The position numbers and the translations under genes are program-made. A stretch of DNA of 33,009 bases, from the NCBI GenBank assembly GCA_905234005.1, contig CAJOFW010000004.1, positions 1-33,009 on the forward strand, written 5' to 3'. The stretch comes from an uncultured Oscillospiraceae bacterium. GTDB taxonomy: Bacteria; Bacillota; Clostridia; Oscillospirales; Oscillospiraceae. Position 1 is the first letter of the stretch, and every line of letters begins with the position of its first letter. Below are positions 1 to 33,009 of this stretch, one piece after another. The notes under the pieces were generated by a model that was not told the origin of the DNA, searched no databases, and worked only from the letters and a program-made list of their open reading frames with translations.

Positions 1-336
1 CGCAGACCACGCAGAACCGTCCGCCTGCGGCGCGTCCGGCTCGTCGTCGAGGACATTCTGCACGGACAGACTTTCCTCCGGCTCGTATTCCTGTGTCACG
101 TCCTCGACGTCCGGTTCGGTCGATTCGACCGCTTCCGGTTCGTCCGGCTCGGTCACGTTGTCGATGACCGTCACGTCGCCGGCGATGTCCGCGCCGGTCA
201 CGTCCTCGACCGCGAGAACGCCGGGGAGCGTCAGCGAGGCGATCAGCACGACCGCCAGCAGCACCGCCAGCAGCCGCGTTTCACCCCTCTTATGTCCCCG
301 TGTGGCGGACATTTGCCTTTGTGAGGTGTTTCGCAT
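1..336 (-). CDS. N-terminus of a secreted acidic protein (partial, runs off left edge)
   Basis: This minus-strand frame is open from an ATG at 336 to the window edge (112 codons), so it is missing from the ORF track for lack of a stop. It begins MRNTSQRQ, then has a basic stretch and a hydrophobic run (RLLAVLLAVVLIASLTLPGVLA, residues ~24-45) that reads as a Sec signal peptide ending in a VLA-type cleavage site. The rest is strongly acidic, rich in D, E, V and P, like the linker region of a surface protein. A GGAAGG ribosome binding site lies about 7 nt before the ATG, and a TTGACT-17-TAGAAT promoter is upstream. No functional domain is reached inside the window, so its role is unknown. The plus-strand ORF 158-496 is its shadow. 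Confidence 0.7.
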   Translation of the reverse strand, partial: MRNTSQRQMSATRGHKRGETRLLAVLLAVVLIASLTLPGVLAVEDVTGADIAGDVTVIDNVTEPDEPEAVESTEPDVEDVTQEYEPEESLSVQNVLDDEPDAPQADGSAWSA

Positions 337-379
337 GGCAACTACCTTCCTTTTTTGCTGTTTTTATTATATCAGTTTG

Positions 380-408
380 ATTCTACACCGAACGGCATGG
401 CAAGTCAA
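380..408 (-). promoter_or_regulatory. Sigma-A-type promoter for the secreted protein gene
   Basis: On the minus strand TTGACT (403-408) and TAGAAT (380-385) are separated by 17 nt, about 45 nt upstream of the signal-peptide ORF start. It overlaps the extended 3' end of the upstream phosphoesterase ORF. Confidence 0.55.
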
Positions 409-1079
409 GGAGCATTTCCCAAAAAACAGGAATTTCCCCTCCCCGGAGCGGGCGCGGGTTCAGCCGCCGCCTTCGGCGATGTGTGTGTCTCGCTGACGCA
501 CCGTGATGACGCAGTGCTCATACGCGTTGATGACGGCCCGTATGTCGTCCGCTGCGGGATGTTCACGCCGTAGCTTCTGTGGATGTGGCCGTGGATGTGA
601 TAGGCCGGGTGATAGCGGTCGAGAAGGCCGCGAAAGCACTCGAAGCCCCGGTGGGTCAGGGTGTCGAAATCGTTCAGACGCCGCGCCGGGGCGTGAGTCA
701 CGAGCACGTCGAAGCCGCCGCGCAGCCGTATGGCCGGCCACAGGCGGCGTACACGCCGGGCCATCTGCCGCTCGGTGTACATATTTTCGCCGGGCCGGTA
801 GCGGTAGGAGCCGCCCAGCCCGAGAAACCGCACGCCCTCGTGGACGTACAGCCGCCCGTCGATGCACACGCAGCCCTCCGGCGGATTCTCGAGCAGCCCG
901 TCGTCGTGGTTGCCGCGCACGTACAGCAGCGGGCGGTTCGACATCGTGACGAGAAACTCGAGATACTCCCGCCGCAGATCGCCGCAGGCGACGATCAGGT
1001 CGAATTCCGAGAGTCTTCCGGGCGTGTAATAGTCGTAGTAATACCGGGATTCCACATCCGACACGGCCAGTATGCGCAT
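405..1079 (-). CDS. Metallophosphoesterase with frameshifted C-terminus
   Basis: Calcineurin-like phosphoesterase, probably cytoplasmic, hydrolysing an unidentified phosphodiester or phosphomonoester. Metal-binding motifs are present in family order: an N-terminal SDVE (variant of the usual D-x-H), ACGDL, GNHDD, THAP and HGHIH. The start at 1079 is 4 nt after the stop of the BMP-like gene and has a GGAAGGGAAG ribosome binding site, so the two are one operon. The C-terminus is odd. After ...PQRTTYG the frame changes to a low-complexity tail, while another frame reads VINAYEHCVITV, which fits the conserved end of this family, and stops at 460. A deletion of 1 nt modulo 3 near 535-545 is the simplest explanation. 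The metal site would survive; the last strand would be replaced. The fold is clear, the substrate is not. Confidence 0.8.
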   Translation of the reverse strand: MRILAVSDVESRYYYDYYTPGRLSEFDLIVACGDLRREYLEFLVTMSNRPLLYVRGNHDDGLLENPPEGCVCIDGRLYVHEGVRFLGLGGSYRYRPGENMYTERQMARRVRRLWPAIRLRGGFDVLVTHAPARRLNDFDTLTHRGFECFRGLLDRYHPAYHIHGHIHRSYGVNIPQRTTYGPSSTRMSTASSRCVSETHTSPKAAAEPAPAPGRGNSCFLGNAP

Positions 1080-1083
1080 ACGC

Positions 1084-3015
1084 TCACCGCTTCCCTTCCT
1101 CAGACGCGCCCGCGACGCCCATCGTGTCCACGGTCGCCCGGCCCAGCTCCGTCAGCTCCCCGTAGGCGGGGATGCCGCCGGATACGTTCTCCATGAGGTA
1201 ATCCATGTTGATGATCTGCTCCGGCGTCAGGGAGCGTCCGGCGTCCAGAAGCTTGCCGGTCTGCGTGTACAGCGGGCCGCGGAACGGCTCGCAGATACCG
1301 GCCCGGATGCTGTTTTCCAGCAGCTCCTTGAGCTTCACCGCCGGGGGCGGCAGCCTGTCGGCGCACCGCAGCTCCACCACCCCGGCGGACAGGCCCCAGT
1401 AGTAGTTCAGCGCCCGGCCGCTCTCCGCGTACTCCGACTGGACGGAGCGGTTTTGGATCCGGCGCAGAAGCTGCTCGTAGTAGGTGCCCCACTGCCACAG
1501 CGGCGTGGCGAGATTCACCGTCCCGCCGTCGCCGATCAGGGACAGGCCGAGGCTCTCGCTGCCCTCCCGTCCGACGCGGGCGAGATCCTGCGACGATATG
1601 AGCCGGACGCCGCGCCGCGTCAGCCGCGAGAGCGCCGCGTCCGCCCCGCCGACGGCCGACCACTCGAGGTATACCTCCGCCCGGGGATTTGTCATCTGCA
1701 CGCCCAGCGCAAAGGCGTTGATGCCGGCGACCTGCCCGAAGATCGGATAGTCGGCGAGATACCCGACCGGATTTGACCCGGCAAGCGTGCCGGCTATCGC
1801 CCCGATGATGAATTTGACCTCGTACATCCGGGCGTAGTAGGTGCGGACATAGCGGTGCGACGTGTTCAGCGAGCAGTTGAAGACCGTGACCTCGGGGTGA
1901 TCGACCGCCGCCCGGAGGCTTGCGTCGAGAAGACGCGGCGAGGTCGTGAACACGACCCGGTTCCCCGCCGCGATCGCCCGCTCTATGACCGCCCCCGGCT
2001 CGTCCGTCATCGCGTCGAAATACGCCTCGGTGCGGACGGAATCGTCCATCACACGCTGCACGTACTCGCGGCCGCGTTCGTGTCCCCGCGTCCAGGCGGC
2101 GCTGTCCGGCCGGCCGTCGTGGATGAACGCGGCGCGAAGGCGTTTCCCCTCCCCGCCGGACGCCGCGCCGGATATGACCTTCGTGAGAAGGCCGGGCTTC
2201 TTCTCCGCCGGCGCGAGCTTCACGTCGATCTTCTCCGGCTCCTGCTGCAGGGCGATCTCCTCCCAGACCCTTGTCAGCGCCTGGCGGATCTCCCTGGCGG
2301 ATTTCTCACGGAGCGACGCGTAGCCGTAGATCTTCATGCAGGCGAGCAGCGCGTCCCCGGCGGTGGTGTGCAGCCTGCCGCCGCCGTTTGCCTCGTACGC
2401 CTGCCGGAAGTAGAAATACGCCGCCGTAAACTGCCGCCGCTCCTCCTCGCTCCACGGCTCGCCGGGCTGCTTGCCGACGAGCTTCTGCAGCATCTGGTAG
2501 CCGCCCGGCCTCGAGAACTCGACGCTGTTGAGGCGGCTGAGGCGGTAGAAATCGAGAAATTCGTAATACAGCGCCGTGTCGGCGTTTCGCTCCGGCATGA
2601 CGCGGACGACGGTACCGGTGATCTGCGGCGCGTCGAAGAACTTCAGCACGCTGACGCGCTTGTTGCCCTCCTCCACGTAGAAGCGGTTCATATACTCATA
2701 CGCCCGGATCGGCTCGCGGATGCCCTCGCTCAAATGCGCCTGACACAGGCGCTCCCACTTGACGGCAAACTCCGTGTCCGGCTCCAGAATGGGCATGAAA
2801 TTCGGCGCGAACGAGTGGACGCGGCCGCGTGTCTTCGTGCCGACGACGAATTCCGTCGGTATCTGCACGACGCCGAGGTCGACGCCCGACGCGGAGCGCT
2901 CCGTCGGGATGAAATCATCGAGCACGGGCAGGCACGGCGACGCGCCCCTCGATACGCACTGGCGGTATTCCCGCCGCCCCAGCTTCAGCGCCTCTCTGTA
3001 GTAGATCTCCGACAT
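1084..3015 (-). CDS. ParB-like/BMP-family ligand-binding fusion protein, no signal peptide
   Basis: A 643-residue protein. The C-terminal part (from ~295, LRAAFIHDG, to ~560) resembles the basic membrane protein (PnrA-like) family that binds nucleosides for ABC transporters, with FIIGAIAGTLAG and a closing VNLATPLWQWGTYYEQ stretch. The N-terminal half is different: FYVEEGNKRVSVLKFF (~110-130) resembles the ParB/sulfiredoxin-like GNHR motif. There is no signal peptide or lipobox, so it should act in the cytoplasm, more as a sensor or regulator than as a transport receptor. The start at 3015 is supported by AGGGGG about 9 nt upstream and a TTGCAA-16-TATAAT promoter. It leads an operon with the metallophosphoesterase and is divergent from a LacI regulator. 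The BMP assignment is fairly firm; the ParB-like reading and the cytoplasmic role are inference. Confidence 0.75.
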   Translation of the reverse strand: MSEIYYREALKLGRREYRQCVSRGASPCLPVLDDFIPTERSASGVDLGVVQIPTEFVVGTKTRGRVHSFAPNFMPILEPDTEFAVKWERLCQAHLSEGIREPIRAYEYMNRFYVEEGNKRVSVLKFFDAPQITGTVVRVMPERNADTALYYEFLDFYRLSRLNSVEFSRPGGYQMLQKLVGKQPGEPWSEEERRQFTAAYFYFRQAYEANGGGRLHTTAGDALLACMKIYGYASLREKSAREIRQALTRVWEEIALQQEPEKIDVKLAPAEKKPGLLTKVISGAASGGEGKRLRAAFIHDGRPDSAAWTRGHERGREYVQRVMDDSVRTEAYFDAMTDEPGAVIERAIAAGNRVVFTTSPRLLDASLRAAVDHPEVTVFNCSLNTSHRYVRTYYARMYEVKFIIGAIAGTLAGSNPVGYLADYPIFGQVAGINAFALGVQMTNPRAEVYLEWSAVGGADAALSRLTRRGVRLISSQDLARVGREGSESLGLSLIGDGGTVNLATPLWQWGTYYEQLLRRIQNRSVQSEYAESGRALNYYWGLSAGVVELRCADRLPPPAVKLKELLENSIRAGICEPFRGPLYTQTGKLLDAGRSLTPEQIINMDYLMENVSGGIPAYGELTELGRATVDTMGVAGASEEGKR

Positions 3016-3079
3016 TTTCCATTCCCCCTGTCAAAAAGCGGCCGTAACGTGAGCGATCACGGAAGGATCGCCTGATCGC

Positions 3080-3107
3080 ATTATATCAGAAATCGCGGCT
3101 TTTGCAA
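3080..3107 (-). promoter_or_regulatory. Promoter for the BMP-like/phosphoesterase operon
   Basis: Minus-strand TTGCAA (3102-3107) and TATAAT (3080-3085) with a 16-nt spacer, about 65 nt before the ATG at 3015. Confidence 0.6.
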
Positions 3108-3208
3108 ACGGGGACGCCGGCGTCGGCGGATTTTCCGCCGCGCCGGTTTGACCCGGCCCGGCAGCATCGCGCAGTCCGGACATGGCTTTTTCCGCGCCGC
3201 GCACACCG

Positions 3209-3222
3209 ATTTCACGTGAAAT
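3209..3222. promoter_or_regulatory. 14-bp palindrome, candidate LacI-family operator
   Basis: ATTTCACGTGAAAT is a perfect palindrome with a central CG, the usual form of a LacI/GalR-family operator. It lies between the divergent BMP and lacI promoters, about 17 bp upstream of the lacI -35 box. A partial copy (TTCACG) overlaps the lacI promoter. Autoregulation, and perhaps control of the BMP operon, is inferred from position. Confidence 0.5.
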
Positions 3223-3238
3223 TTCATGAACGGTTTCA

Positions 3239-3266
3239 TTTACTTCACGGAAAAACGTGCTATAAT
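3239..3266 (+). promoter_or_regulatory. Promoter for the LacI-family regulator
   Basis: TTTACT (3239-3244), 16 nt, TATAAT (3261-3266), about 40 nt before the start codon. Confidence 0.5.
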
Positions 3267-3307
3267 CGGGATGTGAGAGGAATCGACCGCAAGAGGTGAT
3301 ATATAAC

Positions 3308-4321
3308 ATGAGACGTGACGGCGTATCCCCCACCATGAAGGACGTGGCGAGGCAGGCGGGCGTATCGCTCGGAACCGTGTCCAAGGTCATCAACGGCCTG
3401 CCCGTCGGCGAGGAGTACCGGCAGAAGGTGGAGGCCGCGGCGAAGAAGCTCGGCTATCAGGTCAACAGCTACGCCCGCGGACTCAAGACGAACAAGACCT
3501 ATTCCGTGGCCCTCATCATCCCCACGCTGCAGCACCCCTTTTTCGCTTATCTCGCGGACGAGATCGCCGCCTGCCTGAACCGGCAGCAGTACCGCACCAT
3601 GCTGATGGTCACATACTTCGACCCCGCCGCCGAGCAGAAGAGCATCTCCCTTGTGAAAATGAACAAAATCGACGGCATCATCGCCCTGACGTACAACCCG
3701 GAGCTGGACGTGGACGACAACCTGCCGTTCGTCTCCATCGACCGGCACGTGAGCGCGAGCATCCCCTGCGTATCCTCCGACAACTACGCCGGCGGCCAGC
3801 TCGCGGCGCGGAAGCTGATCGAGCTTGGCAGCAAAAGACTCCTGTTCATGCGGATCGGCTCGGACGTATACAGCGAGGTGGACAAGCGCGGGGCCGGGTT
3901 TGAGAACTACTGCCGCATGGAAAACATCGCATACGAGTCGGTCATCCTCCGCAACGGCGACACGTTAGAGCCGTTCTACCGCTGCATGGACGAGCACATC
4001 ACGGACGGGCGGCCGGATTTCGACGGCATCTTCTGCAACACCGATCACCTCGCCTGCCGCGTCCTCACATATCTGCGGGAACGCGGCGTCCGGGTACCGG
4101 AGGACGTACAGATCATCGGCTACGACGGCATCCTCGATTTCGGCACGGACAGGCTGTACTGCTCCACGATCGTCCAGCCCGTCCGCCAGATGGCGGAGGC
4201 GGCGGTCAACGTGCTGCTCAACCAGGATCTGAAATCCATGCCCGCCCACCTGAGCCTGCCGGTTCGGTACGCCCCCGGCGGCACCACAAGAGACGAAGGC
4301 CCGCGGCCGGCGAATACCTGA
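3308..4321 (+). CDS. LacI/GalR-family transcriptional regulator
   Basis: DNA-binding repressor of 337 residues, typical for the family. The N-terminal helix-turn-helix reads TMKDVARQAGVSLGTVSKVING, followed by the hinge region (KLGYQVNSYARGLKTNKT). The periplasmic-binding-protein-like effector domain follows, from SVALIIPTLQHPFFAYL to about residue 325, with GYDGILDF near its end. The ORF track opens at a GTG (3296), but AGAGGTG sits 7-9 nt before the ATG at 3308, which is the better start. It is divergent from the BMP/phosphoesterase operon, and a 14-bp CG-centred palindrome between the promoters is the likely operator. The effector is probably a sugar or nucleoside; the sequence does not tell which. 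Confidence 0.9.
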   Translation: MRRDGVSPTMKDVARQAGVSLGTVSKVINGLPVGEEYRQKVEAAAKKLGYQVNSYARGLKTNKTYSVALIIPTLQHPFFAYLADEIAACLNRQQYRTMLMVTYFDPAAEQKSISLVKMNKIDGIIALTYNPELDVDDNLPFVSIDRHVSASIPCVSSDNYAGGQLAARKLIELGSKRLLFMRIGSDVYSEVDKRGAGFENYCRMENIAYESVILRNGDTLEPFYRCMDEHITDGRPDFDGIFCNTDHLACRVLTYLRERGVRVPEDVQIIGYDGILDFGTDRLYCSTIVQPVRQMAEAAVNVLLNQDLKSMPAHLSLPVRYAPGGTTRDEGPRPANT

Positions 4322-4470
4322 TACTTTTCCTGAAAAAACGGCAACGAGACAAAGCCTTTGATCGGAGAACAGTATAACGTCCGCGGCGGACGCGCGGCAA
4401 AACGGGATTCGCAGCGTGCCCGGCGGAGGGCTCGACCGATATACGGCTATACCGCCCCGAACAACCGAAA

Positions 4471-4515
4471 AGCGCTCTCTACCGGCAAAGCCGTCATAGA
4501 GAGCGCTGCGTTTTT
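4471..4515. terminator. Rho-independent terminator between lacI and the PAP2 gene
   Basis: AGCGCTCTCT (4471-4480) and AGAGAGCGCT (4498-4507) form a 10-bp stem with a 17-nt loop that can itself pair partly. GCGTTTTT follows on the plus strand. It separates the convergent lacI and PAP2 genes. The rest of the 4322-4559 gap holds no ORF I can support. Confidence 0.75.
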
Positions 4516-4559
4516 ATGCACTTTTCACCAGGGTCTGTTTTGCAATCGCCCCGTCACCG

Positions 4560-5528
4560 TCACGCTTCGGCGTCCCCGCCTTTGGCTTCGACCGCCTTCC
4601 GGCGGCGGCATCCACGCGCAAACCACGGGAACGTCAGCGGCCAGACGAGGACGACGAAAACGACCATGACGAAATACCGCACAGCCGTCCCGACGCCGAG
4701 GGCGCCGAAGACCGCGGCGACGACCGGCTTGCACACCGCCCGCACGCCGAAAATCAGCGCGACGCCGAGCACGAGCTTGAGCGCCTGCGCCCACAGCGGC
4801 GCCTGTACGTCGAAGCGGATAAAGCGCCGCTCGATCGGCGCCGACACGGCCAGCGCCGCGGCGCTGCCGCCCAGCAGGTACAGATTTTTGATCGCCTCGG
4901 CGAGGTTTTCGGCGTCGATGTCCTGCGGCCAGACACGGTGCTCGACATACGCCGCCGCGGCCAGCGCCGCGACCGCCGTCACGCCGAATACGACCGGCAC
5001 GACAGCCGGGCGCTCGTCCGATTTCTCGAACACCGGATACAGCGCGAACATCACCACAAGCCCGATCGCCAGCCCGCCCAGCACGTCGGTGGGGTAGTGG
5101 ACGCCGAGATACATCCGCGAAAACGCCGTAAGCGCCGCGAGCACGATGCACACGATCCGCACGGCTCTGCGCTCCGTAAAGCGGGCGACGCCGCCGATGA
5201 CCGCCGCCGCGCTCTGCGAGTGGCCGCTCGGGAAGGAATAGCCCGTCGCGCCGGCACGGGCCGACTCCACGATCGTGAAGTCCGGATCGCGCACAAACGG
5301 CCGCTCCACACGGCACATGATCTTCATAAACTGGCTGACCGCCGTGCTGATGACGCCCGCGGCCAGCAGGTAATAGCCGTGCTTCTTGCTGACGCACCAG
5401 TACACCGCGACCGCGATGGCGATGAACGCCCACTCGCTTCCGAGGTAGGTGACCGCCCCCAGCAGTTTGTCCAGAACCGGCTGCCGCACGCTCTCCAGCG
5501 CGTACAGCACGCCCATATTGAAATCCAT
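4560..5528 (-). CDS. PAP2-family membrane phosphatase
   Basis: Integral membrane acid phosphatase of 322 residues, likely acting on lipid phosphates or undecaprenyl pyrophosphate at the outer face of the membrane. The three PAP2 signature blocks are present: KIMCRVERPF (K-x6-RP type), YSFPSGHSQSA (PSGH) and SRMYLGVHYPTD (SR-x5-H-x3-D). Several hydrophobic helices surround them and continue into a C-terminal membrane half. The track ORF extends far upstream to 6302, but GGAGGTG lies just before the ATG at 5528, the residues before it look like shadow sequence, and a divergent nitroreductase occupies that DNA. It stands alone, with its own weak promoter (TATAAT on the minus strand at 5614-5619). 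Family certain, substrate not. Confidence 0.88.
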   Translation of the reverse strand: MDFNMGVLYALESVRQPVLDKLLGAVTYLGSEWAFIAIAVAVYWCVSKKHGYYLLAAGVISTAVSQFMKIMCRVERPFVRDPDFTIVESARAGATGYSFPSGHSQSAAAVIGGVARFTERRAVRIVCIVLAALTAFSRMYLGVHYPTDVLGGLAIGLVVMFALYPVFEKSDERPAVVPVVFGVTAVAALAAAAYVEHRVWPQDIDAENLAEAIKNLYLLGGSAAALAVSAPIERRFIRFDVQAPLWAQALKLVLGVALIFGVRAVCKPVVAAVFGALGVGTAVRYFVMVVFVVLVWPLTFPWFARGCRRRKAVEAKGGDAEA

Positions 5529-5724
5529 CGTTTTTACACCTCCGCTGTTCTTTGCTTTTTCCTTCCGCCGCCTTTGGCAGGGCGGCTTTCGCGTCCGCGT
5601 ATGACGCGGCGCCATTATACCACGTTTCCCCGTCCGCCGAAAGACAAAACGATAAAATTGATAAAAAATTGCCTCTCCCCCCTCCTCCGTCCGCTCCCAA
5701 ACGGCGGCACGGCCTCGCCGGGGC

Positions 5725-5752
5725 TTGCGTTTTGCGGAAAAACCGGTATAAT
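5725..5752 (+). promoter_or_regulatory. Promoter for the nitroreductase gene
   Basis: TTGCGT (5725-5730), 16 nt, TATAAT (5747-5752), about 30 nt before the GTG start. The rest of the 5529-5783 gap holds the divergent, weaker PAP2 promoter region and nothing else I can support. Confidence 0.6.
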
Positions 5753-5783
5753 GGGGAAAAACCGACGAAGGGAGCGATATGCC

Positions 5784-6296
5784 GTGAACCGACTGAGCGC
5801 GATCATGGATCGGCGGTCGATACGAAAATTTGAACCCCGCCCGGTGGAGCGCGAGAAGCTGGAGGCCGTCCTGCGGGCGGCGATGCAGTCGCCGACCGGG
5901 AAGGATTCGCGGTGCTGGGAGTTTCTCGTCATCGAGGACGAGGCAGACCGCGCCGCCCTGTCCGGGATGAGTCCGTTCGGCCAGTGCGCCAAAAACGCCC
6001 CGGCGGTCATCCTGACCATGTGCAATATGGACCGCGCCGACCCGGCGGTCGACGTGTGGGTGCAGGATCTCGCCGCCGCGAGCATGACGATGCTGACACA
6101 GGCCGAGCTGGAGGGGCTTGGCGCGACGTGGCTCGGGATGTACCCGTTTCAGGAGCGGCTCGACGCCATACGGGCGTATTTCCGTCTGCCCGAAAACCTG
6201 ATCCCGTTCTCCGCCATCGCCCTCGGCTACAGGCTCCGCCCCAAGCCGCCCGAGGATCGCTTCGACCCCGCCAAAATCCACTGGGGAAAAATATAA
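5784..6296 (+). CDS. Nitroreductase-family flavoprotein
   Basis: FMN-dependent NAD(P)H oxidoreductase of 170 residues, soluble and normally dimeric. The N-terminal IMDRRSIRKFEPRPVEREKLEAVL is the standard family opening with the FMN-binding Arg-Arg-Ser-Ile-Arg. MQSPTGKDSRCWEFLVI (~35-52) is the second conserved block, and GLGATWLGMYPF plus the C-terminal IALGYR complete the fold. GTG at 5784 is chosen because it has GAAGGGAG about 9 nt upstream and starts exactly where homology starts; the much longer upstream frame is shadow of the PAP2 gene. It is a single-gene unit between its own promoter and a strong terminator. The physiological substrate is unknown. Confidence 0.88.
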   Translation: MNRLSAIMDRRSIRKFEPRPVEREKLEAVLRAAMQSPTGKDSRCWEFLVIEDEADRAALSGMSPFGQCAKNAPAVILTMCNMDRADPAVDVWVQDLAAASMTMLTQAELEGLGATWLGMYPFQERLDAIRAYFRLPENLIPFSAIALGYRLRPKPPEDRFDPAKIHWGKI

Positions 6297-6325
6297 TACC
6301 ATTTCCTGAAAGAAAACATATTATA

Positions 6326-6355
6326 CGCCGCGTACCGCCGGGTACGCGGCGTTTT
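6326..6355 (+). terminator. Rho-independent terminator after nitroreductase
   Basis: CGCCGCGTACC-gccg-GGTACGCGGCG is a perfect 11-bp stem with a 4-nt loop followed by TTTT. Confidence 0.85.
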
Positions 6356-6426
6356 CCACCGGCACAAACCGTCAACATCCACAATGGGCATACAGATTCT
6401 GGAAATCATTTTGGCCAGGTTTTCGA

Positions 6427-6456
6427 TTGACATCGAATTGTTTATTATGTTACGCT
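6427..6456 (+). promoter_or_regulatory. Possible extended -10 promoter for Etf operon 1
   Basis: TTGACA (6427-6432), 18 nt, then TGtTACGCT (6448-6456), which matches an extended -10 but has a weak -10 hexamer. It is the best candidate upstream of the acyl-CoA dehydrogenase and would give a leader of about 155 nt. Confidence 0.35.
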
Positions 6457-6512
6457 GTTGACAAATCCGGGTGGAGCGCTGTCGCCCCGCCCCCGTTTCG
6501 CGTTTTCCCTAT

Positions 6513-6600
6513 CAGTCAGCAGACAGCAGTCAGATGATATCAACTACCAACCACCAACTACCAACTACCAACTACCAACTACCAACTGCCAACCACCAAC
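6513..6600 (+). repeat. Heptanucleotide-phased leader repeat
   Basis: From 6513 the sequence is phased in 7-nt units: CAGTCAG, CAGACAG, CAGTCAG, ATGATAT, then eight units of CAACTAC or its one-base variants (CAACCAC, CAACTGC) and a final CAAC. The array ends 5 nt before the AGGAGG of the acyl-CoA dehydrogenase, so it forms most of the mRNA leader. Nearly free of G, the CAAC part should be unstructured as RNA. Confidence 0.9.
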
Positions 6601-6617
6601 GCACAGGAGGAAGCGAT

Positions 6618-7745
6618 ATGCTTGACAAAAAACACCAGATGATACAGCAGCTCACGCGGGAGTTTGCCGTGAACGAGATCGAGCCGTGCATCGACTACGC
6701 GGAGGAGCACGGCGAGTTCCCGGACGAGCTGTGGGAGAAGGCCGCCCGCTATGGCTTTATGGGCTGCTGCATCCCCGAGGAATACGGCGGACAGGGCGGC
6801 GATTTCTTCTCGTCCATCATCATGATGGAGCAGATCTGCCGCACGGCGGTCGGCGCCGCGTCCATGTTCATGGCCAACTCCCTCTCCGGCATGCCGATTC
6901 TCAAATGCGGCACCGAGGAGCAGAAGCAGAAATATCTCCGCCCGGTCGCGGAGGGCAAAAAGCGCTGCGCCTTCGCGCTGACGGAGCCGGGCGCAGGCTC
7001 CGACACCGGGGCGCTGAGCACCACGGCGCGGCAGGACGGCGATCATTTCATCCTGAACGGCCGCAAGACGTTCATCACCCTCGGCCCGACGTGTGACTGG
7101 GCCGTTGTCTTCGCGAACGTCATCCGCGACGACGGGAAGAAGGCCCTGACCGCGTTCATCGTCGAGGCGGACACGCCGGGCTTCTCCCGGGGCAAGCGCG
7201 AGAAAAAGCTCGGCCTGCACGCCTCGGGCACCTGCGATCTCATCTTCGACGACGTGCGCGTACCGAAGGAGAACATCCTCGGCACGGTGGGCGGCGGCTG
7301 GAGGGTCGCCGGAAGCGGCCTGAGCGCCGGACGCATCAACGTCTCATCCCAGGCCCTCGGCGGCGCGCAGGGCTGTCTTGACGAGGCGGTCAAATACGCC
7401 GGCGAACGCGTCCAGTTCGGCAAGCCGATCGCGAAATTCCAGAACACCCGGTTCAAAATCGCGGAGATGGACGCGAAGATCGAGGCCGGACGCCGGCTCA
7501 TCTACAGCGCGGCGCAGATGGTCGACCGGGGCGAGGACGCGCTCCTGCAGGCGTCCCGTGCCAAGTACTACATGAGCGAGGTCGCCAACGAGGTCGCCTA
7601 CAAGTGCCTGCAGATCCACGGCGGCTACGGCTATATGGAGGGCTTCGCGATCGAGCGCTTCTACCGTGATCTGCGCATCATGCCCGTGTACGAGGGCACG
7701 AGCGAGGTTCAGCTCATGGTCATTTCCAGCGCCATTATGAAATAA
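6618..7745 (+). CDS. Acyl-CoA dehydrogenase, operon 1
   Basis: FAD-dependent acyl-CoA dehydrogenase of 375 residues. It oxidises acyl-CoA, or runs in reverse as an enoyl-CoA reductase, with the adjacent Etf as electron partner. Family signatures are clear: CAFALTEPGAGSDTGA (~115-130, FAD/substrate loop), the middle beta domain with FILNGRKTFIT, and QIHGGYGYMEGFAIERFYRD. The catalytic Glu lies in PVYEGTSEVQ near the C-terminus. The start at 6618 has AGGAGGAAG upstream; the track's earlier start would translate the CAACTAC repeat and is rejected. It heads EtfB (13-nt gap), EtfA and a CoA-transferase. It is clearly diverged from the second copy at 13.6 kb, so it probably serves a different short acyl-CoA. 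Confidence 0.93.
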   Translation: MLDKKHQMIQQLTREFAVNEIEPCIDYAEEHGEFPDELWEKAARYGFMGCCIPEEYGGQGGDFFSSIIMMEQICRTAVGAASMFMANSLSGMPILKCGTEEQKQKYLRPVAEGKKRCAFALTEPGAGSDTGALSTTARQDGDHFILNGRKTFITLGPTCDWAVVFANVIRDDGKKALTAFIVEADTPGFSRGKREKKLGLHASGTCDLIFDDVRVPKENILGTVGGGWRVAGSGLSAGRINVSSQALGGAQGCLDEAVKYAGERVQFGKPIAKFQNTRFKIAEMDAKIEAGRRLIYSAAQMVDRGEDALLQASRAKYYMSEVANEVAYKCLQIHGGYGYMEGFAIERFYRDLRIMPVYEGTSEVQLMVISSAIMK

Positions 7746-7758
7746 GGAGGCGGGCAAT

Positions 7759-8562
7759 ATGAAGATTCTGGTCTGCGCAAAGCAGGTGCCCGACACCTCG
7801 GGCAAGGTCGCCGTCAACGACGACGGCACACTCAACCGGGCGTCCATGCCCGTCATCACAAACCCCGACGACTTAAACGCCGTGGAGGCGGCGCTGAAGC
7901 TCAAGGACGCTTACGGCTGCAGGGTCATCGTCGTCACGATGGGCCCGGCGGCGGCGGAGAGCATGCTGCGCGAGCTGCTCGCGATGGGCGCGGACGAGGC
8001 GTACCTGATCTCCGACCGCGCCTTCGGCGGCTCGGATACGTTCGCCACGAGCCAGGTGCTCGCGGCGGGGCTTCACCACATCGGGATCGACCCGGACGAC
8101 ATCGTGATCTGCGGCCGCCAGGCCATCGACGGCGACACGGCCCAGGTCGGCCCGCAGATCGCGGAGAAGCTCGATCTGCCGCAGATCACCTACGCCGGCG
8201 AGCTGACGGTCGAGGGCCGGACGGTCCGCGTACAGCGGATGCTCGAGGACGGCTACATGACGATCGAGACCGACACGCCCTGCCTCGTCACCTGCGTCAA
8301 GGAGCTGAACGAGCCGCGGTATATGTCCATCAGGGGCATCCTGCGCTGCTTCGACAAGCCCGTCACCGTCCTGACCTACGAGGATCTGAAGGACGAGCCG
8401 CTGATCGACGCGTCCACCATCGGACTCAAGGGCTCGCCCACGAACATCGCGAAATCCTTCACGCCGCCCCTCAAGGGCGCGGGCGTCATGCTGACGGGCG
8501 TGGACGACAGCGCCGTCGTCGCCGACCTCACCGACCGCCTGAGCGCGAAGCACATCCTGTAA
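7759..8562 (+). CDS. etfB: Electron transfer flavoprotein beta subunit, operon 1
   Basis: 267-residue EtfB, the subunit that carries AMP, or a second FAD in electron-bifurcating forms, and receives electrons from NADH. The N-terminus KILVCAKQVPDTSGKVAVN and the loop VVTMGPAAAESMLRELLAMGADEAYLISDRAFGGSDT are typical of anaerobic Firmicutes Etf. GRQAIDGDTAQVGPQIAEKL is the family signature. ATG at 7759 follows AGGAGGCGGG, 13 nt after the dehydrogenase stop; EtfA follows after 12 nt. Most positions agree with the second EtfB at 14.8 kb, so the two are paralogues. The symbol refers to the family. Bifurcation with NADH and ferredoxin is inferred from the pairing with an acyl-CoA dehydrogenase. Confidence 0.93.
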   Translation: MKILVCAKQVPDTSGKVAVNDDGTLNRASMPVITNPDDLNAVEAALKLKDAYGCRVIVVTMGPAAAESMLRELLAMGADEAYLISDRAFGGSDTFATSQVLAAGLHHIGIDPDDIVICGRQAIDGDTAQVGPQIAEKLDLPQITYAGELTVEGRTVRVQRMLEDGYMTIETDTPCLVTCVKELNEPRYMSIRGILRCFDKPVTVLTYEDLKDEPLIDASTIGLKGSPTNIAKSFTPPLKGAGVMLTGVDDSAVVADLTDRLSAKHIL

Positions 8563-8574
8563 GGAGGGGCGAAC

Positions 8575-9699
8575 ATGAAACAGAACGATTTTATGAACAC
8601 CGACATCCAGGCGTTCCACGGCGTCTGGGTCTACTGCGAGCAGCGGCAGGGCCGGCTCATGAGCACCGATCTCGAGCTTGTCAGCGAGGGACGAAAGCTC
8701 GCCGATGAGCTTCATACGGAGCTGTGCGGCGTGCTGCTCGGCGACGGCGTCGACGGGCTTGTGAACGAGCTTGGCGGCTATGGCGCGGACAGGGTGTACG
8801 TCTGCGACTCGCCGCTTCTCCGCGACTACGTCACCGAGGCCCACGCGAAGGTCATCTGCGACCTCGTGGCGGCGTACCGGCCCGAGGTCGTGCTCTTCGG
8901 CGCTACGAACATCGGCCGCGACCTCGCGCCGCGTGTCGCCGCCCGGCTCGGCACCGGCCTGTGCGCCGACTGCACCCACCTCGACGTGGACGTCGGCACC
9001 TATGTCGAATTCCTGCGCGAAAACTCGACGCTGGACGAAAAGGGCATCGGCGAGGACAAGCTGCGGGAGAAATTCGGGCACGACCTCAAAATGACCCGTC
9101 CGGCGTTCGGCGGCCACCTGATGGCGACGATCGTCTGCCCCCGGTTCCGCCCGGCCATGGCCACGGTGCGCCCCGGCGTCATGCAGAAGGCCCCGTTCGA
9201 CGAGGCGAAGGCCGCCGCCGTCGTGACGGAGCACCCGGCGTTCGAGCTTGCGGAGACGGATCTGCACACCCGCGTCCTCGAGGTCGTGAAGTCCACCCGG
9301 CAGATCGTCGATCTGCTCGGCGCGGACGTGGTCGTATCCGTCGGCGGCGGCATCGGCTCCGACGTGGAGCGCGGCATTGCCCTCGGACAGGAGCTGGCGG
9401 ACGTGCTCGGCGGCGTACTCGGCGGCAGCCGCGTCGCGATCGACTCCGGCTGGCTCTCCGCCGACCACCAGGTCGGACAGACCGGCAAGACCGTGCACCC
9501 GAAGCTGTATATCGCGCTCGGCATCTCCGGAGCTATCCAGCACAAGGCCGGTATGCAGGACTCCGACTGCATCATCGCCGTCAACAAAAACCCGCAGGCA
9601 CCGATCTTCGAGGTCGCCGACTACGGCGTCACCGGCGATCTTTTCAAAATCGTGCCGCTGATGATCGACAGCTTCCGCGCCGCGAAGAAGACGCTCTGA
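8575..9699 (+). CDS. etfA: Electron transfer flavoprotein alpha subunit, operon 1
   Basis: 374-residue EtfA, which carries the mobile FAD that shuttles electrons to the dehydrogenase. The N-terminal Rossmann-like half includes LFGATNIGRDLAPRVAARL. The FAD-binding C-terminal half includes the signature GQTGKTVHPKLYIALGISGAIQH and ends in a YGVTGDLFKIVP block. The segment between ~140 and 175 (HLDVDVGTYVEFLRENSTL and on to the FGHDLKMTRPAFGG block) is longer than in simple Etf but is shared with the paralogue at 15.6 kb. The start at 8575 has AGGAGGGG directly upstream; a second Met six codons later is possible. The stop is 10 nt before the CoA-transferase start. Confidence 0.93.
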   Translation: MKQNDFMNTDIQAFHGVWVYCEQRQGRLMSTDLELVSEGRKLADELHTELCGVLLGDGVDGLVNELGGYGADRVYVCDSPLLRDYVTEAHAKVICDLVAAYRPEVVLFGATNIGRDLAPRVAARLGTGLCADCTHLDVDVGTYVEFLRENSTLDEKGIGEDKLREKFGHDLKMTRPAFGGHLMATIVCPRFRPAMATVRPGVMQKAPFDEAKAAAVVTEHPAFELAETDLHTRVLEVVKSTRQIVDLLGADVVVSVGGGIGSDVERGIALGQELADVLGGVLGGSRVAIDSGWLSADHQVGQTGKTVHPKLYIALGISGAIQHKAGMQDSDCIIAVNKNPQAPIFEVADYGVTGDLFKIVPLMIDSFRAAKKTL

Positions 9700-9709
9700 G
9701 GTACCCGCC

Positions 9710-11008
9710 ATGACCGACTACCAGAAGGAATATCAGGACAAGCTCGCGACGGTCGGGCAGTGCCTGTCGCTCATCCACTCCGGCGATATCGTCTACACCA
9801 CCCACAACCACACCGAGCCGCTGACCATCCTCGAGCACCTGCACGAGCGCGCCCCGTACGTGGAAAACGTCAAGGTCTGGAAGGGCCGCTCCGGCCACTT
9901 CCCCGTGATGTACGAGCCGTCGATGAAGGGGCACATGGAGATGCTCACGTATTTCTACGGCCCGACGTTTTACAGGGAATCCGAACCCCTCGGCCTCATC
10001 GACCACACGCCGTCCGACCTCGCCCACTACTACACAGCCGCGATCATGTACCACAAGCCGACCGTGTTCTACACCGGCGTCGGCGCGATGGACGAAAACG
10101 GCGTGTTCCACATGGGCATGAACCACACCGAGGAGGGCGAGTCGATCCAGTACGCGATCGACAACCATCTCCCCCTCGTCGTGGAGGTCAACCGCAATCT
10201 GCACCACGCCCGCGGCGGGCAGACGATCCCGCTCTCCGCCGTGACGTACATCCTCGAGGCCGACCGCACCGAGCAGGATCTGCCCTCCATCGAGCCGACG
10301 GAGCTGGAGGATCGCATCGGCGCGGCGGTGGCGGAGCTCGTCTCCGACGGCGACACGATCCAGCTCGGCATCGGCGGCATCCCGAACGCTGTCGGCATGT
10401 ATCTGAGCCGCAAAAACGATCTCGGCATCCACACGGAGATGTTCACCAATTCCATGATGGATCTCATCCTCTCCGGCAACATCACCGGAAGGCGCAAGAA
10501 CCACGTCTTCTCGTTCGCGGAGGGCCGGGAGAACCTCTATGAGTTCATCCAGAGCCGGCCCGACTGCGTATCGCGCAAATCGTCGGAGCACATAAACCCG
10601 ATGACCATCGCGAAGCAGAACAACTTCGTCTCCATCAACACCTGCGTGGAGATCGACCTCACCGGACAGGTCTGCTCCGAGAGCGTCGGGCCCCGGCAGA
10701 TATCCGGCTCCGGCGGGGCGTTCTGCTGCGCCTACGGCGCGTTCGAGTCGAAGGGCGGCAAGGGCATTCTTGCCTTCCCGTCCCGGACGGCGAAGGGCCA
10801 GTCGAAGATCAAATCCATGCTCACCCCCGGCGCGGTGGTGACGATTCCCCGGAACTACGTCGACTGCATCGTCACCGAATACGGCGTGGCGAAGCTGAAG
10901 GGCGCGACCGTCAGCGAACGGATCGCCCGCCTCATCGCCATCGCCCACCCCGACGACCGCGACCGCCTCCGCGACGAGGCCAAACAGCTCTGGCCGAATT
11001 TCGTATGA
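9710..11008 (+). CDS. Acetyl-CoA hydrolase/transferase-family CoA-transferase
   Basis: 432-residue class I CoA-transferase related to 4-hydroxybutyrate and butyryl-CoA:acetate CoA-transferases. It moves CoA from an acyl-CoA made by this operon to acetate or another acid, usually the last step of fermentative acid release. QLGIGGIPNAVGMYL and the HTEMFTNSMMDLI block are present; the Glu in HTEMFT matches the expected catalytic residue that forms the glutamyl-CoA thioester. The stretch GSGGAFCCAYGAFESKGGKGI corresponds to a region usually written SGGQxDFxxGAxxSKGGKS, so the QxDF residues are replaced by AFCC, which may alter substrate choice. It starts 10 nt after EtfA, with GAGGTA as the binding site. 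It has no counterpart in operon 2. Butyrate is plausible but not proven as product. Confidence 0.88.
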   Translation: MTDYQKEYQDKLATVGQCLSLIHSGDIVYTTHNHTEPLTILEHLHERAPYVENVKVWKGRSGHFPVMYEPSMKGHMEMLTYFYGPTFYRESEPLGLIDHTPSDLAHYYTAAIMYHKPTVFYTGVGAMDENGVFHMGMNHTEEGESIQYAIDNHLPLVVEVNRNLHHARGGQTIPLSAVTYILEADRTEQDLPSIEPTELEDRIGAAVAELVSDGDTIQLGIGGIPNAVGMYLSRKNDLGIHTEMFTNSMMDLILSGNITGRRKNHVFSFAEGRENLYEFIQSRPDCVSRKSSEHINPMTIAKQNNFVSINTCVEIDLTGQVCSESVGPRQISGSGGAFCCAYGAFESKGGKGILAFPSRTAKGQSKIKSMLTPGAVVTIPRNYVDCIVTEYGVAKLKGATVSERIARLIAIAHPDDRDRLRDEAKQLWPNFV

Positions 11009-11027
11009 CAATCCGTCGCTCCCCCCG

Positions 11028-11057
11028 TTGACAGGGCGGCGGGACGGGCGGTATAAT
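11028..11057 (+). promoter_or_regulatory. Strong promoter upstream of the recombinase module
   Basis: TTGACA (11028-11033), 18 nt, TATAAT (11052-11057). It begins 19 nt after the CoA-transferase stop and points toward the hairpin, the TnpW-like ORF and the recombinase. Confidence 0.7.
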
Positions 11058-11129
11058 ATCGTCCGGTTCCCATCGCCATCCCCGTCCCGGCACGGCGCTG
11101 TACGCCGCCGGGTGATCTCCCTTTGTTTG

Positions 11130-11209
11130 ATACCCTCTTTCGTCAGGTATGCCAACCGTTTTGACCGCTTCAGGTCGCCCGATACCGTTGGACGAAAGAG
11201 GGTATTTTT
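11130..11209 (+). terminator. Long terminator-like hairpin in the recombinase leader (possible small RNA or attenuator)
   Basis: ATACCCTCTTTCGTC (11130-11144) is perfectly complementary to GACGAAAGAGGGTAT (11191-11205), with TTTT directly after. The 46-nt apical region can fold further: CAAC with GTTG next to the main stem and GACC-gcttca-GGTC at the tip. Together with the promoter at 11028 this could make a terminated RNA of about 145 nt. Downstream expression would then need read-through, unless it starts from the second promoter. Folding is seen in the sequence; function is inference. Confidence 0.65.
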
Positions 11210-11308
11210 GCGCCCGATACCCGGATGCCATCCCCCGCCCCCGGCATATCCGTCCCCTCCCGGCATGAAATGCGCTTTCACCGGCGACAATACCCGTGAG
11301 GTGATCGT

Positions 11309-11455
11309 ATGCAGACACAGGAGATCCGAATCGGCGAGGCCGTGTATGAGCTGGGCCGCGTCTACGCCGGGACAAACGGCGTCGCGGCGCTGATCCGGGA
11401 AAGACTGGAAGCGGACGCCGCCGCGATTGACGCCGGTAAGACGGGTGCGGTATAA
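11309..11455 (+). CDS. Small TnpW-like protein
   Basis: A 48-residue ORF (MQTQEIRIGEAVYELG...) too short for the ORF track. GAGGTG lies 5 nt before its ATG. The order IRIGEAVYELGRVY then LIRERLEAD resembles the small TnpW family found next to serine recombinases in Clostridia elements (a short beta hairpin of the form IGxTTYxV followed by a helix). Function is unknown even in the family. The second promoter of the module overlaps its last codons, and its stop codon lies inside the TATAAT box of that promoter. The match is by eye over a short protein. Confidence 0.55.
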   Translation: MQTQEIRIGEAVYELGRVYAGTNGVAALIRERLEADAAAIDAGKTGAV

Positions 11456-11456
11456 T
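11427..11456 (+). promoter_or_regulatory. Second promoter, directly before the recombinase
   Basis: TTGACG (11427-11432), 18 nt, TATAAT (11451-11456). It lies within the end of the TnpW-like ORF and has the same 18-nt spacing and a similar GGGYGCGG-type spacer end as the promoter at 11028. Confidence 0.6.
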
Positions 11457-11492
11457 GGGCGCCGTGGGTCGGTTCACGCAAAGGAGGAACCC

Positions 11493-13190
11493 ATGAGAAC
11501 CGACAAAATGAAAGCCCGCGGAACGGGAACCGACGGAACGGGAACCGACGGCGGCACACGGGGATTTGCCTATCTGCGCCTGTCGAACGAGGAGGCGGGG
11601 CGGGGCGAATCCGCGAGCATCACAAACCAGCGCGCCATCGTGGAGCGCTTCTGCCGTGAAAACGGCATCGCGCTCGTCAGGGAGTTCGTCGACGACGGGT
11701 ACAGCGGCGGCAACTTCGACCGCCCCGGCTTCCGGGCGATGATGACGGCGCTGGAGGCGGGCGGGGCCGGTACGGTCGTGACGAAGGATCTGTCCCGGCT
11801 CGGCCGCGATATGCGGGAGGCGAGCTACTACGCCGAGCAGTATTTCCCGGAGCACGGCGTCCGCTACATCGCAATCGCAGACAGCTTCGACACGGAGCGT
11901 GACAACATCATGGCCCCGTTCCAGTTCGCGATGAACGAGGTCTATCTGCGCGACGGCTCCCGCAAGGTGCGGGACGTGCTCAAAAACAAGCGTGAGAACG
12001 GCCAGTATTGCGCCTGCCCGCCCTACGGCTACCGCAAGAGCCGCGAGGACAGAGGCCGCCTTGCGCCGGACGAGGCGACGGCCCCGGTCGTGCGGCGCAT
12101 ATTCGAGCGGGCCGCCGGCGGCGATTCGTCGCGGCGCATCGCGCTCGACCTGACCGCCGACGGGATCATACCGCCGCTCAAGTACCGGGCGCTGTACCGG
12201 GACGACTTCACCCCCGAGGGCGCGGCGCGCGCGTCGGACGCGTGGAACTACACGACGGTCAAGCGGATACTGCGAAACCCGGTGTATCTCGGTCATACGC
12301 TGCTCGGCCGCAGCCGCAAGGTCAGCGTCAAGTCGAAGAAAAAGACCCCCGTCCCCCGGGAGGACTGGGCCGTCACGGAGAACACCCATCCCCCGCTCGT
12401 CACCGAGGCGCTGTTCGAGCGGGCGCACCGAAACCTCGGCCGGGGCGCGTCCGCCGCCGCAGGGCACGGGCCGGTGCGCAAGAGCATCTTCGCCGGCGTC
12501 GCCCGCTGCGCCCTCTGCGGTCACGCGCTGTGCTCCTGCGGCACCGTGTACAGGGGCGAACGGGAGAAATACTGGTATCTCGCCTGCACCCACCAGCGGC
12601 GCGACCTGCCGACGCCGTGTACGGGCGTGCGGGTGAAGTACGCCGATCTTCTTTCGCTTGTGCGGGACGATCTCAACAGCCTTCTCGCCCTCTCCGACGA
12701 CGCGCTCGCGTCCATCGCCCGCGAGGCCGCCGAACGCCTCGACAGCGCCGACAGCCGCGAGGCGAGACGCCGCCGCGCCGAACAGGCCGAGGCCCGGATG
12801 AGAACCATCGACAAAATCATCGCCCGCCTCTATACGGACAACGCCGAGGGCCGTCTCGACGACGACCGGCTGCGCCGGATGACGGCGGAGCTTGAGCGCG
12901 AATCCGCCGGGCTCAAGGCGGAGCTGACGGCCCTGACGGCCCCCTCCCCGGCGGACAAAACGCGGGACAATTACGCCCGCTTTCTCGCCCTCGCCCGCGG
13001 CTGCGCCCACATCGAAACGCTCGACCGCGACACGCTCCTGACCTTCGTCGAACGCATCGAGGTCGGCCCGAAGATATACCCCGACGGCGTAAAACGCGCC
13101 ACCCACCCCGGCACGCCGTTCCGTCAGAGCGTCCGCGTCTTCTACCGCTTCATCGGCGAGGTCGATACGACGACGCCCGACGGCGCGTAA
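11493..13190 (+). CDS. Large serine recombinase (element 1)
   Basis: 565-residue site-specific recombinase. The resolvase catalytic domain (~22-165) opens GFAYLRLSNEEAGRGES, with the nucleophilic Ser in RLS and the conserved DDGYSGGNFDRPGFRAM and KDLSRLGRDMREA blocks. The recombinase domain follows (PPYGYRKS to ~300, with TVKRILRNPVYLGHTLLG), then a zinc ribbon with CALCGHALCSCG and C-x-H spacing (~355-395), and a C-terminal coiled coil (~420-500) rich in R, E and A. The start at 11493 follows AAAGGAGG; the track's upstream start is inside the TnpW-like ORF. An 18-bp-class duplication of GTGTDG occurs near the N-terminus. The stop is about 65 nt from a spore protein gene fragment, which places the attachment site beside its 3' end. 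It appears intact and may be active. Confidence 0.92.
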   Translation: MRTDKMKARGTGTDGTGTDGGTRGFAYLRLSNEEAGRGESASITNQRAIVERFCRENGIALVREFVDDGYSGGNFDRPGFRAMMTALEAGGAGTVVTKDLSRLGRDMREASYYAEQYFPEHGVRYIAIADSFDTERDNIMAPFQFAMNEVYLRDGSRKVRDVLKNKRENGQYCACPPYGYRKSREDRGRLAPDEATAPVVRRIFERAAGGDSSRRIALDLTADGIIPPLKYRALYRDDFTPEGAARASDAWNYTTVKRILRNPVYLGHTLLGRSRKVSVKSKKKTPVPREDWAVTENTHPPLVTEALFERAHRNLGRGASAAAGHGPVRKSIFAGVARCALCGHALCSCGTVYRGEREKYWYLACTHQRRDLPTPCTGVRVKYADLLSLVRDDLNSLLALSDDALASIAREAAERLDSADSREARRRRAEQAEARMRTIDKIIARLYTDNAEGRLDDDRLRRMTAELERESAGLKAELTALTAPSPADKTRDNYARFLALARGCAHIETLDRDTLLTFVERIEVGPKIYPDGVKRATHPGTPFRQSVRVFYRFIGEVDTTTPDGA

Positions 13191-13253
13191 TGGCTCCAGC
13201 GCCGCCGCCCGCCGCATCGTTTGCGGCTGTTTGCGGCAGTGGGAACACCGGGG

Positions 13254-13373
13254 GAGGTCGGCGTCAACCTGAAGCAGGGCTACAACGGCGATCTGACGAG
13301 CCGTCAGGCCGGCTCCGTCGGCGGCCAGATGGTCAAGAAGATGATCGAGGCCTACGAAAACGGCATGAAGTAA
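13254..13373 (+). pseudogene. 3' remnant of an alpha/beta-type small acid-soluble spore protein gene
   Basis: From 13254 the frame reads EVGVNLKQGYNGDLTSRQ, then AGSVGGQMVKKMIEAYENG and a stop. This is the conserved second half of alpha/beta SASPs, which coat DNA in dormant spores (ELGV-L, TSR-x-GSVGG-xMVK-x-M). The first half is missing: upstream comes only unrelated sequence back to the recombinase stop at 13190, and no start codon with a ribosome binding site. A strong terminator follows 20 nt later, as expected for the original gene end. The recombinase element most likely inserted or rearranged within the gene at about 13,250. The identification is firm for such a short stretch because the motif is so conserved. 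Confidence 0.8.
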
Positions 13374-13392
13374 TCCCAGGCTTCCCCTACCG

Positions 13393-13427
13393 GGCGGCAC
13401 GGCGCAATACGCCGCGCCGCCTTTTTT
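13393..13427 (+). terminator. Rho-independent terminator after the spore protein remnant
   Basis: GGCGGCaCGGCG-caata-CGCCGcGCCGCC followed by TTTTTT. It is the native terminator of the disrupted spore protein gene. Confidence 0.85.
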
Positions 13428-13489
13428 GCGCGTCAATCCGCCTCATTCTGCCTCTTTCTGGTTGTTTCTTTGGGATGCCATTGATTTGC

Positions 13490-13517
13490 TTGACCTTTTT
13501 TGAAAGTATGCTATAAT
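13490..13517 (+). promoter_or_regulatory. Promoter for Etf operon 2
   Basis: TTGACC (13490-13495), 16 nt, TATAAT (13512-13517). The leader to the ATG at 13628 is about 105 nt and AT-richer than its surroundings. Confidence 0.7.
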
Positions 13518-13627
13518 GGCGTCTGGCGGCTTATATTATGCCGATTTGATTAATGTTTATTAATGTCTGTTCAGTTTAGAATATCCCCGCAACACATCAG
13601 AAAGCAGCACACGGAGGATCCCTTTAT

Positions 13628-14770
13628 ATGGATTTCAGGCTCACGAAGGAGCAGCAGATGCTCCGGCAGATGTTCCGGGAATTTGCCCAGAACGAAATAA
13701 AACCCCTCGCCGCCGAGGTCGATGAGGAGGAGCGCTTCCCCTGGGAGACCGTCAAAAAGCTCGGCGAGCTTGGCATGCTGGGCGCGTACTTCCCGAAGGA
13801 ATACGGCGGCGGCGGCGCGGACGTGATCGCCTACGCGATGCTTGTCGAGGAGATCGGCAAGGTCTGCGGCACCACCTCGATCATCGTCAGCTCCCACACC
13901 TCGCTCTGCTGCGCGCCGATCTACGAGTTCGGCACGGAGGAGCAGCGCCGGAGGTATCTGCCCGACCTCCTGACCGGCCGCAGGGTCGGCGCCTTCGGCC
14001 TGACGGAGCCGAGCGCCGGCACGGACGCCTCGAGCCTCGAGACCGCCGCCGTACTCGACGGCGACCACTACATATTAAACGGCTCGAAGATATTCATCAC
14101 AAACGGCGGCGCGGCCTCGACCTACGTCATCTTCGCGATGACGGACAAATCCAGGGGCCACCGGGGCATCTCGGCGTTCATCGTGGAGCGCGACTTCCCC
14201 GGCTTCTCGATCGGCCGCGAGGAGAAGAAAATGGGCATCCGCGGCTCGTCCACGGCGGAGCTTGTCATGACGGACTGCATCGTCCCGAAGGAGAACCTGC
14301 TCGGCAGAGAGGGTCAGGGCTTTAAGATCGCCCTGCACACACTGGACGGCGGCCGCATCGGCGTCGCGTCGCAGGCGCTGGGCCTGGGCGAGGGCGCGAT
14401 TGACGAGGCCATCGCCTATACGAAGGAACGCGTCCAGTTCGGCAAGCGCATCAGCCAGTTCCAGTGGACGCAGTTCCAGCTCGCGGATATGGCGACGAAA
14501 ATGCAGGCCGCGCAGTACCTCGTCTACGCCGCCGCCGACGCAAAGCAGAACGGCCTGGATTACAGCCTGCAGGCCGCGATGGCGAAGCTCTTCGCGTCCG
14601 AGGCCGCCAGCGACGTGACGCGCCGCTGCGTCCAGCTCTTCGGCGGCTACGGCTTCACGAGAGAGTATCCGGTCGAGCGCATGATGCGCGACGCGAAGAT
14701 CACCGAAATCTACGAGGGTACGAGCGAGGCCCAGCGCATGGTCATCGCGAAGTACCTCGGCGTCAACTGA
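13628..14770 (+). CDS. bcd: Butyryl-CoA dehydrogenase-like acyl-CoA dehydrogenase, operon 2
   Basis: 380-residue FAD-dependent short-chain acyl-CoA dehydrogenase. In fermenting Clostridia such enzymes reduce crotonyl-CoA to butyryl-CoA together with Etf. The N-terminus MDFRLTKEQQMLRQMFREFAQ, GAFGLTEPSAGTDAS, HYILNGSKIFITNGG, ERVQFGKRISQFQ and CVQLFGGYGFTREYPVERMMRD are all canonical for Bcd, and the catalytic Glu sits in IYEGTSEAQRMVI. GGAGGAT precedes the ATG. EtfB follows after 21 nt. It is closer to classical Bcd than the operon 1 enzyme (for example SHTSLCC and FTREYPVERMMRD), so this operon is the better candidate for the core butyrate pathway. Thiolase, crotonase and hydroxybutyryl-CoA dehydrogenase are not in the window. 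Confidence 0.93.
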   Translation: MDFRLTKEQQMLRQMFREFAQNEIKPLAAEVDEEERFPWETVKKLGELGMLGAYFPKEYGGGGADVIAYAMLVEEIGKVCGTTSIIVSSHTSLCCAPIYEFGTEEQRRRYLPDLLTGRRVGAFGLTEPSAGTDASSLETAAVLDGDHYILNGSKIFITNGGAASTYVIFAMTDKSRGHRGISAFIVERDFPGFSIGREEKKMGIRGSSTAELVMTDCIVPKENLLGREGQGFKIALHTLDGGRIGVASQALGLGEGAIDEAIAYTKERVQFGKRISQFQWTQFQLADMATKMQAAQYLVYAAADAKQNGLDYSLQAAMAKLFASEAASDVTRRCVQLFGGYGFTREYPVERMMRDAKITEIYEGTSEAQRMVIAKYLGVN

Positions 14771-14791
14771 GCCGGGGGAGGGAGCACAGCC

Positions 14792-15592
14792 ATGAAGATC
14801 ATCGTTTGCATCAAGCAGGTTCCGGACACCTCCGGCAAGGTCGCCGTCAACGAGGACGGCACCCTCAACCGCGCCTCCATGCCGGTCATCACAAACCACG
14901 ACGACAAAAGCGCCGTCGAGGCCGGTCTGCGGCTCAAGGACAAATACGGCTGCAGGGTCGTCGTCGTGACGATGGGCCCCGCCGCCGCGGAGAGTATGCT
15001 CCGCGATATGCTGGCCATGGGCGCGGACGAGGCGTATCTGATCTCCGACCGCGCCTTCGGCGGCTCGGACACGTTCGCCACGAGCCAGATCGTCGCCGCC
15101 GGCGTGAGCCGCATCGGCGTCGACCCGGACGACATCATCCTCTGCGGCCGGCAGGCCATCGACGGCGACACCGCCCAGGTCGGCCCGCAGATCGCGGAGA
15201 AGCTCGATCTGCCGCAGATCACCTACGCCGGCGACATCGCCGTCGAGGACGGCGTCGTCACCGTCCGCCGCATGCTCGAGGACGGCTACATGACCGTCAA
15301 GGCCCATACGCCGTGCCTCATCACCTGCATCAAGGAGCTGAATCCTCCCCGCTACGCGTCCATCGCGGGCATCATGGAGTGTTATTCAAAGCCCGTCACC
15401 GTCCTGACCTACGAGGATCTGAAGGACGAGCCGCTGATCGAGCCGGACACCATCGGACTCAAAGGCTCGCCGACGAACATCGCCAAGTCCTTCACCCCGC
15501 CGCTCAAGGGCGAGGGCGTCATGCTCGAGGGCGCCGACAAGAACACCGTCGCCGACCTCGTCGCCCGGCTCGGGGCAAAGCACATTCTGTGA
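14792..15592 (+). CDS. etfB: Electron transfer flavoprotein beta subunit, operon 2
   Basis: 266-residue EtfB, paralogous to the copy at 7.76 kb with long identical stretches such as VVTMGPAAAESML and GRQAIDGDTAQVGPQIAEKL. Its likely role is to take electrons from NADH and split them between ferredoxin and the partner butyryl-CoA dehydrogenase, as in Bcd-Etf complexes. ATG at 14792 follows GGGGGAGGGAG. Etf alpha starts 14 nt after its stop. Differences from copy 1 cluster in surface segments (residues ~35-55 and 150-190), which fits separate partner dehydrogenases. Confidence 0.93.
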   Translation: MKIIVCIKQVPDTSGKVAVNEDGTLNRASMPVITNHDDKSAVEAGLRLKDKYGCRVVVVTMGPAAAESMLRDMLAMGADEAYLISDRAFGGSDTFATSQIVAAGVSRIGVDPDDIILCGRQAIDGDTAQVGPQIAEKLDLPQITYAGDIAVEDGVVTVRRMLEDGYMTVKAHTPCLITCIKELNPPRYASIAGIMECYSKPVTVLTYEDLKDEPLIEPDTIGLKGSPTNIAKSFTPPLKGEGVMLEGADKNTVADLVARLGAKHIL

Positions 15593-15606
15593 GGGGGGAG
15601 CCGATC

Positions 15607-16749
15607 ATGAGCAAGCTTCAATTCCAAAACACCAATACCGACGAGTTCCACGGCGTATGGGTCTACTGCGAGCAGCGCCGCGGCTCCCTTATGAGCACCG
15701 ACCTCGAGCTTATCAGCGAGGGCCGGAAGCTCGCCGACGAGCTTCACACCGAGCTGTGCGGCGTTCTGCTCGGCGACGGCGTCGAGCACCTCGCAAAGGA
15801 GCTGGGCGGCTACGGCGCGGACAGGATCTACGTCTGCGAAAGCCCGCTGCTGTACGACTACACGACCGACGCCCACACAAAGCTCATCTGCGACCTCGTC
15901 GCGCAGTATAAGCCCGAGATCCTTCTCTTCGGCGCTACGAACATCGGCCGCGATCTCGCGCCCCGCTGCGCCGCGAGGCTTCACACCGGCCTGTGCGCCG
16001 ACTGTACGCATCTGGACGTGGACGTCGCCACCTACGTCGATTTCCTGCGCGGGAACTCCACGCTCGACGAAAAGGGCATCGGCGAGGACAAGCTGCACGA
16101 GAAATTCGGGCACGACCTCAAGATGACGCGTCCGGCCTTCGGCGGCCACCTGATGGCGACGATCGTCTGCCCCCGCTTCCGTCCGGCCATGGCCACGGTG
16201 CGCCCCGGCGTCATGACCCGCGCCCCGTTCGACGCCGACCGCGCCGCGAAAACCGAGATCGTCCGCCCCGCGTTCACACTCGCGGAGGACGACATCCGCA
16301 CCGAGGTCGTCGAGGTCGTGAAGGCCGCCCGTGAAATGGTCGATCTGCTCGGCGCGGACGTGATCGTCTCGGTCGGACGCGGCATCGCGGCGGACGTCGA
16401 GCGCGGCATCGCCCTCGGACAGGAGCTTGCCGACGTGCTCGGCGGCGTACTCGGCGGCAGCCGCGTGTCGATCGACTCCGGCTGGCTCTCCGCCGACCAC
16501 CAGGTCGGTCAGACCGGCAAGACCGTCCATCCGAAGCTCTACATCGCCCTCGGCATCTCCGGCGCGATCCAGCACAAGGCCGGTATGCAGGACTCCGGCT
16601 GCATCATCGCCGTCAACAAGAATCCCTCCGCCCCGATCTTCGAGATCGCCGACTACGGCATCACCGGCGACCTGTTCAAGGTGGCCCCGATGATGATCGA
16701 GCAGTTCCGCGCCGCCCGCGAGGCCAAGGCGCTGACGCACAACGGATAA
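15607..16749 (+). CDS. etfA: Electron transfer flavoprotein alpha subunit, operon 2
   Basis: 380-residue EtfA. The track ORF is extended to 14464 by an open shadow frame; the real start is the ATG at 15607, after GGGGGGAG, beginning MSKLQFQNTNTDEFHGVWVY as in copy 1. FAD-binding GQTGKTVHPKLYIALGISGAIQHKAGMQDS is present near residue 300, and the end carries YGITGDLFKVAP. It completes the Bcd-EtfB-EtfA unit. One difference from copy 1 in a core block is SVGRGIAADVERGIALGQ against SVGGGIGSDVERGIALGQ. There is no CoA-transferase after it; a long hairpin follows instead. Confidence 0.93.
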   Translation: MSKLQFQNTNTDEFHGVWVYCEQRRGSLMSTDLELISEGRKLADELHTELCGVLLGDGVEHLAKELGGYGADRIYVCESPLLYDYTTDAHTKLICDLVAQYKPEILLFGATNIGRDLAPRCAARLHTGLCADCTHLDVDVATYVDFLRGNSTLDEKGIGEDKLHEKFGHDLKMTRPAFGGHLMATIVCPRFRPAMATVRPGVMTRAPFDADRAAKTEIVRPAFTLAEDDIRTEVVEVVKAAREMVDLLGADVIVSVGRGIAADVERGIALGQELADVLGGVLGGSRVSIDSGWLSADHQVGQTGKTVHPKLYIALGISGAIQHKAGMQDSGCIIAVNKNPSAPIFEIADYGITGDLFKVAPMMIEQFRAAREAKALTHNG

Positions 16750-16784
16750 AGCGAGTATCTTTCGAAACCATACCCATACCGTCA

Positions 16785-16840
16785 GGGACGGCTCCCATTG
16801 ACACATACGACGTGTCAGGGAGCCGTCCCCGCTCTGTTTT
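16785..16840 (+). terminator. Long hairpin terminator after Etf operon 2
   Basis: GGGACGGCTCCC (16785-16796) pairs with GGGAGCCGTCCC (16818-16829), and inside it TGACAC pairs with GTGTCA around a 7-nt loop, giving 18 paired bases. CGCTCTGTTTT follows. It lies between convergent genes; the T run is a few bases off the stem, so termination is likely but not certain. Confidence 0.65.
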
Positions 16841-17276
16841 ATCCCCGTTCGCCGTCGGCGATGCTTTTGCGGATGGCCTCGGCCATGGCCATGAAGTCGT
16901 CCGCTCTGAGCAGGGCCAGCCCCTGCGCCTCGTCCCCGAGCACGACAAGCTCGTCGCCCGGACGGATCGAAAACTGCTTTCGCGCCCGGGCGGGGATGAC
17001 GATCTGCCCCTTGTCGCCGACGGTGACGACGCCGAACAGGTGCCTGCCCTTCGGCGGGACGGCGAGGCCGAACGCCTCGTCCGGCTCATAATTTACGAGA
17101 TCGTCCAGCGACACGCCGAACACCTCGGCAATGACGCGGCTCTTTTCGATGTCGGGCGTCGTCTCCCCCGCCTCCCATTTCGCCAGCGCCTGCCGCGACA
17201 CGCCGACGCGTTCGGCAAGCTCCTCCTGCGTCATCTGCCGGAGCCTGCGGAGGCGGGCAAGGTTTTCATGGAACAT
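16839..17276 (-). CDS. XRE-family regulator with C-terminal SpoVT/AbrB domain
   Basis: 145-residue two-domain DNA-binding regulator. Residues 1-60 are a Cro/C1-type helix-turn-helix (LRRLRQMTQEELAERVGVSRQALAKWE). Residues ~78-120 are a SpoVT/AbrB swapped-hairpin domain (VVTVGDKGQIVIPARARKQF then PGDELVVLGD). AbrB-like domains with this layout often act in transition-state or toxin-antitoxin-like regulation. The ORF track begins inside the neighbouring repeat array; ATG at 17276 with AAGGAG 10 nt upstream is the true start. It overlaps the last 11 nt of the acyltransferase, suggesting translational coupling in one operon. Targets are unknown; control of its own operon is the simplest guess. 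Confidence 0.88.
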   Translation of the reverse strand: MFHENLARLRRLRQMTQEELAERVGVSRQALAKWEAGETTPDIEKSRVIAEVFGVSLDDLVNYEPDEAFGLAVPPKGRHLFGVVTVGDKGQIVIPARARKQFSIRPGDELVVLGDEAQGLALLRADDFMAMAEAIRKSIADGERG

Positions 17277-18417
17277 TCGATCGACTCTCCTTATTCTTAT
17301 CGCTTTCCCTGTTCTTATCGCTTTCCCTGTTCTTATCGCTTTCCCTGTTCTTATCGCTTTCCCTGTTTTTTCGTATGCCGAACGACAGATACCGCACGAC
17401 CGGCACCCGCCGCAGAAGCTCATACGCCGCCACGCTCAGCGCATAGCCGCACACGACGGCCAGCGCGTATATGAGCCACACCGGAAGCCCCGTGCGCCGC
17501 AGCGCGAGGCACAGGCACAGCTCCATGACGTAGTGCGTGATATACACGCCGAAGCCCGTCCGGGCGAGAAACGACGCTATGCGTCCGGTGCGATTCCCCC
17601 ACGCCCGGCCGCAGCCGAGGATCGCGAGCGTCATGAGCCACAGCCACAGATTCGTCAGCGGGTGGCGCAGCACCGTATCGTCCGCGAAATTCTGCCCGTA
17701 GAACCGGACGTTGTACGCCGCGCCCACGACCGCCGCCGCGATCAGAAGCCCCCGCCGCGCCCCCGTCAGCCGCTCCTGCACCGCCTCGTGCGACAGGACA
17801 AAATAGCCCGCCAGATACGCGAAGAGGTAGATACCAAAGCGATACGTCGTCAGAACCGGCAGATTCAGTATCTGCGCCGAGCCCCACACCGGCAGCGCGA
17901 ACGCAGCGAGTACCCACACGTTCACCCGCTCCCCCGCAGCGTAAATTCGCTCCGTCACGGCAAGCCGCCGCAGGAGCGTCAGAAGCCACGAGAACAGATA
18001 CAGCACATGCAGAAACCACAGCGGCCCCACGCCCGACAGCACGCTGATCGGATACACCAGCGCCGGCGGAATCTGCTCGATCGCGCCGCCGAGGCGGATG
18101 TAGATGTACCCGATGATCGACGGAAACAGAAAAAGCCCCAGCGTCGACGGCACGAGCAGCCTGTCCGTTCTGGCCCGCATAAACGCCCTGTCCGACTGCC
18201 CCTCGAGCGCGTACCGGGCGCTCATGCCGGCGACGGCGTACAGCAGGAACATGAACCACGGGTAAACGAACGTGCAGTAGGCGTCCCACGGCTGTTTGTC
18301 GAAAAAGCTCCCGATGCCGCCGGGGACGCCCACGGCGTTGAACAGATAGAAGACGTGGTAGACGACCACGAGCAGCACCGTGACGCTTCGAATATTGTCA
18401 AGCCAGTATTTTCTCAT
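17266..18417 (-). CDS. Acyltransferase-3-family membrane protein with C-terminal hexapeptide repeats
   Basis: 383-residue integral membrane O-acyltransferase, of the kind that acetylates or succinylates surface polysaccharide. It begins MRKYWLDNIRSVTVLLVVVYHVFYLF, with the family Asp-x-x-Arg and VVYHV. About ten membrane helices follow, and GFGVYITHY is the usual late motif. The start at 18417 follows AAGGTGG; the longer track ORF adds a low-complexity Arg/Gly stretch and is rejected. The C-terminus is unusual: after the last helix comes a cytoplasmic-looking tail made of NRESDK repeats encoded by four perfect 18-bp DNA repeats. The XRE-AbrB gene overlaps its stop. The acceptor substrate cannot be read from sequence. 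Confidence 0.87.
   Translation of the reverse strand: MRKYWLDNIRSVTVLLVVVYHVFYLFNAVGVPGGIGSFFDKQPWDAYCTFVYPWFMFLLYAVAGMSARYALEGQSDRAFMRARTDRLLVPSTLGLFLFPSIIGYIYIRLGGAIEQIPPALVYPISVLSGVGPLWFLHVLYLFSWLLTLLRRLAVTERIYAAGERVNVWVLAAFALPVWGSAQILNLPVLTTYRFGIYLFAYLAGYFVLSHEAVQERLTGARRGLLIAAAVVGAAYNVRFYGQNFADDTVLRHPLTNLWLWLMTLAILGCGRAWGNRTGRIASFLARTGFGVYITHYVMELCLCLALRRTGLPVWLIYALAVVCGYALSVAAYELLRRVPVVRYLSFGIRKNRESDKNRESDKNRESDKNRESDKNKESRSNVP
17294..17365 (-). repeat. Four perfect 18-bp tandem repeats in the acyltransferase gene
   Basis: TTCTTATCGCTTTCCCTG (plus-strand reading) occurs four times without a mismatch, encoding NRESDK on the minus strand. Being a multiple of three, copy changes would keep the frame. 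The array ends about 18 nt before the XRE start codon. Confidence 0.95.
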
Positions 18418-18576
18418 ACAATTCCCACCTTTGCAACTATTGTTGTCGTCTCCGATGATACCGCCCGCGGCGGCGGGCGTCCACCAACCAAAGCTGACAT
18501 TTCCGGCCCGGTTCTGTTCGTTTTCGTTGCCATCCCCTCCGCCCCGCCGCCGCCATCGCCGCCGCCTTCGCCGCCC

Positions 18577-18654
18577 TGTGGCGCGATTTGCGGCGCGGCA
18601 TATACTGGAGCGGGACAAAAACAGCCCATACCCGTCCGTGCGGCGGGTATGGGC
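18577..18654 (+). promoter_or_regulatory. Possible asnB promoter and leader hairpin
   Basis: TGTGGC (18577-18582), 18 nt, TATACT (18601-18606) is a weak promoter match. Just downstream GCCCATACCC (18624-18633) and GGGTATGGGC (18645-18654) form a perfect 10-bp stem with an 11-nt loop, 26 nt before the start codon and without a U run. It would be a 5'-leader hairpin. The rest of the 18418-18680 gap is low-complexity GC-rich sequence without a gene. Confidence 0.4.
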
Positions 18655-18680
18655 AAATTGCGAGGATGAGGTGATTTATC

Positions 18681-20102
18681 GTGTGTTCCATCGCAGGCAT
18701 GATCGACTATCATCACGACGTGCGCGAGCTGGATCTCCGGGATATGAAGCGCAGCATGGCAGGCCGCGGCCCGGACCAGCACGGCGCTTACTACACACAT
18801 ACGGCGGCGCTGTTTCACAACCGCCTGTGCGTCATCGACCGCGAGAACGGGATGCAGCCGATGAGCGCCGTACACGAGGGCCGGGGCTATGTCATCGTGT
18901 ACAACGGCGAGCTGTACAACACCGACGAGATACGAAGCGAGCTGATCCGGGCGGGCTTTCGCTTCACCGGCCGCTCCGACACCGAGGTGCTCTTAAAGGC
19001 GTACATTCGCTGGGGCGACGCGTGCCTTGACCGGCTCAACGGCATCTACGCGTTCGCGATCTGGGAGCGCGACGAGAGGCGGCTGTTCATCGCCCGGGAC
19101 CGGATGGGCGTCAAGCCGTTTTTCTACGCCGAACGGAACGGGGCGTTTCTGTTCGCGTCGGAGCTGAAGGGGCTTCTCGCCCACCCGTGGGTGGAGGCGG
19201 AGGCGGATCAGAACGCGGTGCTTGAGCTTCTGCTGACCGGGCCGGGCCGCACGCCGGGCTGCGGCGTGTTCAGGGGGCTGAACGAGCTGCCGCCGGCCTG
19301 CTGCGGATACTATGACGGGGACGGCCTGCATATCCGCCGCTACTGGCGTCTGACCGCCGCCCCCCACACGGAGAGCGCCGCCGACACGGTCGATCATGTG
19401 CGCCGGCTCGTGACCGACGCCATCGAGCGCCAGCTCGTGTCCGACGTGCCGCTCGGGACGTTCCTGTCCGGCGGGCTGGACTCCGGCATCATCAGCGCCG
19501 TCGCGAACCGGGTCATGAACGAGCGCGGCGGGAGGCTGCGGACGTTCTCGGTCGATTACCGGGACAACCGGGCGTATTTTCAGGCCGGGAAATTCCAGCC
19601 GAACACCGACGCGGATTTCATCCCCGGCCTTCGGGACTGGCTCGGCTGCGACAACGTCCTCGTCACGCTCGACACCGACGAGCTGGCCGACGCCCTGTAC
19701 GAGGCCGTGGACGCCCGCGATCTGCCCGGCATGAGCGACGTCGACGCCTCCCTTCTCGCGTTCTGCAAACGCATACGCGAGCACGTCACGGTCGCCCTGT
19801 CCGGCGAGTGCGCCGACGAGCTGTTCGGCGGGTATCCGTGGTACCGGGACGAGGCGATCCGTTCGGCGGAGGGCTTCCCGTGGGCGCAGTCCACCGCGTA
19901 CCGCGCCGGGTTCCTGCTGCCGGAGCACCTTCGCGGCGTCGACCCGCGTGAATACGTCCTGGAGCGCTGGCGCAAAACCGTGGCCGACGCCGACGTCCTG
20001 CCCGGCGACAGCCCCACGGAACGCCGTATGCGCGAGATGATGCGGCTCAACACCGACTGGTTCATGCAGACGCTTCTGGACGGCAGCGCAAATTATCCAT
20101 GA
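18681..20102 (+). pseudogene. asnB: asnB, 5' three quarters (asparagine synthetase, split gene)
   Basis: Glutamine-hydrolysing asparagine synthetase, cut before its end. GTG at 18681 gives M-C-S-I-A-G, with the catalytic Cys2 of the class II glutaminase domain; NGELYN and SDTEVLL follow. The synthetase domain has the PP-loop SGGLDSG (~270) and SGECADELFGGYPWY. AGGTG lies ~9 nt upstream. Normal enzymes are about 600 residues, but here after NTDWFMQTLLD (to 20081) the frame runs into six foreign codons and a stop. The missing part is found at 27,008-27,432. Joining GGAC at 20078-20081 to GGAC at 27008-27011 gives LLDRKDRMSMY, the normal family sequence, in frame. The truncated protein lacks the C-terminal part of the synthetase site and is unlikely to work. 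Confidence 0.88.
20078..20081. other. Left attachment junction (attL-like)
   Basis: Last asnB bases CTT CTG GAC, followed by foreign GGCAGCGCAAATT. Crossover within GGAC is deduced from comparison with the right junction. Confidence 0.65.
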
Positions 20103-20140
20103 GCGCGGACACGACGCGATAAAAGTTAAAAAAATAACGC

Positions 20141-20169
20141 TTACATTTTCTTTATTTATATGATATAAT
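20141..20169 (+). promoter_or_regulatory. Promoter for the CarD-like gene
   Basis: TTACAT (20141-20146), 17 nt of AT-rich spacer, TATAAT (20164-20169). The leader of about 95 nt contains two near-copies of GATCACRCAGCGCA-like sequence. Confidence 0.65.
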
Positions 20170-20270
20170 GCTGGTAGTTTGGGGTTTTTCTACCCTCCGA
20201 TCACGCAGAACGCGAATAACACAGCGCAGATAACCGATCACACAGCGCAAATAAACAGAAAGGGAGTGTC

Positions 20271-20795
20271 ATGACCGTGTTTGAAGTCGGAGAGCTTGTC
20301 CTGTACGGCGGGACCGGCGTATGCCGCGTAACCGAGATCATCGCAAAGAAATTCAATCGAACCGAGCCGGAGAAGCTCTACTATGTGCTGACGCCGCTCT
20401 ATCAGTCCGGGACGATCACGACCCCGGTGGAGAACGGCAAGGTCTTCATTCGCCCGGTCATCACACGCGACGAGGCGATCAGTCTCATCGACCGCATCCC
20501 CACCATCGAGGTCGAGGCCTACCACAACCAGAATCTCCAGCAGCTCGAGAGTCACTACAAGGCCGAGCTTATGCGTCACGACTGCATGAGCCTTCTGCGG
20601 CTGACGATGTCCACCTACCGCAAAAAGCGGGAACGCGAGGACGCCAAGCTGAAATTCGGCGCGGTCGACCGCCGCTATATGGAGCGGGCGGAGGATCTGC
20701 TCTTCGGCGAGCTGGCCGTCGCCCTCAACATCGACCGCGACAGCGTCCGCGACTACATCGAGTCCCGGCTCCACCCCGCCGGCGAGACGGAATAA
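20271..20795 (+). CDS. CarD/CdnL-family RNA polymerase-binding regulator
   Basis: 174-residue CarD-like protein. The N-terminal Tudor-like RNA polymerase interaction domain (residues 1-65) reads FEVGELVLYGGTGVCRVTEI and continues with YYVLTPLYQSG...TPVENGKVFIRPVI, the usual family pattern. The C-terminal half is helical and basic (STYRKKRERE), as in proteins that stabilise open promoter complexes. AAGGGAGTG precedes the ATG at 20271, and a TTACAT-17-TATAAT promoter is upstream. It is the first gene inside the asnB insertion. Such proteins are common chromosomal genes in Clostridia, so its presence in a recombinase-bounded segment is unexpected. It could act globally on transcription or specifically on element genes. 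Confidence 0.88.
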   Translation: MTVFEVGELVLYGGTGVCRVTEIIAKKFNRTEPEKLYYVLTPLYQSGTITTPVENGKVFIRPVITRDEAISLIDRIPTIEVEAYHNQNLQQLESHYKAELMRHDCMSLLRLTMSTYRKKREREDAKLKFGAVDRRYMERAEDLLFGELAVALNIDRDSVRDYIESRLHPAGETE

Positions 20796-20807
20796 TCATA
20801 CCGCTCC

Positions 20808-20833
20808 ATACTTTTTCTTGAAAGAAAAAGTAT
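20808..20833 (+). terminator. Palindrome/hairpin after the CarD-like gene
   Basis: ATACTTTTTCTT-GA-AAGAAAAAGTAT is a 12-bp inverted repeat starting 12 nt after the stop codon. Related TACTTTTCCTGAAA-type sequences follow lacI (4321) and nitroreductase (6300), so it may be a repeated intergenic motif of this genome as much as a terminator. Confidence 0.45.
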
Positions 20834-20928
20834 CAAAAAGAACTTTGTACTCGCTTCCAAAAGGCAGCGATACCAAGGTTTGCGCCCGGTAACGAAGCGA
20901 AGCCTTCATCGGGGGATAGCTCCATAAC

Positions 20929-20966
20929 GCAAATGCCCCGCCGGCCGGCGGGGCATTTGCTTTGTG
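20929..20966. terminator. 32-bp perfect palindrome, bidirectional terminator
   Basis: GCAAATGCCCCGCCGG is followed directly by its reverse complement and then TTTGTGT. It sits between the convergent CarD-like and BI-1 genes and can terminate both. The 20834-20928 stretch before it holds no ORF I can support. Confidence 0.75.
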
Positions 20967-20985
20967 TCAGTTGGCGCTGTATCGA

Positions 20986-21672
20986 TCAATCGCCGCTTCT
21001 GTTCTGATTCCGCCCCAGGATCGAGAGGACGCGGATGAAGAGGTTTATGATGTCGACGTAGATGTCCGCTGCGCTGTCGATCGCGTTGTCGAGGGTTTTG
21101 GGGAACATCTGCGCCCGCGACCAGTCGTAGCCGATGTAGCCGCAGAAGATCAGGGCCACGACGTAATCGAGCCACGCCATATCCATCCGGAGCAGCAGCC
21201 CGCACACGAGCGACACCGCAAGGCACGCCCCGAGCGCGATGAACAGCGTCCGGCCAAGGCTCAGGAAGAACTGCGGGAACAGCACGGCGAGGATCAGCAT
21301 GACCGCCGTCGTGATCGCCGTGATGCGGACGGCGGCGACGATCGTCCCCTGCGTGAAGAACGCGAGGTAGTACGTGAGCAGAAGACCCATCGCGAGCGCG
21401 AGAACCGTAAAGCCCAGAAAGCTGACCGCCGGCACGTCGCTGCGGTAGACGATGAATATGCCGCCGAGGCTGCCGATCAGGTAGATGATGATGATCGCGA
21501 GCGGACTGAGCGTCATAATGGCCCCGGCCAGCGGCCCCGCCGCCATGAACCAGTTGAGGCCGAGGCCCCAGAGCACGACGGCGCCGATGACGAGGTTGTA
21601 TGTGCGCTCGTTCAGGGCGAGGCCGTCGAAGGCGTTCAGACGCGCCTGTCTGATTTCCTGCTGGTTGAACAT
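20986..21672 (-). CDS. Bax inhibitor-1/YccA-family membrane protein
   Basis: 228-residue polytopic membrane protein with seven hydrophobic segments. The end FCGYIGYDWSRAQMFPKTLD and the following IYVDIINLFIRVLSILGR are diagnostic of the bacterial BI-1 (YbhL/YccA/YetJ) family, whose studied members are pH-sensitive calcium leak channels or protease interactors. The N-terminus FNQQEIRQARLNAFDGLALNERTYNL also fits. GAAGGAGG lies about 12 nt before the ATG at 21672, a slightly long spacing. It is 49 nt downstream of the DeoR gene on the same strand, with TATAAT in the gap, so it may be read from both promoters. Physiological role here unknown. Confidence 0.87.
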   Translation of the reverse strand: MFNQQEIRQARLNAFDGLALNERTYNLVIGAVVLWGLGLNWFMAAGPLAGAIMTLSPLAIIIIYLIGSLGGIFIVYRSDVPAVSFLGFTVLALAMGLLLTYYLAFFTQGTIVAAVRITAITTAVMLILAVLFPQFFLSLGRTLFIALGACLAVSLVCGLLLRMDMAWLDYVVALIFCGYIGYDWSRAQMFPKTLDNAIDSAADIYVDIINLFIRVLSILGRNQNRSGD

Positions 21673-21721
21673 AATAGAATCAAAGCCTCCTTCAGGTTTG
21701 TGTTATTATTATAAGTTATTA

Positions 21722-22498
21722 CTATAATGTGTCCCGGTCGGCGCAGATGAGACGCACGCCCTGCTCCGCCAGAAATTCCCGCCACTGCGGGCCGGGGTCT
21801 CTGTCCGTCACGACGCAGGACACGTCGCTCACGTCGCCGACGGAGATGAACGCGGTCTTGTCGAACTTGTGGCTGTCGATGGCGAGGATCGTCTCCTTGG
21901 AGGACTCCATCATCGCCTGCTTGACGTTCGCGTTCTCGATGCCGGCCTCCGTGAAGTGGCCCTGGCGGTCAAGACCGGTGCAGGATATGATCGCCTTGTC
22001 CACATGGAACGAGCGCACCGTGTCCTCGGCCTGCCGGCCGAAGAAGGCGAACACGTCGATGTTGACGTTGCCGCCCGTGGATATCACCTTCCAGTCCTCG
22101 TGCAGGCTGGACAGCTCGAACAGGATCTCGATTGAGTTTGTCACGATCGTGAGCCCCTTCTTCCCGTGGAGGGCGCGCAGGACGAAGTAGGACGTGGACG
22201 TGTCGTCCAGCATGAGGAAATCGCCGTCGTCCACCATCTGCGCCACGAGTGTGGCGACGGTCTTCTTCTCCTCGACGTTGAGCTTTTTGCGCACCTTGAA
22301 GGGCGGTGCGTTGCGGTTGTCGGCGAGCGTCGCGCCGCCGTAGCACTTGACGGCGAGACCGAGCTGCTCGAGCGTCGCGAGGTCGCGGCGGATCGTCTCC
22401 TCGGAGACCTCAAAGCGCTCGGCAAGCGGCCCGACGAGCACGCGTTCGTCGCGGCGCAGCGCCTCCATGATCTGATTTCTGCGTTCCGCAGCCAGCAT
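21722..22498 (-). CDS. DeoR/GlpR-family transcriptional regulator
   Basis: 258-residue sugar-phosphate-responsive repressor type. Residues 1-57 are the winged helix (ERRNQIMEALRRDERVLVGPLAERF then VSEETIRRDLATLE), ending in GGAT. The DeoRC effector domain follows (VDDGDFLMLDDTSTSYFVLRAL and later TGGNVN, then CTGLD and the SSKETILAIDSHKFDK block), as in GlpR, FruR and related proteins. AGGAAGGTG precedes the ATG at 22498. It is divergent from PPDK, whose promoter is about 60 bp away, so control of PPDK is possible. The ligand is probably a phosphorylated sugar; the sequence does not say which. Confidence 0.9.
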   Translation of the reverse strand: MLAAERRNQIMEALRRDERVLVGPLAERFEVSEETIRRDLATLEQLGLAVKCYGGATLADNRNAPPFKVRKKLNVEEKKTVATLVAQMVDDGDFLMLDDTSTSYFVLRALHGKKGLTIVTNSIEILFELSSLHEDWKVISTGGNVNIDVFAFFGRQAEDTVRSFHVDKAIISCTGLDRQGHFTEAGIENANVKQAMMESSKETILAIDSHKFDKTAFISVGDVSDVSCVVTDRDPGPQWREFLAEQGVRLICADRDTL

Positions 22499-22555
22499 TT
22501 GGCGTCACCTTCCTGAAATCTTTGGAATGTGTGGGCTTAACAGGCAAAAATGTAC

Positions 22556-22584
22556 TTGACAAATAGAATCGGATGACATTTAAT
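22556..22584 (+). promoter_or_regulatory. Promoter for PPDK
   Basis: TTGACA (22556-22561), 17 nt, TTTAAT (22579-22584). The leader to the ATG at 22691 is about 100 nt and AT-rich, with no obvious terminator. Confidence 0.7.
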
Positions 22585-22690
22585 AGAGAGCAGCTAAGCC
22601 ATCTCTATATATACCACACTATTCAACGAAAATAAACAACTTTTTCGCGGGATTGTGTTTTTTAGGTAATTTCACAAGGAGGACCATTCC

Positions 22691-25320
<2,630 letters not shown>

Positions 25321-25351
25321 TCCGGTGATCGGATAATCGCGTCACATCGCA

Positions 25352-25543
25352 TCATATCACATCGCAATCCGTCCCCTCGGACGCTCCGGCGTCCGGGGGG
25401 ATTTCCGTTTCCCCGCCGTCCGCAGTTTCGTCCCGCATACGCAGAACGACGGAACGCAGGCGCATCCCCCGCTCCGCCGCCGCGATCTCATACAGCGCCG
25501 TCAGCGTCGACCGCGCCCATGCCCTGTCCGTATCCGCCGCCAT
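25352..25543 (-). CDS. Small hypothetical protein divergent from recombinase 2
   Basis: A 63-residue minus-strand ORF starting MAADTDRAWARSTLTALYEI, with GGGGGTG 6-7 nt before the ATG at 25543; the track's earlier start lacks this site. It is predicted to be a helix (RAWARSTLTALYEIAAAERGMRL) followed by an acidic, disordered tail. I do not recognise a family. Its position, divergent from the recombinase across a palindrome, suits a small accessory or regulatory protein of the element. It could still be a chance ORF in GC-rich DNA. Confidence 0.45.
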   Translation of the reverse strand: MAADTDRAWARSTLTALYEIAAAERGMRLRSVVLRMRDETADGGETEIPPDAGASEGTDCDVI

Positions 25544-25555
25544 GTCCGTCACCCC

Positions 25556-25573
25556 CCGCATAACGTTACGCGG
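25556..25573. promoter_or_regulatory. 18-bp near-perfect palindrome upstream of recombinase 2
   Basis: CCGCATAACGTTACGCGG has a perfect TAACGTTA core and CCGC/GCGG arms with a single mismatched pair. It lies between the divergent small ORF and the recombinase and could be an operator for either. Confidence 0.4.
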
Positions 25574-25643
25574 CGGGCGATATACATAGAACAGGGCGAT
25601 GGTCGCGAAAACGGCGCATGGAACAAAAAGGGGGAATCGACCG

Positions 25644-27027
25644 GTGAACGTCGCGATCTATGTGCGCGTATCGACGCAGGAGCAGAAGCTGCGCGGCATA
25701 TCCGTCGAGGCGCAGGAGGCCGACTGCCGGGCCTGGGTCGAGAAAAACGGCCATACGCTCGCCGGCGTGTACAACGACGCCGGCCTGTCCGCACGGGCGC
25801 GGTATACGAAGCGCCGGGCCATGCTGCGTCTGCTCTCGGACATCGAAGCCGGGACGATCGAGCTTGTCATATTCACAAAGCTTGACCGCTGGTTTCGCAG
25901 CATCGCGGACTACTACGAGGTGCAGACCATCCTGGAGGCGCACGGCGTCCGCTGGCGGGCCATCCGGGAGGACTACGAGACGGAGACGGCCTCCGGACGC
26001 CTCAAGGTCAACATCATGCTCGCCGTCGCCCAGGACGAGGCCGACCGCACGTCCGAACGCATCCGCGCCGCCGCCGCGTACAAGAGGCAGTGCGGCGAGG
26101 TCACCGGCCGCCCGCCGGTCGGCTACGTCATCCGGGACAAGCGATTCGCCGTCGATACGCGGACGGAGCCGGGGCTGCGGGCGTTCTTTGAGACGTACCT
26201 GCATACGCTCAGCGTCCGCGACGCCGTCGCCGAGGCCGCACGGCACGGCGTCCGCCTGACCGCCTCCCACGCCGGACGCATCCTCCGAAGCCCGGTCTAT
26301 CGCGGCGACGCCCACGGCGTGCCCTGCCCCGCCTACCTGACGCCGGCGCAGGCCGGGCACATCGACGCGAACGCCGCCCGCCGTGTCCGCAAGCCGGCGG
26401 CGGGGCGCGTATTCCGCATGCGGGGGTCGTCTCTCCTCCGCCGCCGTGCCGTCCGCGCACAGGCTCGTCAAATACTACCGCTGCGAAAACCACGCCCGTG
26501 ACGCCGCCCGCTGCGCCGAGGGGTGCCACGTCAACGAGGAGAAGCTCGAGCGATACCTTCTCGAAACGCTCGCGCCGGCGCTCGACCGGTACGACGTCCG
26601 CTGCCGCGCCGTCAAATTGCCCCCCGCGCCGGAGACGGCGCATTGCAGTGCGGCGACGGAACGCAGCCGGACGGCGGCACGGCTTGCGAGGCTGCTGGAA
26701 TTGTACATCGACGGCGAGATCACCCGTGAGGATTACGACCGCCGCGCCGCCCCTCTCCGCGCCGCCCTCGCGTCGGAGACGGAGGCGGATGAGACGGCGG
26801 ACGATCATCCGTCCCGGCCGCCGGCCGCGTCCGAGGCCGCGCCGGACGATAAGCTGCCGCCCCATTGGAGAGAGGTATACGACGGGCTGTCCGCCGGGGG
26901 CAGACGGCTTTTCTGGAAGCGGAGCATACGCGGAATCGTCATACAAAAGGGCCGGCCGCCGCTGGTCGATTTTTTCGACGCCCCGCTCGTGGATAAACCG
27001 CCGAACGGGACCGCAAGGATCGTATGA
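25644..27027 (+). pseudogene. Serine recombinase 2, frameshifted in the zinc-ribbon region
   Basis: Site-specific recombinase of the resolvase/invertase superfamily. GTG at 25644 after AAAGGGGG gives VNVAIYVRVSTQEQ, with the catalytic Ser in RVS, then TKLDRWFRSIADYYEVQTIL and the E-A-D-R-T-S-E-R-I helix. The recombinase domain (GRPPVGYVI and on to ILRSPVYRGDAHG) follows. At about 26,415 the frame changes: the first frame ends uselessly at 26501, while a second continues CGGRLSSAAV and KYYRCENHARDA to 27027. Compared with the usual zinc ribbon, the first CxxC pair is gone, so roughly 18-20 nt seem deleted between two TGCGGGG copies. The last four codons and the stop lie in asnB DNA. Probably inactive as written. 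Confidence 0.8.
27008..27011. other. Right attachment junction (attR-like)
   Basis: GGAC after CCGCCGAAC marks the return to asnB sequence (GAC CGC AAG GAT CGT ATG). It is the only sequence shared with the left junction. Confidence 0.65.
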
Positions 27028-27432
27028 GCATGTACAGCGCCCTCGAGGTCCGCGTCCCCTTCTGCGACCACCGCATCGCCGAATACCTCTACAACGTCCC
27101 GTGGGAGCTGAAGGACTACGCCCATCGGGAGAAGGGGCTTTTGCGGGAGGCGGCTCGGGGGCTTTTGCCGGATGAGGTGCTCTGGCGGAAGCCCGTATCC
27201 CAAGACGCACAACCCGTCGTATCTGAACGAGGTGTCCGCACGGCTGCGGGCTGTGCTCGACGATCCCGACGCCCCGATCCTCCGGCTCGTACGCCGCGAC
27301 GCGCTCGAATCGCTCCTGAACGATGACCGGGCCGAGCCGTGGTACGGCCAGCTCATGACCACGCCGCAGACGATCGCCTATATGCTCCAGCTCAATTACT
27401 GGCTCGGACGGTATCGCGTGCGGATTTTGTGA
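27012..27432 (+). pseudogene. asnB: asnB, 3' quarter, with an internal frameshift
   Basis: Remainder of the split asparagine synthetase. It reads RKDRMSMYSALEVRVPFCDHR and then EYLYNVPWELK, the conserved C-terminal part of the synthetase domain. Just after LLPDEVLWRK the frame is lost and resumes as SPYPKTHNPSYLNEV in another frame, ending at 27432. The family reads WRK(K)SPYPKTHNP, so 2 or 5 nt (AG or AAGAG in an AAGAAGAG run) appear to be missing near 27,193. Even with the insertion removed, asnB would therefore need this repaired. No promoter or ribosome binding site is seen for the fragment. Confidence 0.88.
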
Positions 27433-27512
27433 TTCTGTGTTCGGTGATTCTGTGACGCCTTTCCGCGGCGTAAAGCTTCACAGCGATATCGCACGGCCGC
27501 ATTTCACGGCAT

Positions 27513-27539
27513 AAAAAAACACGCCCCCACGGGCGCGTC
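27513..27539 (-). terminator. Rho-independent terminator of the minus-strand RNA
   Basis: On the minus strand ACGCGCCC-gtgg-GGGCGTGT followed by seven T. It lies at the end of the candidate RNA that starts near 27,786. Confidence 0.75.
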
Positions 27540-27563
27540 ATCACTTCGCGGACAGTATATACA

Positions 27564-27614
27564 AGAAGTGACCCTTGATCGTCTCTGTTTCCCACACGAT
27601 CAAGGGTCACTTCT
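27564..27614. repeat. Perfect 17-bp inverted repeat within the candidate RNA
   Basis: AGAAGTGACCCTTGATC (27564-27580) and GATCAAGGGTCACTTCT (27598-27614) with a 17-nt loop. There is no T run on either side, so it is not a simple terminator. Confidence 0.9.
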
Positions 27615-27792
27615 CTGAATTCTTATTATCTAACATCATTGGTTACCTCTCTTTCGTTCGATTGTTCGCCGCCAGCAGCTTGTTGAATCCCACGTCCGAC
27701 ATCTCAATTCTCGTCTCGTGTCGTCGGGCTACTCTCTCTTCTGCCTGATCGGCTTTGCCTTTTATCTAAAAGGCCTTTCACCTTGTGACTGT

Positions 27793-27821
27793 ATAGTACC
27801 ACATCGTTTGTTAATTTGCAA
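27793..27821 (-). promoter_or_regulatory. Promoter of the minus-strand RNA
   Basis: Minus-strand TTGCAA (27816-27821), 17 nt, TACTAT (27793-27798) in an AT-rich patch. Confidence 0.55.
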
Positions 27822-27862
27822 GCGGTAAATTCCCCAAATCATACCCATTTTTATTGTGGAAA

Positions 27863-27880
27863 CCACACAATTTTGTGTGG
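27863..27880. promoter_or_regulatory. Inverted repeat between divergent promoters
   Basis: CCACACAA-TT-TTGTGTGG has perfect 8-bp arms and lies between the minus-strand RNA promoter and the cotH promoter. It could be a shared operator. Confidence 0.4.
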
Positions 27881-27927
27881 ATCCGGCCAAATGCCGGGCC
27901 GCTCGGAGGCGTTTGAAAAATTGATTA

Positions 27928-27955
27928 TTGAAAAACGGGGATTATCTGCTATACT
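27928..27955 (+). promoter_or_regulatory. Promoter for the CotH-VTC operon
   Basis: TTGAAA (27928-27933), 16 nt, TATACT (27950-27955), about 55 nt before the ATG at 28010. Confidence 0.65.
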
Positions 27956-28009
27956 GTCAGGGAACGGCTTTCCGCCGTGAACGATTAAAAAGGAAAGGAG
28001 CTGTGACGA

Positions 28010-30745
28010 ATGGCTCATGCTCTCACGGCGCTGGCCGCCGTTCTCGTTCTCGCGCAGCTTCTCCCCTTTGCGATCACGCCGGTTCTCATCCTCACGCTGC
28101 CGACGGAGCACGGCCTGAAGCCCTCGGTTCCGGAGCGGGCTGTGTGTCTTGCCGCCGGCGCCGTGTGCGATCTTCTCGCGCTTGTCATCGCGGACGCCGC
28201 GCATTTCCATACAATTCATATAACAGGAAGGCTTCTCTCCGTCCTCTCCCTCGGCTGCACGGCGCAGGAGCTTGCCTCGGTCGCGACGTCGGACGCCGTC
28301 GCCGCGTGCGCGGCGGTTCTGATCGGCGTCATCGGACGGTTTTTCCTCTCGTCGCTGCGTCTGCGGTACACGCACGGGCTTGACACCGGCTTCGCGGACG
28401 AGGGCGACCTCTACCTGATCGAGGCGCTGCGAATCTCCCTTTTCGACCCGTATTACCGCGACAGCTGGCTTCGGCTCACCGCCGTCGGACGCCGTGTCCT
28501 GCTTCTGAGCTGCGCGTTCTTTGCCTCGCTCCTCCTTCTGGCGCACGGGACGGCGTATCACAGCCTTGAGTCGCTCCGCATCGCCGGCGTATGCCGCCGG
28601 ACGACGGAGGCGGCCGGTACCGACGCCGAACGCGACGAAAGCCGCGTCATCGTCCGGAACGACGGCCCGCTCGACTGCACGGCCCGGCTCCTGTACCTCA
28701 CCGACGACGAGAACGACCCCACGGCGTACCCGTTTGCCGACGTGTCCGTCCCGGCGGGCGGCACGGCGACCCTCGCCATGGACTACGATCGCGGCGTCGA
28801 CCTCTCCCCCGGCGGCGGCTCGACCGTCTGGCTCATGAACGGCGCGGGCGTTGCTCTCGACAGCGTGACGCTGCCCGCCCTCGGCGAGGATGAGCTGTAC
28901 GTCCTCCGCGCCGACGCCGACGGCAGCGGCGAAGCCTGGGAGATCGTGACGCTCTCGTCGGACGGCGATGCCGCCGTGCCCGCCCCGGTATTTTCACGGG
29001 ACAGCGGCTTCTACGGCAGCGAGTTCCGGCTGTCCCTGTCCGCGAATCCGGGACTTACGATCCACTACACGCTCGACTGCTCGACGCCCACCGCCGATTC
29101 CGCGCTCTATGCCGACGGGATCCGCGTCTATGACCGCAGCGCCGAGCCGGATCGCTACCGTTCCATCGAAAACGTGACGCCGGATTATCTGTCCGCGGAG
29201 GCGGACGACGGGACGGAGAACGACCCGGTCATGAAGGCGTTCGTCGTTCGCGCCGTCGCCGTGGACGCCGACGGCAGGACGAGCGACGTCGTCACAAAGA
29301 CCTATTTCATCGGCCTCGACGCCCTGCGGGAAGCCACGGTCGTATCCCTCGTCGCGGACCCTTACGACCTGTTTGACGACGAGTACGGCATCTACGTCAC
29401 CGGCGCGGACTACGACGCGTATTACGAGCGCGTCCTCGCCGGAGAGACCGTCAGGGTCGGGGACATCCCTCTTCCCAACTACGAGCAGAGCGGCATCGAG
29501 TGGGAACGGGAGGCGAATTTCGAGCTTTTCCGAAACGGCAGCCGCTATATCAACCAGCTCGCGGGCATCCGCATCCAGGGCCACGGCTCCCGCGCCTCCC
29601 ACCGCAAGCGTTTTTCGATCTTCGCCCGGGAGGAATACAGCGGCAGCCGCTATTTCGACGAGCCGATCTTTGACGACGGTCAGGCCCACTCCCTCGTGCT
29701 GCGCGCCGGCGCGATGAACGCGTTCGCGCAGCTCATCGCCGAGGGCCGGGACGTGCTGAGCATCCCGTTCACACGGGCCGCCGTATTTCTCGACGGCGAA
29801 TACTGGTACAACACCTACCTCTACGAGAAGGCCGCGGAGCACCTCTTCACGAACCTCTACGGCGTCAGCGAGGACAACGTGGCGATCGTGAAAAACGGCG
29901 ACGTCACCGACGACGCCCTCGAGGGCGGGAACCCCTACTCCGCCATCTATGAGTTCCTCGCCCGGAACGACCTGTCCGATGACGCGGCCTACGCACAGTT
30001 CAACGACATCGTCGATATCCAGAGCTTCATCGACGCGAGCTGCATACAAATCTATATGGCGGACGTGGACTATCAGGAGCAGTGGAACAACTACCTCTGG
30101 CACACGGTCGTCGCGGAGGACGACGCGTACGGCGACACCCGCTGGCGCTGGGGCCTGTACGACCTCGACCTGAACTGGGCCTCGCTGGACGCGGCCTTCA
30201 CGGTCGAAAACCCGTGGGAGATCAACCCGTTCACGATGTACGGCGTCTACCAGCTCTCCCCGATCACCGAGTGGCCCATCTACGCCGCGCTCCGGACGAA
30301 CGGGACGTTCTGCCGTTCGTTCGTCACGACGTTTATGGACATCGTCAACACGCGGTTCCGGGCCGATACGTACCGCCCCCTGCTCGCCCGGCTCGACAGC
30401 AGCGCCGAGGCGTACGCCGAATTCCTGGAAAACCGCGCCGACTGTATCGTCCCGTACGTCGCGGAGGAGTTCGGTCTTTCGGGCACGCTGGGAACCGTGA
30501 CGCTCACGGTCAGCGACCCGGACGGCGGGACGGTCACCCTCAACACCGTCACGCCGGAGCCGGACGGCAGCCCGTGGTCGGGCGAATACTTCACCGACTA
30601 TCCCGTCACCGTCACGGCCAACGCCAATCCCGGCTATACCTTCGCCGGCTGGGAGATCAACGGCAGGCCCGTCTCCGGCTCGACGGTGGAGGTATCCTTC
30701 GGACAAGGAGGCGTTACGATCCATGCGATCTTCAACAGCCAGTGA
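28010..30745 (+). CDS. Membrane-anchored CotH kinase-family protein with lamin-tail, chitobiase-type and InlB-like domains
   Basis: 911 residues. An N-terminal region with about four hydrophobic segments (1-185) replaces a signal peptide and should anchor it in the membrane. Then come a lamin-tail-like beta domain (~210-320), a chitobiase/hexosaminidase C-terminal-like domain (~324-440, APVFSRDSGFY, then IHYTLDCSTPT), the CotH kinase-like domain (~442-800) and a divergent InlB B-repeat-like end (~825-911, NPGYTFAGWEING). CotH features are the AAVFLDGEYWYNTYLYEKA block and WNNYLWHTVVAED then RWRWGLYDLDLNW, whose D-x-D should bind metal. CotH-type kinases phosphorylate surface or spore-coat proteins. 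AAAGGAG precedes the ATG. Its stop overlaps the next gene by 23 nt. Domain assignment is firm; substrate unknown. Confidence 0.85.
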   Translation: MAHALTALAAVLVLAQLLPFAITPVLILTLPTEHGLKPSVPERAVCLAAGAVCDLLALVIADAAHFHTIHITGRLLSVLSLGCTAQELASVATSDAVAACAAVLIGVIGRFFLSSLRLRYTHGLDTGFADEGDLYLIEALRISLFDPYYRDSWLRLTAVGRRVLLLSCAFFASLLLLAHGTAYHSLESLRIAGVCRRTTEAAGTDAERDESRVIVRNDGPLDCTARLLYLTDDENDPTAYPFADVSVPAGGTATLAMDYDRGVDLSPGGGSTVWLMNGAGVALDSVTLPALGEDELYVLRADADGSGEAWEIVTLSSDGDAAVPAPVFSRDSGFYGSEFRLSLSANPGLTIHYTLDCSTPTADSALYADGIRVYDRSAEPDRYRSIENVTPDYLSAEADDGTENDPVMKAFVVRAVAVDADGRTSDVVTKTYFIGLDALREATVVSLVADPYDLFDDEYGIYVTGADYDAYYERVLAGETVRVGDIPLPNYEQSGIEWEREANFELFRNGSRYINQLAGIRIQGHGSRASHRKRFSIFAREEYSGSRYFDEPIFDDGQAHSLVLRAGAMNAFAQLIAEGRDVLSIPFTRAAVFLDGEYWYNTYLYEKAAEHLFTNLYGVSEDNVAIVKNGDVTDDALEGGNPYSAIYEFLARNDLSDDAAYAQFNDIVDIQSFIDASCIQIYMADVDYQEQWNNYLWHTVVAEDDAYGDTRWRWGLYDLDLNWASLDAAFTVENPWEINPFTMYGVYQLSPITEWPIYAALRTNGTFCRSFVTTFMDIVNTRFRADTYRPLLARLDSSAEAYAEFLENRADCIVPYVAEEFGLSGTLGTVTLTVSDPDGGTVTLNTVTPEPDGSPWSGEYFTDYPVTVTANANPGYTFAGWEINGRPVSGSTVEVSFGQGGVTIHAIFNSQ

Positions 30746-31631
30746 TTCGGTATGGCGCGGACGCGCCGCACGGCTGCTGCTCCTGCTCGCGCTGTGCGCC
30801 GTGCTCGCGCTCTGCTGGGGCGTCGGCCGCGCACACGACGCGAAGAGCGCCCGGACGCCGGCCGTCCCTCTCACGGAGGCGGCGCTGACGGAGAGCCTGC
30901 CCCGCCTTGCCGTCACCGCCGCCGACCGATCCGACGACAGCGCCGGCGCGGCCGCGCTCGACCTGTCCCGGTACGACGGCGAATGCCGGATCGACGAGGG
31001 CGGCGGCTACATCCTCTCCGGCCGGCTCGACGGCACGCTGCGGATAAACGCGCCGGAGCAGACCGTGCACCTCTTTCTCGACGGCGTGACGATCACCTCC
31101 CCGGACGGCCCCGCCGTCCGGGTCGACGCGGCGGACAAGGTCGTCGTCACGCTCCTGCCCGGTACCGAGAGCACGCTGAGCGATTCCGGCGACTACCGCG
31201 CCGCCGCCGAGCTCGAGGCCTGCGTCTTCTCCGTGTGCGACCTGACGTTCAACGGCACGGGCGCGCTGAACGTGACCGGCCTGTACAAGGACGGGCTGCG
31301 TTCCCGGGACGTGCTCAAGATCCTGGACGGCGACATCCGCGTCACCTGCAGGCGCACGGGCGTGCACGGTACGGACGGCATCCTCGTGGAGGGCGGCACG
31401 CTGACCGTCTCGGCCGAGAAGTACGGCTTCCGCACGACAAAGACCGGCACAGACGGCCGGGGCAGCATCGTCGTCGCCGGCGGGGAGCTGACGATCATCG
31501 CGGGCCGGTACGCGTTCGCCGCGAGCCGGGGCGACCTCTATATCTACGGCTGCACGATCCACTGCCGCGCCGTGGTGGACGTGTACGACGTCGCGGGCAG
31601 TGTGCGCATCGAACGCGGGTGCATCGTATGA
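30723..31631 (+). CDS. Cthe_2159-like secreted beta-helix (carbohydrate-binding) protein
   Basis: 302 residues. An N-terminal hydrophobic stretch (RLLLLLALCAVLALCWGV, ~17-34) acts as signal peptide or anchor. From about residue 80 the protein is a series of short beta repeats (YDGECRIDEGGGYILSGRLD, then LFLDGVTITSP, KVVVTLLPGTESTLSDS and LYKDGLRSRDVLKILDGDIRVT), the pattern of the Cthe_2159 family, parallel beta-helix proteins with reported acidic-polysaccharide binding. The ATG at 30723 lies inside the end of cotH and has AAGGAGG 10 nt upstream; the stop overlaps the VTC gene start in ATGA. This tight packing implies one operon and joint function outside the membrane. The ligand is not known here. 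Confidence 0.8.
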   Translation: MRSSTASDSVWRGRAARLLLLLALCAVLALCWGVGRAHDAKSARTPAVPLTEAALTESLPRLAVTAADRSDDSAGAAALDLSRYDGECRIDEGGGYILSGRLDGTLRINAPEQTVHLFLDGVTITSPDGPAVRVDAADKVVVTLLPGTESTLSDSGDYRAAAELEACVFSVCDLTFNGTGALNVTGLYKDGLRSRDVLKILDGDIRVTCRRTGVHGTDGILVEGGTLTVSAEKYGFRTTKTGTDGRGSIVVAGGELTIIAGRYAFAASRGDLYIYGCTIHCRAVVDVYDVAGSVRIERGCIV

Positions 31632-32311
31632 GCAGATACCGGCACGAATACAAATACCTCATCGACGCCGGGCAGGAGGGCATTCTGCGCGTCCGCACCG
31701 CCGCCATACTCCGGCCCGACCCGCACGTCCGCTCCGACGGAAGCTACCTCATCCGCAGCGCCTACTTCGACGACCTGCGTGACACGTGCCTCGAGGAGAA
31801 CCTCGCCGGCACCGACCCGCGCTCGAAATTCCGCATCCGGTACTACAACAGCGATACCGGCCGGCTCACGCTCGAGAAAAAGAGCAAGCGCCGGGGTATG
31901 TGCCTCAAGGAGTCCTGCTCACTCACGGAGGGCGAATGCCGCGCACTGCTCGCCGGCGATACGCCGCCGGTTTCCCCCGACGCGCCGCCGATTAAGAAGG
32001 CCCTTCTCACCGAGCTGTTCCGGCGGGGCCTCGCGCCGAAGGTCATCGTGACATATGAGCGCATCCCCTTCGTCTACGAGGGCGGCAACGTCCGGGTCAC
32101 GTTCGACCGGCGCCTCACGTCGTCAAACGACGTCGGCCGCTTTCTCACCGGCGGCTATGCCCAGCGGCCCGTGCTCCCGACCGGGCACTGCGTGCTCGAG
32201 GTCAAATGGGACGAGGCGCTGCCCCGGTTCATCCGGGACGTCCTCACGCTCGACGGTCTCACCTGGACCGCGTTTTCCAAATACTATATGTGCCGCCGGT
32301 TCCATATGTGA
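31628..32311 (+). CDS. VTC-domain polyphosphate polymerase-like protein
   Basis: 227 residues forming a single VTC domain, the CYTH-like tunnel fold that in yeast Vtc4 makes polyphosphate from ATP. The motifs line up in order: RHEYKYLID, RSAYFDDLRD, SKFRIRYYN, LTLEKKSKRRGMCLKES, VTYERIPFVY, FDRRL, CVLEVKWDEALPRFI and FSKYYMCRRF, giving the basic residues and Glu expected along the tunnel. It has no membrane segment, so it should act at the inner face of the membrane, probably with the DUF4956 membrane protein next to it. It is joined to the upstream gene by an ATGA overlap, and DUF4956 starts 60 nt later. Polymerase activity is inferred from the family. Confidence 0.88.
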   Translation: MSRYRHEYKYLIDAGQEGILRVRTAAILRPDPHVRSDGSYLIRSAYFDDLRDTCLEENLAGTDPRSKFRIRYYNSDTGRLTLEKKSKRRGMCLKESCSLTEGECRALLAGDTPPVSPDAPPIKKALLTELFRRGLAPKVIVTYERIPFVYEGGNVRVTFDRRLTSSNDVGRFLTGGYAQRPVLPTGHCVLEVKWDEALPRFIRDVLTLDGLTWTAFSKYYMCRRFHM

Positions 32312-32371
32312 GCCGTGCCCGGCCGCATTTCATTCGCAACTATTCGATCATCATCCGGGAGGAGAATCAGC

Positions 32372-33009
32372 ATGGATCTGCAATCGGTCATCGAGAGAGC
32401 GTTTCTGGAGGGCTACGCCGCCAGCGACATCGACATCGTCACCATTTTCCTGTGCATCGGCATCACGGCGGTGCTGGGCGTGTACATCTTCATCCTCTAC
32501 CGCCTCACCAACAAGAATTCGTTCTACAGCCGCAGCTTCAACGTCGCGCTGATCGAGCTTGCGGTCATCACCTCGGCCATCATCCTCACGATTCAGTCGA
32601 ACATCGTCGTGTCCCTCGGCATGGTCGGCGCGCTGTCGATCGTCCGCTTCCGCACAGCCATCAAGGATCCGATGGATCTCGTGTTTCTGTTCTGGTCGAT
32701 CAGCGTCGGCATCATCTGCGGCGCGGGCTTCGCGATGATCGCGGTCATCGCCTCCGTCGTCCTCACGATCGTCGTGCTCGTGCTGTATGGCCGCGAGAGA
32801 AGCCCCGACGCGCTCGTGCTCATCGTGAACGCCGACGCCTACGCCGAGGACGCGATTCTGAGCGTCGTGAGCGAGAACTGCCGCCGCTACAACGTCCGCG
32901 CCCGCAACGTCACAAGCGACAGCGTCCACTTCGCGATCGAGGTCAAAACCCGCCGCCACCAGAATCTCATCAGCTCGCTGATGGCCCTCGAGCACGTCAC
33001 CGCCGTCTC
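32372..33009 (+). CDS. DUF4956 membrane protein (partial at right edge)
   Basis: At least 212 codons, open to the window end, so the stop is missing; the family is about 220-230 residues. Three to four membrane helices come first (IVTIFLCIGITAVLGVYIFILY, IELAVITSAIILTIQ, LFWSISVGIICGAGFAMIAVIASVVLTIVVLVLYG). VVSLGMVGALSIVRFRTAIKDPMDLVFLFW is the highly conserved DUF4956 signature between them. A soluble ferredoxin-like C-terminal domain follows (ALVLIVNADAYAEDAILSVV). GGGAGGAG precedes the ATG. DUF4956 genes are frequent neighbours of VTC-domain genes, and the pair may form a membrane polyphosphate-making or exporting complex; that is inference. Confidence 0.88.
   Translation, partial: MDLQSVIERAFLEGYAASDIDIVTIFLCIGITAVLGVYIFILYRLTNKNSFYSRSFNVALIELAVITSAIILTIQSNIVVSLGMVGALSIVRFRTAIKDPMDLVFLFWSISVGIICGAGFAMIAVIASVVLTIVVLVLYGRERSPDALVLIVNADAYAEDAILSVVSENCRRYNVRARNVTSDSVHFAIEVKTRRHQNLISSLMALEHVTAV

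Follow-up and report, generated by a model that had tools for sequence, protein, structure and literature searches.

Genomic organization of the operon

At positions 28010-33009, the window analyzed here (the whole stretch of 33,009 nucleotides) contains four co-directional genes on the + strand that encode a CotH kinase-fold protein, a Cthe_2159 beta-helix protein, a VTC-domain protein and a DUF4956 membrane protein, all of which score above the curated cut-offs in a Pfam profile search. The window lies inside a 36,165-b contig of a 2.52-Mb MAG and ends in a run of N, so that the 3' end of the DUF4956 gene is missing in an assembly gap. The claim of an earlier note on this DNA that overlapping stops and starts link the genes holds for two of the three junctions, CotH/beta-helix (23 b overlap) and beta-helix/VTC (4 b overlap, ATGA), but not for VTC and DUF4956, which do not overlap and are separated by a 60-b gap carrying the ribosome-binding-like GGGAGGAG. 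A ribosome-binding-like site, AGGAAAGGAG, is located upstream of CotH, and a candidate sigma-70-like promoter with an extended -10 element (TTGAAA-16-TGnTATACT; 27928..27955, + strand), identified by consensus match only (1 found, 0.4 expected), sits 54 b ahead of the CotH ATG. No Rfam element was detected in 27000-33009. The 519-aa ORF at 30752-32311 is not a fusion: its frame is that of VTC, prolonged upstream through the beta-helix gene.

When 85,462 species genomes were scanned with the window VTC protein, 20 loci emerged, mostly from Lachnospiraceae and other Clostridia. In 14 of these the genes follow one another directly as CotH-Cthe_2159-VTC-DUF4956, and in two more a single small gene separates CotH from Cthe_2159, so that 16 loci keep the order; the remaining four loci combine CotH with VTC-DUF4956 and lack Cthe_2159. 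Such conservation of gene order far exceeds chance and, along with the common strand and the tight junctions, bears out the earlier proposal that the four genes form one operon.

The upstream neighbors of the operon are a recombinase, an asparagine synthase fragment and a pyruvate phosphate dikinase (PPDK), and flanking genes differ between loci. The serine recombinase is broken into two reading frames (resolvase domain, zinc ribbon) and is followed by an 86-aa C-terminal fragment of asparagine synthase; this region (25599-27432) is the remnant of a mobile-element insertion immediately ahead of the operon. The PPDK reading frame (22691-25336) shifts after about position 25204, with the expected C-terminus in another frame, which reflects a frameshift or an assembly error. 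Past the assembly gap, downstream of the operon, a 688-aa secreted-looking protein that has no Pfam match is encoded (L009 6311-8377). Among 34 other genomes of the genus, none has a close orthologue of the window VTC, the best full-length match being 44%; other clostridia match it at 65-66%. A check for mis-binning showed that the PPDK encoded on this contig shares 91% identity with that of a genus-mate, and that the GC3 of the operon is near that of the neighboring genes. Given that the PPDK is typical of the genus, the contig is probably not misplaced. Patchy loss or horizontal gain of the operon is likely.

Domain architectures and conserved residues of the encoded proteins

The CotH protein (28010..30745, + strand; 911 aa) matches PF08757 (5e-9, 36.4 bits against a cut-off of 23.8), as well as CHB_HEX_C and the InlB-B repeat, and consists of a predicted 4-TM N-terminal region, a beta-rich region, CHB_HEX_C/Fn3_assoc, the CotH kinase domain and a C-terminal InlB-B repeat. 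The N-terminal membrane region (residues 1-187; 28010..28570, + strand) comprises four hydrophobic helices and is present also in most orthologues of the same subclade; according to hydropathy, the anchor has three or four segments in most members of this subclade and, outside it, a single N-terminal segment, often plus one at the C-terminus. The kinase domain (residues about 500-820; 29507..30469, + strand) includes the conserved D687, N693 and D718; in the protein alignment, D687 is kept in all 59 sequences and D718 in 98%, and alignment to 5jd9 places the catalytic/metal-binding aspartates at NFD and WDYD. Foldseek aligns the AlphaFold2 model (pLDDT 85) with Bacillus cereus CotH (5jda, E 6e-9). 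Judging from these alignments, the catalytic aspartates are retained, and the protein is a putative phosphotransferase. The kinase fold and the catalytic aspartates are common to the window protein and the Bacillus CotH spore-coat kinase (5JDA); in contrast to the latter, the window CotH is membrane-anchored through its N-terminal TM region, has accessory domains predicted to lie outside, and shows no spore link here.

The beta-helix protein (30723..31631, + strand; 302 aa), with an N-terminal membrane anchor or signal, matches PF14262 (2e-51, 175 bits against a cut-off of 25.8) and 4peu. The profile match to Cthe_2159 of Clostridium thermocellum (4PEU/4PHB) spans nearly the whole protein (E 1e-46); unlike its Clostridium thermocellum relative, the window protein is operon-linked to VTC and DUF4956, and its ligand is putative. 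The Cthe_2159 family binds acidic pectin.

The VTC protein (31628..32311, + strand; 227 aa, no TM) matches PF09359 (5.5e-32, 111.6 bits against a cut-off of 23) and consists of the VTC domain only, with no SPX domain. Profile alignment to Vtc4 structures equates R74 and R76 (31832..31840, + strand) with yeast Vtc4 R264 and R266, and E196 (32198..32200, + strand) with E426; residue numbers follow P0001, whose start lies five codons ahead of the ATG. The possibility that the tunnel residues are non-catalytic finds no support in the alignment, where these three equivalents are intact in 78 of 78 proteins, and K14, K72, K90, K99, R150, R161, K198 and S222 are likewise unchanged. In yeast, the triple substitution R264A/R266A/E426N in Vtc4 inactivates VTC (PMC9911596). 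Polymerase activity of the bacterial protein is therefore likely, as judged from residue conservation. The likeness to the yeast VTC complex (Vtc1/3/4) extends to the polymerase domain, the key residues and a putative synthesis beside the membrane; however, the bacterial polymerase has neither SPX nor TM, which sets it outside the eukaryotic VTC complex, a distinct MgtC-like protein supplies the membrane part, and exported CotH and Cthe_2159 partners are added.

The DUF4956 protein (32372..33009, + strand, 3' end lost) matches PF16316 (2.3e-12, 47.4 bits against a cut-off of 30.6). In the structural model (pLDDT 81), five TM-length helices are followed by a beta-alpha-beta-beta-alpha-beta domain, for which Foldseek gives weak, partial, ACT-like matches (E>0.03); family members show 3-5 hydrophobic segments by hydropathy. 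A search of the DUF4956 profile against PDB sequences produced no match. Loops 45-54, 92-100 and 142-148 have a net positive charge and loops 73-77 and 117-121 have no net charge, and on the basis of this charge distribution the C-terminal domain is placed inside the cell. Comparison with MgtC proteins gave an hhalign probability of 97.8%, the 204 aligned columns taking in the C-terminal domain, compared to 0.1% for the negative control, VTC against the MgtC profile; the match to Pfam MgtC (PF02308) is 17.7 bits, below the cut-off of 31.4. By these profile comparisons, DUF4956 is a distant homologue of MgtC/SapB and not a member of Pfam MgtC. We know of no established channel role in the MgtC superfamily. 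The residues G86, R92, R94 and G113 are invariant and F93 is conserved at 99%; DUF4956 differs from the MgtC/SapB family in possessing a near-invariant basic motif, R92-F93-R94 (32645..32653, + strand), at the predicted cytoplasmic membrane face, and in being always paired with VTC.

The obligate VTC-DUF4956 pair and its variable partners

Because the 20 loci were collected with a close VTC query, we sampled 300 genomes evenly over Bacillota. VTC is present in 48 of these, DUF4956 in 48, and the two sets are identical; about one in six sampled Bacillota genomes thus carries the pair, and in 14 control genomes both genes occur in the same three. The genome of Corynebacterium glutamicum likewise encodes members of the VTC, DUF4956 and CotH families. 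The chance of such coincidence is about 1e-56, or 1e-41 by genus, in a naive calculation that ignores kinship. Among 54 stretches cut around DUF4956, 53 contain a VTC gene and the remaining one is cut off by a contig edge; the two genes are on the same strand in 53 of 53 pairs and less than 200 b apart in 52, and no VTC-DUF4956 fusion was found among the loci examined. The distances of the two families are correlated (0.924). Where a genome has several paralogous pairs, the nearest relatives of the two members of a pair mostly correspond, which goes beyond what the species tree alone gives, and VTC and DUF4956 are accordingly read as a physical pair. The concern that the genes might not be co-conserved in other genomes is thereby answered: VTC and DUF4956 form an obligate pair.

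The earlier view of the four genes as one fixed unit stands as regards their co-conservation but not their fixity: only VTC and DUF4956 are fixed, and their exported partners, CotH and Cthe_2159, can stand in for each other or occur together. Within 1.5 kb of the 53 pairs, CotH is found at 32, Cthe_2159 at 12 and neither at nine. Among the nine, four pairs adjoin a lamin-tail-domain (LTD) protein, three of these proteins carrying leucine-rich repeats, one has Cthe_2159 at 2.2 kb, behind a two-component pair, and another neighbors a short lipoprotein-like ORF. By hydropathy, VTC proteins lack TM segments, CotH has an N-terminal TM segment, and Cthe_2159 proteins have a signal or anchor, often with a lipobox. 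Taken with the partner survey, these predictions yield the rule of VTC plus DUF4956 plus an exported protein, the third partner being variable but nearly always predicted to be exported. In the VTC tree, the loci that combine CotH with Cthe_2159, the window included and L068 excepted, fall into one supported subclade (SH-aLRT 98); across the tree as a whole, 15 changes of partner type are required. L068 has all four genes in a row in another order, VTC-DUF4956-CotH-Cthe_2159.

Several individual loci deserve mention. The lamin-tail-domain protein replaces CotH as the exported neighbor of VTC-DUF4956 in L080, L081, L088 and L094. In L027 and L029, two neighboring CotH genes and Cthe_2159-VTC-DUF4956 lie within a polysaccharide cluster with dTDP-rhamnose and ABC-transporter genes, and a small, conserved protein is encoded between CotH and Cthe_2159. 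The host genome holds three VTC-DUF4956 pairs, on contigs C4, C11 and C86. The pair on C11 (L011, 6446-9802) has a divergent 570-aa Cthe_2159 protein 175 b off, and the divergent pair on C86 (L010, 2678-4924) neighbors a metallo-beta-lactamase-fold protein with a lipoprotein-like start, with no CotH or Cthe_2159.

Neither PPK1 nor PPK2 was detected in this MAG; given that it is 90% complete, the absence is weak evidence. Avoidance of PPK1 as a sign that VTC replaces PPK was rejected at the phylum level: PPK1 is present in 13 of 48 VTC genomes and 31 of 252 others and is, if anything, commoner with VTC (Fisher p 0.013), so that VTC is no simple replacement for PPK.

Possible functions of the VTC-DUF4956 systems

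Sequence comparison supports the operon, the obligate pairing, the co-evolution, the catalytic residues, the predicted topology and the exported partner. The layout suggested earlier, with a cytoplasmic polymerase, a membrane protein, and extracellular kinase-like and beta-helix proteins, agrees with the predicted topology. We tentatively favor, at a probability that falls somewhat short of even, a bacterial VTC system in which VTC would make polyphosphate, DUF4956 would be the membrane or export part, and CotH and Cthe_2159 would use or hold the polymer outside; here, we infer polyphosphate as the product, its export and the outside roles of the two exported proteins. Like yeast Vtc4, the cytoplasmic VTC would use ATP to build polyphosphate within a basic tunnel. 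DUF4956 would dock VTC at the membrane and offer the nascent anionic chain a passage, the role of the Vtc1/3/4 TM pore in yeast, where polyphosphate synthesis is coupled to translocation along a basic path; R92 and R94 at the cytoplasmic face would suit such synthesis-coupled translocation. CotH outside the cell would be without ATP, with polyphosphate as a possible donor from which it perhaps takes phosphate to phosphorylate a surface protein or glycan, and the Cthe_2159 beta-helix perhaps binds polyphosphate through calcium, as it does acidic pectin. Against this scheme weigh the kinship of DUF4956 with the MgtC superfamily, the lack of PPK1 avoidance among VTC genomes of Bacillota, and the missing close orthologue of the operon's VTC elsewhere in the genus. 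The fully specified version of this scheme, a polyphosphate export machine in which VTC feeds the MgtC-like protein, CotH uses the ATP-free donor and Cthe_2159 anchors the polymer via calcium, is doubtful.

Among the alternatives, polyphosphate might stay in the cytoplasm, with DUF4956 acting as an MgtC-like regulator that senses a metabolite or the ATP/phosphate state and tunes VTC, and with CotH and the beta-helix protein being co-regulated surface or biofilm genes. The kinship of DUF4956 with MgtC, its ACT-like C-terminal domain, and the HK/RR, GGDEF or PAS genes that flank some loci are consistent with such a role; however, it would leave unexplained the exported third protein at nearly every pair and the invariant R92/R94 at the membrane face, and we consider it unlikely, if worth serious attention. 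Somewhat less probable still is an accessory function in exopolysaccharide or wall-polymer synthesis, whereby VTC and DUF4956 would supply or pump a phosphate donor, CotH would phosphorylate a glycan or a protein carrier, and the beta-helix would bind glycan. Cthe_2159 is a carbohydrate-binding family, and the polysaccharide clusters of L027 and L029 fit this function. So does the report that streptococci and clostridia have genes for CotH, polyphosphate polymerase, DUF4956 and DUF4832 beside pelDEADAFG, and that in bifidobacteria they occur with a DGC/PDE (PMC7112168). By contrast, no pel or other polysaccharide genes lie beside the window operon (about 6 kb upstream and 3 kb downstream covered), and the flanks vary between loci. 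That the four proteins act independently and are merely useful together is highly improbable, considering the identical phyletic sets of VTC and DUF4956, the co-evolving paralogues and the gene overlaps in many genomes, even though CotH occurs without VTC elsewhere in the genome (G000:C65).

If the favored bacterial VTC system indeed makes and exports polyphosphate, it would constitute a second bacterial route beside PPK. It would also provide a function for DUF4956, suggest a role for one branch of the MgtC superfamily, and answer how the extracellular kinase-fold CotH could obtain phosphate outside the cell. The components are small and conserved.

Relationship to previously described gene clusters

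A part of the set, namely CotH, polyphosphate polymerase and DUF4956, has been in print since 2020, when Whitfield et al. described these genes, with DUF4832, beside pel operons and suggested regulation of Pel by phosphorylation (PMC7112168). The three genes are contiguous in both cases, but the window has no contiguous pelDEADAFG, and Cthe_2159 is second in its order CotH-Cthe_2159-VTC-DUF4956. A literature search that included few subscription journals and preprints found three papers that name DUF4956, and no paper on the obligate VTC-DUF4956 pairing, the MgtC kinship, or Cthe_2159 in the set. In the NELoc-2 locus of Clostridium perfringens, a VTC-'tubulin'-VTC-'tubulin'-CotH cluster likewise pairs VTC with membrane proteins of about 225 aa beside CotH, but the pairs are duplicated, a resolvase interrupts the cluster, and the partner is annotated as tubulin/FtsZ (PMC2879425). 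These partners, CP4_0461 (226 aa) and CP4_0464 (222 aa), which adjoin VTC and are annotated as tubulin/FtsZ GTPases (PMC2879425), are probably misannotated DUF4956 proteins, as suggested by their size, membrane location and position.
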